Origin: an uncultured Porticoccus sp.
GTDB lineage: Bacteria; Pseudomonadota; Gammaproteobacteria; Pseudomonadales; Porticoccaceae
DNA: 64,000 nt
NCBI GenBank assembly: GCA_947259505.1
Contig: CAMYLT010000004.1
Span: forward strand, 1 to 64,000
Reading direction: 5' to 3'
Part shown: in pieces, positions 1 to 64,000 of the stretch
How positions within the stretch are numbered: the stretch's first letter is position 1
Layout: every line of letters begins with the position of its first letter
Position numbers and translations under genes: made by a program
The notes under the pieces: model-generated
Databases searched by the model: none
What the model was told of the DNA's origin: nothing
The model's input: only the letters and a program-made list of their open reading frames with translations

Positions 1-126
1 CGGATTACATCAACAAGTTTTACAACGCGGTACGGTTACACTCCAGCCTGGAGTATTTATCGCCGATGAAATATGAACAACAGTCTGGATAGAAAACACG
101 GTGTCCATTTTATCGGGGGAAGATCA
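1..126 (+). mobile_element. IS3-family insertion sequence, 3' end only
   Basis: The window opens inside an insertion sequence. It contains the last codons of an orfB-type transposase (3-92), then a terminal inverted repeat at 101-126. Read on the minus strand, that repeat starts TGATCTTCCCCC and ends GGACAC, which is the general form of IS3-family ends. The left end and most of the transposase lie outside the window, so completeness cannot be judged. The element stops directly against an integron attC remnant starting at 127, so it appears to have inserted into an attC site. The three bases ccg just after the end could be one copy of a target duplication, which cannot be confirmed without the other end. 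Confidence 0.72.
3..92 (+). CDS. IS3-family transposase orfB, C-terminal fragment (partial at window edge)
   Basis: Reading from position 3 gives a 29-residue C-terminus ending at TAG 90-92. It contains FYNAVRLHSSLEYLSP followed by KYE. This matches the conserved end of the DDE integrase domain of IS3-family transposases, where an RxHSxLgylSPxxyE pattern sits just after the catalytic glutamate. The 5' part is outside the window. The fragment is too short to place in an IS3 subgroup, and whether the full gene is intact is unknown. Confidence 0.75.
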   Translation, partial: DYINKFYNAVRLHSSLEYLSPMKYEQQSG

Positions 127-158
127 CCGCTAACGCGCCGCTGAACCAGACGTTATAC
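127..158 (+). repeat. attC recombination site remnant, disrupted by the IS
   Basis: This is the 3' part of an integron attC site left beside the IS end. It ends in the R' box GTTATAC at 152-158, the cleavage site that begins the next cassette. It shares the word CTAACGCGC with the complete attC at 461-533, placed similarly before the R' box. The 5' half (R'' and L'') is missing, which is what insertion of the IS into the site would produce. Recombination at this boundary is probably lost. Confidence 0.62.
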
Positions 159-175
159 GTCACAAGGTCTAAGCA

Positions 176-466
176 ATGAAGCAAGAGATCATTATTGGAG
201 TTTCTATTGCTGTGGCGGTAGCAGTCATTTTGGGAGTTAAGGTTTGGCTTCATAATCTACTGAAATTCAAAATGGACGAGAGTGCAATCTTGCAGTTCTT
301 TAAAGATTCTAAAGATAGCTACAAGTTTCGCAGTACAGAGGCAATATCAGCTGGCACTGAATTAGATGTGTCACGCGTAGCCCAAGTGTGCAGCAAGAGC
401 AGGGCTATAAAAAGAAATTCCAAAGAAAAAGAGTCATGGTGCTTAAAACAAACATCAAACGTATAA
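176..466 (+). CDS. integron gene-cassette protein, small, one N-terminal membrane segment
   Basis: This 96-residue protein is encoded inside a mobile integron cassette (about 153-527). Residues 5-26 are a strongly hydrophobic segment, probably a membrane anchor. The rest (about 33-96) is soluble, with FRSTEAISAGTELDVSRVA and a C-terminal KRNSKEKESWCL, which looks like a small winged-helix-like fold; that fold is an inference. The TAA stop (464-466) overlaps the R'' box of the downstream attC, typical of cassette genes. The start is the first ATG, 17 bases after the upstream R' box, a usual cassette layout. Expression would come from an upstream integron promoter or a cassette promoter. The function is unknown. 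Confidence 0.72.
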   Translation: MKQEIIIGVSIAVAVAVILGVKVWLHNLLKFKMDESAILQFFKDSKDSYKFRSTEAISAGTELDVSRVAQVCSKSRAIKRNSKEKESWCLKQTSNV

Positions 467-533
467 CAAGTAAAGGCAGCATCGCCCTGCGGGCTGGACG
501 CACTAACGCGCGCCCCTGCTTTGAGCGTTATCG
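461..533 (+). repeat. attC site of an integron gene cassette
   Basis: This is a complete attC-like element of 73 bases. The R'' box GTATAAC (461-467) faces the R' box GTTATCG (527-533), matching in five of seven positions as inverted repeats. Inside lie the L'' arm AAAGgCAG (472-479) and L' arm CTGCTTT (516-522). They pair perfectly except for one unpaired G at 476, the extrahelical base that sets strand choice by integron integrases. The R'' box overlaps the stop codon of the cassette gene. No second cassette follows in this direction, so this looks like the distal end of an array whose integrase would lie to the left. Confidence 0.72.
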
Positions 534-719
534 GGCCGAGGTACTCACGACTTGTAGACAGCAATCCGGCAGTAGCCGGGTATTTTCTTAGCCCTCCAAA
601 CCCACCTCCTTTTCGACCTTTCTTGAATAAAATAGTAGGCTCTAGCCTTTTTGAATTAAGCTCTTATCGGAGGCCAGCCCTCCCCCGCATGACAATGACC
701 TGGAGCGACACAACGCATC

Positions 720-1208
720 ATGTACAAAGTTTTATTAATCGTCGGCTTGCTGATCTGTCAGCTGGCAATGTCTGGCGAGCACTTTCTTGCGGACAGCGTG
801 CTGGTCGACAAGTCAGAGAGAAAGCTCTTCTTGCTTCGGGATGGGGTGAAGTTCCGAGAGTATTCCATCGCGTTGGGGCCCAGACCGCGTGGCCACAAAT
901 TGCATACTGGCGATGAGCGGACGCCCGAGGGACGTTATATTCTGGATTTTAAGGCTGAAAAAAGTGATTTTTACAAGGCTATCCATATTTCCTATCCTAA
1001 TGAGCAGGACATTAAGCGGGCTTTAGACATTGGAGCCACCCCCGGAGGGTCGATCATGATTCATGGCATGCCCAATAACACGACGATACCTCACGAGCTG
1101 ATTCAGAAGTTCAACTGGACCGATGGCTGTATTGCCCTGACCAATGAGGACATGGACGAAATTTGGTCGGCCATTAAGCCGGGGACACCCATTGATATTC
1201 TTCCCTAA
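720..1208 (+). CDS. L,D-transpeptidase (YkuD domain), short periplasmic type
   Basis: A 162-residue exported protein that is nearly all YkuD domain. Residues 1-18 form a signal peptide. The catalytic signature is visible: His115 in IMIHGMPN and the nucleophile Cys137 in TDGCIALTN, matching the family HG-x(n)-[ST]xGC pattern with Asp in place of the usual His before Gly-Cys. The family cross-links peptidoglycan stems through meso-diaminopimelate or attaches lipoproteins to them in the periplasm. It lies 29 bases before a second, larger L,D-transpeptidase on the same strand, so the two are probably co-transcribed. The ATG at 720 gives a clean signal peptide, but its GGAG-like site is rather far upstream. 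The actual substrate is unknown. Confidence 0.85.
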   Translation: MYKVLLIVGLLICQLAMSGEHFLADSVLVDKSERKLFLLRDGVKFREYSIALGPRPRGHKLHTGDERTPEGRYILDFKAEKSDFYKAIHISYPNEQDIKRALDIGATPGGSIMIHGMPNNTTIPHELIQKFNWTDGCIALTNEDMDEIWSAIKPGTPIDILP

Positions 1209-1237
1209 TGGCAGCCTGGCGGCCAATTCAGGCAACC

Positions 1238-2221
1238 ATGAAAAGAGTTAGCGTCTTTGGTCTTCTGTTATTGGGTCTTTGTTGCCTACCCTGCCTGGCC
1301 CAGAACCGGCATATCCTGACATCAGAGATCAACACTGATCTGGTTGGTCGCAACAGCAGTACCTACGTATCAAGAGAGGAGACGCTGATTGATGTCGCGG
1401 TAAGATATCAGTTGGGGTACAACATGATCCGCTCAGCAAACCCGGGTATTGATGCCTGGCTGCCTGATGACGGGAGCAGAGCGTTATTGCCGTTCAATGT
1501 TATTTTGCCGGATGCCCCACGGAAAGGGATCGTCATCAATACGGCGGAAATGCGCCTTTATTTTTACCGCAAGGATGAACAGAATTACAACACTGTGACG
1601 GTTTACCCCATCAGCGTGGGTCGCAGGGACTGGGCGACACCACTGACTGAAACACGCGTTACCCTGCGCATTGAGCACCCGCCCTGGTATCCCCCCGAAA
1701 GCATACGTGCGGAACACGCCGCCCGAGGTGATGTGCTGCCTAAAATCGTTCCCGCTGGCCCAGACAACCCCTTGGGTGATTATTTGCTGGCATTGGCTAT
1801 TCCCAGTTATTTAATCCACGGCACCAACAAACGCTTTGGCATCGGCATGCAGGTCACCCATGGCTGTATTCGCATGTACCCCGAACATATTGAAGAACTC
1901 TATAACCTCGTGTCGGTTAACACGCCTGTCACCATCGTCAATCAGCCCTATAAATTCGGCTGGAAAGACGAAATGCTTTATCTGGAAGTACATCACCCGC
2001 TGGAACTTGATGGCGTGGTACAGGAGGGAAACCGAACAGGTGTTGTCGATAAGCTGACGTCGATACTAGAGGAGCTGCCCGAAGTCCTGATCGACTGGAA
2101 CAGGGTCGACCGTGCAATAAAAAATGCTACAGGAGTGCCCGTGCTGGTGGGGATACAGCCACACTCACTGTCAGATTTTGAGTTTTACAGAAACCATATC
2201 CGATCAGACCGCTCAAACTGA
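1238..2221 (+). CDS. L,D-transpeptidase, ErfK/YbiS type with LysM-like N-terminus
   Basis: A 327-residue periplasmic L,D-transpeptidase. The start at 1238 is preferred over an upstream ATG at 1208 because it begins directly with the signal peptide MKRVSVFGLLLLGLCCLP. Residues about 45-90 resemble a degenerate LysM peptidoglycan-binding segment (EETLIDVAVRYQLGYNMI then ANPGIDAWLP). The YkuD domain carries His194 in LIHGTNK and the catalytic Cys210 in VTHGCIRMYP, a full match to the family signature. ErfK/YbiS/YcfS enzymes attach the C-terminal lysine of Lpp to peptidoglycan. The facing gene at 2245-2520 encodes an Lpp/OprI-like lipoprotein ending in lysine, a natural substrate candidate. Confidence 0.9.
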   Translation: MKRVSVFGLLLLGLCCLPCLAQNRHILTSEINTDLVGRNSSTYVSREETLIDVAVRYQLGYNMIRSANPGIDAWLPDDGSRALLPFNVILPDAPRKGIVINTAEMRLYFYRKDEQNYNTVTVYPISVGRRDWATPLTETRVTLRIEHPPWYPPESIRAEHAARGDVLPKIVPAGPDNPLGDYLLALAIPSYLIHGTNKRFGIGMQVTHGCIRMYPEHIEELYNLVSVNTPVTIVNQPYKFGWKDEMLYLEVHHPLELDGVVQEGNRTGVVDKLTSILEELPEVLIDWNRVDRAIKNATGVPVLVGIQPHSLSDFEFYRNHIRSDRSN

Positions 2222-2244
2222 CCGGATATGATTGAGCAAGCACG

Positions 2245-2520
2245 CTACTTTTCCATTGCCTTTTTAAAGGCCCGATCAATTTTCTCATTGGCCTCGTATG
2301 CTGATGTTTGTGCGGCATCAGCAGTACTTTGGGCATTGGCAGCAGCCTTATTTGCAGCATCAGCTGTACGCTGGGCATTGGCGGCAGCTTTATTCGCTTC
2401 GGCAGCAGAACGCTGAGCTTCCTCGGCCATTGCCCTGACCTCGTCTACCGATGAATTGCTTGCACAACCTGTGACAGCCACTAAAACCAGAACAGGTAAT
2501 AACTTGACTAAAAATTTCAT
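2245..2520 (-). CDS. Lpp/OprI-like alanine-rich outer-membrane lipoprotein
   Basis: A 91-residue lipoprotein. The lipobox VTGC puts the lipidated cysteine at residue 19. The mature part is an alanine-rich heptad-repeat helix (EANKAAANAQRTADAANKAA and a second similar copy) that should form a coiled-coil trimer. It ends in AMEK: a C-terminal lysine is what L,D-transpeptidases link to diaminopimelate in Lpp and OprI. The start at 2520 is chosen because a GGAAGGAGAG ribosome site lies just upstream and because the longer reading adds residues before the signal peptide. The role inferred is tethering the outer membrane to the cell wall, together with the convergent L,D-transpeptidase. Confidence 0.85.
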   Translation of the reverse strand: MKFLVKLLPVLVLVAVTGCASNSSVDEVRAMAEEAQRSAAEANKAAANAQRTADAANKAAANAQSTADAAQTSAYEANEKIDRAFKKAMEK

Positions 2521-2721
2521 GAAGCTCTCCTTCCCAAAGAAAATATAAAGACTTACAGACAGAATCACTGCTTTTTGAGTATGGATGCAGGAATTAGGAG
2601 TTGCAAATCCTGTTAGTTATCAACTTGATTTGAATTAATTATCAGCATGATTCTCCCCCAAACAATCACGGCGCCATCATTCAGATTATCGCCACGCTAC
2701 CTGTTTGACTTACAGAGGGGA

Positions 2722-3912
2722 TTACCCGCCGAGCTCGCTGACCTTGCGCTGGCGATAAGCCTTGGCAGCGGGAGGAACCCGGGTACCATTGCCGGTTTCC
2801 AGCCATTGTCTGATGCGACTGGCGTCGCCAACGGGGGAGCGTTTGCCGAAAGAATCCAGTAGCACCACGACCAGAGGACGGTTGTTGATGTTGGTGAACA
2901 TGACGAGGCAACGACCCGCTTCATTGTTGAAGCCAGTCTTGGTGAGTTGGATATTCCAGCTGTCATTCTGTAACAGGGGGTTGGTGTTGTAGAACGCCAG
3001 GGTATAGCGCGGCTTGGAGAAGTGCATATCTTTTTTCTGGGTCGTGCTCAATTCTTTGATCAGCGCATACCGCGCTGCGGCTTGCACCATCAGGGTTAAA
3101 TCCTGGGCGCTGGAAACATTCTGTTCTGACAGCCCGGTGGGTTCAACAAAACGGGTGTGCTCCATGCCCAGCGCCCTTGCCTTGGTATTCATGGCGGCGA
3201 TAAAGGCGTCATAGCCACCCGCATAGTGATGGGCAAGAGAGGCGGCAGCGCGGTTTTCCGACGACATCAACGTCATCAGCAGCATATCGCGCCGGGAAAC
3301 GACGCTACCGATACGCAGGCGTGAAAATACGTTTTTCAATTCCCGGGTCTGGTCTATCTGCACCGAAATCTTTTCATCCAGTGACTGATTCGCGTCCAGC
3401 ACCACCATGGCCGTCATCAGCTTGCTGATTGATGCGATGGCTACCACCGCATCAGCATTGTGCGAATACAGCACTTCATCGGTGAGGGTATCGGTGACCA
3501 TGGCATTTACCGACGCCAGTTCCAGACGAGAGGAGTCGCGAGTCGCCCATCTGAGACGCCCTTTCCCTGTAGTCCCGACGTTACTGCTTGCGCCCGAGTT
3601 GGAGAGGGTGTTGGTTCCACTGCTCGCTGGAAGCCTGAGAACAGCGCCCTTTTTTAGCAAATCAGTTTTGTTGTGGAGAAATGCGCTGGGATTGGCCAGT
3701 TTAATGGCCAATATGGTCTGAGCCATGCTGGCACCAGCTGGGCGGGCTCTCTGGGCGATACTCCAGAGCGTATCACCACTGACAACATGGTATTCACCAT
3801 CGTCCATGGGGAGCACCGGGTGGGCCACTGGTGCAAATGTCGCCGGCGCTTGCGCGTGGGTGGCCAGCGTCAGAAGCAAGGCAAAAAGCATAACTGGGAA
3901 ACGAAATGTCAC
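2722..3912 (-). CDS. D-alanyl-D-alanine endopeptidase (peptidase S11, PBP7-like) with LysM domain
   Basis: A 396-residue exported serine peptidase. A signal peptide (about 1-22) is followed by a FimV-type LysM domain (39-95, with YHVVSGDTLWSIAQRA), a serine/glycine linker, and a low-molecular-weight PBP domain. Its active-site motifs are SISK (161-164), SEN (218-220) and KTG (325-327). S11 enzymes of this type hydrolyse D,D-cross-links or trim D-Ala from stem peptides in the periplasm. The N-terminal LysM is extra compared with classical PBP7 and should hold the enzyme on glycan. The GTG at 3910-3912 is favoured because it has AGAGAG upstream and starts the signal peptide; an upstream start at 3981 would add 23 unlikely residues. 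Confidence 0.82.
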   Translation of the reverse strand: MTFRFPVMLFALLLTLATHAQAPATFAPVAHPVLPMDDGEYHVVSGDTLWSIAQRARPAGASMAQTILAIKLANPSAFLHNKTDLLKKGAVLRLPASSGTNTLSNSGASSNVGTTGKGRLRWATRDSSRLELASVNAMVTDTLTDEVLYSHNADAVVAIASISKLMTAMVVLDANQSLDEKISVQIDQTRELKNVFSRLRIGSVVSRRDMLLMTLMSSENRAAASLAHHYAGGYDAFIAAMNTKARALGMEHTRFVEPTGLSEQNVSSAQDLTLMVQAAARYALIKELSTTQKKDMHFSKPRYTLAFYNTNPLLQNDSWNIQLTKTGFNNEAGRCLVMFTNINNRPLVVVLLDSFGKRSPVGDASRIRQWLETGNGTRVPPAAKAYRQRKVSELGG

Positions 3913-4105
3913 ACAAAACTCTCTGCTGTTAAAATTCTCTGCTATTGAAGAACCCAAGCGCCATCTAGCTACTTTTACCACAGTGATTCTAGTACAATTT
4001 CTTTCACTTTAAATCAGGCAGCGGCATTGTTCGCTAATGTATTTTCCCATGATTGGTTCCGGTCAACGCATCTGAACACCCCTCTTCATATTCCCATCCG
4101 TCATT

Positions 4106-7100
4106 GTGAAGCATGCAGCCCATGTGTGGACTCACGACGATACGCCTATGCTGAAAAATGGTGATCAGACAGTGCCGACCAACCGTTACGATCATCCCGA
4201 CAAGAGTGTAGGCAAACTCAAAAATTCCCTCGCGACACCCCGCGGAGGCCGCCGTGGTGCACGCCCGAAGAACGCGTGGTATCGACCCAGCCTGCTAAAG
4301 GTCATTCTTCTCCTGGTACCGCTGGCACTGGTGTTGGGGGCCTGGTTCGAAGCCGAAACATCTACCCTGCAATCGCGATTACTGTCGGACTATGCAGGGC
4401 GACTCACCTACCAACTGCAGCCAGGTCTAACTAATGCGGTGCGCTATCCGCGTCAGGGTCCGTTCGACGAGCGTTTGGGCTATGTACGGCTGCCAATGCT
4501 GCTCCCGAGGCTTCAGGTCTATGGTATGCAGGTGGAAAAGAGAGCAGTTTTCTCGCCGGAATTGCTGCGCTACACGGATGCGGGCTTCAATCCCCCCTAC
4601 AGGGAAAAGTCCCAAGTCGGTTTGACCATTCTCGACAGTGAGCAACAGCCCTTGTTCCGCTTTCGCTATCCCCGTCGAGGCTACGCAGAATTCAAACAGA
4701 TTCCCGACCCGGTGGTGAACGCGCTGCTGTTCATTGAAAACCGCGACCTGCTGGATGAACGGAAGATTCACGCCAACCCGGCTGTGGACTGGAGCCGATT
4801 TCTGAAGGCGGCATTGTTCAAGGTGGGCGACGCCATCAACGTGGATACCCCGTCCATGGGCGGCAGCACTCTCGCGACCCAGATCGAGAAATACCGCCAT
4901 TCCGAGGACGGCGTGACCGCTTCGATAGAGGAGAAGCTGCGCCAGATAGCCTCCGCCAGTGTACGGATTTACCAGCAAGGTGCCGATACCCTGCCTGCAC
5001 GGCGCGCCCTGATAAGGGAATACCTCAATACCGTACCCTTGGCGGCTGCGCCAGGCTACGGCGAGGTAAATGGTATCGGTGACGGGCTTTACGTGTGGTT
5101 TGGTGCCGATTTCGACCGGGCCAACGAATTGTTGTCGCAGGTTCAGCCAGAAGGGGCCCTGCTCAATGAGCAGGGCCTGGCTCTGCGACAGGTGACCGCC
5201 CTGATGATCGCTCACCGGAGACCTTCCCATTATTTGCTTCAGAACCGTGAGGTTCTGGCACGACTGACCGATTCCTACCTGCGCCTGCTAGGGCGCAACG
5301 GCGCAATCGGGCACGACATGATGGAGGCTGCATTGGGCCAGCAACTGTCGTTCCGCGAATTTCGCCAGTCCCCGGCGGTACAGGTGAACACAACCAACAA
5401 GGGGGCGAACGTCGTTCGCAATCGTCTGGTATCCCTACTGAACACCACCCTCTACGACCTAGACCGATTCGATCTTATCGCCCATACCTCCCTGAACAAT
5501 GCGCTACAGGAACAGGTGACCAGCCACTTGCGCAGTCTGCGGGACGAAGCGGTGGCACAGCAGAACGGTCTGGTAGGAGAATACCTGCTGCGACCGGGCC
5601 AGAGCGGGAGTCTGCACTACAGCTTCACCCTGTTCGAACGCACCGCGGGCGGCAACCAGGTGCGGGTACAGACCGACAACACCAATATTCCCTTCGATAT
5701 CAACGAAGGCAGCAAACTGGAACTGGGTTCCACCGCCAAGCTGCGGGTACTGGCCAGCTACCTGGGCATCATGGCGGAACTGCACCAACGCTTCGCCGCC
5801 ATACCGGTGGACGACCTGGCGTCATTGCGTGACCCGGCGCGGGACCCTCTATCGCGCTGGGTGCTGGAACAGCTGATCGCAACGCCCGACCTGAGCCTGA
5901 CGGACCTGTTGCAGCGCGCCCTCGACCGCCGCTATTCCGCCAGCCCGGCGGAAGGGTTCTTCACCGGTGGTGGCCGCCACACTTTTGGTAACTTCAAGCC
6001 CGAGGACAACGGCCGTGTTCCCAGTGTCCGTGAAGCCCTGCGGGAGTCCATCAATCTGCCGTTTGTACGCATCCTGCGGGATGTCATCAGCTACATCACC
6101 TACCTGCAATGGAGTGATGTGGACCGGGTTCTGAAAGATGACAGCGATGATCGCCGCCAGGAAGTGCTGGCCCGCTTTATCGACCGCGAAGGCGCCGTAT
6201 TCCTGCAGCGGTTTTGGACGAAATACCAGAACAAGACCTCGGCGAATCGACTGGATATTTTGCTGAGCGGCTTCAAACCCACCCCGGTACGGCTGGCGGT
6301 GGTGTATCGCTACCTGTTCCCCGAGAGAGATGAAGCTGATCTTGCCGCGTTTCTGAAGGAGCGGATGCCGCAGCAGTCGGTGCCAGCAAAGACCGTCCAT
6401 TCGCTGTTCAAACAATACGCCCCGGACGCCTTCAACCTGCAGGACCAGGGCTACCTGGCCCGGCTGCATCCACTGGAACTCTGGTTGCTGGGCTATCTGG
6501 AGCGCAGCGGCGAAGCCAGCTTCAACAGCGCGCTGGAAGCGAGCAGAGAACAGCGCCGACAGGTCTACAATTGGCTGTTGCGCACCAAAGCCAAAAACGC
6601 CCGCGACAGCCGTGTCCGTACCATGCTGGAACTGGAGGCATTCTCTGAGCTACAGCGGCGCTGGAAACAACTGGGCTATCCCTTCAACTATTTGGTGCCA
6701 TCCTTGGCCAGCGCCTTGGGCAGTTCTGGCGATCGTCCCGCCGCGTTGGCAGAACTGATGGGCATCATCCTTAACGACGGCCAGCGCATGCCGGTTCACC
6801 GCATCAACCGGCTGGCATTTGCGACCGATACGCCCTACGAAATCAGCCTGGTCGTGACGCTGCAAGAACCCGAACAGGTAATGTACCCGGAGGTGGCACA
6901 GGCACTCAAGCTGGCGTTGGCGGAGGTAGTCAAAAAAGGCACCGCCCGGCGCTTGCAGGGGGTATTCCACCACACCGATGGTTCGGCCCTGGAGGTGGGG
7001 GGAAAGACCGGCACTGGCGATAACCGACTGGTGACCATGACGGGCGGCCAGAAGGTTAAATCCCGCTCCCTCAGCCGAACCGCCACCCTGGTGTTCTACC

Positions 7101-7258
7101 TCGGCGACGACCATTTCGGCACCCTGACCGCGTTTGTGCCCGGCAGCGATGCGAAGGAATTCAAATTCACCTCTGCCCTGCCGGCCCAAGTTCTGAAAGG
7201 CATGGCGCGGATTCTGGAACCCTACCTACAGCGGACTGAAACCCCGCGTCAGGAATAG
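4106..7258 (+). CDS. class A penicillin-binding-protein-like transglycosylase (GT51), 1050 aa
   Basis: A bifunctional-type peptidoglycan synthase. A basic cytoplasmic N-terminus (1-60) precedes one membrane anchor (62-80). The GT51 domain shows LLFIENRD with the catalytic-type Glu211, GGSTLATQ (252-259) and REYLN (304-308). The transpeptidase-like part shows STAK (542-545), SIN (648-650) and KTGTGDN (967-973), so all three PBP motifs are present. At 1050 residues it is longer than typical PBP1A/1B, with extra helical sequence between the SxN and KTG motifs (about 660-930). The start could instead be Met15. It may act in a specialised wall-synthesis role beside the D,D-endopeptidase and L,D-transpeptidases; that link is inference from position. 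Confidence 0.82.
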   Translation: MKHAAHVWTHDDTPMLKNGDQTVPTNRYDHPDKSVGKLKNSLATPRGGRRGARPKNAWYRPSLLKVILLLVPLALVLGAWFEAETSTLQSRLLSDYAGRLTYQLQPGLTNAVRYPRQGPFDERLGYVRLPMLLPRLQVYGMQVEKRAVFSPELLRYTDAGFNPPYREKSQVGLTILDSEQQPLFRFRYPRRGYAEFKQIPDPVVNALLFIENRDLLDERKIHANPAVDWSRFLKAALFKVGDAINVDTPSMGGSTLATQIEKYRHSEDGVTASIEEKLRQIASASVRIYQQGADTLPARRALIREYLNTVPLAAAPGYGEVNGIGDGLYVWFGADFDRANELLSQVQPEGALLNEQGLALRQVTALMIAHRRPSHYLLQNREVLARLTDSYLRLLGRNGAIGHDMMEAALGQQLSFREFRQSPAVQVNTTNKGANVVRNRLVSLLNTTLYDLDRFDLIAHTSLNNALQEQVTSHLRSLRDEAVAQQNGLVGEYLLRPGQSGSLHYSFTLFERTAGGNQVRVQTDNTNIPFDINEGSKLELGSTAKLRVLASYLGIMAELHQRFAAIPVDDLASLRDPARDPLSRWVLEQLIATPDLSLTDLLQRALDRRYSASPAEGFFTGGGRHTFGNFKPEDNGRVPSVREALRESINLPFVRILRDVISYITYLQWSDVDRVLKDDSDDRRQEVLARFIDREGAVFLQRFWTKYQNKTSANRLDILLSGFKPTPVRLAVVYRYLFPERDEADLAAFLKERMPQQSVPAKTVHSLFKQYAPDAFNLQDQGYLARLHPLELWLLGYLERSGEASFNSALEASREQRRQVYNWLLRTKAKNARDSRVRTMLELEAFSELQRRWKQLGYPFNYLVPSLASALGSSGDRPAALAELMGIILNDGQRMPVHRINRLAFATDTPYEISLVVTLQEPEQVMYPEVAQALKLALAEVVKKGTARRLQGVFHHTDGSALEVGGKTGTGDNRLVTMTGGQKVKSRSLSRTATLVFYLGDDHFGTLTAFVPGSDAKEFKFTSALPAQVLKGMARILEPYLQRTETPRQE

Positions 7259-7366
7259 CCCTCCGGGCCCGCGCTCGACAATGTTTCCAGCGTTACCACG
7301 CTTGGCGGTTGGGTCGGCAGTTACCCGACGCAGATCACGCAACTATCTGAGTAAATCCTGCCGACG

Positions 7367-8467
7367 CTACCTCTGATAAGCGCGCGTTTCATCAATCAAC
7401 TGCTGCAACCACTGCATATAGGGCGTGCCGCCGGTGCCGCGGTGGTCGCTGACGTGGGCATTGATATAGCTCTCGGCCCAGTGCAGGTGCTGCTCGCGGA
7501 ACAGCGCCAGGTTTTCCAACACGGCGTTAAAGGGTTCTGGTTCGGCTAGGCTGTTGAGCGGCGTCAGGCGCTCCAGTTCTTCGATGATCAGTCTGTGCCC
7601 TGCGGGCATATAGTGGCGCATATCGCGTAGATGGTTGGTCAGCGCGCTGGGCTTGTGGGGGATTTTCAGCAGCGCCACCAGGCTGGGAATGATGGAACTC
7701 TGCGCCCCAGTTTCACCACGTTGACTGAGGGGTACCTGGTTAACGCCTTCGTAACTCACATCCTCAAAGAAGCGGATATAGGGGCGAAAGGCGCGGAAGT
7801 AGAGTTCAGGGGACATATGCTCCGGTATGCGCCGCAACACCTGTAACTGCTTTTCCAGACAATCGGCGATCTGCCACAGCGCGGCATTGATGCTCTCTGC
7901 GCACCAATGCTCCAGCATTAGCACCAGCGCCCGGAAGATTTCCGCGGCCAGCACTTCGATTTCCACATGCACGAGAATAAACCAGTGCTCATCGTAGAGT
8001 TCGACAAAGTTCTGCAATGTGTCGATATTGCCCAGAGCGATGGGGCCATGGGGGTCAAGCCGGTACCAGTTGTAGAGGGCGTAGCCATCGTAGGAGAGAA
8101 TCGGTGGTCGATCCAGCCGTTCACAGGCCTTCACCAGCGGCACGGCGATATTGGCAGGCAATGAATGACAGGGCGGCTGGCCGATCTGGTTGATATAGCC
8201 AGAGGCGATAAAGCCCAGACGTACATAGTAGAGGCGCAGTTCGGCGTCTGCTGCCTGGCAGTCAGCGGCGTCAAATTCGGGAAAATGGCAGCCCTTCAGA
8301 TACTCGCGGGCACCGGGCTGGGTGAGCAGTTGCGGCAGGCGTCGGCCAATATCATCCAACATGTCATAGGGTGATCCCATCGGGAAGCGGGTCAGCGGAT
8401 CGGGCTCGGGCAACAGGCCACGCTTGACGATAGAACCCTGCAATTGCGACAGCAGCGCTTGGTACAT
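7367..8467 (-). CDS. indoleamine 2,3-dioxygenase-like haem protein
   Basis: A 366-residue protein of the IDO fold. The diagnostic blocks appear in order: SLPANIAVPLV (102-112), PPILSYDGYALYNWYRLDP (121-139), GETGAQSS (251-258), MRHYMPAGHR (283-292) and GTGGTPYM (344-351). His327 or His329 in FREQHLHWAESY lies where the proximal haem ligand is found in IDO. The family opens the indole ring of tryptophan to N-formylkynurenine, but bacterial members are often uncharacterised and some relatives have other indole substrates (for example PrnB). No kynurenine-pathway genes are adjacent, so the substrate is open. It is divergent from an EthD-like gene 245 bases away. Confidence 0.82.
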   Translation of the reverse strand: MYQALLSQLQGSIVKRGLLPEPDPLTRFPMGSPYDMLDDIGRRLPQLLTQPGAREYLKGCHFPEFDAADCQAADAELRLYYVRLGFIASGYINQIGQPPCHSLPANIAVPLVKACERLDRPPILSYDGYALYNWYRLDPHGPIALGNIDTLQNFVELYDEHWFILVHVEIEVLAAEIFRALVLMLEHWCAESINAALWQIADCLEKQLQVLRRIPEHMSPELYFRAFRPYIRFFEDVSYEGVNQVPLSQRGETGAQSSIIPSLVALLKIPHKPSALTNHLRDMRHYMPAGHRLIIEELERLTPLNSLAEPEPFNAVLENLALFREQHLHWAESYINAHVSDHRGTGGTPYMQWLQQLIDETRAYQR

Positions 8468-8676
8468 AAGACTACGCTCTTAACCGGGATATCTTTAGTC
8501 TAGTCAGTTTGTGCGGTGGTTGGAGTGCCGGTTCTATTCAGGTCGCTCTCACGAATATTTGCTTCCAACCCGATCACAGATTAGCTTTAGTCCTATGGGG
8601 TGATGGTGTTGTTCGGTTATCTAACCGGTGCGGTATGAAGTTCTCTACATAGATCGTCACGGGAAAAAAGCTCTAC

Positions 8677-8690
8677 GTTAGCGAGCTAAC
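8677..8690. promoter_or_regulatory. perfect 14-base palindrome upstream of the EthD-like gene
   Basis: GTTAGCGAGCTAAC is a perfect palindrome 22 bases before the EthD start and just upstream of its GAGGAG ribosome site. It sits between the divergent IDO-like and EthD-like genes, so it could be an operator. No regulator gene is next to it, and a palindrome this short can occur by chance. Confidence 0.3.
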
Positions 8691-8712
8691 TATTCCTCGA
8701 GGAGCACATAAA

Positions 8713-9024
8713 ATGATCAAAGTCAGCGTGATGTACCCAAACAGTTCCGAAGCCACCTTCGACATTGATTATTACTGTAATACCCATGTCCCCATGGTGG
8801 TTTCGCTACTCGGCGATGCGTTAAAAGGCGGTGCTGTAGACCATGGTCTGGCTGGCGGTGCACCTGGAGAGGCCCCTGCCTTTATTGCGATGGGACATCT
8901 CACCTTTGATTCCGTGGAATCATTCCAGCAGTCATTCGGGCCACACGCCGCAGAGATTCTCGGGGACTTGCCCAATTTCACCAATGTGCAGCCGCAAATC
9001 CAGATCAGCGAAATCAGGATTTAA
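8713..9024 (+). CDS. EthD-family protein (dimeric alpha/beta-barrel)
   Basis: A 103-residue single-domain protein. The N-terminal IKVSVMYPNS, then FDIDYYCNTHVPMV, is the typical opening of EthD-like ferredoxin-fold proteins, which form dimeric alpha+beta barrels. The family was named from ethyl tert-butyl ether degradation, but most members have no known reaction. A strong GAGGAG ribosome site precedes the ATG. A stable hairpin follows the gene at 9052-9092. Its neighbour across a shared upstream region is the IDO-like protein, which suggests, but does not show, a joint role in aromatic or indole metabolism. Confidence 0.82.
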   Translation: MIKVSVMYPNSSEATFDIDYYCNTHVPMVVSLLGDALKGGAVDHGLAGGAPGEAPAFIAMGHLTFDSVESFQQSFGPHAAEILGDLPNFTNVQPQIQISEIRI

Positions 9025-9051
9025 GTCTGGATCCCATCACTAACAACCCCG

Positions 9052-9092
9052 GGTTGCGAAAACCAGCTACTTCCCCGGCTGTTTTCGCAACC
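9052..9092 (+). terminator. stable hairpin after the EthD-like gene
   Basis: The arms GGTTGCGAAAAC (9052-9063) and GTTTTCGCAACC (9081-9092) pair perfectly over 12 bases, with three more pairs inside past a bulged C. There is no clear T-run after it, so it may stabilise the 3' end or act as a weak terminator. Confidence 0.5.
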
Positions 9093-9144
9093 ATCAATGT
9101 TTGAGTACACCGGCGCGGCCGTGTGTCGGCAAAAAGTACGGAGC

Positions 9145-9174
9145 TGATCCGTATCATGCGCTAAGCGCTATAAT
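9145..9174 (+). promoter_or_regulatory. sigma-70-type promoter for the 9209 gene
   Basis: A perfect -10 box TATAAT lies at 9169-9174, about 35 bases before the ATG at 9209. The -35 region near 9145-9150 (TGATCC) is a poor match. The imperfect palindrome GCGCTAAGCGC lies in the spacer. Only the -10 box is convincing. Confidence 0.4.
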
Positions 9175-9208
9175 GCCCCCTTGATGAATGAATTGAGTAC
9201 TCGTCTTC

Positions 9209-9478
9209 ATGAACAGTTGGTATGCCATTGATTTGGGTGACGCTCTGTTAGCGGGTCCGGATTTTGATGACCTGAAAATTCAGTTAACCGAGATTTATGA
9301 ACAGGCGGGCAAGCCCACAGAAATGGTGGCTTATTTCCGACACGAGACTACCGCCAGCCTGTTCTGTAGTGTATCTGTCTATCTCAGCCCCAGCTTCGCC
9401 TCACATGCGGAACGACTCTGTGCCACCCCCTGCCCACCACCCCAACAATCCGGCTTGAGTTTATTGGTTGGCGCCTGA
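9209..9478 (+). CDS. small conserved hypothetical protein
   Basis: An 89-residue soluble protein beginning MNSWYAIDLGDALLAG. It has no signal peptide or membrane segment. The middle (AGKPTEMVAYFRHE, then a hydrophobic strand SLFCSVSVYLSP) suggests a small alpha/beta fold. The C-terminus has CATPCPPPQQSGLSLLVG, with a CxxxC pair. It follows a perfect TATAAT box, so it is probably a real single gene. I have the impression of short proteins with this opening in Pseudomonas relatives but cannot name a family. The function is unknown. Confidence 0.6.
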   Translation: MNSWYAIDLGDALLAGPDFDDLKIQLTEIYEQAGKPTEMVAYFRHETTASLFCSVSVYLSPSFASHAERLCATPCPPPQQSGLSLLVGA

Positions 9479-9677
9479 AAACACCGGACAGGACTCTGAC
9501 ATCACAGCGTAGGCAAAGCCGGGAGACTTCCAGACTACACAGCACCGTCAAACGCCAGGCTAGCACTCAGCCACTGTTACGATAAACTGCAATTGGTCAT
9601 CGTGACCTACAGCACTCAATCTATTACTGCCTGCCTCAATCAGCTGTAAACGCACCAGGACATATTCCCAAATATCG

Positions 9678-9923
9678 ATGAAAAAGACACAACCCAATAA
9701 TCCGTTGCATGGCGTCACCCTGGAACAGGTCGTCACAAAGCTGGTCGACCACTATGGCTGGGAGGGCCTGGCCGAACGAATCAATATCAATTGCTTTAAA
9801 AGCGACCCGTCCATCAAGTCATCCCTGAAGTTTTTGCGCAAAACCCAATGGGCGAGAGACAAAGTCGAGAGCCTGTATGTCTCGACCTTTGACAAGCCAT
9901 CCCCCTGGGGAAGTGCCAAATAA
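9678..9923 (+). CDS. VF530 family DNA-binding protein (DUF2132)
   Basis: An 81-residue protein that matches the VF530 family over its length. Diagnostic text is [20 protein letters not shown] followed by [12 protein letters not shown], then [17 protein letters not shown]. The family is a small helical domain known from structural work on the Vibrio fischeri protein and proposed to bind DNA; its cellular role is not established. It ends four bases before the TfoX-like gene, so the two are probably one transcription unit. Confidence 0.88.
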
Positions 9924-9927
9924 CCGT

Positions 9928-10296
9928 ATGTCATCGTCACGGGCCGAACAAGCATATGTCACCTATGTGGTCGACCTGTTGCAAGTGATAGGCCCAGTGA
10001 GGGCCAAACGGATGTTCGGTGGCTATGGCCTCTTTCTTAACGGGCTCATGTTTGCACTGATCAAGGATGGCGCGCTTTACCTGAAAGCCGATACCGAGAC
10101 ACAGGGGCATTTCCTACAGCGGGGCCTGGATGCGTTTACCTACATCAGGCAGAACAAACCGTGCCAGCTATGCTATTACCAGGCGCCGGAAGAGACCCTT
10201 GATGATCCCGATGAGATGTTCAGCTGGGCAACTAAGGCCTATGCTTGTGCAGTAGAGGCAGCGTCGACATGTCCCAAATCCGCAAAGCCGCCCTAG
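9928..10296 (+). CDS. TfoX N-terminal domain protein
   Basis: A 122-residue protein consisting of a TfoX-N domain. It shows RAKRMFGGYGLFLNGLMFALI, written here as two parts: RAKRMFGGYGLF and NGLMFALI, then GALYLKAD and TRQN-like IRQNKPCQLCYYQAPEE. Full-length TfoX/Sxy controls competence with an additional C-terminal helix-hairpin domain. This protein has only the N-terminal domain, as in many single-domain relatives of unknown role. The start at 9928 lies just after the VF530 stop; a longer reading from 9877 would overlap that gene by 47 bases and is less likely. Confidence 0.83.
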   Translation: MSSSRAEQAYVTYVVDLLQVIGPVRAKRMFGGYGLFLNGLMFALIKDGALYLKADTETQGHFLQRGLDAFTYIRQNKPCQLCYYQAPEETLDDPDEMFSWATKAYACAVEAASTCPKSAKPP

Positions 10297-10386
10297 GCTG
10301 AGCGCCCTGCCGAACATGGAGCGAGCCTGCTGATATCCGCTGCCCTCGCACCGCCACATCGTCGACTTTCAACGTAGAGAACGAAT

Positions 10387-11043
10387 ATGCGCATTTGGCA
10401 TCCAGTCCCCTATCGCGAACAATCCGCCGCAGAAGAAATGGCCAACAGCATCAGCCATGGCCTCGGCCTGCTTGCGGCTCTCGCCGGCACCCCACTGCTG
10501 ATTCGCCAGGCCCTGCAACAGCAAAGTATTCCCTTTCTGGTTGGCAGCGGTGTTTTTGCCGCGACCATCATTTTTCTCTACCTGACCTCCACCATCTATC
10601 ACGCCCTGCCGATTGGCCGGGCCAAGCATATTTTTCGACTGATTGAGCATTCGGCGATTTTCTTCCTGATCGCCGGCACCTACACGCCATTCACTCTGGG
10701 GATTCTCGACGGGGTCTGGGGCTGGTCACTTTTCGGGATTATATGGGGATTGGCCATCGTCGGCGTGGCACTGAAACTACACTACCAGGCGTCCCGGCCC
10801 ATGCTCTTTACCGGCCTGTATTTGCTGATGGGCTGGGTGATCCTGATCGCAATCGATCCGCTGCTAAACCGGGTTCCGCAGCAGGGATTGCTGCTGCTAT
10901 TGGCGGGCGGCCTGTCTTACACAGCAGGAGTCGCCTTTTTTATTCTCGACTCGCGACTGAAGTATTCGCATTTAATCTGGCATCTCTGTGTGATCGCCGG
11001 AACCGCCTTTCACTACTTCACGGTGCTCTGGTATGCCGCCTAA
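10387..11043 (+). CDS. hemolysin III family membrane protein (PAQR/YqfA type)
   Basis: A 218-residue protein with about seven hydrophobic segments. The family motifs are present: ANSISHGLGLLAA near residue 20, STIYHALP near 75, EHSAIFFLIAGTYTPF near 95 and WHLCVIAGTAFHYF near 200. The conserved Ser/His/Asp residues make up the putative zinc site of PAQR-superfamily proteins. Bacterial members act in the inner membrane; despite the name, a haemolytic role is not established, and links to lipid homeostasis have been proposed. It stands alone on the plus strand. Confidence 0.88.
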   Translation: MRIWHPVPYREQSAAEEMANSISHGLGLLAALAGTPLLIRQALQQQSIPFLVGSGVFAATIIFLYLTSTIYHALPIGRAKHIFRLIEHSAIFFLIAGTYTPFTLGILDGVWGWSLFGIIWGLAIVGVALKLHYQASRPMLFTGLYLLMGWVILIAIDPLLNRVPQQGLLLLLAGGLSYTAGVAFFILDSRLKYSHLIWHLCVIAGTAFHYFTVLWYAA

Positions 11044-11173
11044 CCCGGCAACCGCTACTGTCGGGGTATCATTTTCATAAAAACCAACGAACGCTCATGT
11101 AGCACACTAACCCGCTAGCCATGCACTAATTACATACGATACGACGGCTTGAAATTACATGATCGTTTTCGTG

Positions 11174-11204
11174 TTGACATTACCCATAGGCTCAAGGCTA
11201 TATG
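11174..11204 (+). promoter_or_regulatory. candidate promoter upstream of the 11339 gene
   Basis: A perfect TTGACA (11174-11179) is followed 19 bases later by TATATG (11199-11204). The spacing is longer than ideal. If used, the transcript would carry a leader of about 130 bases before the ATG at 11339. The rest of the 295-base gap after the hemolysin III gene shows nothing else I can name. Confidence 0.3.
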
Positions 11205-11338
11205 GACACATAACAAACAGCACGAAGCGGATAGCTGCGTTTTGCCGGAAACGGGTAAGCGTCTGGTGACTGACCGACTTTCAGACAAAAAAAGCCCGCT
11301 ATCTGCAACACACCACCACAACAATAAGAGGTTCCACT

Positions 11339-11578
11339 ATGCCCTTTTCACCCGAACATCTCGCAGAACTGAATTTATTGTCATTGTTTAAGTCACCCTC
11401 TTTGCAGGAAGGCATCAAGGTTCATAGCCAAGAAGCATCTCCTGAAGTGGTATCAGCAGCAGAACGCCTGTATCAAAAAGGGTTGATTACGCAAAAGGAT
11501 GGGGGATACCTGACAGACCTAGGGTTTGAGACCGTAGAGCACACACAGAAACTACTCGGCATTTTGACTTCCGACTAA
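11339..11578 (+). CDS. TIGR02647 family conserved hypothetical protein
   Basis: A 79-residue soluble protein. The opening MPFSPEHLAELNLLSLF, the middle QEGIKVHSQEASPEVVSAA and the block KGLITQKDGGYLTDLG match the small family TIGR02647, found in Pseudomonas and relatives. The pattern of a short helix bundle followed by a GGYLT wing looks like a winged-helix domain, but DNA binding has not been shown to my knowledge. An AAGAGG ribosome site precedes the ATG. It is transcribed alone and faces the gene ending at 11765. Confidence 0.82.
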   Translation: MPFSPEHLAELNLLSLFKSPSLQEGIKVHSQEASPEVVSAAERLYQKGLITQKDGGYLTDLGFETVEHTQKLLGILTSD

Positions 11579-11764
11579 TTATTCTCACCTCCAGCCCAAG
11601 TGGCGGCTGTGCTCTCAACCAAATACACGGCGAACCTCTGGGCTACTCCACCAAGCGTTGAGACACAACGTCTAAACGCTGCTCATCTTTGAAAGTGCTT
11701 GAATGGAGCAGACCCACGCATGTCACCGACAAACACTTGGCGGGTTGACGCCAGGGAATGCTGG

Positions 11765-12061
11765 TTAATGCCCCGAATATTTGATCGCCAACTGAGAGGC
11801 GGTAAAGCAAATGGTAAAAAAGATGATCATGGAAATAAAGCCGGCGGCGATGATCGACTTCGGGTTGGTTTCCAGTAGGTCTGTCGCCCTTTTCAGGCCC
11901 TTGCCGCGCTGCAATTGAAACACCAGGCAGAACGCCTGGGCGATCATCTCCAGGAATCCCAGGTTTTTCCTGTTGGTCTCTTCCGGAACGGTTTTGAACA
12001 CCGGATGAGCGTCGTAGTCGAGCGTTTGCTGCTGGGCTTTTTGCTCCTCTTTGGTCGTCAT
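11765..12061 (-). CDS. small hypothetical membrane protein (possibly DUF2970-like)
   Basis: A 98-residue protein with a charged N-terminus (1-40), an amphipathic block GFLEMIAQAFCLVFQLQRGK (35-54), and one strong membrane segment near the C-terminus (about 71-90, IIAAGFISMIIFFTICF). This layout resembles DUF2970 proteins, which have an N-terminal soluble part and a C-terminal membrane helix, but the match is weak by eye. It is divergent from the MocR-type regulator at 12183 across 121 bases containing an inverted repeat, so it may be the regulator's target. The function is unknown. Confidence 0.6.
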   Translation of the reverse strand: MTTKEEQKAQQQTLDYDAHPVFKTVPEETNRKNLGFLEMIAQAFCLVFQLQRGKGLKRATDLLETNPKSIIAAGFISMIIFFTICFTASQLAIKYSGH

Positions 12062-12100
12062 CTTCCATCCTCCTCAAGAACGGTTTCAGGGTGCACTCTA

Positions 12101-12153
12101 GTATCTGGCAACCAAAGTGTACAGATACAGAAAAATTAAAAATTAGGGTACAG
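12101..12153. promoter_or_regulatory. candidate MocR operator between divergent genes
   Basis: The perfect inverted repeat GTATCTG (12101-12107) and CAGATAC (12122-12128) is separated by 14 bases. A direct repeat GTACAG occurs at 12119-12124 and 12148-12153. The elements lie 30-80 bases before the MocR-type gene and just before the divergent membrane-protein gene. MocR regulators commonly bind paired direct or inverted repeats in divergent regions, so autoregulation is plausible. Confidence 0.4.
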
Positions 12154-12182
12154 TTAGGTTTCCCCCTGCACAGCCCGCGAGC

Positions 12183-13598
12183 ATGAGCACCTACCAATAC
12201 CAAAAACTGGTCACACAGTTTGCCCACGACATCGCCCAGGGCAGCCTCCGGCCCGGTGACAGGATGCCGTCCATCCGCAAGCTGGCGACAGCCTGTCAGG
12301 TGTCCAAAACCACGGTGATCACCGCTTACAACCGGCTCGAGGCCATGGAGCTGATCGAGTCCCGACCCAAATCCGGTTTTTTTGTTCGCGCCCAGCAGCG
12401 TCACCGCCAACAGCCGCTACAGGCCCCGCAGCAAAGTCGGCCCAACGTAAAACCTTTTAGTGTTTCCAGCGGCCAGGTGATCGTGGACATCATGGAAAAA
12501 GCCGCATCCTTCGACCTGCTGCCGGAAATTGACCAGCAGGATGGCAATACGGAACTGCGACAATGTCTCTCCCGGGCGCAACGTCGGCAGGGTCTGACTG
12601 AACAGCACTACTACGATGAACCCCTTGGACACCTTTCTCTGCGGAAACAGCTCGCCCAGCGTATCCATCACGGTCAACGGGAGATTGACGCCGACGAGGT
12701 GGTAATCACCCATGGCTGCCAACACGCCCTGTTGCTGGCACTGATGGCAGTCGCAAAGCCGGGGGATATTGTCGCCATGGAATCGCCAGGCTTTTACGGT
12801 GCTATCCAGTTACTGGAAACACTGAACATTCAGGTTATTGAGCTGCCCAGCTCTCCCACCACCGGCATTGATGTCGAAGCATTTGCGCAGGCTATCAGCC
12901 AATGGGACATTGTGGCACTGATTGTCTCCACCAATTACGCCACCCCCACGGGTGCCTGCATGCCGGATGCTGCCAAGAAAGCATTGCTGGACATCTGTAT
13001 CACCCATCAGGTGACCATCATTGAGGACGATGTCTACGGTGATCTCTATTTCGGGCCAAGCAAACCCCGCACCCTTTATTCTTTTGACACGACGGGCACC
13101 GTCATTTTGTGCTCATCCTTTTCAAAATCCCTCTCCCGGGATCTGCGCATAGGCTGGATGCTGCCGGGCAAATACATCCAGAAAACCAAGCAACTCAAGG
13201 TTGTCACCGCCATCGCTATTGGCACCACCATACAGAAGGGTGTGGCGCTCTACCTGGCACAGGGCAGTTACGAACGCTACCTGAAGAAAAGACGGCGCGA
13301 ACTGGAGAGTCAGCTGATACAGTGGCAGAACGCCATCAAACAACATTTCCCATCGATACAGTCCTGCAGCAGTCCACAAGGCGGACTGGCGCTCTGGGCA
13401 GAACTGCCCGCCGGTATTGATACCATCAAATTGTATCCGCAGGCCCAGCAGCAGGGTATTACCATCACCCCGGGACCCTTGTTCAGCGCACAAAAGCGCT
13501 ACCGGAATTACCTGCGCCTCAGTTTTGCCGAACCGTTAACCGCAAAACGCGAAGATGCACTGAAATGCCTGGAGCATCTGGTTCAAGAGGGTCTATAG
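12183..13598 (+). CDS. MocR-type transcriptional regulator (GntR HTH + aminotransferase fold)
   Basis: A 471-residue fusion regulator. Residues 1-70 form a GntR winged helix (PGDRMPSIRKLA, then SKTTVITAYNRLE). Residues about 100-470 form a type I aminotransferase domain with NYATPTGAC (251-259), EDDVYGDLYF (281-290) and the PLP lysine Lys315 in SSFSKSLS. MocR proteins use bound PLP or an amino-acid adduct to sense metabolites and control adjacent genes, often PLP or amino-acid transport genes. Here the divergent partner is a small membrane protein. Its ligand cannot be read from sequence. Confidence 0.9.
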   Translation: MSTYQYQKLVTQFAHDIAQGSLRPGDRMPSIRKLATACQVSKTTVITAYNRLEAMELIESRPKSGFFVRAQQRHRQQPLQAPQQSRPNVKPFSVSSGQVIVDIMEKAASFDLLPEIDQQDGNTELRQCLSRAQRRQGLTEQHYYDEPLGHLSLRKQLAQRIHHGQREIDADEVVITHGCQHALLLALMAVAKPGDIVAMESPGFYGAIQLLETLNIQVIELPSSPTTGIDVEAFAQAISQWDIVALIVSTNYATPTGACMPDAAKKALLDICITHQVTIIEDDVYGDLYFGPSKPRTLYSFDTTGTVILCSSFSKSLSRDLRIGWMLPGKYIQKTKQLKVVTAIAIGTTIQKGVALYLAQGSYERYLKKRRRELESQLIQWQNAIKQHFPSIQSCSSPQGGLALWAELPAGIDTIKLYPQAQQQGITITPGPLFSAQKRYRNYLRLSFAEPLTAKREDALKCLEHLVQEGL

Positions 13599-13631
13599 CA
13601 GCAACCAGCCAGACGCTGCAAACCAGATCAC

Positions 13632-14222
13632 TCACATCCCACTCTGTATGGAGGTGCCCACGGAGTCCTGAATCGGACCGAGTGGATTTTTGCGCGTCTC
13701 CAACTCATCAATGATGGGCATGCCACTCCAGATTTTATAGACGACAATGTCGTGATCAATGACCACCAACGCATTAAAGTTCCAGCCGGTGCGAATGCGT
13801 TCGCGTTTAAACTTCAATAAATCCAGCACCACATTGCCAACCCGTTTACTGGAACTGACGCTGGGGGTCGCCTCATAGGCCAGGCAGAGCTCACGAGATT
13901 TGATACAGGAGTGGACACTGGGTGGCAGATCTTCCGGCTTGACAGAGTCGTTGGGGCTGAACACCTGAATGACATCGAGATAGGAAAGAATTTTCACATT
14001 GGGTGCACTATAGGGATCAAATCCCAGTGCCCGCAGATCTTCAGTGGTCGTCTCGAACAACACGATACTGTCGTACGCAGACTTGGCCTCCTCAAATGTT
14101 TGCCATTGGGATTGGGTTTTGGCTTCGCCTTTTGGCAAGGAGCTGCCACAACCATTAAGTAGCAATAGAGGCAAACAAATCAGACCAAGGCTGATACGAC
14201 GGAAAAACTCACGTTTTTTCAT
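13632..14222 (-). CDS. hypothetical lipoprotein
   Basis: A 196-residue protein with a lipoprotein signal: a basic N-terminus, hydrophobic LICLPLLLLNG and lipobox LNGC at about residue 25. The mature part is soluble. It contains FEEAKSAYDSIVLFETT followed by LRALGFDP, which looks like a domain that measures a helical start, and NFNALVVIDHDIVVYKIWSG near the C-terminus, which gives beta strands. I recognise the general form of conserved gammaproteobacterial lipoproteins but not a named family. It ends 33 bases from the MocR gene stop, in convergent orientation. Confidence 0.68.
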   Translation of the reverse strand: MKKREFFRRISLGLICLPLLLLNGCGSSLPKGEAKTQSQWQTFEEAKSAYDSIVLFETTTEDLRALGFDPYSAPNVKILSYLDVIQVFSPNDSVKPEDLPPSVHSCIKSRELCLAYEATPSVSSSKRVGNVVLDLLKFKRERIRTGWNFNALVVIDHDIVVYKIWSGMPIIDELETRKNPLGPIQDSVGTSIQSGM

Positions 14223-15173
14223 GAACTTCCAACCATTCTTATGATTTTTATAATTACATCAAAGCAAAGAGCCCGTCCAGCACGAACTGCTCAAAACCCC
14301 ACTTTTTTCTCATTGTGCAGCGGAGGTTTCAGAAGCGGTCCCCCGACAATAATCAAATAGGGCGTGCAGAACCGCATCCGCACCTCTATAACCATAATAT
14401 ATGGTTGCCTCTCAAGAAGGGTCCGCCCATGAACATCCAAGACTACACCCAAAACTCACCAGTAGAAATCACCGCCATCCCGATCTACCGAGGGAAGAAG
14501 GTTACGTGTACCTGAAACCCTGAGCGCGGGATCAAAGAAAATAACTGGGGACGGGAAGGCAGCGCAGCACAATCGTTGAAGTGCCGTTTATGGACTGCTA
14601 CTGGCCACTCTGTGCCAGGATGTCGTAAGCACCTTATGGCCGGAATCCGATCAGAAAATAATTTGACTTGGCCATCTGCGTGAAAGCAAAAAACCGCCAA
14701 CCAATCGAACAGCCATGTCCAACCTAAACATGCCGCCAAACCACCCAACCATATTGATATGGAACGGACAGCAGATCATGGCTATACCCCCAAATGGTGA
14801 CTCCGGCAACACTCATCCCATTTTATTAACATGTTATTATCATATAGAAATATATAATTATCTTTAAATTGTATTTTTTACGCTTTTTATTTCATAAAAA
14901 ATTATTTTCTATGAGGTTTTTACCACCAAAGAATATCTAGTACGAGAATTGACAAAAACAACTGACACCAGATTCATTTAAATTCACCGAAACACCAATA
15001 TTTCTCACCATAAAACATACAGATAGAACGATATTAGAGACGAAATAAGGGTGGTTTTTAACACCCCAAAAAAAGCACAAAATTCCAATAAAAACAGATC
15101 GGTTACACATCAATACAGAAGATAAAATATGACAAACATGTTGAATTTGGTCAAAAAAACACCCCGATCAACA
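14223..15173. other. gene-poor, AT-rich intergenic stretch
   Basis: About 950 bases without a convincing gene. The part from 14820 to 15180 is markedly AT-rich with poly-A/T runs, unlike its surroundings. The short ORF 14430-14515 (28 residues, with AAGAAGGG upstream) could be translated, but I see no similarity. The part 14485-14748 is open on the minus strand without a gene-like protein. It could be a decayed gene or acquired DNA. I see no repeat, tRNA or transposase remnant in it. Confidence 0.4.
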
Positions 15174-15201
15174 TTGAATTAATTATTACCTCGACTAGAT
15201 A
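15174..15201 (+). promoter_or_regulatory. sigma-70-type promoter for yegP
   Basis: TTGAAT (15174-15179) and TAGATA (15196-15201) with a 16-base spacer, at the end of the AT-rich tract. Use would give a leader of about 215 bases before the yegP start. Confidence 0.4.
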
Positions 15202-15204
15202 CTC

Positions 15205-15424
15205 TGACACCTAACTCTGGCTGGTCAGGCTGTTTATGTTTTCTCTGGCTACAAGCTGTGAAAAGGGTTGCTTTCGCAACACTGAGACCAAGCGTGCTGA
15301 GACATGCTGGCGCTCACACAGTTGGCTCGGGGTAACTAACAGCCCGCTGTGCGGACGTTAGCCATAAAAATTATGATTTGATGCCTCAGGCATCGCCATA
15401 TTTGAAAAACAAGAGGAGATGGGT
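15205..15424 (+). other. structured 5' leader of yegP
   Basis: The leader has several local hairpins. GTTGC/GCAAC (15267-15271 with 15276-15280) has a four-base loop. CTAAC/GTTAG (15336-15340 with 15357-15361) encloses CCGC/GCGG. GATGCC/GGCATC (15380-15385 with 15389-15394) lies just before the ribosome site AAGAGGAG. It does not match a riboswitch class I know. It could be a regulatory leader or a small RNA gene between the promoter and yegP. Confidence 0.35.
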
Positions 15425-15754
15425 ATGGCTAGTTGTTTTGAACTAAACAAAAGTGACGATGGGAAGTTTCGCTTTTCACTGAAAGCGGAGAATGGCGAAA
15501 CGCTTTTGGTAAGCAAACCTTATTTTTCCAAAGGGTCTGCCATGAGCGATATCACCACCATTCGCAATAACTGTGGATATGAAGACTTCTACGAACGTGT
15601 AGAGGCGAACGGAGAACATTTCTTTAATCTCCAAACCGCCAAACATGACATTCTTGGCACAAGCCAGAAGTACTCCAACGCACAACTTCTGGAAAATGCC
15701 ATCACACAGGCGAAATCACAGGGCACCACCAAAGAGGTTAAAGCAAGCGCCTAA
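15425..15754 (+). CDS. yegP: YegP family protein (DUF1508, two repeats)
   Basis: A 109-residue protein built from two copies of the DUF1508 motif. The first is FELNKSDDGKFRFSLKAENGETLL (given as FELNKSDDGKFRF and LKAENGETLL). The second is YERVEANGEHFFNLQTAKHD, with the matching SQKYS block. This two-repeat form is the usual YegP/UPF0339 length. The start at 15425 is preferred over 15419 because AAGAGGAG would be too close to the earlier ATG. The role is unknown; members are small cytoplasmic proteins. A clear terminator follows, so it is a single-gene unit with a long leader. Confidence 0.88.
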   Translation: MASCFELNKSDDGKFRFSLKAENGETLLVSKPYFSKGSAMSDITTIRNNCGYEDFYERVEANGEHFFNLQTAKHDILGTSQKYSNAQLLENAITQAKSQGTTKEVKASA

Positions 15755-15770
15755 TAACTTCTGAGATATC

Positions 15771-15804
15771 CCTTGACCTGGATCTTCCGGGTCAAGGATC
15801 TTTT
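15771..15804 (+). terminator. rho-independent terminator of yegP
   Basis: CCTTGACC (15771-15778) pairs with GGTCAAGG (15790-15797), followed by a short T-rich tail (atcttttcc). It is placed 17 bases after the yegP stop. Confidence 0.8.
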
Positions 15805-15928
15805 CCTACGCTTAACCTGCAATACTCAATGTGGGTGATATCTTTTCGTCAGATCTGCCCAACGCTGCATCCCGGTAAGTCCACGGTCAAGATGCTGAGA
15901 TTGTCATTTTCCTTACAGTTTGTGCCAC

Positions 15929-16645
15929 TCAGTGTTTGGACACACCAATGGCTGACAAATCAGGTCGGGAGAGGACCTCACGAATGGCTTGCTCCTCCCT
16001 GCCAAGGTGTTTGAACAGCCCGTCCACCGCTTTACCCGCCACATAGGCGCCTAATTCATCGCTTGCCACCAAGCCAGCAAGCTCTTCACCTTGCCCCTTG
16101 AGCGTCTCGACCTCTTTCTCCAGTTCGATAAGGTCGCGGTAAGCAGCCACCGCACCACTTTCTTCCAGCTTTCTATCCACCTCCGGCAATACGGCGGCCA
16201 GCACTGCGCCCTCCGCACGACTGCGCAGGTAATCTGTCGCTGCCGCACCATCGCCTTCCAACAAAATCGCCATCTCCCGCGAATCTAATCCAGCCACCAG
16301 CTCCTGCAACACTGGACCCGCACCGGGAATTGCCTGTTCAGCCGCCCGGTTCATGAGAATCTCCAGCGCCGCGGCCTCCGGATTGGCCTGCAGGTCTCGC
16401 GCCACGCCGATCACCAGGCCCAGCGGGGGTGGCAACAATATTCGTATCAGCGGGTCATCCAGGTAGCCCCCCTCAGCCCCCAGCGCCGTGACAACGGTGC
16501 CGATTCCCCGCCCCAGCTGGCGACCGAATTCTGCCGCAACACTCTGCTGCAGTTTGTCCCGGGCAAGCTGCTGCCAACCATTGACCGAGGGGGCACAGGC
16601 CGACAGCAACAGGCTGGCGGCAAGAATCCACAGGTGACGTCGCAT
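15929..16645 (-). CDS. DUF4197 domain lipoprotein
   Basis: A 238-residue lipoprotein. The start at 16645 gives the signal MRRHLWILAASLLLSAC with lipobox LSAC (Cys17); the longer reading from 16717 adds residues before it. The mature part fits DUF4197: GGYLDDPLIRILLPPPL, then ALEILMNRAAEQAIPGAGPV and ILLEGDGAAATDYLRSR. DUF4197 proteins are helical periplasmic or outer-membrane-associated proteins of unknown function. The gene is divergent from the small membrane protein at 16862. Confidence 0.83.
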   Translation of the reverse strand: MRRHLWILAASLLLSACAPSVNGWQQLARDKLQQSVAAEFGRQLGRGIGTVVTALGAEGGYLDDPLIRILLPPPLGLVIGVARDLQANPEAAALEILMNRAAEQAIPGAGPVLQELVAGLDSREMAILLEGDGAAATDYLRSRAEGAVLAAVLPEVDRKLEESGAVAAYRDLIELEKEVETLKGQGEELAGLVASDELGAYVAGKAVDGLFKHLGREEQAIREVLSRPDLSAIGVSKH

Positions 16646-16861
16646 AGACAGAAAGTCCAAAAAATTGCCGGAACCGGCATAACGGCCAGGATGGCCAGAG
16701 CGGCGCCAGTCTATCACTCACCCCTTTCGGCGAATAGCTGTGCAGCTGTCGCCAGCTCACACTGCCAACTGATTCACAGAACCACCGCTCACCCCCCGCT
16801 TTGCTTTGCGCTATCAATGTGTAAACTGATCCCACTCCTTTCCAGGCCTTGGGCAAATACC

Positions 16862-17254
16862 ATGAAAAAATTGCTGATTGTTTTCGCCGCCGGCTGTGTC
16901 GGCGCACTGGCCAACAGCCTTACCGTCTGGTTGTTTGGCGACTCTGGCATCTCGGCAACCTTAGGTGTCGCCATCGCTCCAGGCCTTTCGCCCCAGTGGC
17001 TTTACCCGAGGCTTGTCTGGGGAGGACTGTGGGGACTGCTGTTTGCCCTGCCCATGTTGCAATCGCGACTGTTCTGGAAAGGCACCCTGCTCAGCCTTCT
17101 GCCAACAGCAGTGCAACTGTTCATCATCTTCCCCTTCAAAGCGCACAAGGGAATAGCCGGACTGGAACTGGGTCTGCTGACGCCTCTGCTGGTACTGTTT
17201 TTTAACTGGGTATGGGGCATAGCCACTGCACTGACCATTAAACTGGCAAAATAA
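16862..17254 (+). CDS. uncharacterised four-helix membrane protein
   Basis: A 130-residue integral membrane protein with about four hydrophobic segments (4-25, 45-65, 75-95, 105-125). It opens MKKLLIVFAAGCVGALANSL, like an inner-membrane protein with an uncleaved first helix. WLYPRLVWGGLWGLLFALP in the second segment and FKAHKGIAGLELG before the last are the most distinctive parts. I do not recognise a characterised family. The start at 16862 is chosen because the upstream part of the open frame (from 16634) overlaps the divergent DUF4197 gene and is not protein-like. Confidence 0.68.
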   Translation: MKKLLIVFAAGCVGALANSLTVWLFGDSGISATLGVAIAPGLSPQWLYPRLVWGGLWGLLFALPMLQSRLFWKGTLLSLLPTAVQLFIIFPFKAHKGIAGLELGLLTPLLVLFFNWVWGIATALTIKLAK

Positions 17255-17315
17255 TTCTTCATCAATTTCTGACAAATACCTATAACAACACCAGACAGAC
17301 ACATAGGGGGTTACC

Positions 17316-18338
17316 ATGAGTACTCAGATCAACCGACAAGTGATTCTCACGTCACGTCCCACCGACATCCCTCAGGCAGAACACTTCGATATCATTGAAA
17401 CCGCCGTACCTGCGATTACAGAAGGCCAGGTTCTCGTGCGCAATCTCTACCTGTCGGTCGAGCCCGCCATGCGCGGTTGGGTCAGCGCCGTGGCCAATTA
17501 TTCCGAGCCCGTTGCCTTGGGTGGCGTGATGCGTTCCCTGACAGTGGGCAAGGTGCTTGAGTCCCGCCACCCTGACTATCAATGCGGCGATATCGTCACC
17601 GGCATGTTTGGCTGGCAGGACTACGCAGCCATTGCCGGCAACACCGTACAGCGCAAAGTCGAGGACAACGGCCTGCCGATCTCAACCGCCCTTGGCGTGC
17701 TGGGCATCAACGGTGTAACGGCTTATTTCGGGCTACTCGATATAGCTCAACCAAAACCAGGGGATACTGTGGTGGTGTCCACTGCAGCCGGTGCCGTGGG
17801 TTCCTGTGTCGGTCAACTGGCCAAATTGCATGGCTGCCGCACCGTCGGCATTACCGGGGGAACTGAAAAAGTCCGCCTGTGCCAGGAGGAGTTTCAATAC
17901 GATGCCGCTATCGACTACCGTCATGACAATCTCGACGAGGCACTGGCAAAAGCCTGTCCGAATGGCGTGGATGTGTATTTTGATAATACCTGCGGCCCTA
18001 TCAGCGACGCCGTGATGAAACAGATCAATGTGGGCGCACGCATTACCCTTTGTGGCACAGCCTCCATTACCAATTGGGACCCGATCCCTCTCGGCCCCCG
18101 CGTACAGAGACAACTGCTGGTGAACCGCGCCCGCATGCAGGGCTTCCTGGTCTTTGATTACGCCGAGCGCTACGGTGAAGCCATTGCAGCACTGACCCCC
18201 TGGATTCGCGACAACAACATTAGTTATCGGGAGGACATCCTGGACGGCATCGACAAAGCGCCTGATGCCATTGCCAGCCTGTACCGTGGCGACAACCTGG
18301 GCAAACGTCTGATCCGCATCGCCAATGAGGCTGCTTGA
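17316..18338 (+). CDS. NADP-dependent oxidoreductase, CurA/leukotriene B4 dehydrogenase type
   Basis: A 340-residue zinc-independent medium-chain reductase. The N-terminal block NLYLSVEPAMRGWVS and the central nucleotide-binding part PGDTVVVSTAAGAVGSCVGQ (about 147-166) are typical of the CurA/PTGR family. These enzymes reduce the C=C bond of alpha,beta-unsaturated ketones or aldehydes with NADPH. There are no structural-zinc cysteines. A good GGGGG ribosome site lies upstream. It precedes metY by 93 bases, but metY has its own promoter, so the two are probably independent. Confidence 0.88.
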   Translation: MSTQINRQVILTSRPTDIPQAEHFDIIETAVPAITEGQVLVRNLYLSVEPAMRGWVSAVANYSEPVALGGVMRSLTVGKVLESRHPDYQCGDIVTGMFGWQDYAAIAGNTVQRKVEDNGLPISTALGVLGINGVTAYFGLLDIAQPKPGDTVVVSTAAGAVGSCVGQLAKLHGCRTVGITGGTEKVRLCQEEFQYDAAIDYRHDNLDEALAKACPNGVDVYFDNTCGPISDAVMKQINVGARITLCGTASITNWDPIPLGPRVQRQLLVNRARMQGFLVFDYAERYGEAIAALTPWIRDNNISYREDILDGIDKAPDAIASLYRGDNLGKRLIRIANEAA

Positions 18339-18355
18339 AGTTGTTGGCCACCACT

Positions 18356-18383
18356 TTGCACCCGCTCCGGCGGGCGCTATAGT
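18356..18383 (+). promoter_or_regulatory. sigma-70-type promoter of metY
   Basis: TTGCAC (18356-18361) and TATAGT (18378-18383) with a 16-base spacer, about 45 bases before the metY ATG. The leader is too short for a SAM riboswitch. Confidence 0.5.
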
Positions 18384-18431
18384 GACCCACTCCACAGCTA
18401 TTCCTAATAATTCCGACACAGGGATGACGCG

Positions 18432-19706
18432 ATGAAACTCGAATCACTGGCGCTGCACTGCGGCTACGACTCTGAACCCACCACCAAGGCGGCGGCGGTA
18501 CCCATCTACCAGACCACCTCCTATACCTTCGATAACACCCAGCACGGTGCCGACTTGTTTGACCTCAAGGTACAGGGCAACATCTACACCCGTATCATGA
18601 ATCCCACCACCGCCGTGCTAGAGCAACGACTCGCGGCAATGGAGGGTGGTATTGGCGCTCTGGCCGTGGCCTCGGGAATGGCCGCGATCACCTACGCGAT
18701 CCAGTGCCTCTGTACCGTGGGCGACAACATCCTCAGTACCAGCCAGCTCTACGGTGGCACCTACAACCTGTTTGCACACTCTCTGCCCAACCAGGGTATT
18801 GAAGTCCGCATGCTGGCCCACGATGATTTCGAGGGCTTTGAAAAGAGCATCGACAGCAAAACCAAAGCTATTTTCTGCGAGTCCATCGGTAACCCGGCGG
18901 GCAATATCGTCGATATTGTACGGCTGGCAGATATTGCCCAGCGCGCAGGTGTTCCCTTGATTGTGGATAACACCGTGGCGACCCCCTTCCTGTGTCGCCC
19001 GATTGAATTGGGAGCGGACATCGTGGTGCACTCCCTGACCAAATATATTGGCGGGCACGGCACCTCCATCGGCGGCATTATTATCGATTCCGGCAAATTC
19101 GACTGGGCAGCCCACAAGGAACGCTTTCCCATTTTCAGTCAGCCGGATCCCTCCTACCACGGGGTGGTCTACACCGAGGCGCTGGGGCCGGCGGCCTATA
19201 TCGGCCGCTGTCGGGTAGTGCCGCTGCGCAATACCGGTGCCGCGCTATCACCCATGAATACCTTCCTGATTCTGCAGGGGCTGGAAACCCTGGGGCTGCG
19301 CATGGAGCGCCACTGCGCCAATGCCGAGCAGGCCGCCCGCTATCTGCAGGCACACCCCAAGGTCAGCTGGGTCAATTACGCCACCCTGCCGGACAGCCCC
19401 TACCACGCCACCTGCCAGAAAATCACCGGCGGCAAAGCCTCCGGCATTCTCAGTTTCGGCATCAACGGTGGCCGCGAAGCCGGCGCCCAGTTTATCGATG
19501 CACTGCAAATGATCCTGCGGCTGGTGAATATCGGTGATGCCAAATCACTGGCCTGCCATCCCGCCACCACGACCCACCGCCAGCTCAATGAGGAAGAACT
19601 GGCAAAAGCGGGCGTCAGTGCTGATTTGGTCCGCATTTCAGTCGGCATCGAGAATATCGACGATATCATCAGCGATATTGCCCAAGCTCTTGATGCAGTG
19701 ACCTAG
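18432..19706 (+). CDS. metY: O-acetylhomoserine sulfhydrylase
   Basis: A 424-residue PLP enzyme of the Cys/Met metabolism family. It shows the start block TKAAAVPIYQTTSYTFDN (18-35), YTRIMNPTTAVLEQRLA (52-68), and Lys204 in VVHSLTKYIGGHG as the PLP lysine. Its length (about 425) and the sequence TFDNTQHGADLFDLK favour O-acetylhomoserine aminocarboxypropyltransferase (MetY) over MetB/MetC, which are nearer 380-400. It makes homocysteine from O-acetylhomoserine and sulfide in the cytoplasm. The GGGATGACGCG region provides a ribosome site. A hairpin follows at 19725-19754. Confidence 0.92.
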   Translation: MKLESLALHCGYDSEPTTKAAAVPIYQTTSYTFDNTQHGADLFDLKVQGNIYTRIMNPTTAVLEQRLAAMEGGIGALAVASGMAAITYAIQCLCTVGDNILSTSQLYGGTYNLFAHSLPNQGIEVRMLAHDDFEGFEKSIDSKTKAIFCESIGNPAGNIVDIVRLADIAQRAGVPLIVDNTVATPFLCRPIELGADIVVHSLTKYIGGHGTSIGGIIIDSGKFDWAAHKERFPIFSQPDPSYHGVVYTEALGPAAYIGRCRVVPLRNTGAALSPMNTFLILQGLETLGLRMERHCANAEQAARYLQAHPKVSWVNYATLPDSPYHATCQKITGGKASGILSFGINGGREAGAQFIDALQMILRLVNIGDAKSLACHPATTTHRQLNEEELAKAGVSADLVRISVGIENIDDIISDIAQALDAVT

Positions 19707-19724
19707 CCCACCCCATATATCCCC

Positions 19725-19754
19725 GGGGTAACCAAGCTGGCAATTGGCTACCCC
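19725..19754 (+). terminator. hairpin after metY
   Basis: GGGGTAACCAA (19725-19735) pairs with TTGGCTACCCC (19744-19754) with one A/C mismatch and an 8-base loop. No T-run follows, so termination strength is uncertain. Confidence 0.45.
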
Positions 19755-19810
19755 GCTGCACTACGGTATGGTACCCGTTTCCTGCCCGACACCTTGGATA
19801 CCTCCTTTTC

Positions 19811-21523
19811 ATGCCAACCTCCTATCTCGCGGACATTATTGCCCTCCTCGTAGCTGCCGTAGTTGCTGTTCCACTAGCACAGGCTTTGAGACTCGGTGCC
19901 GTGCCCGGCTTTTTACTCGCAGGTGTAATTGTTGGGCCTTCGGGCTTGGGGTTAATCAGCAACATCGACGACATAAGCCACCTGTCAGAAATCGGCGTTG
20001 TGTTCCTGTTGTTTATCATCGGCATTGAGATGAAACCCTCCATGCTGTGGCAGATGCGGCGACTGGTTTTTGGTTTAGGGTCCTTGCAGGTAATTTTTAC
20101 CGGCCTATTGTTTAGCGCCCTCGCTTACTTCGTATTTAACATTCCCGTCAATGCCGCAATTCTGATTGGGCCAACACTGGCTTTGTCCTCGACCGCCTTT
20201 GTGGTGCAACTGATCGCCGGGCAAAAACTGCTCACCTCCAGCTACGGTCGTTCTTCCATTGCCGTATTGCTGATGCAAGATCTCGCAGTAGTGCCGTTGT
20301 TGGCACTGGTGCCGCTGTTGTCGGCAACAGAATTAACGGTCAACGAAGATATATGGCTCACCTTGATAGAATCAGTTGCGATCGTCACCATGGTCGTTTT
20401 TCTGGGACGCTATTTCTTACACCCGATCTTGCACCGGGTCGCACTCTCAGGCAGCCCCGAAGTATTTACAGCTTCGGCTGTGCTGATAGTAATGGGCACA
20501 GCATTAGCGACTGAGCATGCAGGGCTGTCCATGGCCATGGGAGCCTTTCTGGCCGGCATGTTGATATCCGACTCTTTTTACCGCCATCAGGTTATTGCCG
20601 AGATCCAGCCCTTTCGCGGCCTCCTGCTCGGCATGTTCTTCATGTCTATGGGCATGTCACTGAATATTCAGTTGCTACTCGACATGCCCTTGCTCACCCT
20701 GGCACTGCTAGTCCTGTTGATCGCCGTGAAGGTTGCTGCGCTGTTTCCGACCGGCTTTCTGTTTGGACTGAAAATCAAAAGTAGTCTTGCTGTTTCACTG
20801 ATACTGGCACAAAGCGGCGAATTTTCACTGGTGCTATTTTCTCTCGCGCATCAGTCAGGGCTGCTACCTACCGAGCTATTCCAACAATTGTTGCTAGTGG
20901 TGCTACTGAGTATGCTGATCACCCCACTTCTGGCTCGCTGGGCAGAACAACTTGCCAAAGCAACAGACAAAAGAGCAGATGCCACCGACCAGGATATCCA
21001 TGAAGCGCCAATAGTCTTGGCTGGCTTTGGGCGCGTAGGCCATAGCATTGGCGAAATACTGGCTCGCTCAGACAAGCCTTTTGTGGCACTGGACAGCAAC
21101 GCAGCCAACGTCAACCGTGAGCGAGCCAACGGCCATCCAGTTTATTTTGGCGATGTGCGCAAACCTGAAGTTCTGAAATCTGCCGGCGCCAGTAATGCCA
21201 AAGTCATCATTGTCACCATCAATGATCCGGAGGCCACCGAAGAAATTGTGGCATCTCTGCGACAAACCTACCCGGATAAACATGTTTACGCTCGAGGCCA
21301 CAGCCTCACTCAATGCCAACTCCTCAGCCAGCTGGGTGCCACGGGTGTGGTTTCAGAGAATATCGAGGCAAGTCTCGAACTCGCTCGCATGGCCCTAACA
21401 AGTCTGGGCGTACAGGAGGATCAGCTTAATGACACCATCGGAGACTTCCGCCGCACCTGCCACGCCCGCATTGACTCTCCCGCGCCGATTCACGCCAACA
21501 CCACAGTTAAAGACCACCATTAA
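19811..21523 (+). CDS. CPA2-family cation:proton antiporter with TrkA-N domain (Kef-like)
   Basis: A 570-residue transporter. Residues about 5-385 form a Na+/H+ exchanger-type membrane domain of 12-13 helices, with PGFLLAGVIVGPSGLG near 34 and LALSSTAFVVQL near 120. Residues about 395-515 form a TrkA-N (RCK) domain with the Rossmann motif LAGFGRVGHSIG. This is the KefB/KefC layout: K+ or Na+ efflux against protons in the inner membrane, gated by nucleotide or thiol ligands. The residue pattern does not tell which ion is moved. No KefF/KefG partner is adjacent, so glutathione-adduct gating is uncertain. Confidence 0.88.
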   Translation: MPTSYLADIIALLVAAVVAVPLAQALRLGAVPGFLLAGVIVGPSGLGLISNIDDISHLSEIGVVFLLFIIGIEMKPSMLWQMRRLVFGLGSLQVIFTGLLFSALAYFVFNIPVNAAILIGPTLALSSTAFVVQLIAGQKLLTSSYGRSSIAVLLMQDLAVVPLLALVPLLSATELTVNEDIWLTLIESVAIVTMVVFLGRYFLHPILHRVALSGSPEVFTASAVLIVMGTALATEHAGLSMAMGAFLAGMLISDSFYRHQVIAEIQPFRGLLLGMFFMSMGMSLNIQLLLDMPLLTLALLVLLIAVKVAALFPTGFLFGLKIKSSLAVSLILAQSGEFSLVLFSLAHQSGLLPTELFQQLLLVVLLSMLITPLLARWAEQLAKATDKRADATDQDIHEAPIVLAGFGRVGHSIGEILARSDKPFVALDSNAANVNRERANGHPVYFGDVRKPEVLKSAGASNAKVIIVTINDPEATEEIVASLRQTYPDKHVYARGHSLTQCQLLSQLGATGVVSENIEASLELARMALTSLGVQEDQLNDTIGDFRRTCHARIDSPAPIHANTTVKDHH

Positions 21524-21737
21524 GCATAAACACCTCTGAAAATAACTAATATTTTGCTTTCCCTTGAGTGGTAAACCATCTATAGTGGCCACAGCTAGAA
21601 AGTAAGCCCTATCTTTATGTACACCACTTCGTCGTCTTTAGAACCTCGTCCTGTTTCCATAACTACTAGTAATACTTCCAGCGACACCGCCTTTAAAAAG
21701 GCAAATCTTCAAATACAAATTTTTACAGGATAGAGTT

Positions 21738-21944
21738 ATGTCTACTGTTACCGGCACCGTAAAATGGTTTAACGAATCAAAAGGTTTTGGCTTTATTGAG
21801 CGCGAAGGCGGCCCAGATGTGTTCGCACACTTCAGCGCCATTTCCAGCTCAGGATTCAAAACCCTGATTGAAGGCCAACGTGTTCAGTTTACTGTTACAC
21901 AGGGTCAGAAAGGCCCCCAGGCTGAAAACATCGTCGTCATCTGA
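21738..21944 (+). CDS. cold-shock domain protein (CspA family)
   Basis: A 68-residue single cold-shock domain. The RNA-binding motifs are KGFGFIE (residues 15-21) and VFAHFS (29-34), and it begins [14 protein letters not shown]. It binds single-stranded nucleic acid and melts RNA structure. The gene has a 5' non-coding region of more than 150 bases after the antiporter and an ACAGGAT ribosome site, as is usual for cold-inducible csp genes. A UUCG-capped hairpin (21956-21973) and a strong terminator follow. Confidence 0.93.
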
Positions 21945-21955
21945 TAAACGATGTT

Positions 21956-22016
21956 CTTCCGCTTCGGTGGAAGGAATACATAAAAGGGCAAGGTATCTAA
22001 TACCTTGCCCTTTTTT
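21956..22016 (+). terminator. csp 3' structure: UUCG hairpin then rho-independent terminator
   Basis: The first hairpin is CTTCCGC/GTGGAAG (21956-21962 with 21967-21973) closed by the extra-stable TTCG loop. The second is AAAAGGGCAAGGTA/TACCTTGCCCTTTT (21982-21995 with 22001-22014) followed by T residues, a textbook terminator. The first hairpin probably protects the mRNA 3' end. Confidence 0.88.
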
Positions 22017-22067
22017 ATTAACTGTCTATTCTGCTAATAACGTATAAAAAGATCGCAGGAGGTCCCC

Positions 22068-22400
22068 GTGAGCACAGACTTGAATTTTGAAGGTGTCACT
22101 CGCATCAACTGGAAAGATGCCGAGGCCGTAGAAGTCTGCCCAGGTATTTTTGAGAGGAAACTCTGGGCTGGAGAGAATGGTAGCTGGGCTGCTGTATATG
22201 AACTGGCTCCCGGTGCCAAGTTTCCCGGCATTGATCTGCACGACAAGGGGCCAGAACAGATTTTTGTCATCTCGGGCGTTTTTGGTGGTGGCAAGGAGGA
22301 CTATCACGAAGGTGACTTTGTCCACCAACCCAAAAATTCCTCCCATATTCCACAATCAGAAACCGGTTGTACTCTACTGGTGCTTTACCCTGAGGGCTAA
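22068..22400 (+). CDS. cupin-domain protein (ChrR-like)
   Basis: A 110-residue protein formed by one cupin barrel. The sequence WAAVYELAPGAKFPGIDLHDKGPEQ (given as YELAPGAKFPGI and DLHDKGPEQ), then GDFVHQPKNSSHIP, gives the two cupin motifs with metal-ligand type His and Glu residues. It resembles the anti-sigma ChrR C-terminal cupin and related stand-alone ChrR-like proteins. There is no sigma-binding zinc domain. A GGAGG ribosome site precedes the GTG-start region. The substrate is unknown. Confidence 0.82.
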   Translation: MSTDLNFEGVTRINWKDAEAVEVCPGIFERKLWAGENGSWAAVYELAPGAKFPGIDLHDKGPEQIFVISGVFGGGKEDYHEGDFVHQPKNSSHIPQSETGCTLLVLYPEG

Positions 22401-22494
22401 TCTCAGCAAACAACTGAGCAAGGGCCAGCTGGCGTAGCACCTGGCCCCAAGAAAGCCATACTGCGTGTCGATCTTTCCCTTTACTGGAGAATTT

Positions 22495-23145
22495 ATGTCA
22501 TCGCTACGAGTATGCTACCAAACCATTGAGTTTGGCGACGTGGACATCCATGTTCGCACTTTAAGAGACAATCAAGAGTTTGAAGACTCTGAGGGTGCCG
22601 CAGCAAAACTAGGCATCTCCTCAGCCAGCTGGCCCCTCTTTGGCATTGTATGGGACTCTGGCAAGGTGCTCGCACATCACATGTTCGATTACGAAATTGG
22701 CGATAAACGCATCCTGGAATTAGGTTGCGGTATCGGGCTCGCCAGTCTGGTGCTAAATCACCGCGATGCTGATATTACGGCTACCGATTATCATCCGGAG
22801 GCAGGCAAGTTTCTGGAAGAGAACGTGCGGCTCAACGAAGGCGAAGACATCCCCTTTGTGCGCACAGGCTGGGCCGATGAGGATAAAGACCTCGGGCTAT
22901 TTGATCTCATTATCGGCAGCGACGTATTGTACGAGCGAGAACATGTAGAACTTTTGTCCGAGTTCATTGAGCTGCACGCCCAGCCTCACTGCGAAGTAGT
23001 CATCGTCGACCCAGGACGTGGTCACCATGCACCATTCAGTAAAAAAATGGTGCGATTGGGATACAGCCATAGCCAAGCCAAACCCGACCACTGCCATTAC
23101 CTTCCACAACCTTTCTCAGGGCAAATCCTGCACTATCAACGTTAA
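22495..23145 (+). CDS. class I SAM-dependent methyltransferase (METTL21/Methyltransf_16 type)
   Basis: A 216-residue methyltransferase. Motif I is ILELGCGIGLASLVL (about 71-85) and is followed by ITATDYHPEAGKFLEENV, the acidic residue of motif II. DLIIGSDVLYERE (about 139-151) is the post-motif II block seen in METTL21 and Nnt1-like protein-lysine methyltransferases. Members in bacteria are poorly studied; a protein target is likely but not shown. The start at 22495 has a CTGGAGA ribosome site; the longer frame from 22465 adds ten residues with no support. Confidence 0.85.
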   Translation: MSSLRVCYQTIEFGDVDIHVRTLRDNQEFEDSEGAAAKLGISSASWPLFGIVWDSGKVLAHHMFDYEIGDKRILELGCGIGLASLVLNHRDADITATDYHPEAGKFLEENVRLNEGEDIPFVRTGWADEDKDLGLFDLIIGSDVLYEREHVELLSEFIELHAQPHCEVVIVDPGRGHHAPFSKKMVRLGYSHSQAKPDHCHYLPQPFSGQILHYQR

Positions 23146-23250
23146 CCCGGCTTCTAGCGCTATCAACCCAGGCTATTGTTTGGCCAATCTCTAACGTCTG
23201 TTATGGTTCTAGCCTGCTCTCAACATAGAACGATAGGGAGAGGCAATAAT

Positions 23251-23637
23251 ATGCGTTATTCAGGGAGCTGCCATTGCGGCGCCGTCACCTTTGAAGTGGA
23301 TGCACCGGAACAGGTTGAAGTCGAAGACTGTAACTGTTCCATCTGTGCCAAGTCCGGTTACCTGCACCTGATCGTGCCAAAGAAGAACTTCAGACTGTTG
23401 AGTGGCGAGGAGCAGCTGCAGACTTACACCTTTAACAGTGGCGTGGCCAAACATACCTTTTGCCGTATTTGTGGCATCAAGCCGTTTTACATCCCCCGCT
23501 CCAACCCGGATGGCGTGGACGTCAACCTGCGCTGCTTGAATGAACAGCCAAAATCCATAACCATAGTCCACTTCGACGGGCAGAACTGGGAACAGCACGC
23601 CCACACCCTGGCCCACAAAAGCCAGGAACCACAATAA
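23251..23637 (+). CDS. GFA family (CENP-V/Gfa-like) zinc protein
   Basis: A 128-residue protein with the GFA zinc-binding cysteines: CHCGAV (residues 7-12), CNCSICAKSGY (28-38) and CRICGIKPFY (73-82). The family is named after glutathione-dependent formaldehyde-activating enzyme, but most members lack a proven reaction. The start at 23251 is preferred over 23176 because the ORF begins directly with the cysteine motif and AGGGAGAGG lies upstream. It is followed 75 bases later by the serine hydrolase. Confidence 0.88.
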   Translation: MRYSGSCHCGAVTFEVDAPEQVEVEDCNCSICAKSGYLHLIVPKKNFRLLSGEEQLQTYTFNSGVAKHTFCRICGIKPFYIPRSNPDGVDVNLRCLNEQPKSITIVHFDGQNWEQHAHTLAHKSQEPQ

Positions 23638-23712
23638 AAAAACCACACCCATTGCCCGACCCGTAGAAAATAATGACAAGGGTCGGCAAACACATAACCA
23701 GAGGGGATAACC

Positions 23713-24891
23713 ATGAGTGATTCACTGCGCCATGCGGCGGATACTGTGCTGCACAATGCCGTTCACCAGGCGGGCGGTGTGCCCGGGGTGGTGGCCATGG
23801 TCACAGACCGGCAGGGCAATATCTACGAAGGTGCCACCGGGGTCAGGGAAATGGGCAGTGAACAGCCCATGACCACGGATTCCGTGTTTGCCATTTTCTC
23901 CTGTACCAAAGCGTTGACCGGCACCACATTGATGCAACTGGTGGAAGAAGGGCTGGTCAGCCTGGACGACCCCGCCAGGGACTATGTGCCGGAAATTGCC
24001 GACATCCAGGTACTGGACGGCTTCGACAGCAGCGGTCAACCCAGGCTGCGGCCACCGAAATCCGACATCACACTAAACCAGTTGATGCTGCACACCGCCG
24101 GATTTTCCTACGAATTTTTCAGCCATGACGACCTGGCTTTCCGCACCGCCATGGAAACCCCCACAGTGGTATCGAGCACCTTTGACGGCATCAAAACTGT
24201 GCTGCTGTTCGAACCCGGCGAACGCTGGGCCTATGGCGTCAACATCGACTGGATCGGCAAGGTGGTGGAAGCGGTGCGAGGGAAGCGCCTGGGACAGGTG
24301 ATGCAGGAGCGTATCTTTGCGCCACTAGAGATGCAAAACAGCGCATTTGAAATCACCCCCGCCATGCAATCGCGGCTGGCCAGCCTGCACACCCGCGCCG
24401 AAGATGGCCAACTGGCACCCTGGGACCTGATCCTGCCACAGCCCCCGGAGATGGACATGGGCGGCCACGGCCTCTATGCCACGGTAGGTGATTACATGAA
24501 ATTTATCCGTATGTTGCTGAACGATGGCAAAGGCGCCCACGACAGAGTGCTGAAGGCGGAAACAGTGGCGATGATGGCCCGAAACGGACTCGATGGCCTG
24601 CAGAGCGGCGGCTGGAATAGCTCCATCCCGGCGCTGTCAAATGACGGGGAATTCTTTCCCGGCTTGAAGAAATCCTGGGCTTATACCTTTCAGGTCAACG
24701 AGGAAGCCACGCCTTCCGGGCGACCGGCGGGACAATTAATGTGGGCCGGCCTGGCCAACCTGTTTTACTGGATCGACCGGCAAAATGGTATCGGCGGGAT
24801 GTGGGCCTCACAGATACTGCCGTTTCAGGATATCGCCTCATACCCTGGATTTGTCGATTTCGAGTCAGCGATTTATCGCCACCTGAAATAG
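23713..24891 (+). CDS. serine hydrolase, beta-lactamase/EstB type
   Basis: A 392-residue cytoplasmic-looking protein of the class C beta-lactamase fold (no signal peptide). The active-site tetrad SCTK (FAIFSCTKALTG, about residues 58-61) is the SxxK motif, and WAYGVNIDWIG near 175 supplies the YxN motif. Family members hydrolyse short-chain esters or peptides; true beta-lactamase activity is unlikely from this context. AGAGGGG precedes the ATG. It ends next to a strong bidirectional terminator shared with the convergent helicase gene. Confidence 0.87.
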   Translation: MSDSLRHAADTVLHNAVHQAGGVPGVVAMVTDRQGNIYEGATGVREMGSEQPMTTDSVFAIFSCTKALTGTTLMQLVEEGLVSLDDPARDYVPEIADIQVLDGFDSSGQPRLRPPKSDITLNQLMLHTAGFSYEFFSHDDLAFRTAMETPTVVSSTFDGIKTVLLFEPGERWAYGVNIDWIGKVVEAVRGKRLGQVMQERIFAPLEMQNSAFEITPAMQSRLASLHTRAEDGQLAPWDLILPQPPEMDMGGHGLYATVGDYMKFIRMLLNDGKGAHDRVLKAETVAMMARNGLDGLQSGGWNSSIPALSNDGEFFPGLKKSWAYTFQVNEEATPSGRPAGQLMWAGLANLFYWIDRQNGIGGMWASQILPFQDIASYPGFVDFESAIYRHLK

Positions 24892-24895
24892 CAAA

Positions 24896-24929
24896 ACGGC
24901 CCGGATGGAGCGTCCGGGCCGTCTGTTTT
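24896..24929. terminator. bidirectional rho-independent terminator
   Basis: ACGGCCCGGA (24896-24905) pairs with TCCGGGCCGT (24913-24922), with T-rich sequence on the plus side and A-rich sequence on the other side. It serves the convergent serine hydrolase and RhlE-like helicase genes. Confidence 0.85.
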
Positions 24930-24937
24930 ACCTCATG

Positions 24938-26506
24938 TTATCCCATGGTGCCCCAATGGGAACGGGATGAGTTACTGCGGGCTTTATCACCACTGCCGGA
25001 GCGACGAGGCGCTTGCCCCTGCGGACGGCTGTCACGGCCACTGCCGGGACGGCTATCTCTGCCTGCGGCGGGGCGACCGTCTCTGCTCGAACCGGGACGG
25101 CTGTCTCGACCAGCAGCTGGACGGCTATCCCTATTACCGCTAGCAGCACTATCGCGGTTGCCGCTCGGACGACCATCCCGACTACTGCTAGGACGACCAT
25201 CGCGCTGACCACTGGGGCGACTATCTCTGCCAGCACCGGGACGGCTATCGCGGTTGCCGCCGGGGCGGCCACTGCGCGCACCATCACTGCGACGCTGTCC
25301 GGAGGGACTTGAAGTACGACGGGCACCGCCATTGCCTCGGCCATTCTGAATGGGTTCCGCACGGACGCTCGGATCCGGCTCAAAACCTTTCACTCTGACC
25401 TTGGGCACTTCCTTATTCAGAACACGCTCAATGTCTCGCAACAATTTGTGCTCATCGACGCAGACCAGGGATATCGCTTCACCCTCATTACCGGCACGAC
25501 CGGTACGACCGATGCGATGCACATAGTCTTCGGGCACATTGGGCAGCTCAAAGTTGACCACGTGGGGCAACTGGTCGATGTCGAGACCGCGGGCGGCGAT
25601 ATCCGTCGCCACCAGCACACGAACCGAACCTTTCTTGAAATCTGCCAGTGCCTTGGTGCGAGCACCCTGACTCTTGTTGCCGTGAATCGCCGCCGCGGTG
25701 AGACCATCTTGTTCCAATTGCTGAGCCAATCGATTGGCGCCGTGCTTGGTGCGGGTAAACACCAATACTTGACGCCAGTCGCCGTCACCAATCAGGTAGG
25801 AAAGCAATTCGCGCTTGCGGTTTTTGTCCACCAGGTGAACCACCTGCTCAACCCGCTCGGAAGCGGTATTGCGGCGCGCGACTTCGATCAAAACGGGCTT
25901 GTTCAACAGGCCATCCGACAGCTGCTTGATCTCGTTGGAAAAAGTGGCCGAAAACAACAGGTTCTGACGCTGCTTGGGCAATAGCGCCAGCACCTTGCGG
26001 ATATCGTGGATGAAGCCCATGTCGAGCATGCGATCCGCTTCATCCAGCACCAGAATTTCCACCTGGGAAAGATCCAGCGTGCGCTGGTTGACATGATCCA
26101 GCAGGCGACCCGGTGTCGCCACCAGGATATCGATGCCACGGCGCAACATGGAAATTTGCGGGTTTATGTTCACTCCGCCAAAAATAATGCCGGACTTGAT
26201 CGGCAGGTGTTTGCCGTAAGTATTGACACTCTCACCCACCTGGGCGGCCAACTCGCGGGTCGGTGTCAGCACCAGCGCCCGCACCGGGCGGCGTCCCTCA
26301 ACGGGCTTGCGCGCGCTCAGCAGTTGCAACAGCGGCAGGGTAAAGCCGGCGGTTTTACCGGTGCCCGTCTGGGCGCCCGCCAATACATCGCGCCCGGTCA
26401 ATACCACGGGGATCGCCTGAGACTGAATGGGGGTGGGTTCGCTGTAGCCTTGATCGGAAACAGCACGCAACAATTCGGCCGACAGGCCGAGTTCAGAAAA
26501 CAACAT
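24938..26506 (-). CDS. rhlE: DEAD-box RNA helicase, RhlE-like, with repetitive C-terminal tail
   Basis: A 522-residue ATP-dependent RNA helicase. The core has Q motif F at 3 and [10 protein letters not shown] (24-33), AQTGTGKT (45-52), TPTRELA (81-87), [11 protein letters not shown] (153-163), SAT near 189 and HRIGRTGR near 332. The tail from about 416 to 495 is ten 8-residue units of the type GxxRDSRP/GxxRDGRP, arginine- and glycine-rich like RNA-binding tails of cold-adapted helicases. It likely unwinds structured RNA in ribosome assembly or mRNA turnover. A promoter at 26659-26687 gives a leader of about 145 bases, as in cold-induced helicase genes. Confidence 0.9.
25022..25261 (-). repeat. 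24-base tandem repeats inside the helicase gene, 10 units
   Basis: The minus-strand codons read as ten consecutive units of 8 residues (24 bases each), consensus G-x-x-R-D-[SG]-R-P. One unit has lost the RP (DSAA). Copies differ at the x positions and in synonymous bases, so the array is old but may still expand or contract. It codes for the basic C-terminal tail of the RhlE-like helicase. Confidence 0.85.
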
Positions 26507-26827
26507 ATAAATTTTAACTCCGGGACCAGCCTATCCATGCACAGGGCACAGAAACGGTCTTAGGCGGGAAACATTTGCTTAGGGGGGTGTCGGGGAAAAC
26601 CAAAGAGGAAAAACCGGGGACACATCAGGTACCGACCGATGGGTACCATGAGTGGCGCACTATAACAGCATACCCAGAACAAGTCTAAGGCTATTCATCC
26701 TTACAACCACCACCCCCTACAACCAGGATGTGTATAAAAACGTTGATAACCACCATCCACCTATGCGATTGTTGAACGATAATTCCAATACGCAGGCTAT
26801 TGCCGCGGCAGACCAAGCAATGACTTC
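26507..26827. other. divergent intergenic region (rhlE leader and GGDEF promoter region)
   Basis: A 321-base gap between divergent genes. On the minus side it holds the candidate rhlE promoter at 26659-26687 and its leader, with GGTACC occurring twice (about 26626-26645). On the plus side, 26690-26827 should carry the promoter of the diguanylate cyclase gene, but I see no clear -35/-10 pair. No gene is evident. Confidence 0.4.
26659..26687 (-). promoter_or_regulatory. candidate promoter of the RhlE-like helicase gene
   Basis: On the minus strand, TAGACT (26682-26687) and TATAGT (26659-26664) are 17 bases apart. The -35 box is a partial match to TTGACA. The predicted leader of about 145 bases is long. 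Confidence 0.45.
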
Positions 26828-28234
26828 ATGACCAAAACTGTTCCGCACCTGAATCCCAAGCTTCTCTATCGACTAAAACAACTACAGCTCGGACTTATGG
26901 CGCTGTCCGCACTCATTGCCCTAACAGTGCTGCTGGGCTGGTTCAGTTCCAATGTGCAAACATTTCTGCCCGATGGCTGGGACCTCATGAAGGCCAATAC
27001 GGCCGCCTGTACACTTCTCAGTCTTTGCGCCATGGCTATCAGTTATTACCAGACCAACCCGGCCCGCATATTGGCCGGCCAAGTTATTGTGGGCATCGTA
27101 CTGCTCATCGCCGGTACCGCCCTGCTGGGCCATGCCACAAGAGAACCTTTTTATTTGGAGACCCTGCTGGCGAGTGACCATCAATCCCTCGCACCCGGCC
27201 GCATGTCGATTCAGACATCCCTGTTTTTTGTGATGCTGGGCTTCGCCTGTATTTGTGAGGGCAAAGATGATCCGACCTGTTCCCTCATACGCGATCTGGT
27301 CTGCTCACTACTGGTGACGCTGGTATTCGTGGTTGCAGCAGGCTATCTGTTCGGTGCATCTACGCTATTTGGGCAAGGCTCTGATATCCGCACCTCACCA
27401 CAGACACTGGTTTCCATGGTGTTGCTGGCGACAAGTCTGCTGATAACCCGCATGCAGCAGGGCTATTTCGCTATCCTTGCCGGCATAGGCATTGGCAGCG
27501 AAATCTCCCGAGCAGTACTTCCCCTGGCGGTATCGCTGCCTTTCTTGATCATCAGCTGCAGCGTTTGGCTCTCCCAAGGCAAAGGCATGTCCCCCGCCCT
27601 CGCCTCAGCGCTGACCGCATCCCTCAGTGCCGGCAGCCTGTTTGTAGTGCTGGTATGGCTGTCCAGAAAAATCAATGGGATGGAAGCAGAACTCCGGGAC
27701 ATTTCATTGGTGGATGACCTGACCAAAATCAACAACCGCCGCGGCTTTTTTATGTTGGGCGAACACATGCTGTTTGAAGCACATCGAGATGGAAGAACCA
27801 TCACGGTGCTGTTTTTGGATCTCGATGGTTTAAAGGCTATCAATGACACGCTGGGACATGATATTGGCTCCGATCTGCTGAAACACGTTGCGACACTATT
27901 GCGCGATCATTTCCGAAAAAGTGACGTGGTTGCCAGACTCGGGGGCGATGAATTTGCCGTTGTCTCCAGCAGCGGCGACACCCAGATTGCCCTGAAGCGT
28001 CTGGAACGCGTCGTCAATGCCATTAACAAGGCAGGCAAGCGCCCTTACCACATCAGTTATTCTGCGGGTGAAGCTACCTTTTCCGCCGACAACAGCCTCA
28101 CCAGCTTTTCCGAGCTGGTCGCCACCGCAGATGCCCGCATGTACGAACGCAAGCGCGCCAAAAAACAGCCCCGACAGAGTAGCCTTCGGTCAGCCACCAG
28201 CTCCCCTGCCGGAGAAGTGGAAACCGCCTCCTGA
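26828..28234 (+). CDS. membrane-bound diguanylate cyclase (GGDEF)
   Basis: A 468-residue protein. The N-terminal half (about 18-275) has roughly seven to eight membrane segments, with a periplasmic loop near 100-130. The C-terminal half is a GGDEF domain: DLTKINNRRGFF (about 299-310), FLDLDGLKAINDTLGHD near 335-350, and the signature GGDEF at 372-376. RKSD lies five residues before it, an intact product-inhibition (I) site. It should make cyclic di-GMP from GTP and respond to a signal at its membrane domain, which I do not recognise by eye as a named MASE type. No phosphodiesterase domain is present. Confidence 0.9.
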   Translation: MTKTVPHLNPKLLYRLKQLQLGLMALSALIALTVLLGWFSSNVQTFLPDGWDLMKANTAACTLLSLCAMAISYYQTNPARILAGQVIVGIVLLIAGTALLGHATREPFYLETLLASDHQSLAPGRMSIQTSLFFVMLGFACICEGKDDPTCSLIRDLVCSLLVTLVFVVAAGYLFGASTLFGQGSDIRTSPQTLVSMVLLATSLLITRMQQGYFAILAGIGIGSEISRAVLPLAVSLPFLIISCSVWLSQGKGMSPALASALTASLSAGSLFVVLVWLSRKINGMEAELRDISLVDDLTKINNRRGFFMLGEHMLFEAHRDGRTITVLFLDLDGLKAINDTLGHDIGSDLLKHVATLLRDHFRKSDVVARLGGDEFAVVSSSGDTQIALKRLERVVNAINKAGKRPYHISYSAGEATFSADNSLTSFSELVATADARMYERKRAKKQPRQSSLRSATSSPAGEVETAS

Positions 28235-28314
28235 ACCACGGCTGAGCCGCGCCGCCATTAACCCAATCGAGGCCACCGCGCTGGCAATGTTGTTTACATC
28301 GTCCTGCACACCAC

Positions 28315-28343
28315 AAAAAAGCCCGGCTATACCGGGCTTTTTT
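28315..28343. terminator. bidirectional rho-independent terminator
   Basis: AAAAAAGCCCGG, loop ctata, CCGGGCTTTTTT. A perfect terminator in both directions, between the convergent GGDEF gene and the AsmA-like gene. Confidence 0.92.
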
Positions 28344-28371
28344 AGATGAATCAAACATTCAGCAATGGATA

Positions 28372-29118
28372 TCACTCATCTTTTTTAAGCAGACTCTTGA
28401 AGCCACCGAGCTTGTCTTCAACCTGTTGCTTGATTTGGTCGCCAGCATCTTTCAACACCCCGGCATTGGCAACAGCCCCGGCCGCGCTTTTGTTGATAGC
28501 CGCCAGCACTTGGTTGACCACTTCCGCCGCACTCGCACCATTGGATTTCTCACCAATGCCGGTCAGGCGTATATCCGGGAGCGCCAGCGCCACCGTCTTG
28601 TCACCCAACAGGGGGTTGCTGTAGCTCAGCGTGCCAGCAGTGATCTGCAAATCGCGGATAATCAGTTTTTTCTCCGCCCCCTCACCTTTCTCTTCCGTCG
28701 CGTCGCTACTGCTGCCGCCAGTTGCCTGTTCCACATTCTTTTGCAACTGAGCCAGATTGGTGGTGCCATTGGCAGATTCATAGGTAATCGCCGGCGCCAC
28801 AATACGAATACTGTTGAGGACAATGGTATCCGTAGTCACGGATTCCGGATCCACAGACAGGAAAATTTCACCGAGAGAAAACGCGCTGGGGCTTTTAAAG
28901 CCAGAGGGGTTACCCACCACCAGACCGCGCAGGCTGCCTTCCCCTGATGCCAGGGACAACTCCACATCGTCCAGTGTCACGGAAGACTGGGTCAGTTTTG
29001 GACCAATGTTTTCAACTGCGGCTTTAATGCCCTTATCCAGATTAAGAATGGCAAATACCACCACCAGTAATACCACCACAAACAATACGGCGACAACTTT
29101 CACAAGGGTTTTCATCAT
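28372..29118 (-). CDS. AsmA-like membrane-anchored protein, hypothetical
   Basis: A 248-residue protein. It has one N-terminal membrane helix (about 7-27), then a periplasmic domain rich in beta strands. The opening LDKGIKAAVENIGPKLTQSSVTLDDVEL (given as LDKGIKAAVENIGPKL and SVTLDDVELSL) with GSLRGLVVGNPSGFKSP resembles the N-terminal repeat of AsmA/TamB-like proteins. A charged serine/glutamate linker lies near 135-150 and a helical, lysine-rich end near 215-248. A role in moving lipids or in outer-membrane assembly is inference. It faces the GGDEF gene across a terminator. Confidence 0.65.
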   Translation of the reverse strand: MMKTLVKVVAVLFVVVLLVVVFAILNLDKGIKAAVENIGPKLTQSSVTLDDVELSLASGEGSLRGLVVGNPSGFKSPSAFSLGEIFLSVDPESVTTDTIVLNSIRIVAPAITYESANGTTNLAQLQKNVEQATGGSSSDATEEKGEGAEKKLIIRDLQITAGTLSYSNPLLGDKTVALALPDIRLTGIGEKSNGASAAEVVNQVLAAINKSAAGAVANAGVLKDAGDQIKQQVEDKLGGFKSLLKKDE

Positions 29119-29205
29119 TATTCTCCTTTTCCCTGCCTGTAGATCATGAGCCTGAAATCTTACAATACTATGATCAATTCACAACTGCCGCCCCAAGGAT
29201 ACCCG

Positions 29206-29964
29206 ATGCCCAACCCTCGTCACACCGGTCCAGGCTACCTGCTTCAAGGCCTGCAGCTCCTGACACACCCACAACTGCGCTGGTTTGTACTCGGTCCCCT
29301 GCTAATCAATTTATTGTTATTTGTCGGACTCACCTGGTTTGCCTACGCTCAGTTCGGGCAATGGCTTGATATGTTGATGGCAAAAATCCCCGCTTGGCTG
29401 GATTTTCTGGCTTGGATTTTCTGGGTGCTGTTTGGCGGCTTTCTACTACTGGTGTACGGCTACAGCTTTGCCATTCTCGGCAACCTGCTGGCATCACCTT
29501 TTTACGGGCCACTGTCCGAACGGGTAGAAGAGGTGCTTAGTGGCACTCGTATTGGTAATCAGATGTCTGCCCGACAGATGATGGCCCTGGCAGCTAACTC
29601 CATGAAACGGGAATTCATCAAACTGGGCTATTTTTTACCGCGGATTGTCGGCGTGTTGTTACTGACTTTGGGGCTGTCTTTTATCCCCATACTGAATCTG
29701 CTGGGGCCAACTATCGCCTTTCTCTGGGGTGCCTGGTCGCTTGCGCTGCAATACCTGGACTACCCGGCAGATAATCACCAGGTTGATTTTCGTGAGTTAC
29801 GGGAAATACTGGGGGGGAAACGTTTCGTGTCATTCAGCTTCGGAGGGAGCGTGCTAATCGCCACGACAATTCCTGGGCTGAACCTGTTTGCCATGCCGGC
29901 TTCAGTGATAGGCGCCACCAGCTTCTGGCTGGAACGCATCGGAAATGCGCCCCAGTCAGACTAG
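29206..29964 (+). CDS. cysZ: CysZ sulfate transporter
   Basis: A 252-residue inner-membrane protein, matching the length of E. coli CysZ (253). The text GYLLQGLQLLTHPQLRWFVLGP (as GYLLQGLQLL and HPQLRWFVLGP), FYGPLSERVEE near 103 and ALQYLDYPADNHQVDFRE near 180 are family-typical. CysZ forms sulfate-permeable channels feeding cysteine biosynthesis. The start at 29206 has AAGGA upstream at a suitable distance and gives the standard length; the longer frame from 29146 adds 20 residues. The rhlB gene is convergent 10 bases away. Confidence 0.9.
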   Translation: MPNPRHTGPGYLLQGLQLLTHPQLRWFVLGPLLINLLLFVGLTWFAYAQFGQWLDMLMAKIPAWLDFLAWIFWVLFGGFLLLVYGYSFAILGNLLASPFYGPLSERVEEVLSGTRIGNQMSARQMMALAANSMKREFIKLGYFLPRIVGVLLLTLGLSFIPILNLLGPTIAFLWGAWSLALQYLDYPADNHQVDFRELREILGGKRFVSFSFGGSVLIATTIPGLNLFAMPASVIGATSFWLERIGNAPQSD

Positions 29965-29974
29965 ATGAATTAAA

Positions 29975-31285
29975 TCAGGATTCGCCTAACAGCTCGGCAG
30001 TGGGTTGCTCGCAATGCAATTTTCTACCGAGCAGCTTCTGAATCGGTTCCAGCAGGAAGGCATCATCTTCACAGGCAAAGCTGATCGACGTGCCCAGCTT
30101 GCCTGCCCGACCGGTGCGGCCAATGCGGTGCACATAGTCTTCCGATTCCTCAGGCAGAGTGTAATTGACCACGTGGCTGATGCCATCAATGTGGATACCA
30201 CGACCCGCCACATCTGTGGCCACCAGTATTTTGATCTTGCCGGACTTGAAGTCGTCCAGGGTTTTAACGCGCTTGTTCTGGGGCACATCCCCTGACAACA
30301 AGCCCACACTGAAGCCCTTAGTTTTGAGTTTTTCCTGCAACCGGCGACACTGGTCGCGGCGGTTGGCAAACACGATAACGCTTTCCACTTCTTCCTGACG
30401 GATGATGTGGTAGAGCAATCGGAATTTATCCTTCGCCGACGTAATGTAGACCTTTTGATCCACAGAATCGGTAGCAACATTTTCAGGTTCGATTTCGACA
30501 CTTACCGCATCGATCGTCCACTGCTCCGCCAAGTTGATCACTTCCGGCGTGAAGGTGGCGGAGAAGAATAGCGTCTGTCGATGGTCACGACTGGGGGTCA
30601 ACCGCACGATACGGCGCACCTGGGGGATAAACCCCATGTCCAGCATACGGTCCGCCTCATCCAGCACCAGGATTTCCACCCGGTCCAGATAAACATCTCG
30701 GCTACCGGCGAAGTCCAGCAGGCGGCCGGGCGTGGCCACCAGAATATCGCACATGCTTTCAGTCAGGTGGCGCTTCTGCTTGTCGTAATCCATGCCCCCT
30801 ACCAGGGTGTGCACATGAAGACCTGTGTGCTTGCAGAGTGCTCGAGCATCGTCAGCAATCTGCATCACCAACTCACGAGTTGGGGCAATAATCAGAGATC
30901 GGGCTTCACCGGCATAGCGCTCATCGTCTACCGGATGATTGAGCAACTCGGTAATGATCGTGACCAGAAAAGCTGCCGTTTTACCGGTGCCCGTCTGCGC
31001 CTTGCCCACCACGTCATGCGCCCGCAAGCTGAAGGGTAAAGAGCGGGCCTGGATCGGAGAGCAATACTTGAAGCCTAGGTCGGCGATGCCATGCATCACA
31101 GACTGAGGTAAACCCAAGTCGTGGAAACGCAGTTTGCCGGGTTCCGGCGGAACATCGAACTGGGAAACGTCCCAACTGGTGGTATCCGCAGGCTTTCTGC
31201 CTCGGCCACTGCGACGCCGACGGCTGCGCTGACCGGACTGGGATGGCTGGTGGTCACCAGAGGGGGGTTGGTTTTGTTCACTCAT
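29975..31285 (-). CDS. rhlB: DEAD-box RNA helicase RhlB
   Basis: A 436-residue RNA helicase. A short basic tail (about 20-35, [12 protein letters not shown]) precedes the core: [20 protein letters not shown], then [45 protein letters not shown] and [12 protein letters not shown]. The sequence [18 protein letters not shown] is characteristic of RhlB in Pseudomonas-type bacteria. RhlB unwinds RNA for the degradosome. The start at 31285 ([10 protein letters not shown]) is preferred to 31402. The C-terminus is short ([14 protein letters not shown]). Confidence 0.9.
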
Positions 31286-31484
31286 ATTACTGCCAAAAGA
31301 AAAGTAGCCGCATGCGGCCGTGTACATGAAAGGAGCCAGATTGTACCACGGCCAATAACGTAACGTCTGGCTTGACGACGGGATCGACTCACCAGTCGTC
31401 AAATGGTGACGAGATTGACAGGATATTATTCATGGAAGAAAGCGCTAAACTCTCCGAAGGGTTAAACCCGCCAGGTGCAAAAAA

Positions 31485-32579
31485 TCACCGTAACAGCCGC
31501 ACTGGCACCCGCCTCGGCCCCCAACTGCCCGGTTCAGCTTCAAAAACGCCCGCAATATTAGCACCACAGGCATGACAGCAACCTGCTGGCGTCACGCCCC
31601 AAAAGCCAAGCTGGTACCAGTCGCGTTCTATGACCATTTCATGGCATCCAGGACAAAAGGTACTGCCGCCCGTGACGTCGTGGACATTGCCGGTGTAGGC
31701 GTAGCGCACGCCATTTCCCATGGCTATCTGGCGTGCGCGGGTTAAGGTCTCCGGAGGGGTGGGCAGGTTATCCTGCATTTTCCAGTCGGGGTGAAACGCC
31801 GTGAAATGCATTGGCACATCGGCACCCAGCTTCTCCACAACCCAGCGTGTCATGGCATCCAGCTCATTGTCCGAGTCGTTCTCGCCCGGGATCAACAGGG
31901 TCGTCAGTTCCAACCAGACATCTGTTTCATGGGCAATGTATTCCAGTGTTTCCAGGATATTCTGCAAATGACCACCGCAGACTTTGTGATAAAAGGATTC
32001 ACTGAATGCTTTCAGGTCAATATTAGCGGCATCCATATAGGGGAAAAATTCCCGCCGCGGCTCATCATTGATATAACCAGCACTGACAGCGACCGTTTTC
32101 ACCCCCAGTGGACGGCAGGCCTTGGCTACGTCGATGGCATACTCCAAAAAAATAACCGGATCATTGTAGGTAAACGCGATACTGCGGCAGCCCAACTCTA
32201 CAGCCGTTTCCGCCAACCGTTCAGGCATCGCCGCATCCGCCAGGGTATCCATCTCCCGGGACTTGCTCATGTCCCAATTCTGACAAAACTTGCAGGCCAG
32301 GTTGCAGCCGGCAGTGCCAAAAGACAACACGGAACTACCCGGCAGGAAATGATTGAGAGGCTTTTTCTCGATGGGGTCAATACAGAAACCACTGGAGCGG
32401 CCATAGGTGTAGAGGACAACCTCGTCACCTTCTCGGCCCCGCACATAACAGAGTCCACGTTGACCCTCATGTAAACGACACTCCCGGGGACAGACATCAC
32501 ACTGCAATCGACCGTCCTCAAGGGCATGCCAATAGCGAGTAGGGAATGTCACAGGCGGTGGTGGGGTTTCAGTAGCCAT
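31485..32579 (-). CDS. amrS: AmmeMemoRadiSam system radical SAM enzyme
   Basis: A 364-residue radical SAM protein. The cluster motif is C-x3-C-x2-C at Cys92, Cys96 and Cys99 (GCNLACKFCQNWDMS). An extra cysteine group lies at the N-terminus (CDVCPRECRLHEGQRGLC, about 27-44), and a zinc-ribbon-like CPGC/CHACG pair lies at the C-terminus (about 308-340). This matches the AmrS family (related to PflA and TIGR04337), which always occurs with AmrA and AmrB. The substrate is unknown. It is divergent from amrB-amrA by 93 bases, suggesting a common control region. It is upstream of rhlB but not clearly in one unit. Confidence 0.9.
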   Translation of the reverse strand: MATETPPPPVTFPTRYWHALEDGRLQCDVCPRECRLHEGQRGLCYVRGREGDEVVLYTYGRSSGFCIDPIEKKPLNHFLPGSSVLSFGTAGCNLACKFCQNWDMSKSREMDTLADAAMPERLAETAVELGCRSIAFTYNDPVIFLEYAIDVAKACRPLGVKTVAVSAGYINDEPRREFFPYMDAANIDLKAFSESFYHKVCGGHLQNILETLEYIAHETDVWLELTTLLIPGENDSDNELDAMTRWVVEKLGADVPMHFTAFHPDWKMQDNLPTPPETLTRARQIAMGNGVRYAYTGNVHDVTGGSTFCPGCHEMVIERDWYQLGFWGVTPAGCCHACGANIAGVFEAEPGSWGPRRVPVRLLR

Positions 32580-32672
32580 TATCTTGCCCAACACATAAAA
32601 AATTTTCTATAACTAATATATAGCAGGTTCTTTAACGCCTATTGGCCACCATGAAGAAGAGGGGCTGTAAAG

Positions 32673-33452
32673 ATGTTGGTACGTCAGCCCGCCGTGGCGG
32701 GAATGTTCTATCCGGAAAATCCAATGCTGCTGCAACGTCAGGTAGACGATATGCTCGCTAGCGAGAACAGCCCTACCTTGCGACCCAAGGTGCTGATTGT
32801 GCCCCATGCTGGCTATATCTATTCTGGCCCAACTGCTGCCAGCGCTTACCGTTTACTTAAACCAATCGCAGGGCAAATCAGCCACGTGGTGTTGCTCGGA
32901 CCCTCCCATCGAGTAGCACTGCGTGGGCTGGCAGCGCCCCCGGAACAACTATTTCGCACCCCCCTCGGTGACATTGTCATTGATAGCGAGAGCATCGACA
33001 GACTGGTACAACAATCATTGGTCATCATTCGGGAGGATGCCCATCAATTGGAACATAGTCTGGAAGTTCAACTGCCGTTCCTGCAAAGGACACTGGGTAA
33101 TTTTCAGTTGTTGCCACTGGTGGTGGGGGATGCCAGTGCCACCTTGGTGGCAGCGGTATTGCGCGCCTGCTGGGGAGGCAATGAAACTCTCATTGTGATC
33201 AGTTCCGATCTCAGTCACTATCACAGCTACACAGAGGCACAGCGGCTAGATCGCCACACCACTGCCATGATTGAATCTTTTAACGATCATCTCGCTGGCG
33301 AGCAGGCCTGTGGCTACAAAGGCATTAATGGGCTGATGTCTCTGGCGAAAGAAAAACAACTGACAATAACAACACTGGACGTGAGAAATTCCGGGGATAC
33401 TGCGGGTGACCGGAATCGCGTGGTAGGATACGGCGCCTATGCCCTTTATTGA
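32673..33452 (+). CDS. amrB: AmmeMemoRadiSam system protein B (MEMO1 family)
   Basis: A 259-residue MEMO family protein. Motifs: AGMFYPENP (9-17), VPHAGYIYSGPTAASAYRLL (about 46-65), LLGPSHRV (75-82), LEVQLPFL near 129 and SSDLSHYHSY near 176-185. The His and Asp/Cys cluster resembles the extradiol dioxygenase LigB fold to which MEMO1 belongs; metal binding is reported for human MEMO1. The stop overlaps the start of amrA by 14 bases, so translation is likely coupled. Confidence 0.9.
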   Translation: MLVRQPAVAGMFYPENPMLLQRQVDDMLASENSPTLRPKVLIVPHAGYIYSGPTAASAYRLLKPIAGQISHVVLLGPSHRVALRGLAAPPEQLFRTPLGDIVIDSESIDRLVQQSLVIIREDAHQLEHSLEVQLPFLQRTLGNFQLLPLVVGDASATLVAAVLRACWGGNETLIVISSDLSHYHSYTEAQRLDRHTTAMIESFNDHLAGEQACGYKGINGLMSLAKEKQLTITTLDVRNSGDTAGDRNRVVGYGAYALY

Positions 33453-34008
33453 ACTCAGCCGGGATGACCAACAAACCCTGCTTTCCCTGGCACGGGAAAG
33501 TATTCGTGTGCGGCTACTGTTTGATCGCGATCTAACCATTGATGAGACAGTTTTCAGCCCCGCCCTACGGCAACTGGCAGCCAGTTTTGTCACCCTGAAA
33601 ATTCGCGGCAAACTGCGCGGCTGTATTGGCGCTCTGGAGGCCCGGCAGCCTCTTGTCATGGATGTCGTTCACCACGCTGCAGCTGCGGCAATGGATGACC
33701 CCCGTTTTCCACCCCTCACCCTCGACGAGGAAGCAGAAATCGCTATCGACATCTCCGTCCTTAGCACGCCAACACCCCTGACATTCTCTTCAGAACAACA
33801 ACTGCTCGAGCAACTAACCGTCGGTGAAGACGGGCTGATTATTGAAGCTGGCCCCCATCGTGCCACGTTCCTGCCCAGTGTCTGGTCCAGCCTGCCGGAT
33901 AAACAGCAGTTTCTCTCCCAGCTTAAACTCAAGGCTGGTATCCCCCAGGATATCAGCCCCGAAAAACTCAAAGCCTGGCGCTACCAGGCGATCAGTTTTG
34001 ATGAATAG
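33439..34008 (+). CDS. amrA: AmmeMemoRadiSam system protein A (AMMECR1 domain)
   Basis: A 189-residue protein with an AMMECR1 domain. The signature LKIRGKLRGCIGALEARQ (about 53-70), FPPLTLDEEAEIAIDISVLS (about 94-113) and ATFLPSVWSSLPDK (about 150-163) is clear. AMMECR1 proteins have a conserved cleft but an unproven reaction. In bacteria the domain is found with MEMO and a radical SAM enzyme, as here. A 14-base overlap with amrB shows one operon. Confidence 0.92.
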   Translation: MPFIELSRDDQQTLLSLARESIRVRLLFDRDLTIDETVFSPALRQLAASFVTLKIRGKLRGCIGALEARQPLVMDVVHHAAAAAMDDPRFPPLTLDEEAEIAIDISVLSTPTPLTFSSEQQLLEQLTVGEDGLIIEAGPHRATFLPSVWSSLPDKQQFLSQLKLKAGIPQDISPEKLKAWRYQAISFDE

Positions 34009-34084
34009 CCACTTTTAGTCTGTATGGCCTTTTTCACTTGAGTTACCCTGTAGACTGTTACACCTTGGCCCCGAGACAATAATA

Positions 34085-34561
34085 ATGAACCATGACCAAA
34101 CCCGTGCCTTACGCAATGCCATGGGCAACTTTGCCACCGGTATCACAGTCATCACCACTGTGGACCAGGAGGGCAAACCAAGGGGTATGACCGCCAATAG
34201 TTTTTCATCCGTATCGCTGGATCCGGCATTAATTTCCTGGTGTGTGGGGAAGGAATCTCGCCTCTTCGAATTGTTCCATCAGGTGGACCATTTCGCCGTC
34301 AATATTTTGCACAGCGGCCAAACAGAGACATCCCAGCTTTTTGCCGGCAATGAACAAAACAAATTTGATCATGTGGTCTGGCATCCAGGTCTCAACGGGG
34401 TTCCCTTACTCGATGACTGCTCCTGTATTTTCCAGTGTCAGGTAGAGCACCGCCATCCCGGTGGCGATCACATTATTCTGGTGGGACGAGTGCTGGATTT
34501 TAGTAACGAACCACTAGAGCCGCTGATTTTTCACGGTGGTCAGTACCGCACCCTGAAATAA
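34085..34561 (+). CDS. flavin reductase family protein
   Basis: A 158-residue protein with the flavin reductase-like FMN-binding barrel. It opens LRNAMGNFATGITVITT, then PRGMTANSFSSVSLDPALISWCV, given here as PRGMTANSFSSVSLDP and LISWCV. These are the classical motifs of two-component monooxygenase reductases (HpaC-like). DHVVWHPGLNGVPLLDD closes the domain. It should reduce FMN/FAD with NAD(P)H and give it to a partner oxygenase, but no oxygenase is adjacent. It is convergent with prmC. Confidence 0.88.
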   Translation: MNHDQTRALRNAMGNFATGITVITTVDQEGKPRGMTANSFSSVSLDPALISWCVGKESRLFELFHQVDHFAVNILHSGQTETSQLFAGNEQNKFDHVVWHPGLNGVPLLDDCSCIFQCQVEHRHPGGDHIILVGRVLDFSNEPLEPLIFHGGQYRTLK

Positions 34562-34567
34562 CCCTGA

Positions 34568-35413
34568 CTACCCCGATATGGGCCAACGCCCCAGCGTGGC
34601 ACGCTCTCGGTCAGCCAAGTCGGTATGGGTCGCCACCTCAACAAATCCCGCCACGAGCATTAACTGACGCACCTTTTCACCCTGCTGCCAGCCATGCTCC
34701 AGCAATAGCCAGCCTCCAGGGTGTAAATGCCGGGGGGCTTCGCAGATGATCCTCGCCAGATCCACTAAACCGCTATCACCTGACACCAATGCCGAAGCCG
34801 GTTCAAAACGCACATCGCCCTCGCTCAGGTGGCGGTCATCTGCCTCAATATAGGGGGGATTGCTGATCACCAGATCGAATGTTTGTCCGGTGAGCTGTTG
34901 AAACCAATCGCTCTGGAGAACCAGCACATTGGCAAAACCGAACTGCTGTCGATTGGTCTCTGCCAGCGCTACCGCGCCCTCAGCAGCATCCACTGCAACG
35001 ATCCGCCAATTAGGCCGCTCGCTGGCCAATGCCAAGGCGATAGCTCCAGTACCGGTGCCAAGATCAACCACCGCCGCACGCTCAGGTAATGGCAGCTGCA
35101 ATGCCAGTTCCACCAGCAATTCGGTATCGGGACGGGGAATCAGGGTAACAGGCGACACGGCCAGGGACAGCGACCAGAATTCACGGCTGCCGATGATATG
35201 AGCCACCGGCTCACCAAGCAGGCGGCGGGCGAACAGCGCTTCGAATTCGACCTGCTCGGCCTCAACCAATTGATACTCTGGCCAGGTAAACAGGAAGGTG
35301 CGGGATTTTCCCAGCACATGGCAGAGTAACAATTCGGCGTCCAACCGCGGGCTGTCGCTGACCGGCAGCAACTCGACGCTGCGCTTCAGCAGACTGGCAA
35401 TATCAGCGGACAC
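34568..35413 (-). CDS. prmC: peptide chain release factor N5-glutamine methyltransferase
   Basis: A 281-residue SAM-dependent methyltransferase. Motif I is VDLGTGTGAIAL (116-127) and the catalytic NPPY is at 185-188 (VISNPPYIEADD). The N-terminal helical domain (1-80) recognises the release factor. It methylates the GGQ glutamine of RF1 and RF2. Its substrate gene prfA is directly upstream on the same strand (three bases apart), with hemA further upstream, so hemA-prfA-prmC forms one operon as in E. coli and Pseudomonas. Confidence 0.95.
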   Translation of the reverse strand: MSADIASLLKRSVELLPVSDSPRLDAELLLCHVLGKSRTFLFTWPEYQLVEAEQVEFEALFARRLLGEPVAHIIGSREFWSLSLAVSPVTLIPRPDTELLVELALQLPLPERAAVVDLGTGTGAIALALASERPNWRIVAVDAAEGAVALAETNRQQFGFANVLVLQSDWFQQLTGQTFDLVISNPPYIEADDRHLSEGDVRFEPASALVSGDSGLVDLARIICEAPRHLHPGGWLLLEHGWQQGEKVRQLMLVAGFVEVATHTDLADRERATLGRWPISG

Positions 35414-35416
35414 GGC

Positions 35417-36502
35417 TTAGCCGGACAGCGCGGCCAGCTGCTCCGCCTGGTATTCATTGATCAGCGGTTGCAGCACATCCTCCAGCTGGCCTTCCATGAC
35501 TTCGTCGAGCTTATAGAGGGTCAGGTTGATGCGGTGGTCTGTTACCCGGCCCTGAGGATAGTTATAGGTGCGGATTCGCTCGGAGCGGTCACCACTGCCC
35601 ACCAGCAAACGTCGCTCATCGGCGATATTCTTTGCTGCGCTCTCTTCCTGGGCACTTTTCAACTTGGCCGCCAACAGCGACATAGCTTTGGACTTATTCT
35701 TGTGCTGGGAGCGCTCATCTTGGCACTCTACGACGATACCGGTTGGCAAGTGAGTAAGGCGAATGGCGGAATCGGTCTTGTTGACGTGCTGACCACCGGC
35801 ACCGGAGGCGCGAAAGGTGTCGACGCGCAGATCATTTTTATTGATATTGACCTCTTCCAGCTCGTCGGCCTCCGCCATTACCGCCACGGTACAGGCTGAA
35901 GTATGGATACGCCCCTGGGATTCAGTCTCCGGCACCCGTTGCACCCGGTGGGCACCGGACTCGAATTTCAGTCGCGAGTACACCCCTTGGCCGACAATGC
36001 GGCTGATGATCTCCTTGTAGCCACCATGTTCACCTTGGCTTTCACTGATCACCTCGACCTTCCAGCGCTGTTGCTCGGCATATTTGCTGTACATGCGAAA
36101 CAGATCGCCAGAGAAAATGGCCGCCTCATCGCCGCCGGTACCGGCGCGAATTTCCAGGAAGACGTTTTTCTCGTCGTTGGGGTCTTTTGGCAATAACAAT
36201 TTCTGCAAGTCGATTTCCAGCTCTTCAAGATGAGCAGTATTTTCCTTCAACTCCTCCTGAGCCATTTCGCGCATATCGGCATCGGCGTCTTTCAGCAACA
36301 GGTTGGCCTCGGCAATGTTTCCCTGAACCCGCTGATAATCCGTATAGCTCTTTACCACCGGCTCCAGCTCCGCATATTCCCGGGACAGATCGCGGAAGCG
36401 GCTCTGGTTACCGATGACCTCGGGATCGCTCAACAGTGCGCCCGCTTCTTCATAGCGATCTGCCAGGTGCTGCAATTTTTCCAGAATGGATGCTTTCATC
36501 AA
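35417..36502 (-). CDS. prfA: peptide chain release factor 1
   Basis: A 361-residue class I release factor that recognises UAA and UAG. The GGQ is at 236-238 ([12 protein letters not shown]) and the stop-codon-reading tripeptide is PET at 191-193 ([12 protein letters not shown]), where E. coli has PAT; Pxx-T variants are normal in this family. The coding start is MMKAS; either Met could be first. It lies between hemA and prmC in the usual operon order. It is likely essential. Confidence 0.96.
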
Positions 36503-36532
36503 TGCTCTTTAAGTGGTCAGTTAACGACGGGG

Positions 36533-37807
36533 TTATTCATGTCCCGGCTCATTATCGCCAGGCTTTTTCAGGCCAAACAGGTGATGTGCCAGATCAATAT
36601 GCTCGGTAAGCCCCTGCTCTCCAGCCTGCTTGAGCCGGGTGGTAGGGGTATGCATCAACTTGTTAGTAAGGTTTCGCGCCAGACTCTTCAACACCAGCTC
36701 TGGATCCTGACCAGCTTGCAGCGAAGCAAGCGCCTTGGCCAACTCCTGATCCCGGGACTCCTCGGCACTGCTGCGAAAAGCGCGAATAGTGTCTACAACA
36801 TCCAGCGCACGCAGCTGGCTCTGCCAAGCGGCCACTCCCTCCTCGACAATCTGTTCCGCCTTGTTGGCGGCACTCTGGCGGGAGCGGATATTTTCATCAA
36901 TCACCGCATGCAGGTCGTCCACGGTATAGAGGTACACATCCTGCAATTTGGCCACTTCCGGCTCAATATCCCTGGGGACGGCAATATCGACCATAAAAAT
37001 AGGTTTGTGCTTACGCAACTTCAGGGCAGATTCCACCGCGCCCTTGCCAAGAATCGGCAGCTGGCTGGCGGTGGAGGAAATCACCATGTCCGCTCGCGGT
37101 AGAAAATCAGGGATTTCCGAGAGCAGAATACCCTGCGCACCAAACTGCACAGCCAAATCCTGAGCCCGGCTGAGTGTGCGGTTGGCCACCGTAATATCTT
37201 TCACGCCCTTGTCCTTCAAATGCCGAGCGACCAACTCAATGGTTTCACCGGCACCGATCAGCAACGCACTCACATCCCGCAGGTCGGAAAAAATTTGCTG
37301 GGACAAGCTGACCGCGGCATAAGCCACCGACACGGGATTCTGCCCAATCGCGGTTTCCGTACGCACCCGTTTGGCAATACTGAAAGCCTGCTGGAAAAAT
37401 TGATTGAGCTGGGTGGAAACCTTGCCTGCTTCCCTTGCTACCGCAAAACATGACTTCAGTTGGCCGAGAATCTGTGGCTCACCGAGCACCATAGAGTCGA
37501 GGCCGCAGGCCACCTTCATGACATGGCGCACTGCATCCAAGTCCCGGTATAGGTAGTGACAACGCTCCAGATGGGGTAGCGAAATTCGCCGCTGCAAAGA
37601 CAACCATTCCAGCACTTGCTCCGGCTCCCCGCCATAACCATAGATTTCTGTGCGGTTACAGGTGGACAGAATCGCCACTTCTTCTAGCCCCAGATCCCCA
37701 GCGAGCTGTTGTAACGCCTCAGACGCCTGCTCCGGCGCAAAGGCAACCCTCTCCCGAATATCGAGGGAGGCGGTGCGATGGTTGATTCCCAGAGCAAAAA
37801 TGGTCAT
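36533..37807 (-). CDS. hemA: glutamyl-tRNA reductase
   Basis: A 424-residue enzyme for the first step of C5-pathway tetrapyrrole synthesis: Glu-tRNA(Glu) plus NADPH to glutamate-1-semialdehyde. Catalytic Cys50 sits in [22 protein letters not shown] (about 107-116) and the NADPH motif LIGAGETIE near 184 are present, and the C-terminal dimerisation helix ends the protein. The start at 37807 ([23 protein letters not shown], given as [16 protein letters not shown]) is the standard one; 19 extra residues of the longer frame are not family-like. It is divergent from the TPR lipoprotein. Confidence 0.95.
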
Positions 37808-38022
37808 TAAAACAGTGCTTGGCAGTGAGCCGGCAATTGTCCGATTCTGAACATACAAAGACAAGCGGTATCGAAATTCGTCTGCCTTGCAATAAAGTCC
37901 TTTCCTTATTGTCTGAGTTATTGGCTACAATGTGGCCACTTACTCGCAACCAACAATGATCGACCACCGACCGGCTATTCCGGCAGCTACCTTTGAAAGA
38001 GCGTCATAACGAAAAAATCTGT

Positions 38023-39783
38023 ATGAAAAAACCCCGCTACGCACTGCCCGCTTTAGTGTTCGGCATCGCTCTGCTCTATGGTTGCACCCATTCACCATCC
38101 AACACAGCGGGTAACGAGGCTGGTGCGCTTGATGCCACAGCTATCGCTGCCGATGATGCCCAGGCCGAACAACCCCTGGCTGCCCAAGAATATCCCGTTC
38201 GCCCATTCCCGGAAGAGACCCTTTACGATCTGATGGTGGCCGAACTGGCGGGCATGCAAAACAATCTAAACCTGGCTCTCAACAAGTATCTCGTCCAGGC
38301 GCAGGCGACCAGAGATCCCGGCATCGTCTCACGGGCTGCCCGCATCGCCGCTTACACTGAAAATCACCCTGCCCTGCTTGAGATGTCGCTGCTCTGGGCT
38401 GACATTGAGCCAGACAACCTGGACGCACACAGCGTAGCGACAATTTCCCTGGCGAGGGAAGGCCGCCTGATTGAGGCGCTGCAACATGCAGAATATTCAC
38501 TCGGCAAAGGGGATCAGGAACCTATCATGACCCTGGCAGTCGCCGCTGGAGGGGTGCGCCAGGAGCAGCGACAAGCCTTGCTAGCGGAATACCCGTCACT
38601 GCTTGAACGCATGCCCGACAATGATGCTTTGCTCCTCACCAAGTCCATGCTGCTGCGTCAACAGGGTGAATTTACACAATCTTTGGCTACAGTGGACACC
38701 TTGTTAAAGCAGGCTCCACGCAAAGAGAGCGCCATCATGCTCAAAGCCCAGCTGTTGCACCAACTCAACAGGAAGAAGGAGGCAACGACGTTTCTGGGAG
38801 TCGCCCTGCAGGATATCGCTGACAGCAAACGATTAAGACTGCAATATGCCCGCTTCCTGGCAGACGACGATCTGGAAGCCGCTTACCAACAATTGTCCAT
38901 TCTCATGGAGCAGTACCCACGAGATGGCGAGTTGGCCTATACCTTGGCTCTGGTGTGCAAAGGACTGGACCGTAACGAAGAGGCAAAGCAGCTGTTTGGC
39001 GAACTGGCTCGCAACCCAAACATGGCCTCGTCGGCACACTTTGAACTCGGCATGCTGGCAGAAGCGGAAGGGGATGCTGAAGGGGTTCTGCTCCACTATA
39101 AACGAGTTCAGAATGGGCCAAAACTTTTGCCGGCTGCGGTGAAACTCAGCCAATTTATGGCACGGCATGACCAACTCGACAGCGCACAAATGTATCTCAG
39201 CAAATTGCGCCTGCATCATCCCCAGTATTCGGCCCCGCTGTATCAGATCGAATCAGAATTACTCATCGACATGCAGCTGTTAAGTGACGCCCACCTCCTC
39301 CTCAGCGAGGCGCTGGAACGATTTCCTGACAATATTTCACTTCTCTACAGTCGCTCCCTCCTCAGCGAACGACAAAATGACTTTGCCAGCTCCGAGCAGG
39401 ATCTGCGTGCCATCCTCGACCAGGATGCCGACAACTCCATGGCTCTGAATGCCCTGGGATATACGCTCACCGTACACACAGATCGTTATGAGGAGGCCCA
39501 CCAGTTAATTCTCCGGGCACTGGAGCTCAACCCAGGTGACCCGGCAATTATCGATAGCCTAGGCTGGGTACTCTATCAACAGGGCGATTATGAAGCGGCT
39601 ATTCGCCATCTGCGGGAAGCCATGGCGAATCTGCCCGATCCCGAGATAGCAGCTCATCTAGGCGAGGCATTGTGGGCCAATGGGCAGCGAGAAGAGGCAA
39701 ATGCCGTGTGGCAAATCATCCTCGACCAAGATCCAGACAATTCCAACATCCTACAAACCATGGAGCGCCTTCAGGCGAACTAA
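38023..39783 (+). CDS. TPR-repeat outer-membrane lipoprotein upstream of lolB
   Basis: A 586-residue lipoprotein. The lipobox LLYGC gives Cys18 as the lipidated residue (start at 38023; the longer frame is not supported). The rest is a long series of TPR-type helical hairpins, most visible in the last 150 residues, for example MALNALGYTLTVHTDRYEEA and DSLGWVLYQQGDYEAAI. This is the gene found next to lolB in Pseudomonas (PA4667 position). Its role is probably protein-protein scaffolding in the periplasm; no precise function is established. It ends three bases before lolB, in one operon. Confidence 0.86.
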   Translation: MKKPRYALPALVFGIALLYGCTHSPSNTAGNEAGALDATAIAADDAQAEQPLAAQEYPVRPFPEETLYDLMVAELAGMQNNLNLALNKYLVQAQATRDPGIVSRAARIAAYTENHPALLEMSLLWADIEPDNLDAHSVATISLAREGRLIEALQHAEYSLGKGDQEPIMTLAVAAGGVRQEQRQALLAEYPSLLERMPDNDALLLTKSMLLRQQGEFTQSLATVDTLLKQAPRKESAIMLKAQLLHQLNRKKEATTFLGVALQDIADSKRLRLQYARFLADDDLEAAYQQLSILMEQYPRDGELAYTLALVCKGLDRNEEAKQLFGELARNPNMASSAHFELGMLAEAEGDAEGVLLHYKRVQNGPKLLPAAVKLSQFMARHDQLDSAQMYLSKLRLHHPQYSAPLYQIESELLIDMQLLSDAHLLLSEALERFPDNISLLYSRSLLSERQNDFASSEQDLRAILDQDADNSMALNALGYTLTVHTDRYEEAHQLILRALELNPGDPAIIDSLGWVLYQQGDYEAAIRHLREAMANLPDPEIAAHLGEALWANGQREEANAVWQIILDQDPDNSNILQTMERLQAN

Positions 39784-39786
39784 CCC

Positions 39787-40389
39787 ATGCGTCTGGCCAC
39801 TCTCTTGTTGACCATGCTGACACTCGGCGCCTGTGCCCTGCACAGCCCCCAGCCCGCCCCCACCGTGACCGACTGGGATCAACATCAACAGCAGCTGCAA
39901 CAACTGCAATCGTGGCGACTGGAAGGCAAGCTGGGTTATCGCGACAGCAGGGATGGTGGCAGCGCCTGGGTCAACTGGCAGCAATCTGCAGAGCACTTCA
40001 AATTGCAACTCAACGGCCCCTTTGGCGCCGGCGCCACGCACATTCTCGGTGATGACAACTATGCCGAACTCCAGCGCAGCGGCAAGGAAACCATTTACGC
40101 CCCCTCCCCAACTGCATTGACAGAACAGTTGTTTGGCTGGCAGTGGCCTGTTGATCAACTACAGTTCTGGGTCAGAGGCATCCCCGCCCCAGATACCCCT
40201 TTAGCGGAAAGTCATCACAACCCTGATGGCACGCTGGCCAGACTCGATCAGGCTCAGTGGCAACTGGAATTTTCAGGCTACCAGCAAGTCGAGCATTGGA
40301 TACTGCCCAGCCGCATCCGCGGCAATAATGGCGAATACAGCTTTACGCTGGTAATCAAAAACTGGCGGCCCAATCCGGTGGCCGACTGA
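39787..40389 (+). CDS. lolB: outer-membrane lipoprotein LolB
   Basis: A 200-residue lipoprotein. Lipobox LGAC puts lipidated Cys at about residue 16. The mature domain shows [24 protein letters not shown] (given as WRLEGKLGY and [10 protein letters not shown]) and [11 protein letters not shown], typical of the LolB barrel. LolB receives lipoproteins from LolA and inserts them into the outer membrane. The stop codon overlaps the ispE start by one base. A second LolA-like gene at 51949 belongs to an RND operon and is not part of this core Lol system. Confidence 0.92.
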
Positions 40390-41228
40390 TGCTGTCCCTG
40401 CCCGCGCCCGCAAAGCTCAACCTGTTCCTGCACATTACCGGCCGTCGTCCCGACGGATACCACAACCTGCAAACCCTGTTTCAACTGCTCGATTACGGTG
40501 ACCGACTGGACTTCGAGATCAATGCCAGTGGTGCCATTGAGGTTGTCCCGGCGCTGACAGATGTGCCGCCAGAAGATAACCTGATCTATAAGGCAGCCAC
40601 TTTATTACAGCAAACAACCGGCTGCACCCTGGGAGCCAGTATCCATCTGCACAAGCGACTACCCATGGGTGGCGGCTTGGGCGGCGGCAGCAGCGATGCT
40701 GCCACCACCCTGCTTGCCTTGAACAGCCTTTGGCGATTGCAGTTATCGCGGAAACAGTTAATGACCATCGGCCAGCAACTCGGTGCGGATGTGCCGGTGT
40801 TTATTTTCGGGCACAGCGCCTGGGCAGAGGGAGTTGGTGAGCAATTGAGTGCAGTGGCGATCCCCGCGGAGTGGTACCTGGTTTTGGCCCCGGGCGTGCA
40901 GATTTCCACAGCAAAAATTTTCAACCATCAGGGTTTGACAAGGAACACGCATCCGATCAAAATACGCGCCTTTCTCGAGCGGGGTGGCCGGAACGACTGC
41001 CAGACAGTGGTAGAAGCACTGTATCCCCAGGTAAAAAAAGCGCGCCTCTGGCTCGCGCAATTTGCCGAAGCTCGACTAACGGGAACCGGCGCCTGCCTTT
41101 TTGCCCGCTTTGCTTCAGAAGCTGATGCCAGATCAGTACTGGAACAAATGCCGGCACCCTGGCAGGGCTTTGTTGCTAAGGGGATCAACGAATCCCCACT
41201 GCTGAAGCAACTACCGTTCGATGACTGA
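40389..41228 (+). CDS. ispE: 4-diphosphocytidyl-2-C-methyl-D-erythritol kinase
   Basis: A 279-residue GHMP kinase of the MEP isoprenoid pathway. The N-terminal [22 protein letters not shown] (given as [12 protein letters not shown] and RRPDGYH) is characteristic. The phosphate loop is [15 protein letters not shown] (about 95-109), and GTGACLFA near the C-terminus is the third GHMP motif. It phosphorylates CDP-ME. It sits in the lolB-ispE-tRNA-Gln-prs order known from Pseudomonas, overlapping the lolB stop. Confidence 0.95.
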
Positions 41229-41232
41229 CTAC

Positions 41233-41308
41233 TGGGGTGTCGCCAAGTGGCTAAGGCAACGGGTTTTGATCCCGTCATTCGGAGGTTCGAGTCCTCCCAC
41301 CCCAGCCA
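41233..41308 (+). tRNA. tRNA-Gln (anticodon TTG), CCA encoded
   Basis: A complete cloverleaf of 76 bases, including an encoded CCA. The acceptor stem TGGGGTG pairs with CACCCCA. The anticodon loop is TTTTGAT closed by ACGGG/CCCGT, giving anticodon TTG. The T arm GGAGG-TTCGAGT-CCTCC is intact. It lies five bases after ispE and before prs, the same place as in Pseudomonas, and is probably processed from the operon transcript. Confidence 0.97.
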
Positions 41309-41356
41309 TATTCCTCAGGGCTGGTTTAACTAACGCCCAGATCAGGAAGAAAAGCC

Positions 41357-42298
41357 GTGGCTAATATGATGGTTTTCTCCGGGAACGCCAACCCGGAGCT
41401 GACAAATGAAATCGCCCGTTATCTCGGTCTCAATCTGGGCGACGCTCTGGTGTCCCAGTTTTCCGACGGCGAAATCAATGTCGAGATCCGAGAAAATGTC
41501 CGCGGCCGCGATGTCTTTGTCGTACAACCCACCTGCGTGCCCACCCACAAGAACCTGATGGAATTGATGCTTGTCATTGATGCCCTGCGCCGTTCCTCGG
41601 CTGGTCGCATCACTGCCGTGCTGCCTTACTTCGGCTACGCTCGCCAAGATCGTCGCGTGCGTTCTATCCGGGTGCCTATCAGTGCAAAAGTTGTAGCGGA
41701 CATGCTGACCAATGTTGGCGTCGACCGGGTCATGACGGTGGACCTGCACGCCGAGCAGATTCAGGGCTTTTTTGATTGCGCAGTGGACAACGTCTACGGC
41801 CTACCTGTTTTGCTGACTGATGTAGAACGCCAGAATTATGAAGACCTGACGGTGGTATCCCCGGATATCGGTGGCGTGGTCCGCGCTCGCGCCATGGCCA
41901 AGCAGCTCAACACTGACCTGGCCATCATCGACAAGCGTCGTCCGGAAGCCAACCAGGCCCAGGTCATGAACATCATCGGTGAAGTCGAAGGCCGCACCTG
42001 CCTGCTGGTGGACGATATCGTCGACACTGCAGGAACCCTGTGCAAAGCCGCCGACGCACTGAAAGACCAAGGTGCCAAGAAGGTAGTTGCCTACTGCACC
42101 CACCCGGTACTGTCCGGCAAGGCCATTGAAAATATTGAGAGCTCCTCGCTGGATACATTGGTCGTCACCAACAGTATCCCCCTGAGTCAAGCCGCCCGTA
42201 ACTGTGCGAGCATCAGAACACTGAGCTTGGCACCCATGCTGGCAGAAGCCATGCGCCGGGTCAGCAATGAAGAATCCATTAGCGCCATGTTCGACTAA
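41357..42298 (+). CDS. prs: ribose-phosphate pyrophosphokinase
   Basis: A 313-residue PRPP synthetase. The family opening [28 protein letters not shown] (about 35-50), YARQDRR (95-101) and the PRPP-binding loop [13 protein letters not shown] (about 216-228) are present. It makes PRPP from ribose 5-phosphate and ATP for nucleotide, His and Trp synthesis. The start is GTG at 41357 (two residues before MMVFSG), as in Pseudomonas homologues; an internal ATG at 41366 is a possible alternative. rplY follows after 96 bases. Confidence 0.96.
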
Positions 42299-42394
42299 AC
42301 ATGGCGCTATTTACCTAAACGCCCGCAAGGGTTTTTTACTCCCCGTTTCAGTTCTGGTCGCGGATTGATTTGGGAACAATCAGGAGTCAAGGCA

Positions 42395-43036
42395 ATGTCC
42401 AATGATTTTCAATTGAATGCCATGGTCCGCAACGACATGGGGAAAGGTGCGAGCCGCCGCCTGCGTCGTGAGGCCAATCTGGTACCAGCTATTGTTTACG
42501 GTGGTTCACAGGAACCCCAAAACATCAGCATCACCCACAACGAACTGGCCCATGCGCTGCAGAATGAAGCGTTCTATTCACACATTATTACGATTAATGT
42601 TGATGGCTCTAGTCAGGAAGTCATCCTGAAAGACGTACAACGCCACCCTGCCAAGCCAGTGGTCTTGCATGCTGACTTTTTGCGCGTCAGCAAGACCCAC
42701 AAACTGCACACCAAAGTACCCTTGCACTTTATCAATGAAGATATCTGTGCCGGCGTCAAAACAGGTGGCGGCTTGATCTCTCACAGCATGACCGAACTGG
42801 ATATCTCCTGTTTGCCTGCTGATCTGCCCGAGTACATTGAGGTAGATGTTTCCGCAGTAGAAATTGGCCAGATTCTGCACATTTCTGACATCACGCTGCC
42901 TTCTGGCGTGGAGAGCGTTGCCCTGAGTCACGGCGAAGATCACGACCTGCCCATCTTCACTGTGAGCAAGCCCAAAGGTTCTGCAGAAGACACTGCTGAA
43001 GGCGAAGAAGGCGAAGAAGAGGCAGAAGCAGAATAA
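42395..43036 (+). CDS. rplY: 50S ribosomal protein L25/general stress protein Ctc
   Basis: A 213-residue long-form L25 (Ctc/TL5 type). The N-terminal 5S rRNA-binding domain shows GKGASRRLRREANLVPAIVYG (given as GKGASRRLRRE and LVPAIVYG); the C-terminal domain extends to about 190. An acidic tail follows (AEGEEGEEEAEAE). The start at 42395 has CAGGAG upstream. It lies in the usual prs-rplY-pth order. Confidence 0.94.
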   Translation: MSNDFQLNAMVRNDMGKGASRRLRREANLVPAIVYGGSQEPQNISITHNELAHALQNEAFYSHIITINVDGSSQEVILKDVQRHPAKPVVLHADFLRVSKTHKLHTKVPLHFINEDICAGVKTGGGLISHSMTELDISCLPADLPEYIEVDVSAVEIGQILHISDITLPSGVESVALSHGEDHDLPIFTVSKPKGSAEDTAEGEEGEEEAEAE

Positions 43037-43081
43037 CTGCGCACTGCTGGTCCTTTTTATAGAGACCGATAGGCCCCGACA

Positions 43082-43666
43082 TTGGATACGTCCGTTCAGC
43101 TTATTGTGGGATTGGGAAATCCCGGCCCACAATATGATAGGACCCGTCACAATGCCGGGGCCGATTTCGTTACCGCATTGGCAAAGCACTGCGGTGCCGA
43201 ACTCAAGCAAGAAAGTAAATTCTTTGGTGGCACGGCCAAGGTCATCATAGAGGGCAAACCGGTCTGGCTGCTGATCCCGGATACTTTCATGAACCGTAGC
43301 GGAAAGGCCATCGCCGCCTTGGCTGGCTTCTACCGTATTCCCCCGGCAGCAATTCTGGTCGCCCACGATGAGTTAGATCTCAGCCCCGGCACTGCTCGGT
43401 TTAAGCTGGGTGGGGGGCATGGCGGACACAATGGTCTCCGGGACACCATTCAGGCGTTGGGCAACAATCGTGATTTTGCCCGGCTACGACTGGGTATCGG
43501 GCACCCCGGCCACGCCAGCGAAGTAGTCAATTACGTATTGCGCCGCGCCCCAGTGGATGAACAGCAACTCATCGACCAAGGTATTGAAAATGCCATCCGT
43601 GTAATCGGTGAGACTGTCACCGGGCACTGGAACAATGCCATGAAAGCTTTGCACACAAACGACTAA
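43082..43666 (+). CDS. pth: peptidyl-tRNA hydrolase
   Basis: A 194-residue Pth. It shows [19 protein letters not shown] (about 8-26) with the catalytic His at about 24, [11 protein letters not shown] near 70, [25 protein letters not shown] (given as HDELDLSPG and [12 protein letters not shown]) and LRLGIGHPG near 138. It hydrolyses peptidyl-tRNA released from stalled ribosomes. No ATG is available before the conserved block; the start appears to be TTG (43082-43084), with a weak ribosome site, so translation may depend on coupling to rplY. Confidence 0.95.
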
Positions 43667-43708
43667 TTCCCGGCACTCAACAAAAACCACCTCTTTGGGA
43701 ACACTATA

Positions 43709-44800
43709 ATGGGATTTAATTGCGGTATCGTCGGCCTGCCCAACGTCGGCAAGTCCACACTCTTTAATGCGCTAACCCAAGCGGGTATTGATGCGGCGAA
43801 CTTCCCCTTCTGTACCATCGAACCAAACACGGGCATCGTTCCCATTCCCGATCCCAGACAAGACAGGCTGGCGGCTATCGTCAAGCCGGAGCGAATTTTA
43901 CCCACCACCATGGAGTTCGTAGATATTGCGGGACTGGTGGCTGGCGCATCAAAAGGCGAAGGCCTTGGCAACCAGTTCCTGGCCAACATCCGTGAAACTG
44001 ATGCTATCGCCCATGTGGTACGCTGTTTTGACGATGAGAACGTCATCCATGTGGAAGGCAAGATCAACCCTGCTTCAGATATTGACGTGATCAACACCGA
44101 ACTCGCACTGGCCGATCTGGAAACTGTCGAAAAGTCCCTCCATCGTGCGAGCAAGCTAGCCAAAGGTCAGGATAAAGACGCCATTGCGCTGAAAGAAGTG
44201 CTAGAGAAAATCCTGCCACACTTAAACCAGGCTATGCCGTTACGTGCTCTAGGCCTGGACAAGGATGAATTGAAAACTATCCGCCCCCTTAACCTGTTGA
44301 CCCTGAAACCCACCATGTACATCGCCAATGTCGATGAAAGTGGCTTTGAAAACAATCCTTATCTAGACCAAGTCCGCGCCATTGCTGAGGCGGAAAATGC
44401 CGTAGTGGTGCCCATATGCAACAAGCTGGAATCAGAAATTGCCGAGCTGGAAGATGACGAAAAACTCGAGTTCCTGCAGGAAATGGGCATGGAAGAACCG
44501 GGCCTGAATCGGGTAATCCGCGCCGGTTATGCATTGCTGGGATTGCAGACCTACTTTACTGCCGGCGTCAAAGAAGTGCGCGCCTGGACCATTCCGATTG
44601 GCGCCACTGCGCCGCAGGCTGCCGGTAAAATTCATACCGACTTTGAAAAAGGCTTTATTCGCGCCGAGGTGATTGCCTACAACGACTTTATTGCCTGCAA
44701 TGGTGAGCAGGGTGCCAAAGATGCCGGCAAATGGCGCCTGGAAGGCAAAGAATATGTAGTACACGACGGCGATGTTGTTCACTTCCGCTTTAACGTCTGA
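43709..44800 (+). CDS. ychF: redox-regulated ATPase/GTPase YchF
   Basis: A 363-residue Obg-family P-loop protein. The P-loop is GLPNVGKST (9-17), the G3 region is [20 protein letters not shown] (about 72-91), and the C-terminal TGS domain has [16 protein letters not shown] near 286-301. YchF prefers ATP over GTP and binds the ribosome; it is a negative regulator of the oxidative stress response in E. coli. It follows pth as in Pseudomonas. A hairpin at 44812-44839 closes the unit. Confidence 0.95.
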
Positions 44801-44811
44801 GCCACTCGGTT

Positions 44812-44839
44812 GACGGCATGAGCTTTTCCCTCTGCCGTC
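44812..44839 (+). terminator. hairpin after ychF
   Basis: GACGGCA (44812-44818) pairs with TGCCGTC (44833-44839), followed by ttccctcccc. The tail has few T residues, so it is a moderate terminator candidate. Confidence 0.55.
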
Positions 44840-44873
44840 TTCCCTCCCCCAGCCCTGGCCTATACTGTGGAAC

Positions 44874-46073
44874 ATGGTCAGGTTACTAAAAGCTTTTTGT
44901 CTGCTTCTGCTGCTATGTGTACTGGCAGTCTTGCTGCTCAACCACTACTACAAGGGCTTGCAAGTCAGTAGTTACCGCGTACTCTTCAACACAGTGACTG
45001 GCAGCGGCAACGCCACCCCCTCCAACGATACCCTCACCGCACTCACTACACCCTCAGGCTTCGAACTGACCCTGTTTGCTGAAAAACTACCCAATGCCCG
45101 CTTTCTGAAAATCACACCTGCGGGACAATTATTGGTTAGCTCTCCGCGCACCGGCTCGATCTACCTGCTATCTGACACCAATGCCGATGGGCGGGCCGAT
45201 ACCCAACAACCGTTATTGACCGGACTGAAGCGACCCCACGGTATCGACATACTCAATGATGGCGATAACAGCTGGCTGTACATCGCCGAAACCGATGCGG
45301 TGGGCCGCGTTGCAATGGACTGGACAAAGGGCAAAACGCTCGGAGAATACCATCACCTGATTCGAGAGTTACCCACCGGAGGCAACCACTGGAGCCGTAC
45401 CATCCATTTTGGTTCCGATGGCTTGCTTTATATGACGGTAGGCTCCAGCTGCAATGTCTGCGAGGAAAGAGACCCCCGCCGAGCTGTCATGCTGCGCTAT
45501 CGACCCGATGGCACTGGTGAGGAAATATTCGCCACAGGACTGCGGAACAGCGTCGGCTTTGACTGGACACATTGGAACAACCAACTGTATGCCACCGACA
45601 ACGGTCGCGACCTACTGGGAGATGACTTCCCACCCTGTGAGCTCAACCTGATCCAGCAGGGCGGCTTTTACGGCTGGCCCTATATCAACGGGTTCGGGGT
45701 GCTGGATCCGGATTACGGTCAGGGGCAGGAGAAACGCTTAACCACCAGCATTTCTCCCGCTTTTGGCTTTCGCGCCCACAATGCACCACTCGGCATTTAT
45801 TTCCTTAAACATCAGGATCACCCGCACTACCAGCGAACCGCACTGGTGGCGCTGCACGGCTCCTGGAACCGCAGCGAACCTGATGGTTACAAAGTGATTG
45901 CCCTGCACTGGGATCAGAACGATGTCATTAGCAGCGAAGACTTCGTCAGTGGCTTCCTGCAACCTGGCGGACAGGTTATTGGCAGGCCAGTGGACATTGC
46001 AGAAGGTGCGGATGGCAGCATTTATCTGTCCGACGATTACACCGGAGCGATCTATCGCGTGCTATATAAATAG
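44874..46073 (+). CDS. PQQ-dependent sugar dehydrogenase-like protein (sorbosone dehydrogenase type)
   Basis: A 399-residue protein anchored by one N-terminal membrane segment (about 5-26). The rest is a six-bladed propeller of the soluble glucose/sorbosone dehydrogenase family: LTGLKRPHGIDIL near 116, NHWSRTIHFGSDGLLYMTVGSSCNVCEERDPRR (given as HFGSDGLLYMTVGSSCN and CEERDPRR), and GLRNSVGFDW near 222, then DDFPPCELNLIQQGG. Sequence features suggest calcium/PQQ binding in the periplasm. The physiological substrate is unknown, and PQQ synthesis genes are not visible here. Confidence 0.85.
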   Translation: MVRLLKAFCLLLLLCVLAVLLLNHYYKGLQVSSYRVLFNTVTGSGNATPSNDTLTALTTPSGFELTLFAEKLPNARFLKITPAGQLLVSSPRTGSIYLLSDTNADGRADTQQPLLTGLKRPHGIDILNDGDNSWLYIAETDAVGRVAMDWTKGKTLGEYHHLIRELPTGGNHWSRTIHFGSDGLLYMTVGSSCNVCEERDPRRAVMLRYRPDGTGEEIFATGLRNSVGFDWTHWNNQLYATDNGRDLLGDDFPPCELNLIQQGGFYGWPYINGFGVLDPDYGQGQEKRLTTSISPAFGFRAHNAPLGIYFLKHQDHPHYQRTALVALHGSWNRSEPDGYKVIALHWDQNDVISSEDFVSGFLQPGGQVIGRPVDIAEGADGSIYLSDDYTGAIYRVLYK

Positions 46074-46093
46074 GGGATACCGAGGGCTAAACC

Positions 46094-46333
46094 ATGTTTC
46101 TCAAAAAGATAGGCACCAATCACCTGGTGGAAGTGCTGGCGCTGCAGGGGCTGTTTGATCCCTTCCAGAACTGGATTTCCGGCTGTTACCACTATGGTGA
46201 AGAAGCACAGGAACCGGAGAAAATCGGCAAGGAAACCCTGATTTTCCCCTCAGGAGAACCGCTACCCCAGTGCTGGCTGGATCCCCACTACCGGGATCAC
46301 GAAATTGCCGGAAAGGGACCAATAGCCCCCTGA
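46094..46333 (+). CDS. small conserved hypothetical protein
   Basis: A 79-residue soluble protein. It opens MFLKKIGTNHLVEVLALQGLFDPF and contains FPSGEPLPQCWLDPHYRD. Very similar small proteins occur in Pseudomonas and relatives and are sometimes labelled acetyltransferase, but this one is too short for any acetyltransferase domain and that label should be avoided. It follows the dehydrogenase-like gene by 20 bases and probably shares its transcript. The function is unknown. Confidence 0.72.
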   Translation: MFLKKIGTNHLVEVLALQGLFDPFQNWISGCYHYGEEAQEPEKIGKETLIFPSGEPLPQCWLDPHYRDHEIAGKGPIAP

Positions 46334-46352
46334 GTCAACAGCCGAAAACGCC

Positions 46353-46381
46353 TTGACAATACTTGGTAAAATCGAGAGAAT
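46353..46381 (+). promoter_or_regulatory. promoter of tRNA-Met with GC-rich discriminator
   Basis: A perfect -35 TTGACA (46353-46358) and -10 GAGAAT (46376-46381) with a 17-base spacer. The next bases, tcgcgccc, form a GC-rich discriminator typical of stringently controlled tRNA promoters. Confidence 0.72.
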
Positions 46382-46405
46382 TCGCGCCCTCAATATTTGA
46401 GCAGT

Positions 46406-46482
46406 GGCTACGTAGCTCAGCTGGTTAGAGCACAGCATTCATAATGCTGGGGTCGGTGGTTCAAGTCCACCCGTAGCTACCA
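46406..46482 (+). tRNA. elongator tRNA-Met (anticodon CAT), CCA encoded
   Basis: A complete 77-base cloverleaf with encoded CCA. The anticodon loop is TTCATAA closed by CAGCA/TGCTG. The sequence closely follows E. coli elongator tRNA-Met (GGCTACGTAGCTCAG opening), so initiator tRNA is excluded. The tRNA-Ile2 type, with lysidine-modified CAT, is the alternative but fits less well. The first acceptor pair is G-U. It has its own promoter and terminator. Confidence 0.95.
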
Positions 46483-46488
46483 TACAAT

Positions 46489-46524
46489 CAAAGGCTTAGC
46501 GAAATCAGTGCTAGGCTTTTTTTG
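46489..46524 (+). terminator. terminator of tRNA-Met
   Basis: AAAGGCTTAGC (46490-46500) faces GCTAGGCTTT (46510-46519), with one mismatch region, and is followed by a run of T residues. Confidence 0.72.
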
Positions 46525-46769
46525 TTGGGGCTACCCGCACGCGCCCTCTCCCAAAAAACCTTTACCCCATATCCCACCAATCGCAGCCCACAGCAATCTG
46601 CCCTTCAAAAATACGGAGCAAACGCGCCGACAAACGAGATGCAGATCAACTGCGATGAAGTCGCCCGGCTTAAAGTACGGCTCCATTTCCTCTTGTGATG
46701 AAGAGGACAGTTTGCGAGTATACCTAGTACCCACATAACACCCTAGATTTCATCTCCTGGTTAATAATT

Positions 46770-49304
46770 ATGAAAAACAACAAGTTGGCAGGGATCTACG
46801 AAACTCTCATTTTACGCCGCCCGATTATCGCAATGCTCGCTATCATGTTAATTGCTATCGGTATGGCCTTTGGTTTGCCAAATCTCAAACTGGATGCGTC
46901 TCTCGACTCCCTCACGCTAGAGAACGACAACACCCTCGCCTACTATAGGCAATCGATACAACGTTACGGCAACAGTGATTTTCTGGTCGTCACCTATAAG
47001 CCTTTGAAAGGCGATCTGTTTGACGATAACAACTTACTGACCCTCAAGGAACTTTGCGACGAGCTAAGAGGCATTAAAGGTATTGCAAAAGTTACGTCAA
47101 TGCTGGATGTCCCATTGCTGTATAGCCCCAAAATTTCTGTTGAACAATTAAAGGAACCGTCTCGAACTCTGCTCCAACCGGATGTTGATCGAGACCTGGC
47201 TCGCAAAGAGTTTCTAGAAAGCCCGATCTATCACGACCTGATCCTCAGCGAAGACGCACAAACAACTATTATTCTGGCGGAAATGACGCTAGATGAAAAA
47301 TATCAGGCGCTGGTCAAAAGTATGGATACTCTGCGCATCAAACGTGACACGGTAGGTTTATCTCCGGATGAGGCTAGCGAACTTGCGTCAGTTAGCCAGG
47401 ATTTTCTGGATCAACGCACCCTGCGCGCTGCCGAAGAACAAGTACGTGTCGCAGAAATTCGGGAGAAGATGGCCCCGTTCAAAGCAAATGCCCAGATATT
47501 CCTTGGCGGCCTAAGTATGATAACCGCCGACATGGTTGACTATATTAAGAGCGATTTAGTTATATTCGGCACGGGTATCCTGCTCTTTATCATTGCTGTA
47601 CTAGCGATTATTTTCCGTCAGATTCGCTGGGTCATACTGCCACTGGCTACCTGTATCCTCTGTGTTGAAATCATACTCGGCTACCTTGGCTGGCTCGATT
47701 GGCGCATGACCGTTGTCTCTTCCAATTTTGTAGCCCTATTATTAATTATCACGCTGGCACTAACGATTCACCTGATTGTGCGCTACCGCGAGCTGTGCCT
47801 TGAATCCCCCGATAAAGAACAAGTTGCTTTAGTACGAGACACGGTGAGGAGCATGGCTCGCCCCTGTTTATACACCATGCTAACGACCGTGGCTGCCTTC
47901 TCTTCGCTAGTGCTCAGTGATATTCGCCCGGTTATTGATTTTGGCTGGATGATGACCATCGGACTGGTGCTGGCGCTAATCATTACCTTTGTCATGATCC
48001 CTGCCGGAATGATGATTTTCGGAAAGGGCTTGACCAATGAGACGGATGACACTTCGAGCGCGCTAACTCTCAACTTTTCCCGCTTTACAGAGCATTATGG
48101 TGGCTTGGTACTGGGACTGGCATTACTCGCGGCGATAGCCAGCGTATGGGGAATATCCCGATTAAAGGTAGAAAATCATTTTATCGACTACTTCCACGCC
48201 GACAGTGAAATTTATCAAGGGCTTTGGCTCATAGATAACAAATTAGGGGGCACCATGCCCCTGGATATCATCCTGGATGCCCCTCCATCAGTTGATGATG
48301 GTTCTGGACTCAGTGCAGAGGATGAACTTTATTTTGCAGAGGAAGGATTAGACGAGGTTGATCTGATTGAAGACAGCTATTGGTTTACTCGTCCCGGTAT
48401 TGACGATTTGAAAAAACTTCAGGACTATCTCGAATCCTTGCCCGAAGTCGGCAAAGTCAGTTCTTTGGTTATGACGACGGACATATATTCGGATTTGGTG
48501 AATCGCAAAATCAGTGATTTTGAATTGTCCTTACTGTCTCTGATGATGTCTCCCGAAAATACCGCACTGCTCCTCACACCTTACGTTGATGAACTTCAAA
48601 ATCAATCGAGGATTACCCTGCGCGTTAAAGACACCCTCGGCGACTTAAACCGCAATCAATTACTGGACAAGATCCATCACTTCGCCATTGATGAAGCAGG
48701 TTTTAAGGAAGACCAGGTTCACTTTACCGGACTGATGGTGCTGTATAACAACATGCTACAGAGTCTTTTCCGCTCCCAGATACTGACAATGGGAATGGTG
48801 TTCCTCTGTATTATGGCCATGTTTCTAGTGCTATTCCGCTCACTTTCTGTGGCGCTGATCGCTATTTTCCCCAATCTCTTAGCGGCAGGTGTTGTACTTG
48901 GCGGAATGGGCCTTGCCGGCATTCCCCTTGATATGATGACTATTACCATCGCAGCCATCACCGTGGGGATTGGAGTCGATCATGAGATCCATTACATCAC
49001 CCGCTTCAAACATGAGCTGTCTATTGACCAGGATTACATTGCCAGCATGCATAGAGCACACGCCAGCATTGGAAGGGCACTGCTCTATACCACCGTTATC
49101 ATTATCGTAGGCTTCTCTGTTCTGATGTTGTCAAACTTTATTCCATCAGTGTATTTTGGGTTGCTCACGGGGATGGCCATGTTGACGGCACTGCTGGCAT
49201 CTATGACGCTACTGCCAAAATTGATTCTGGTTTTCAAACCGTTCAAGACAAACAATAAAGTTAATGACGCCAGTAGCTCGCCGGGGTCATCGAATGGCCA
49301 ATGA
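46770..49304 (+). CDS. RND/MMPL superfamily exporter
   Basis: An 844-residue transporter with the duplicated MMPL layout. The first membrane helix (about 17-36) is followed by a large periplasmic domain (about 37-265), then five helices (about 267-420); the pattern then repeats with a second periplasmic domain (about 465-660) and helices to the end. GVDHEIHYITRFKHEL near 735, inside the C-terminal membrane part, corresponds to the conserved polar helix of the proton relay. Relatives export lipids, hopanoids or siderophores. No membrane-fusion protein or outer-membrane partner is adjacent. Its cargo is unknown. It is a distant paralogue of the RND protein at 54308. Confidence 0.87.
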   Translation: MKNNKLAGIYETLILRRPIIAMLAIMLIAIGMAFGLPNLKLDASLDSLTLENDNTLAYYRQSIQRYGNSDFLVVTYKPLKGDLFDDNNLLTLKELCDELRGIKGIAKVTSMLDVPLLYSPKISVEQLKEPSRTLLQPDVDRDLARKEFLESPIYHDLILSEDAQTTIILAEMTLDEKYQALVKSMDTLRIKRDTVGLSPDEASELASVSQDFLDQRTLRAAEEQVRVAEIREKMAPFKANAQIFLGGLSMITADMVDYIKSDLVIFGTGILLFIIAVLAIIFRQIRWVILPLATCILCVEIILGYLGWLDWRMTVVSSNFVALLLIITLALTIHLIVRYRELCLESPDKEQVALVRDTVRSMARPCLYTMLTTVAAFSSLVLSDIRPVIDFGWMMTIGLVLALIITFVMIPAGMMIFGKGLTNETDDTSSALTLNFSRFTEHYGGLVLGLALLAAIASVWGISRLKVENHFIDYFHADSEIYQGLWLIDNKLGGTMPLDIILDAPPSVDDGSGLSAEDELYFAEEGLDEVDLIEDSYWFTRPGIDDLKKLQDYLESLPEVGKVSSLVMTTDIYSDLVNRKISDFELSLLSLMMSPENTALLLTPYVDELQNQSRITLRVKDTLGDLNRNQLLDKIHHFAIDEAGFKEDQVHFTGLMVLYNNMLQSLFRSQILTMGMVFLCIMAMFLVLFRSLSVALIAIFPNLLAAGVVLGGMGLAGIPLDMMTITIAAITVGIGVDHEIHYITRFKHELSIDQDYIASMHRAHASIGRALLYTTVIIIVGFSVLMLSNFIPSVYFGLLTGMAMLTALLASMTLLPKLILVFKPFKTNNKVNDASSSPGSSNGQ

Positions 49305-49324
49305 TCGGACTTAAGAAATGTTTT

Positions 49325-49400
49325 GGCGCAGCAAGAGAATTACTCGCTGCGCCTCAACTAATTGACAGGGTTAGACAACCCCGTGTCCGGGGTTGTTTGT
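49325..49400 (+). terminator. hairpin and rho-independent terminator after the RND gene
   Basis: GGCGCAGC/GCTGCGCC (49325-49332 with 49346-49353) is a first hairpin without a T-run. ACAACCCC/GGGGTTGT (49375-49382 with 49389-49396) followed by ttgtt is the terminator proper. Confidence 0.75.
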
Positions 49401-49461
49401 TAGCCACACCACGACACCCAGCTGTCATGACGCTATGAGACATCCTCCAGAAAAACTGCCT

Positions 49462-49584
49462 CTAGAGTGAGCCCATATGATTGCTTTTATCAGTGGCTTT
49501 TGACTTTTTAGCAGCTTTTTTTTCTTTCTGGGTCATGGCTGGCTGCTTCTTTGCTTCCTTGTTACTTTTACGTTCCTTTCCCAT
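49462..49584 (-). CDS. small lysine-rich protein, 40 residues
   Basis: This short gene reads MGKERKSNKEAKKQPAMTQK and continues with EKKAAKKSKATDKSNHMGSL before TAG at 49462-49464. It is strongly basic (lysine-rich) and free of hydrophobic segments. I recognise this opening (xxSNKEAKKQPAxTxKEKKAAK) from short conserved bacterial proteins that are seldom annotated and have no known function. It lies 24 bases after hflC on the same strand and may be co-transcribed with hflKC. It is a likely real gene because the sequence fits the pattern and no alternative is open here. Confidence 0.72.
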   Translation of the reverse strand: MGKERKSNKEAKKQPAMTQKEKKAAKKSKATDKSNHMGSL

Positions 49585-49608
49585 CTGTATATCCACTTGT
49601 TGGTTGAA

Positions 49609-50580
49609 TTAGTCCGCCCCGACACTCATACCCTTGAGGAATTTGAACAGGTCACTGTCGGTGGAGAGCACGATCGTGGTGCTGTCGCCAATAATCGAGG
49701 GGTAGGAAGCCATGGTGCGTGTAAACTCATAGAACTCCACGGCTTGCGGACTTTGATTATAGGCCTGGGCATAAATTTCAGTGGCCTTGGCATCGGCCAG
49801 GCCGCGTATTTCTTCTACCTGGCGGTAAGCTTCAGATTGGATTTTGTTTAAATCCCGCACCCGGTTGCCCCGGATTCTGGCAGCCTCGCCATTGCCCTCT
49901 GATAGAAAACGTTCGGCGATCTGCCTGCGCTCACTGATCATGCGATCGTAAATTTTAGGTCGCACGCTCTCGTTGTAATTAATACGCTTGAAACGAATAT
50001 CCAACAGCTCGATGCCGAACACGCCAACCTTTTCGGCCGCCGCTGAAAATATTTCCTCTTCAACCAACTTGCGCCCTTTTTCAATGGGCACCAGTTCACC
50101 CATATTGGCACCCTGTTCTGTGGAGGCCAAAACAGCATCCCGTAAGGGCACGCGGTCTTTAGTCGTGCGAATAATTTCAATTAATTCGTGTTTGGCCACG
50201 GCATTGCGGGTTTCGCTGCCGAGAATATCGTCCAGTCTGGACTGTGCGCTGCGCTCATCACGCAAGCGCAAGAAATACTGTAGTGGCTCGACGATTCGCC
50301 AGCGGGCAAACAGATCCACAGAAATGTACAGTTTGTCTTTGGTCGGCATGTCGGAAGGGGCTCCATCCCATTCCAGTACACGCTTATCAATGGGATTGAC
50401 CTCTTGTACAAATGGCACTTTGAACTTCAGGCCCGCTTCTGTGACCGGCTGACCAACTGGCTTGCCAAACTGGGTGATGATGACTTGCTCGACCTCATCG
50501 ACGGTATAAATGGAACTTGCCAGCACAAACGCGCCGACAAGCGCAACCAACACCACAATGACTGTTTTCACGTTTTTCAT
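49609..50580 (-). CDS. hflC: protease modulator HflC
   Basis: A 323-residue SPFH/band 7 membrane protein. One N-terminal membrane helix (about 6-22) is followed by a periplasmic prohibitin domain and a long helix with GNGEAARIRGNRVRDLNKI near 230 and SEAYRQVEEIRGLADAKATEIYA (given as RQVEEIRGLADAKATEIYA) near 250-275. HflC pairs with HflK to form a cage around FtsH that controls access of membrane substrates. The start overlaps the hflK stop by 4 bases. In this window the pair is not next to hfq-hflX. Confidence 0.93.
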   Translation of the reverse strand: MKNVKTVIVVLVALVGAFVLASSIYTVDEVEQVIITQFGKPVGQPVTEAGLKFKVPFVQEVNPIDKRVLEWDGAPSDMPTKDKLYISVDLFARWRIVEPLQYFLRLRDERSAQSRLDDILGSETRNAVAKHELIEIIRTTKDRVPLRDAVLASTEQGANMGELVPIEKGRKLVEEEIFSAAAEKVGVFGIELLDIRFKRINYNESVRPKIYDRMISERRQIAERFLSEGNGEAARIRGNRVRDLNKIQSEAYRQVEEIRGLADAKATEIYAQAYNQSPQAVEFYEFTRTMASYPSIIGDSTTIVLSTDSDLFKFLKGMSVGAD

Positions 50581-51653
50581 TGTTGTTGCCCCTTTTTCCC
50601 ATCCAGGTTAAGCAGGGGCAGGATACCGCGCATCCCATCGTCCACCAGAATTTTTGATTCAATGTTCGGCATCACTTCCTGCATCGTTTCGATGTAGATA
50701 CGGCGGCGAGTGACTTCAGGTGCCTTGGTGTATTCAGCAAACAGCGCATTGAAGCGCGCCACATCGCCCTCGGCTTCGTTAATGCGTTTGAGGCGATAGC
50801 CATCGGCTTCACGAATGCGCTGGTCTTTTTCGCCCTCGGCCAAAGGAATCACCTTGTTGTATTCCCGTCGCGCCTCATTAATCAGTTTTTCTTTGGACTG
50901 TTGCGCCTGGTTCACTTCGTTAAACGATTCCTGCACCGGCTTGGGCGGGTTAATATTTTTTAGCTGTACCTGATCGATACTGATGCCCATCACATACTTG
51001 GTGGACAGCTCCTGCATCTTGACCAGGGCCTCTACCTCAATTTCCTGGCGACCAATGGTAATGACCTCATCCACAGTTCTGTCGCCGACAACTTCGCGCA
51101 TCACGGATTCCGATACAGAACGCAGAGTGTCACCTGGCTCACGGACTTCAAACAAGAATTTGACCGGGTCTGAAATGCGGTATTGAACCACCCACTCTAC
51201 CAAGGCGGCGTTCAAGTCGCCGGTGACCATCTGGGTTTCCCTGGAACCATTACGCGCGCCCTGATAGGGGTCTCGGGCGCCTGGCGTGGCGAAACCAAAT
51301 TCCTGCTTTAGCTGCCGCTTAACTGGCACAACGGTGGTTTTATCGATACCCAGTGGCAACTTGAAATGCAGCCCAGGAGGCACCTCTTTGAGGTACATGC
51401 CAAAACGTTGCACCACGGCAACCGAATCACTGGGAACGGTGTAGTAGGCAGACCACAGGGATATACCAATAAAGAACAGAGCAAAAAATGCGAACACTCC
51501 CTTGGAGCCACTGCCATCCTTCCCCCCGGATCCACCGCCGGAAAACATTCCTTTTAATCTGTCGATGGCTCGCTCAAGGATCTGTTCGAGATCGGGAGGC
51601 GTTTGAGGGCGAGAGCCCCATTGGGTCGTTGAATCATTATTTTGAAACGGCAT
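50577..51653 (-). CDS. hflK: protease modulator HflK
   Basis: A 358-residue SPFH protein. A glycine-rich N-terminus (SGGGSGGKDGSGSK, about 38-51) precedes a membrane helix (about 53-72), then the band 7 domain (PSDSVAVVQRFG near 72) and the coiled-coil helix (REYNKVIPLAEGEKDQRIREA near 268-288, given as EYNKVIPLAEGEKDQRIREA). It forms the HflKC complex with HflC around FtsH. Promoter elements were not identified in the 295-base upstream gap. Confidence 0.93.
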   Translation of the reverse strand: MPFQNNDSTTQWGSRPQTPPDLEQILERAIDRLKGMFSGGGSGGKDGSGSKGVFAFFALFFIGISLWSAYYTVPSDSVAVVQRFGMYLKEVPPGLHFKLPLGIDKTTVVPVKRQLKQEFGFATPGARDPYQGARNGSRETQMVTGDLNAALVEWVVQYRISDPVKFLFEVREPGDTLRSVSESVMREVVGDRTVDEVITIGRQEIEVEALVKMQELSTKYVMGISIDQVQLKNINPPKPVQESFNEVNQAQQSKEKLINEARREYNKVIPLAEGEKDQRIREADGYRLKRINEAEGDVARFNALFAEYTKAPEVTRRRIYIETMQEVMPNIESKILVDDGMRGILPLLNLDGKKGQQQ

Positions 51654-51839
51654 TTAAACTAGCCTTTGGCAGGGGCGGGCAAACATTACCAGCTTTATTT
51701 TATATTGGGTCGTAAAGTCAGTTTACAAGGTAAGGCTCATAATAGTTTTATAACGAATAATGCACACCTATTCTTCTTACGACTCTAAAGCAAAGAAGAT
51801 GCGCGAAGCCTAAACAGTGATAGAGCAGAATCCCTACAG

Positions 51840-51911
51840 CAATGAGGCGCTCATTACGCTACCGCTTCGTCAGCCGCTGACGGTAATACAGTGTTCCCGT
51901 GGACCTCATTG
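51840..51911 (+). promoter_or_regulatory. nested inverted repeats before the lipoprotein-sorting/RND operon
   Basis: The outer arms CAATGAGG (51840-51847) and CCTCATTG (51904-51911) are perfect. Inside lie ATTAC/GTAAT (51853-51857 with 51883-51887) and the perfect palindrome CGTCAGCCGCTGACG (51868-51882, seven bases each side of a central C). It is 38 bases before the operon's first start codon. It may be an operator, a structured leader or a small repeat element. No family is recognised. Confidence 0.4.
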
Positions 51912-51948
51912 CTCGTTAGAATGGCGGAAACAACAGTCCGGGGGACAA

Positions 51949-52812
51949 GTGAGCAATATCACCAGAATACATCAATGGTTTCTGCTTACTCTTTTTTTGC
52001 TTCCTTCCTTCAGCTCTTTGGGGGAATCAATCTCCTCTGCTCCCAACAAGGCTAACCAGTTAGCACAAGCTGTCTACGATAACCCCAACGGTCAAGATGC
52101 CAGCTCAAAGGTTCTCATGAGCATCGAGGGCAAGGGCTCGACAAAACAACGTATTCTCTATAGCTATGCAGCCGACAAAGGAAACGGCGAACGCTCGACA
52201 CTGCTTCGCTTTATTAAGCCAAATGATGTTGCCAGAACAGGGCTGCTAACGATGGATTTTGCTGATAACGATAGCAACCAATGGTTGTATCTACCAGCCC
52301 TTGACCGAGTTCGCCGCATTGCCTCATCCAGAAAAGGGGGCCGCTTCGTTGGGTCTGATTTCTACTACGAGGATCTTTCAGACAGAGATGTGGCCATGGA
52401 TCACCACAGGATTATTGGTCAGGATACCGTTGGCGGCGTAAAATGCACCTTGCTCGAAAGCATTCCGGTAGACAAAAAAAACTCTGTTTATAGCAAACGA
52501 ACCAGCTGCATTCACTCCAAAATTCTCATCCCTCTGAGAATTGATTACTACGAAAACAACCAGGATGCCCCCAGTAAACGATTGCAAGCGAGAAAAATAA
52601 AGCGGGTTCAAGGCTACTGGACTGTCTTCGACAGCACGATGTACAACCTCAAAACGGGGAGCAGCACAAAGTTATTCACTCTGGACATCCAGTATGATCA
52701 AGGTATTCCCGACAGTCTTTTCAGTCAGCATGGACTTTCAGATGATAGTAGGGAGATCCCGTTCCGTCCTGATGGAGCCGCCAGCAAAGGAAACGCATAT
52801 GAAACCAACTGA
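51949..52812 (+). CDS. outer-membrane lipoprotein-sorting protein, LolA-like
   Basis: A 287-residue periplasmic protein. A signal peptide (about 8-25) is followed by a beta-rich domain with QLAQAVYDNPNGQDASSK, RSTLLRFIKPNDVARTGLLT (given as LLRFIKPNDVARTGLL), QWLYLPALDRVRRIASSRKGG (as WLYLPALDRVRRI) and FVGSDFYYEDLSDRD. This fits the LolA-like outer-membrane lipoprotein-sorting family often found with RND/MMPL exporters. Start: the GTG at 51949 is chosen because GGGGGA lies just upstream and the signal follows directly; the ATG at 51817 would add 44 residues before it. It should carry a lipid or lipoprotein across the periplasm. Confidence 0.78.
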   Translation: MSNITRIHQWFLLTLFLLPSFSSLGESISSAPNKANQLAQAVYDNPNGQDASSKVLMSIEGKGSTKQRILYSYAADKGNGERSTLLRFIKPNDVARTGLLTMDFADNDSNQWLYLPALDRVRRIASSRKGGRFVGSDFYYEDLSDRDVAMDHHRIIGQDTVGGVKCTLLESIPVDKKNSVYSKRTSCIHSKILIPLRIDYYENNQDAPSKRLQARKIKRVQGYWTVFDSTMYNLKTGSSTKLFTLDIQYDQGIPDSLFSQHGLSDDSREIPFRPDGAASKGNAYETN

Positions 52813-54292
52813 GAACCTTTCTTCATTACTGATCGTCACTCTGCTGGCTGCAGTCAGCCCGATCTGCTCTCATGCAGAAGAATTGGATACACTCATTCTT
52901 GATAACGAGGAAGGCGAATTTCTAATCATTGATGAGGCAATGACATCTGCTGAAGAAAGCACTGCCGAGCAGGAGGAAATACTTGTCCTGGACGACGTGA
53001 ATGACGATGCGTTGCTTATTGACGGGGACAGGGAAGATCCTGCGTTCGCCCCACTGTCGCAAACAGACCAGAGTACGATGGGAACGCACTCACAACCTCT
53101 CACCGTAAAAGTCGACAAACTCTGGGTTGAATATGGCCAGTTTACCAAAAATTCCGCCAGTAAAAATCACCAAGGTTACTTGAATTCCATGGCAACAGCG
53201 GAGTGGAAACCCTCCAGCAAATGGGAATTCCATGCATCCATTCGAGCTGATGGATATTCTGAGTCAGGTAGCAATGATTGGGATGATCTCCAGTTAGATT
53301 ACGATGAAATTTATATTCGGTTCAGGACCGACAATTCCATATTTACCCTTGGCTCACAAAAAGTACTTTGGGGCCGGATTGACGAGTTCCCTCCTACAGA
53401 CCGGCTCAGCACACAGGATTTTCGGCGTTTTGTACTTGACGATCTGTCAGACCGTCGCCTTGCTTCTCCTGCTATCCGTATGGAACATTTTTTTAATAAT
53501 AAGAAAATCGATCTGGTTTACTATCCACACTTTCGAGAAGCCCAATTAGCTGACAAAGACAGTATTTGGTATCCGGTCAATAAAGAAACTGGAGAAATAC
53601 TGGGGCTAGACACTACCGACACCGCTGAAGCCATTGTTAAAACCACATCTGTAGCTGAACATGCGCCAAATTCAGACGGTGGCTTTGGCCTTCGATTCAG
53701 CAGCCTCAGCTCCGGCTTTGATTACGCAATAACTGTGCAGAAGGGCCATCAAACTGTTCCCTACTTCAGCTACAACCCCAATGAAAATATCATTGAGGGC
53801 CGATACCCAAGAACCTGGATAATCGGCGGCGACTTTGGTACAGAAGCGCTTGGTGGCACTCTAAAATTTGAAGCCAGCTGGCTAAGCGACACACCTGTAA
53901 CGCGCAAAGATGGCAGATATACCACTGTCGAAAGTGTCAACTGGGGAGTAGCACTGGAGTTATTCCCGGGAGATGGAGATACTCGCCTCAACCTGCAGCT
54001 GACGAGCATTAAACTTTTTGGTGCACCCTCTGTCATGGACCGAGACGAACTCTACTCATTTAACGGCTCCTTAGAGGTCCCTTTTTCAGAAAACCGGTGG
54101 CGTGCAAAAATGCGCTTCAACACAGGGCTTGATGAGAAAGATACCTACTTAAATCCTGAAATTGCTTTCACTGGCTGGGAGGCCCAAGAAGTCTACTTGG
54201 AATTCCATTTTTTTGATGGAGACAAGGGTACACCAGGAGGATTTTATGAAGACAATAACATCCTGACTCTAGGCTGGAGGAAGAGCTTTTGA
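52799..54292 (+). CDS. outer-membrane beta-barrel protein partner of the RND exporter
   Basis: A 497-residue exported protein. The start at 52799 overlaps the upstream gene by 14 bases and has AAAGGA upstream. After the signal (about 1-25), an acidic segment (about 27-85) contains repeated strands LILDNEEGEFLIIDE and ILVLDDVNDDALLIDGD. From about 102 on, alternating strands (YGQF, WKPSSKWEFHASIRADGYSE, IYIRFRTDNSIFTLGSQKVLWGR) and an aromatic C-terminal Phe indicate a transmembrane barrel, DUF1302-like. IRFRTDNSIFTLGSQKV is typical of long barrels. It probably forms the outer-membrane part of the exporter. Confidence 0.76.
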   Translation: MKPTENLSSLLIVTLLAAVSPICSHAEELDTLILDNEEGEFLIIDEAMTSAEESTAEQEEILVLDDVNDDALLIDGDREDPAFAPLSQTDQSTMGTHSQPLTVKVDKLWVEYGQFTKNSASKNHQGYLNSMATAEWKPSSKWEFHASIRADGYSESGSNDWDDLQLDYDEIYIRFRTDNSIFTLGSQKVLWGRIDEFPPTDRLSTQDFRRFVLDDLSDRRLASPAIRMEHFFNNKKIDLVYYPHFREAQLADKDSIWYPVNKETGEILGLDTTDTAEAIVKTTSVAEHAPNSDGGFGLRFSSLSSGFDYAITVQKGHQTVPYFSYNPNENIIEGRYPRTWIIGGDFGTEALGGTLKFEASWLSDTPVTRKDGRYTTVESVNWGVALELFPGDGDTRLNLQLTSIKLFGAPSVMDRDELYSFNGSLEVPFSENRWRAKMRFNTGLDEKDTYLNPEIAFTGWEAQEVYLEFHFFDGDKGTPGGFYEDNNILTLGWRKSF

Positions 54293-54307
54293 ACCTGATT
54301 TCTGTGA

Positions 54308-56944
54308 ATGACTAGTATCAACACTGAATCACATCTCTACCGCCATCGGCTTGCGAACGAACGCAACGCCTTAGCAGTACTTCATGAAGGTATCATCCTA
54401 TTTGCCAATGATGCTTTTTCCAGGCGCCTGGGCTATGACTCAGCGGACGAGCTGGAGGCGACTCCCCTACTTGACCTATTGAGCGGCCTTCGTAAAGAGG
54501 AGATCCGGGACTATCTCCTGAAGGCCAGCCTGACCGAGTATCATGAAACCGACACCCCGCAAGTGCAAGTTATACTGCAACTAAAAAATGGGTCTTCCAA
54601 AAAAGCCACTCTGCATGCCTACCGACGGCGTATTGATGGAGAAGACGTCATTGAGTTACAGCTACTAACAGAAGATGACCTGAAATTTCATAAGCGTTTA
54701 TTGCGCCTGCCATGGAAACTCTACCTCAGTTTTTTATGCTTAATTCTGGTGACAGTACTACCCAATCTCCTACTGCCTAACCTGAATATCAACAATGCAC
54801 CCAAGACTTATCTTCCGGATGACGCTCCGTCAGTATTAATTGACGCACGAGTACGAGAATTCTTTCCTGATGATGAGGTCATCGTATTGCTCTTTGAGGG
54901 CGTGGCACTCTTTTCTGATGGATTTCTGAATGCTTACGATGAATTAGCAGAAGAGCTACAGAACCACCCTCTCATCAATGATGTTATCGCCATCACACGC
55001 CAGGACCATATCAGCGGCTCAGAGGATGGCTTTCTTGTAGAACCCTTGCTCAACCTGAAATACCTCGATGATTCAAAACCGAAAGATCGTCTTAAACACG
55101 CCTTGTCAGACCGGTTTGCCAAAAGCTCATTGGTAGCAGAAGACGGTTCCGCCATTGCGCTGGTGATAATCCCCCAATCTCTGGATGACAGTATCCGACA
55201 CTTGGCCTTGGAAGAAGAAATCACCCAAATGGTGTACAAGCACCAGCTAGGTGGCTACCTAACTGCTATGGCCGGGGAAATAGCTACAGATGTGGCGCAA
55301 ATGCGCGCCATTCTCCATGACAACATGATATTTATTCCCGCCACCGTCGCTGTTGGACTTCTTCTAATTTGGTGGTTATTCCACCGTTGGATCGCTGTCA
55401 TCGTGACAGGGGTCGTAACAAGCGCGGTAGTGAGTTCAACTATCGCCTTCTACGTTCTCTTTCAACAACCATTTAACTCCATTGCCGGCATTATCCCCCC
55501 CCTGCTATCCGCGCTGACGATTGCATCATTAGTACACTTTTTCAATGCCCTTCACTATGCATCCAAACGAGGCCTTGCGGGAAAAGAGAGAGTGCAATCT
55601 GCTCTCAAGGAAATCAGGCGACCTGCGCTGTTCAGTGCACTGACAACATCGGCGGGTTTGGCATCATTGGGGCTGAGCCCCATTCCACCGATCAGCACAT
55701 TTGGCTTGACCTCCGCCGTTGGCGTCTTTCTTATTTACCTGATCGTGATATATATCCTGCCACCTATCTTTGCTCGCTTCGACTACCAACAATGGCCTAC
55801 TCGTAAAGCAGGACTCGCCTTAATAGATGTCCTGGTCAGAAAACTGTTTCATCTCGGAATCCGTTACCCTATATGGGTATTAAGTATCACTTTCCTCGCT
55901 TTGCTGGCAGGTATTCCGCAAATTTTAAAAGTAAACGTCGAAACCAATATTCTTGAATTTTTTTCACCCAGCCACCCTCTGCGTATTGCAACCACTGAGA
56001 TTGAAGAGAAACTGGTGGGCACAACCCCTCTTGAAGTGATTTTCAGTGCCGACCCATCATCATCGCTCATTCAACCTAAAACACTTAACGATATTAAGCA
56101 GTTTCAACTTTGGCTAGGTGATCAGTCAGAAGTTGACAAAGATATCTCTATTGTCGACTTTGTGGAGGAGATGAACTGGGGCTTTCATGCAGAAAACAAC
56201 ACGTTTCGTCGCATCCCGGACGATCCTGACTTAATCAGCCAGTACCTTTTTATCTATGATGGCACCGATCTTTTCGACTTTATTGATGAAGATTTTCGCA
56301 TAACCCGAGTGGCTCTCAACGCCAACGTCCATGGCGCTAATCAGATAAATCATTTGATGCAACGAATTGAACAGTTTTTGCAAGCTCACCCTGTAACAGG
56401 CACGCAATGGGAGATTTCCGGAGCAGGCAGGTTATTTGCCGATCAGGAACGTCTACTCATTAAGGGCCAAATCTACAGTCTGGGCGGTGCACTACTATTA
56501 ATATTTTTGCTGATGCTGTGGCTCTGGAGATCTCTGCGGGATACCGCTGTCTGCATGATTCCAAACATTTCACCCATTTTGCTGATTTTTATCATCATGG
56601 GCTTTCTAGGCATCTGGCTGGACATGGCAACGGCTATGATCGCCAGCGTTGCTGTGGGCATCGCCATCGACGATACCATTCACATTTTCCATGGCTTCAT
56701 TTATCGCGTCAGAAAAGGCCACAACCCAACACTTGCCCTCGTGCGAACATACGGACAAGCCGGACGGGCCGTTATGACCACATCCGTCATTTTATGTGCC
56801 CAATTCTCCCTGCTACTTGCGAGCGCTTTTGTGCCGATGGGGCATTTCGGGGCGCTGACAAGTGTTGGGCTGCTCACGGCCCTGGTTTTTGACTTACTAC
56901 TACTCCCCGCACTACTGACCGTGGTCTATAGAAAGCGAGTTTAA
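54308..56944 (+). CDS. RND/MMPL exporter with N-terminal PAS-like domain
   Basis: An 878-residue fusion. Residues about 17-120 look like a PAS domain: AVLHEGIILFANDAFSRRLGYDS (given as LHEGIILFANDAFSRRLGY) is a classic PAS opening, then VQVILQLKNGSSKKATLHAY and IDGEDVIELQLL. Residues about 138-156 form the first membrane helix, after which the MMPL layout repeats twice with large periplasmic loops. GIAIDDTIHIFHGF near 790 is the conserved transport helix. The PAS domain is cytoplasmic by topology and may gate transport by a ligand or redox signal. It is the third gene of the LolA-like/barrel/RND operon. Cargo is unknown. Confidence 0.82.
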   Translation: MTSINTESHLYRHRLANERNALAVLHEGIILFANDAFSRRLGYDSADELEATPLLDLLSGLRKEEIRDYLLKASLTEYHETDTPQVQVILQLKNGSSKKATLHAYRRRIDGEDVIELQLLTEDDLKFHKRLLRLPWKLYLSFLCLILVTVLPNLLLPNLNINNAPKTYLPDDAPSVLIDARVREFFPDDEVIVLLFEGVALFSDGFLNAYDELAEELQNHPLINDVIAITRQDHISGSEDGFLVEPLLNLKYLDDSKPKDRLKHALSDRFAKSSLVAEDGSAIALVIIPQSLDDSIRHLALEEEITQMVYKHQLGGYLTAMAGEIATDVAQMRAILHDNMIFIPATVAVGLLLIWWLFHRWIAVIVTGVVTSAVVSSTIAFYVLFQQPFNSIAGIIPPLLSALTIASLVHFFNALHYASKRGLAGKERVQSALKEIRRPALFSALTTSAGLASLGLSPIPPISTFGLTSAVGVFLIYLIVIYILPPIFARFDYQQWPTRKAGLALIDVLVRKLFHLGIRYPIWVLSITFLALLAGIPQILKVNVETNILEFFSPSHPLRIATTEIEEKLVGTTPLEVIFSADPSSSLIQPKTLNDIKQFQLWLGDQSEVDKDISIVDFVEEMNWGFHAENNTFRRIPDDPDLISQYLFIYDGTDLFDFIDEDFRITRVALNANVHGANQINHLMQRIEQFLQAHPVTGTQWEISGAGRLFADQERLLIKGQIYSLGGALLLIFLLMLWLWRSLRDTAVCMIPNISPILLIFIIMGFLGIWLDMATAMIASVAVGIAIDDTIHIFHGFIYRVRKGHNPTLALVRTYGQAGRAVMTTSVILCAQFSLLLASAFVPMGHFGALTSVGLLTALVFDLLLLPALLTVVYRKRV

Positions 56945-56947
56945 AGT

Positions 56948-59725
56948 TCAGTTTTTTGAGGTGAGCGTCTTCAGCAACTGCTCGGCCTCGGCTCGGTTTG
57001 CAAAGCTTTTAGCATCAACTAACAAGGATTTCAGCGTGTTGATAGCCGCCTCATCATTACCTGCGGCACTATTAATCATGGCACTGTGATAAAGAATTGA
57101 GGCATCCCCCTTACTTTGAGACACAGCGCGCTCTATGGTTCGCTGCGCCCGCACAGTCTCACCATTTTTCAACAGGACTACTGCCAAGGTATCCAGTGTT
57201 TCAGCAGTCTGGCCACCGAATTCAACTGCTTTCTCCACATACAGCAATGCCTTTTTGGGGTCTAAATCCTGAAGCAACCATGCAAGATTATTCAACGCAA
57301 GGTAGTGCTGAGGGGCTATTTTCAGAATAGCCATGTATTCATCTACTGCCCGGTCATTTTCACCTTTGCCCATATAAAGCGTTGCCAATTCAAGTCGCAC
57401 GGAAGTGTCTTGGGGGTGCTGCTTCAGCCAATTTTCCATCATTTCCTGAGAACCACTTCGATCGCCCATAATCCAGTGCTGCTGAGATAGAACTAACATA
57501 TTTCTCGAGGTTGGCGACTTTTCAAATGCCTGAGCAGACAAAGATAACGCCTTTTCTGCTTCCCCATCACGCATTGCTTGAACTGCACCGAGTTGTAGAA
57601 CTTCCGGGTGCTCCGGTGCCAATTTTTTTAATGCCGCCAAGTTCTCATCGGCAAGATCCTTTTCGTTTTGGCTAAACAGCATACGAGTCAGCTCAATGCG
57701 AGGTTCCAGGTAAGCTGGAGACATTTCAATTGCCTTTTCAAACTCTGCTCGCTCCCTATCCCTCTCACCTAGACCTCGATAAGTCATACCTAGATGATAA
57801 TGTGGCTGTGGTGCATGTGGTCTCATATTTGCCAGCTTCTCAAACGTCGCCCTGGCATCCTGATACTCTTTTCTATCAAGAAATGACATGCCAGCCACAT
57901 TCAATACGTCGGGAAGGTCTTGCATGGATTGATCAAGTGGGCCGAGAACTACGGGAACTTGCTCAGGCTGCCCCTTAGCCAGATATAAACGGGCCAGCAT
58001 CACTCTTGGCTCAACTTCCTTGGGATGTATTTCCATTGCCTTTTTCAGCTGGCTCTCCATGCCCTTATAATCTTTTTGTAACTCTGACAAGGCTGCCTGC
58101 TTTAACAGCGTTGGCAAATGATCAGGGTGGGTTTTAAGGATGGCTTCGTAGTGAATGCGAGCATCATTGAACTTTTCCTCCCGAATAGACAAAAAGGCTA
58201 ATTTTTCATTTGCGGTCGGATCATCCTCTGCAATCTCAAGCGCTTTGTTATAAGCAAGGCGTGCATCAACCAGATTATCTTGTGAAAGGTAAATTTCACC
58301 ACGTAAATTATAGGGAGCCACGCTACCAGGATTTTTTGTTCGATAGGCATCTACCGCATTTAGCGCCGCCTTGATATCACCTTGTCTTAGGTGTGCCGAG
58401 ACCAACAGTAAATCAGCTTCCTCAAACTCCGGATCCAATCTCAAAGCAGTTTCAATATGCTCAAGACTAGCCGCCACATCCCCACTAACCAAGAATCCTG
58501 CACCTAAACGGCTATGCGCTGCAGGGGAATCTGGATGTAGTGCGACGACCCTTGCCAAAAGATCAAGACTTTCCTTGGTTTTGCCTTGTCGCAACAAAAC
58601 GCCCGCGAGAGTATTCAAAGCATCAACATCCCCGGCATTTGCATCCACTACCGGGCGAATCAACTCCTCTGCCTCAGAGAAGTTACCTTCTTGCAACTTC
58701 ATGGACGCCAACAATTTACGCCCCGGAACACTATTGGGCGCGATGGAAAGATAACGGTATGAGTAGTCTTCTGCCTGAGCGGTATTTCCCAAGTTATTGT
58801 GCGCGACGGCAAGATAAAACAACGCCATGGGGTAGCGATTTTCATCTATCTGGGCTATGTCAAAAGCAGTGACAGCATCCTTCATGTTTCCCTCACGAAA
58901 CAATAGAATACCGTTTAAATACTGCCCCCCCGGACTTTTTGGAGCCCGTTTTAGCAGTACCGCTGCGTCTTCTTTTGCACCACTTAGATTTTCATTCTGC
59001 AGTCTTACCAACCCTCTCTTATAATAATCATCAAGACGAGTATCATCACTTTCCAGTGCTCGACTATAGGCCTCTTCCGCAGCTTTTGGATTCAGATCGT
59101 GTAGTTCAATATCACCCAACAGGCTCCAAGCCGGAGCATAGTCCGGTGCAATCTCTATTACTCTTCCAATCAACGGCCTGACACCAGCCCAATTCCCATT
59201 TGACACAATGCCCTGTAATTTAGCCTGAGCTAACATTACAAAAGGTGACTCAGGTGTTGCGACCAAAGCTTTTTCGATCAATTTTTCAGCTTCTTTAACA
59301 TTACCACGCACTAACTTGCTCAGCCCCTGCGCTGCAAGCACAGTAGCCTGAGCCTCTCCAGAAAGACCGTCGACATTCAAGGAGTCCAACGACTTGATAT
59401 CATTGAGAGCAAGGTATGACTGCGCCAGTAGAGGAAAGACATCCTTGTCCGATTGGCCAAGTTCATGCGCCTTCACTAATTCTTTGACGGCATCAGGGTA
59501 GCCCCCTCTCTCAAAATAAAGCTTACCGAGCATCCAGCGGGCCTGCTGGTTATTTCCATTTTTTTGGAGGGCATTCTTTAATTCAATGACTGCGGCCTTC
59601 TGCTTTCCCTCAGACAAATACATCTTTGCTTGGTCTACCTCCTTACTGCCTGTCATATCACCACTACAGGCAAGCAACAGCCCTGCTATCAACACAAGTA
59701 AACCGCTTCGAATGCACATACTCAT
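56948..59725 (-). CDS. prsT: PEP-CTERM system TPR-repeat lipoprotein PrsT
   Basis: A 925-residue lipoprotein with lipobox LLAC (Cys20). The mature part is a nearly unbroken array of TPR helices (for example KMYLSEGKQKAAVIELKNAL and YAPAWSLLGDIELHDLNPKA). This fits TIGR02917, the TPR protein of PEP-CTERM/exosortase systems, in length and in its opening LSEGKQKAAVIELKNALQKN (given here in part). In other genomes it sits near prsK/prsR and the EPS genes. It may scaffold polysaccharide or protein export. It is convergent with the RND gene, only three bases apart. Confidence 0.88.
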   Translation of the reverse strand: MSMCIRSGLLVLIAGLLLACSGDMTGSKEVDQAKMYLSEGKQKAAVIELKNALQKNGNNQQARWMLGKLYFERGGYPDAVKELVKAHELGQSDKDVFPLLAQSYLALNDIKSLDSLNVDGLSGEAQATVLAAQGLSKLVRGNVKEAEKLIEKALVATPESPFVMLAQAKLQGIVSNGNWAGVRPLIGRVIEIAPDYAPAWSLLGDIELHDLNPKAAEEAYSRALESDDTRLDDYYKRGLVRLQNENLSGAKEDAAVLLKRAPKSPGGQYLNGILLFREGNMKDAVTAFDIAQIDENRYPMALFYLAVAHNNLGNTAQAEDYSYRYLSIAPNSVPGRKLLASMKLQEGNFSEAEELIRPVVDANAGDVDALNTLAGVLLRQGKTKESLDLLARVVALHPDSPAAHSRLGAGFLVSGDVAASLEHIETALRLDPEFEEADLLLVSAHLRQGDIKAALNAVDAYRTKNPGSVAPYNLRGEIYLSQDNLVDARLAYNKALEIAEDDPTANEKLAFLSIREEKFNDARIHYEAILKTHPDHLPTLLKQAALSELQKDYKGMESQLKKAMEIHPKEVEPRVMLARLYLAKGQPEQVPVVLGPLDQSMQDLPDVLNVAGMSFLDRKEYQDARATFEKLANMRPHAPQPHYHLGMTYRGLGERDRERAEFEKAIEMSPAYLEPRIELTRMLFSQNEKDLADENLAALKKLAPEHPEVLQLGAVQAMRDGEAEKALSLSAQAFEKSPTSRNMLVLSQQHWIMGDRSGSQEMMENWLKQHPQDTSVRLELATLYMGKGENDRAVDEYMAILKIAPQHYLALNNLAWLLQDLDPKKALLYVEKAVEFGGQTAETLDTLAVVLLKNGETVRAQRTIERAVSQSKGDASILYHSAMINSAAGNDEAAINTLKSLLVDAKSFANRAEAEQLLKTLTSKN

Positions 59726-59917
59726 AAAAAAATCCCTTTGCGACCGCCAAACACTTCGTTTTAGATTTAAGAGAAGACGTTATACAACATGACTAAAAAT
59801 GAACCTCGATAGTAAAAGGTAGGGAGCATACAAAGCAAACCTACCAATCAAACAAATTTGATAACAGTATGGAACAATCGCTGTTCATCCCCAAAACTTT
59901 CATATTAAAAAATCAGC

Positions 59918-59945
59918 AAAAAAAACGGCGACCATATGGTCGCCG
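59918..59945 (-). terminator. rho-independent terminator of the PEP-CTERM gene
   Basis: On the minus strand, CGGCGACCATATGGTCGCCG (59926-59945) is a perfect palindrome followed by eight T residues. It lies 30 bases after the stop of the PEP-CTERM gene. Confidence 0.9.
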
Positions 59946-59974
59946 CTTTCTTTAACGCTTAAACGCTAATCAGA

Positions 59975-60895
59975 TCAAGCAGAAAGACCCGCTTGCGTTT
60001 TTCTGCGACGAACCAAACCCATCAGCAACAAGCTACCAGCCAACAAGGCAAGAGTTGCAGGCTCAGGAATGAAGTTCTCAGTTGCAACAATCGCAAATGC
60101 CAGCGCGAATGCATTGGCCTGATTTTCAAAGGTAGTAAAGCCAATACAATCAGCGCCAGCACCTACAGCCGCACACGCCGCATCACTCAGGACACCCAGA
60201 CCAGGTGCAGTGATGTAAACATCGTAGGTGTAGATATCATCGATAAAGCTGTCGATCAAGAAGGCAACAATTGATCCGTTAAGAATCGTGGGGAGACCCA
60301 ACAAACCACCGGAAAGTGCGAAAATATCGCCACATCCAAACTCGGCACTATAAGCAACACCCTCAGGGCAAGAAGCAGGAGAACCTATATTGTTAGTTGT
60401 TTCTTGGAAATCAATGCCAAAAGTAATTTGCTGCGTATGATCAGTGCCACCACCAAATGGAGACAGAACCACATAATCCTGAGCAGTAGTGCTATCCAAA
60501 GAAGTGCCTGTGATAACGAAGTTATTGTGCACGACCACGGGGCCCAAACCAAAAGTAACAGCATTCAGGTCAGTAGAGGTGACAATGTTACCCTGAACCA
60601 GCGTATTGCTAGGCGTGGTTGAATCACCCCCTGTAGGATTGATAACCAGACTACTCACTTTGTTAAAAGTGTTTGAGGCAGTACCCCAACTCAGCTTGGT
60701 ATAACCATCAACGTCAGTCACACCTGCTGTCGCACCTTCTTTAACAACCCCTGCAGGAGCAATGGGCTCAACCCACTCAAACTCTTGGGTGTAATCAAAG
60801 GAGGCAATGGGGTCTGCCATAGCTGCCGAAGCCACCAAGGCGGAGGCAAGGCCCGCACCGACAGCCAGCTTTTTAATAAATTTATATGCTTTCAT
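59975..60895 (-). CDS. PEP-CTERM sorting-signal protein (THxN-like family)
   Basis: A 306-residue exported protein. A signal peptide (about 1-27, ending AMADP) starts the protein, and the sorting signal ends it: PEP at 277-279, hydrophobic ATLALLAGSLLLMGLV, then RRRK. The central part has VHNNFVITGTSLDSTTAQDY and TFGIDFQETTNN, resembling the THxN family of PEP-CTERM proteins with VHNN instead of THxN. Exosortase would cleave it and attach or release it outside the cell. Its promoter is a sigma-54 type (61008-61023). Function is unknown; such proteins are linked to extracellular matrix and floc formation. Confidence 0.86.
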   Translation of the reverse strand: MKAYKFIKKLAVGAGLASALVASAAMADPIASFDYTQEFEWVEPIAPAGVVKEGATAGVTDVDGYTKLSWGTASNTFNKVSSLVINPTGGDSTTPSNTLVQGNIVTSTDLNAVTFGLGPVVVHNNFVITGTSLDSTTAQDYVVLSPFGGGTDHTQQITFGIDFQETTNNIGSPASCPEGVAYSAEFGCGDIFALSGGLLGLPTILNGSIVAFLIDSFIDDIYTYDVYITAPGLGVLSDAACAAVGAGADCIGFTTFENQANAFALAFAIVATENFIPEPATLALLAGSLLLMGLVRRRKTQAGLSA

Positions 60896-61007
60896 TTACT
60901 TTCTCCTTCCAGAACTGTAACAGTTCCATTGTTTGTGTTCGCAATGACGACTACACGTTGTATCCAGTAATGCAGACTCAACTTGATTTATCTACACCCT
61001 GTAGTAA

Positions 61008-61023
61008 AGCACCAATCGTGCCA
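61008..61023 (-). promoter_or_regulatory. sigma-54 promoter of the PEP-CTERM gene
   Basis: On the minus strand the sequence TGGCACGATTGGTGCT matches the sigma-54 consensus TGGCACGRNNNTTGCW in all but one defined position, with GG and GC at the correct spacing. It lies about 110 bases before the PEP-CTERM start. In floc-forming bacteria, PEP-CTERM genes are known to depend on RpoN and the PrsK/PrsR two-component system, so this fits. Confidence 0.72.
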
Positions 61024-61183
61024 ACCGACGGACCATTCGCAAAAAAAATCTCAACACACTGATCTATAACAACTTTATTATTTCCGCGCTTTTCTAAGAC
61101 CACCGATCACACAGCTCCACTGCCACTGATGTAAAAAAATCTGACAGCACATCTGCTCTAATGAACAAGACTAGTTTTTTAGC

Positions 61184-62353
61184 GTGCCTGAAGCCAATGT
61201 TGCTTTTATTTTTGACCGCACAGAACAAGCTGACCATAATTCTCTGATGATGAATCAAGCCGATCTTTTATCCCTCGTTTCAGCTGCCCATAAAGCCCCC
61301 TCTGCTGACAACTCCCAGCCTCTACATTTTATTTGGGATGGAGAAGTACTCTCCATCCGATACGACGAGACAAGGGTGGAAGGGCGGACCTTCCCTGCCG
61401 ACAATCCCGCCACAATCCTTTCTGTCGGTGCTGCCGTTGAAAATATTTATAATAAGGCTCATCAACTCAACTTGAGTACAGATATAACTTGGTGGCCTAG
61501 GGGCGTTTCAGATATAAGTTATTATGCTGACATACGTTTCAAAAAAGCGGACTCTCCTATTAACTCCGCAACGACGAATGTGGATGAGGCTCCGTGTCGT
61601 CATACAAACCGCTTCCCCTATCACAAGACCCGCCTTCCCGCTTCTACCTTGGTCCCTTTACGACAACTTAACGAAAATCACGCCCGGCTTGTTATCATTG
61701 ATGGCCGAGAAGAAATCAAAAAAATTGGCGACATAGTTCGAAAGGCATCGGAAATTCGCTTCCAAACCAGGGAGGTTCACGAATGGCTGGGAGAAAGTTT
61801 ACGCTTTTCCGAGAAGGGTGTAAGAAATTCCGACGGTCTTGATGTGCGCACATTGGGCTTGCCCCCAGGAGGCACTCTACTTCTTAGATTCATTCGTAGC
61901 TGGAAGCGAATGTCATTTCTGAACCGCTTTGGCCTCTATAAAGTGTTGTCACGAATCGATGCCGCGCCGGTGAGTTCTGCTCCGGCCTTGATGGCCATCA
62001 TTTCACCTTCGGGGGCAGATGATATCGTTTCAGCAGGACGGCTTTTGAATAGGGGATGGATATATATAAATAGTGAGCAGATCGCGGCTCATCCTTACTA
62101 CGTCATCACAGACCAACTGGTCAGGCTTGAGACGAAATCTGTTCCAACATCACTTATAAGGCAAGCAAACACGCTAAAAAGTGAATGTGCAGCATTGTTT
62201 AATCTGGCGGAGGGGGAACGCCTGCAAATGCTCCTAAGACTTGGATACCCCAAACGGGAAGCACCGCCGCAATCTATGCGATTGCCAATAGAAGCAATTT
62301 TTACGGACCTCACCGCCCCTAATTCGGAAGATGCGCCAGGCAATATCTGTTAG
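61184..62353 (+). CDS. nitroreductase-like flavoprotein (Acg/MoeY C-terminal half type)
   Basis: A protein of up to 389 residues. The motif HKAPSADNSQPLHFIWDGEV (about 34-53) corresponds to the PSxxNxQPW block of Acg/Rv3131-type nitroreductases, and CRHTNRFPYHKTRL near 140 resembles the RRTxR block of that group. The rest is less typical. It could reduce or oxidise a small-molecule substrate with FMN. The start is uncertain: GTG at 61184 gives 389 residues and ATG at 61247 or 61250 gives about 368; neither has a clear ribosome site. It faces the ThiF-like gene with a four-base gap. Together they correspond to the two halves of Rv1355c/MoeY-type proteins. Confidence 0.7.
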   Translation: MPEANVAFIFDRTEQADHNSLMMNQADLLSLVSAAHKAPSADNSQPLHFIWDGEVLSIRYDETRVEGRTFPADNPATILSVGAAVENIYNKAHQLNLSTDITWWPRGVSDISYYADIRFKKADSPINSATTNVDEAPCRHTNRFPYHKTRLPASTLVPLRQLNENHARLVIIDGREEIKKIGDIVRKASEIRFQTREVHEWLGESLRFSEKGVRNSDGLDVRTLGLPPGGTLLLRFIRSWKRMSFLNRFGLYKVLSRIDAAPVSSAPALMAIISPSGADDIVSAGRLLNRGWIYINSEQIAAHPYYVITDQLVRLETKSVPTSLIRQANTLKSECAALFNLAEGERLQMLLRLGYPKREAPPQSMRLPIEAIFTDLTAPNSEDAPGNIC

Positions 62354-62357
62354 GAGC

Positions 62358-63224
62358 TTAACGGTAATCACTACCCAGTTGTTTTCTTGCGATGGCCAGG
62401 CCCAACTTTTGAATAGGGTTGGCATTACCCCAAGGGCGCCAAGTTTTCTTATAACAATTGCGATAAGCATCAAAATGTAACCCAAAAGGCGCGGCCAGTA
62501 CCGGACCTCGTTTCAACAATATCTTCAGAGCATGGGTGGCGACAACACCAGCGCATAGCTCACAGGCCATATTAGTAGATGGCCCCTTGTGAGCCTTAAA
62601 ATCCACTGCTGTGTCATCCACCAAATACGCAGACTGGAACATAGCCGGGGATAGCCCGAGCAGAAAACGTAATAGCTGCTCTTCTTCTGAATGCCCTTTC
62701 ATTCTGAAATACTGCTCAAAGCTCATACCCCCCGGCATAAAACACAAAAGAGCAGCCCCCATACCCAAGGGAGCTGCGGTGATAGCCGGAATACCTTTTT
62801 CTGCACAAGCTGCGAACACTGCTTGCCGGATATCAAGAGCAAAAAAATCGAGCCCATCCACATATAGGTCAACACCCGAGAGGAAGGTATCAAGATTATC
62901 TTTCGTTACCCCAGAAGAAAATTTTTGTAATACCAATTCAGGGTTAATCGCTGTTGCCAGCTCAGACAAAACTTCAACCTTGGGGCGACCAAGATGGGGC
63001 ATACTAGCCCCAGCCTGGCGATTGAAATTAGCCAACTCAAATATGTCTAAGTCGGCCACATGAAAATTTTGAATACCCAAACGGACCAAAGACAATAAAT
63101 GGCTTCCTCCAACTCCGCCAAGTCCTGCTATCGCCACACATTTGGTAGACAACACGTCCTGCTCTTCAGTGGTAACCCACCCAAGGTTGCGTGAAAAAGC
63201 CTCCTGATAATTAAAACTGCCCAC
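62358..63224 (-). CDS. ThiF/E1-like adenylyltransferase
   Basis: A 288-residue protein of the E1/ThiF fold. The nucleotide-binding motif AGLGGVGGSH (33-42), the DLDIFELANFNRQAGASMP stretch (58-76) and GRPKVEVL (79-86) are clear. It activates the C-terminus of a carrier protein or another carboxylate with ATP. Only one CxxC (CELC, 221-224) is present, so the usual double-CxxC zinc site of MoeB/ThiF is incomplete. No ubiquitin-like carrier is adjacent. The start is GTG (63222-63224), because no ATG precedes the conserved opening NLGWVTTEEQ. The nearest gene on the same strand is the acyltransferase at 63355, 130 bases upstream. Confidence 0.82.
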   Translation of the reverse strand: MGSFNYQEAFSRNLGWVTTEEQDVLSTKCVAIAGLGGVGGSHLLSLVRLGIQNFHVADLDIFELANFNRQAGASMPHLGRPKVEVLSELATAINPELVLQKFSSGVTKDNLDTFLSGVDLYVDGLDFFALDIRQAVFAACAEKGIPAITAAPLGMGAALLCFMPGGMSFEQYFRMKGHSEEEQLLRFLLGLSPAMFQSAYLVDDTAVDFKAHKGPSTNMACELCAGVVATHALKILLKRGPVLAAPFGLHFDAYRNCYKKTWRPWGNANPIQKLGLAIARKQLGSDYR

Positions 63225-63354
63225 CGAAAAAGAAATGCTGTGCTCCTTCTTAGCGCCTTTAAGAAATACTAATCCTTATTTTTCGACCAAAACACTATAA
63301 CTCAAATAACTTCAGCTTAGATTCGATTGAAACCCTTGCATCAGAGAACCAACC

Positions 63355-64000
63355 TCACTTAGACAATTTTTGAGCAACCGTACCGGCAGTACCCTCTACA
63401 AATTTCTGATAATCACCTTCAATATCGCTATAGATAGCATCATATAGCTTCCGCAAGTCAGGCAACATACCAAACACAGCAGCTGATGAGGTTGTAAAAT
63501 AAGGTGCCCGCATACCGTGATAGTCAATAGCCTTGCCCACTTTCTGAAACGTTATGCCAGAACGTTGTAAAAGTTTGGGAAGAAACGGTTCCATCATCGC
63601 AAAAACATTTGTGCGGCCGGTCAAATCTGTTAGTGCAGTGGCCGCCAGGAAAGAGGCAACAGATATCAGAGAGAATGTACGTCTTTCATGATAGGAACAA
63701 TCGATTGCCTCCACATCACCAAAACGAGTTCTGGCTTCTCCCGCTCGCCTTCTGAAGGATCCGTCAACAGCCAATCGAGATACTTCACAAATGGTATTTC
63801 GCTTTAAGCTCAAACTCTCGAGTAATGCCCTGTCTAGGCTATCAGAACAAAATAGCTCCATTGGCAAGCTATCTAATCCGCCGTCATCGGCAATCACCAA
63901 TCGTACGCAACCCGCAGGTCGACCCGTACCTTTATGCGTCACCAAGCAATGAAGCGACGAGTCATCAAAGCGGTCATGTTCCAGCCCTTCAGGAAAATTC
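63355..64000 (-). CDS. N-acyl amino acid synthase, PEP-CTERM/exosortase-associated (partial at window edge)
   Basis: The C-terminal 214 codons of an acyltransferase; the 5' end is outside the window. The open frame continues to the edge and gives FPEGLEHDRFDDSSLHCLV, then GRPAGCVRLV and CEVSRLAVDGSFRRR. This is the GNAT-fold pattern of TIGR03694 (N-acyl amino acid synthase FeeM-like, with autoinducer synthase relatives). Such enzymes join an acyl chain from acyl-ACP to an amino acid. The family is linked to PEP-CTERM genomes, which agrees with prsT and the PEP-CTERM protein nearby. It could supply the acylated substrate for the ThiF and nitroreductase proteins; that is inference. Confidence 0.8.
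   Translation of the reverse strand, partial: NFPEGLEHDRFDDSSLHCLVTHKGTGRPAGCVRLVIADDGGLDSLPMELFCSDSLDRALLESLSLKRNTICEVSRLAVDGSFRRRAGEARTRFGDVEAIDCSYHERRTFSLISVASFLAATALTDLTGRTNVFAMMEPFLPKLLQRSGITFQKVGKAIDYHGMRAPYFTTSSAAVFGMLPDLRKLYDAIYSDIEGDYQKFVEGTAGTVAQKLSK

Follow-up and report, generated by a model that had tools for sequence, protein, structure and literature searches.

The window analyzed here is the whole 64,000-nucleotide stretch of an uncultured Porticoccus sp. contig (CAMYLT010000004.1, positions 1 to 64,000). Three genes at its end, located from the ORF list, were followed up:

61184-62353, + strand: Acg-like flavoenzyme gene of the nitroreductase superfamily, 389 aa when read from GTG
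62358-63224, − strand: ThiF-like gene, 288 aa
63355 to beyond 64000 (the window end), − strand: N-acyl amino acid synthase gene, TIGR03694

The synthase ORF is complete at contig position 64143 and encodes 262 aa. The ORFs confirm the arrangement given in a preliminary description of this DNA: the flavoenzyme and ThiF-like genes are convergent, with their ends separated by 4 bp (62354-62357), and the synthase gene lies 130 bp upstream of the ThiF start, both on the − strand. Note that the 4-bp gap was seen in the source genome alone (of eight genus-mate loci, seven have 21 bp and one 38 bp); the convergent layout is kept across genus-mate loci.

Family assignment and conserved residues

The ThiF-like protein scored 423 bits against PRK08223 (NF006077; curated cut-off 266) and the synthase 131.4 bits against TIGR03694 (exosort_acyl; cut-off 111.95) for its in-window part and 215.7 when complete, making both members of these families. 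The flavoenzyme exceeded the cut-off for Nitroreductase (PF00881; 30.8 bits, cut-off 23.5) and fell under those for the Rv1355c family (NF005901; 139 bits, cut-off 476) and the Acg family (NF047509; 130 bits, cut-off 199). Its scores bearing on subgroup FDO-A versus FDO-B are close (Rv1355c profile, 139 bits; Rv3131 profile, 130 bits). Because the ThiF-like protein also scored under the NF005901 (Rv1355c/TrzS) cut-off, at 56 bits, the pair is not simply the two halves of Rv1355c, as had been proposed; the relation is functional.

Across 54 aligned ThiF sequences, GxGGVGG, D60, N66-x-N68-R69-Q70, K82 and D123-x-x-D126 are invariant, adenylation-site residues included. D126 aligns with D205 of a gammaproteobacterial Rv1355c-family protein (locus L209) and is matched to D217 of M. 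smegmatis TrzS by a 12-residue numbering offset alone. These residues, together with the predicted structure (pLDDT 91.3), make the protein a candidate E1-like adenylating cyclase. Among solved structures its sequence matches were TcdA (2.5e-19), ThiF (1.2e-18) and MoeB (5.8e-16), and MccB is a fold match. TcdA, the best of these by sequence, and MccB are E1-like proteins of the same fold that act on small or peptide carboxylates, although their substrates differ from those proposed below. Since the fold is common to TcdA, ThiF and MoeB, it is not decisive by itself, and TcdA was dropped as a decisive precedent due to a margin over ThiF of 2 bits. For AclA, which came first among the fold matches, the publications listed by a literature search included nothing relevant.

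The flavoenzyme model (pLDDT 89) had Acg (2ymv; E 3.7e-13) as its best Foldseek match. In 52 aligned flavoenzymes R139 and R143 are invariant and R192 is near-invariant. R192 aligns with R530 of the L209 protein and is likely the equivalent of TrzS R540, mapped by a 10-residue numbering offset alone. By the same kind of offset mapping, the position of TrzS Q651 falls at or next to His (H303 in the window protein, H640 in L209), and is Gln in the fused forms shown. The protein is a candidate flavin-dependent oxidase/desaturase. Its start is doubtful because genus-mate proteins are shorter (357-373 aa), though the more distant L096 protein has 389 aa as well, and because the model is of low confidence over residues 1-20 (block means 46 and 55); the ATG at 61247, instead of the GTG at 61184, may be the true start.

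Identity to the L209 protein is low for both window proteins (30% over 138 columns for ThiF, 25% over 282 columns for the flavoenzyme), an observation that counts against the explanation preferred below.

Conservation of the module and its exosortase A context

As controls for the gene neighborhoods we used 20 other ThiF-fold genes from module-carrying genomes. The flavoenzyme stands beside 67 of 82 ThiF relatives (fused to ThiF as one protein in 34 of these), a synthase of either type beside 65, and both beside 52; among close relatives the values are 15/17, 15/17 and 13/17. None of the 20 controls had module neighbors. In 369 genomes of the class, the flavoenzyme profile matched 25 at E≤1e-60, all 25 with ThiF. 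The three genes are a conserved module: as had been claimed, they belong together, because of fusions, neighborhood and co-occurrence, and the neighborhood, whose loss had been foreseen as grounds for refutation, is conserved. At E≤1e-20 the flavoenzyme profile matched 34 genomes of the class, seven of them without ThiF; this count is an observation against the preferred explanation. No flavoenzyme was found in 15 of the 82 loci within the stretches covered, six of which span ~8 kb on both sides, and desaturation is therefore not always locally encoded.

The search for fused forms that had been suggested along with co-occurrence also yielded a three-way form. In Nitratidesulfovibrio vulgaris, FeeM, ThiF and nitroreductase are joined in a single protein of 989 aa, encoded next to XrtA genes, that scored 2397 bits against the three-domain profile PRK14852 (cut-off 1337). 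Three genomes from the family or order of the window organism have ThiF-flavoenzyme fusions directly downstream of a TIGR03694 gene. The two-domain fusions match the PRK14851 profile over its whole length; one of them, L031, scored 408 bits against a cut-off of 1170. The nearest fused relatives of the window pair are PRK14851 and PRK14852, not Rv1355c. By pairwise BLAST the window synthase matched the N. vulgaris FeeM stretch at only E 0.012, so the fused synthase belongs to another branch, and it had no similarity (E 3.0) to the 263-aa gene product beside the Rv1355c-family protein in L209. A plasmid search gave no named Oxz/Trz-like fusions beyond those of N. vulgaris.

Two context genes, identified by family search, lie on the far side of the flavoenzyme gene:

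59975..60895, − strand: THxN-family PEP-CTERM protein, an exosortase substrate
56948..59725, − strand: PrsT, the TPR protein of the XrtA/PEP-CTERM system

The XrtA gene is on the same contig (97879-98652), and because XrtA, PrsT and PEP-CTERM proteins are all encoded in this region of the genome, we class the site as an XrtA/PEP-CTERM locus. The same contig carries what we take, from sequence and gene order, to be acyl-CoA ligase, PLP decarboxylase and asparagine-synthase-like genes of XrtA clusters. In the class sample, XrtA was found in 36 of 40 ThiF genomes, the other four giving no above-cut-off XrtA match, and ThiF was missing from 37 of 73 XrtA genomes; therefore neither needs the other. 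Strict dependence on XrtA, hinted at by the relatives (ThiF in 16/18 XrtA genomes, and in 16/16 with strong XrtA), did not hold in the class sample. The distribution of the ThiF family follows that of exosortase A, and of the PEP-CTERM connection previously suggested, a strong link stands and a strict one does not.

The link between the synthase and PEP-CTERM was already known; the literature available attributes it to Craig et al. 2011. A synthase mutant of Methylomonas sp. LW13 is reported to lack a polysaccharide band, which complementation brings back. None of the literature read describes the product of any XrtA-linked module member.

Proposed pathway and alternatives

OxzAB, TyzACB and TrzAS convert N-acyl amino acids to desaturated oxazolones by ThiF-type cyclization and flavin-dependent desaturation. 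TrzS is Rv1355c, tryptazolone synthase (TrzAS is Rv1356c-Rv1355c, NCBIfam NF005901), and performs ATP-dependent cyclization and then O2-dependent desaturation. The Rv1355c reaction, supposed to be unknown, is thus assigned, and therefore the pathway, supposed to be new, is not: its chemistry is published for these three systems. By analogy with them, the suggested route, in which an acylated amino acid is adenylated and then oxidized by a flavoenzyme to a lipid, would hold in outline. The characterized desaturases of oxazolone pathways use O2. N. vulgaris is an anaerobe, and its possession of the module counts against the preferred explanation.

Of the three systems, TyzACB (Rv2336-Rv2338c, Mycobacterium tuberculosis) resembles the window in having separate genes for acyltransferase, ThiF cyclase and flavin-dependent oxidase, and an mmpL gene adjoins the cluster, as an MMPL gene lies near the window module. 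Its TyzA has 41 homologues, predominantly mycobacterial, and the TyzACB text makes no mention of exosortase. In TrzAS, ThiF and flavoenzyme are fused whereas the window genes are separate; its flavoenzyme resembles that of the window, yet both window proteins (139 and 56 bits) are far below the family cut-off of 476. OxzAB of Pseudoalteromonas rubra makes tyrazolones and phenazolones (de Rond et al. 2021). As described in the papers that cite that work, it shares with the window an acyltransferase gene and ThiF/flavoenzyme in a proteobacterium, with the domain set of PRK14851-like fusions; its ThiF and flavoenzyme are fused whereas those of the window are split and convergent, and OxzB is likened here by description, not sequence. 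The main texts of the oxazolone and stieleriacine literature searched do not mention exosortase or PEP-CTERM.

At the window locus an acyl-oxazolone gene set (acyltransferase, ThiF-like cyclase and nitroreductase-superfamily oxidase) is encoded together. We consider it probable, by analogy with the characterized systems, that the module specifies a pathway of acyl-oxazolone type embedded in an XrtA/PEP-CTERM locus. As a TIGR03694 family member, the synthase would N-acylate an amino acid with a fatty acyl group. The ThiF-like enzyme would, like its homologues, adenylate the carboxyl of the N-acyl amino acid, whose amide oxygen would close the ring to an oxazolone (azlactone); the atom-level route is an inference. 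The Acg-fold flavoenzyme, again by homology, would desaturate the Cα-Cβ bond of the amino acid, before or after cyclization. Hydrolysis would give an N-acyl dehydroamino acid.

Within this acyl-oxazolone-type pathway the ring may be a mere intermediate that is reopened, the end product being an N-acyl dehydroamino acid, a stieleriacine-like surfactant and not an oxazolone. We regard this as a serious possibility, if a tentative one. Producers of stieleriacine, thalassotalic acid and kyonggic acid carry synthase, ThiF and nitroreductase, the three-gene set of the window; open N-acyl dehydrotyrosines were isolated from them and no oxazolone was observed, while a relative lacking ThiF and nitroreductase gave saturated compounds only. 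In the part of the source available, the Stieleria maiorica cluster also includes a PEP-CTERM gene, as the window does, with exopolysaccharide genes upstream. Oxazolones are easily hydrolyzed or alcoholyzed in work-up, a further point for this reading; against it, the ring was detected as the product of Trz and Tyz enzymes under a mild quench.

Reaction with alcohols in work-up, the XrtA linkage and the presumed ligase, decarboxylase and asparagine-synthase-like genes are also consistent with the oxazolone being a reactive acyl donor, opened by an amine or hydroxyl group on exopolysaccharide or a PEP-CTERM protein, or by an XrtA-cluster amine, so that the module lipidates a surface component. 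We think this unlikely: no transferase or acceptor was identified, many of the XrtA genomes sampled (37/73) are without ThiF, and no experimental hint was found. Its further extension, in which a ring opened by an XrtA-cluster amine or surface polymer would yield a lipid partner so far missing from the exosortase A system, anchoring PEP-CTERM proteins or exopolysaccharide to the outer membrane, is a long shot.

It is similarly improbable that the flavoenzyme stores FMN as a stress protein of the Acg kind and sits beside ThiF by chance. Acg is its closest solved structure, its gene is on the opposite strand, and it is far from the fused-type lineage (22-32% identity in local alignments). It belongs, however, to 'lineage II', the type convergent to ThiF, which is found in this position relative to PRK08223-type ThiF in 16 loci of Gammaproteobacteria and Burkholderiales; strong matches all fell in ThiF genomes (25/25), and the Arg residues are conserved. 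Sequence comparison indicates that the flavoenzyme partner of the ThiF family has changed several times.

Also improbable is a conventional E1 that serves a ubiquitin-like protein, such as a sulfur carrier of the ThiS/MoaD kind, with synthase and flavoenzyme as neighbors that have other jobs. The similar strengths of the TcdA, ThiF and MoeB matches and their common fold would permit it, but ThiF is fused to synthase and flavoenzyme in relatives, no control ThiF-fold gene (0/20) has such neighbors, and the ThiF/MoeB equivalog models were not reached (83.8 bits, cut-off 275, TIGR02356; 50.5 bits, cut-off 377, TIGR02355). Zinc-binding MoeB/ThiF carry two CxxC pairs, versus one conserved here. In 97 loci just two small, unconvincing GG-ending ORFs were found near ThiF, so the carrier anticipated as a possible refutation has no convincing candidate, and we rejected this reading on cut-offs, neighborhood and the search for a nearby carrier. 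A TOMM/YcaO-type pathway was considered because ThiF and nitroreductase are usual there; it was set aside, as neither the family lists of the module nor those of the scanned neighbors showed YcaO.

Candidate export genes and significance

Three further genes of the window recur near the module:

54308..56944, + strand: MMPL/HAE3-type RND transporter with a weak PAS match at its N-terminus, the putative product exporter
52694..54292, + strand: gene flanked by the LolA-like and MMPL genes; its product is of unknown family, has no Pfam match and is presumably an outer-membrane protein
51817..52812, + strand: LolA-like periplasmic lipid-carrier candidate (PF17131, 193 bits)

MMPL or LolCE-like genes occur near 25/77 and 10/20 ThiF relatives, a LolA-like gene near 18/77 and 9/20, and relatives of the 52694..54292 protein near 7/77 and 6/20; each count is 0/20 in controls. 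Among the 17 close relatives, whose stretches mostly stop before the expected place, no LolA-like gene was found, and relatives of the 52694..54292 protein were likewise absent (0/17). Gene neighborhood suggests an export role for the LolA-like and MMPL or LolCE-like genes. As a fourth step, the amphiphile would be exported through the products of the MMPL/LolA-like genes, or of LolCE-like ones in other genomes, and act at the cell surface, in biofilm or floc formation dependent on exopolysaccharide and PEP-CTERM proteins. We propose this export and surface role with some reserve, at a little short of an even chance.

The association of the ThiF family with exosortase A, the switching of its flavoenzyme partner and the recurring export genes are new here. 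PRK08223, to which the window ThiF belongs, PRK14851 and PRK14852 are 'hypothetical protein' families in NCBIfam, and a testable reaction can now be offered for all three. Synthesis of acyl-oxazolone-type lipids would be placed inside the exosortase A/exopolysaccharide loci of many Pseudomonadota. In those parts of the literature that were available, the known synthase/PEP-CTERM link came without downstream chemistry; the two enzymes that would act next, together with a likely exporter, can now be named. Methylomonas, in which, by the account available, a synthase mutant has a polysaccharide phenotype, is one of the tractable hosts suited to testing a role of acyl-oxazolones in biofilm or floc formation.

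Composition and recurrence of the three-gene module

The preliminary description of a flavoenzyme and a ThiF-like protein facing each other beside an N-acyl amino acid synthase was correct. The genes are as follows:

61184-62353, + strand: flavoenzyme ORF, nitroreductase superfamily, Acg/Rv1355c type (NCBIfam and Pfam)
62358-63224, − strand: ThiF-like protein (PRK08223, 423 bits versus a cut-off of 266)
63355 to past the window end (reaching contig position 64143 when complete; 262 aa), − strand: synthase (TIGR03694 exosort_acyl)
between 56948 and 60895: THxN PEP-CTERM protein and PrsT (profile matches)

The complete synthase scores 216 bits to TIGR03694 (cut-off 112). The window flavoenzyme is below the cut-off of both the Acg-family and the Rv1355c-family profiles.

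Synthase, ThiF and flavoenzyme form one unit. Named genomes were scanned with the ThiF alignment, and the best 80 of 535 confirmed loci plus two plasmid loci were analyzed. Among these 82 stretches, a flavoenzyme was found in 67 (fused to ThiF in 34), a TIGR03694-like or FeeM-like synthase in 65, and both in 52. Using the same profiles, none of these genes was found up to 8 kb either side of 20 control genes, which were non-PRK08223 ThiF-fold genes from listed relatives carrying PRK08223. The co-occurrence and the fused form for which the preliminary description proposed to search were both observed. Of the 15 loci without a flavoenzyme, the available DNA falls short of 3 kb on one or both sides in seven and extends ∼8 kb to either side in six. 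Close relatives (17 loci including the window's) gave 15 flavoenzymes, 15 synthases and 13 loci with both; 20 further class loci, chosen largely for the absence of a nearby TIGR03694 match, gave 13, 13 and 8. The sets overlap slightly, with five named loci repeating relatives' contigs and one repeating a class contig. At three loci from the same family or order (L031, L035 and L038), a ThiF-flavoenzyme fusion directly follows TIGR03694 on the same strand.

The strongest single fact for the module being a unit is a three-domain protein of 989 aa (WP_011787321; L048:8062-11031, Nitratidesulfovibrio vulgaris DP4 plasmid pDVUL01), with FeeM at 43-198 (5e-44), ThiF at 316-565 and nitroreductase from 609. 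Its synthase part belongs to another branch than the window synthase, and its gene has XrtA-type polysaccharide genes and two genes for THxN PEP-CTERM proteins nearby. N. vulgaris is an anaerobic sulfate reducer. The characterised desaturases use O2, so the fusion would either use another electron acceptor or be active only on air exposure.

Copy number and gene content vary. One genus-mate (G005) has the synthase-ThiF-flavoenzyme locus in two copies on two contigs (L036, L037), and in a further genus-mate, G013, the ThiF gene occurs at least twice, each time among differing neighbours (L040, L041). ThiF matches at G029:C103:28070-28924 and G033:C37:5801-6664 have one in-frame stop each, possibly from gene decay or sequencing error. 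Two or three synthase copies surround one ThiF at L062, L081, L120 and others, as in a Stieleria cluster, which suggests several acyl or amino-acid substrates. On a Bdellovibrio sp. HAGR004 plasmid (L049:4251-8852), a PRK08223-type ThiF adjoins LolA-like and FtsX/MacB ABC genes; neither synthase nor flavoenzyme was found in this stretch, and a 388-aa protein beside ThiF, having no family match, could be a divergent synthase.

Predicted chemistry and catalytic residues

By analogy, the reaction would be that shown in homologues. In M. tuberculosis, TyzA acylates L-Tyr or L-Phe, desaturation is the task of TyzC, a member of the nitroreductase superfamily, and the ThiF protein TyzB closes the oxazolone ring. 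Rv1355c (TrzS), a ThiF-oxidase fusion, makes tryptazolone with cyclisation before desaturation. The proposed route from acyl amino acid to lipid is in outline the chemistry already shown for TyzACB and TrzS, and is not new. Producers of stieleriacine, thalassotalic acid and kyonggic acid carry synthase, ThiF and nitroreductase and gave N-acyl dehydrotyrosines or -phenylalanines, with no oxazolone detected; a Massilia whose candidate clusters lack ThiF and nitroreductase is reported to make saturated compounds only.

Judged from sequence and models, the window enzymes have the features needed for the reaction, and activity is predicted. The ThiF model (pLDDT 91) has the ThiF fold, with AclA, ThiF, MoeB and MccB among the best structural matches, and GxGGVGG, D60, N66-x-N68-R69-Q70, K82 and D123-x-x-D126 are invariant in 54 rows. 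The flavoenzyme model (pLDDT 89) has the Acg fold, best matching 2ymv; in 52 rows R139 and R143 are invariant and R192 near-invariant. Residues were mapped via a gammaproteobacterial Rv1355c-family protein (L209, 755 bits), in which D205 pairs with window ThiF D126 and R530 with flavoenzyme R192. Counting 12 residues up from D205 and 10 up from R530 gives D217 and R540 of TrzS. By this numbering offset, D126 and R192 would correspond to these two residues, whose alanine variants are reported to have lost cyclisation or to be impaired in desaturation. The alternative that would have told against the pathway, activation of a ThiS/MoaD-type carrier, finds no convincing carrier gene near the module (only two small GG-ending ORFs in 97 loci).

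At L209:5250-8209 (genome G384, same class), the Rv1355c/TrzS-family fusion (723 aa, 755 bits, cut-off 476) shares a 4-bp overlap with a gene of 263 aa that has no NCBIfam match. PRK08223 has no match in G384, and L209 is a candidate second, independent oxazolone-type operon in this class.

Probable exchange of flavoenzymes and neighbouring candidate export genes

In a tree, the flavoenzymes split into distinct lineages. In lineage II, which includes the window's, 16 of the 17 flavoenzyme genes are convergent to ThiF; identity between the window flavoenzyme and the 15 remaining convergent ones is 33-57%. A fully supported branch separates lineage II from lineage I (fused or tandem flavoenzymes, 60 rows); support is only 38/60 for the exact “convergent” branch and 100/100 for the branch of 17 rows that takes in L191, with a long-branch warning. 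Window ThiF shares 72% identity with the fused forms L031 and L035 of its own family and 64-65% with two convergent Burkholderiales ThiF. On the ThiF tree (quick method, long branches), the lineage-II label requires nine changes, at least four forced by supported branches. Because ThiF does not sort by flavoenzyme lineage, one ThiF type seems to have acquired different flavoenzymes several times, and such repeated exchange speaks for a need for the flavoenzyme's reaction.

MMPL/HAE3 or LolCE-like (FtsX-type) ABC permease genes were found at 25 of 77 named loci (the 82 from the best 80 of 535 plus two, minus five that repeat relatives), in 10 of the 20 class loci and in 10 of the 17 loci of close relatives, and at none of the 20 controls. 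LolA-like genes occur at 18/77, 9/20, 0/17 (stretches mostly ending before the gene's place in the window) and 0/20, respectively, and AcrB-type pumps at 5/77, 1/20, 2/17 and 2/20. Queries were drawn from module neighbourhoods and controls from the window's relatives only, making the contrast indicative. In the window, LolA-like (51817), unnamed (52694) and MMPL (54308) genes are in line. In M. tuberculosis the tyz genes adjoin mmpL9, although tyrazolone was in cell pellets and not in supernatants. Gene proximity suggests that these neighbours may export the module product. The window MMPL protein (54308-56944) has a weak N-terminal PAS match (TIGR00229, E 0.0016, below cut-off), unusual for a lipid exporter, and 2.5 kb separate the LolA-like gene from a second MMPL-family transporter that precedes it (PF03176; 46770-49304).

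Association with exosortase A

XrtA (exosortase A) is on the window's contig, 34 kb past the window end. Among 58 related genomes, XrtA reached at least 258 bits in 16, and ThiF was in the same 16, over cut-off in 15; in the other (G038), next to the synthase, only a stub of ThiF is present where a contig ends. Two further genomes with XrtA just over cut-off (211 and 212 bits) are without ThiF, and ThiF was over cut-off in none of the remaining 40. Among 369 class-wide genomes, ThiF was found in 40, XrtA over cut-off in 73 and both in 36 (Fisher p 4e-25, ignoring kinship between genomes). Of these 40 ThiF genomes, 30 also carry TIGR03694, and in 27 it shares a contig with ThiF at a distance of no more than 12 kb. 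With at most five candidates per genome scored at first look, the flavoenzyme profile matched at least 25 genomes at E≤1e-60, all 25 with ThiF, and at least 34 at E≤1e-20, 27 of the 34 with ThiF. A strict ThiF-XrtA tie is disfavoured because 37 of the 73 XrtA genomes are without ThiF and two ThiF genomes are without any exosortase at the limit applied.

In Methylomonas sp. LW13, a synthase mutant is reported to have lost the normal polysaccharide band, which complementation brought back. Methylomonas loci L074, L077 and L079 have ThiF and flavoenzyme, with the synthase in the L077 stretch alone. Passages on the S. maiorica cluster place a PEP-CTERM gene inside it and exopolysaccharide genes upstream; those on a Rubrivivax gelatinosus PEP-CTERM/exopolysaccharide region list THIF-type genes beside an ABC permease without comment.

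Full-text searches found no paper joining PEP-CTERM, N-acyl amino acid synthase and nitroreductase, or exosortase, ThiF, nitroreductase and acyltransferase. Of the papers naming both ThiF and PEP-CTERM, the two whose passages were checked do not draw the link, the main texts of three oxazolone and stieleriacine biosynthesis papers lack the terms exosortase and PEP-CTERM, and the 2006 PEP-CTERM/EpsH paper lacks ThiF and nitroreductase. The ThiF/XrtA link is thus unreported in the literature searched, and may be noted in de Rond et al. 2021 or Craig et al. 2011, which were outside the search. By analogy, an acyl-oxazolone-type product and its role in this organism are putative. As far as searched, the novelty lies in where the module sits: acyl-oxazolone-type genes often accompany exosortase A, together with the exchanged oxidase partners, the three-domain fusion and the recurring lipid-export genes.
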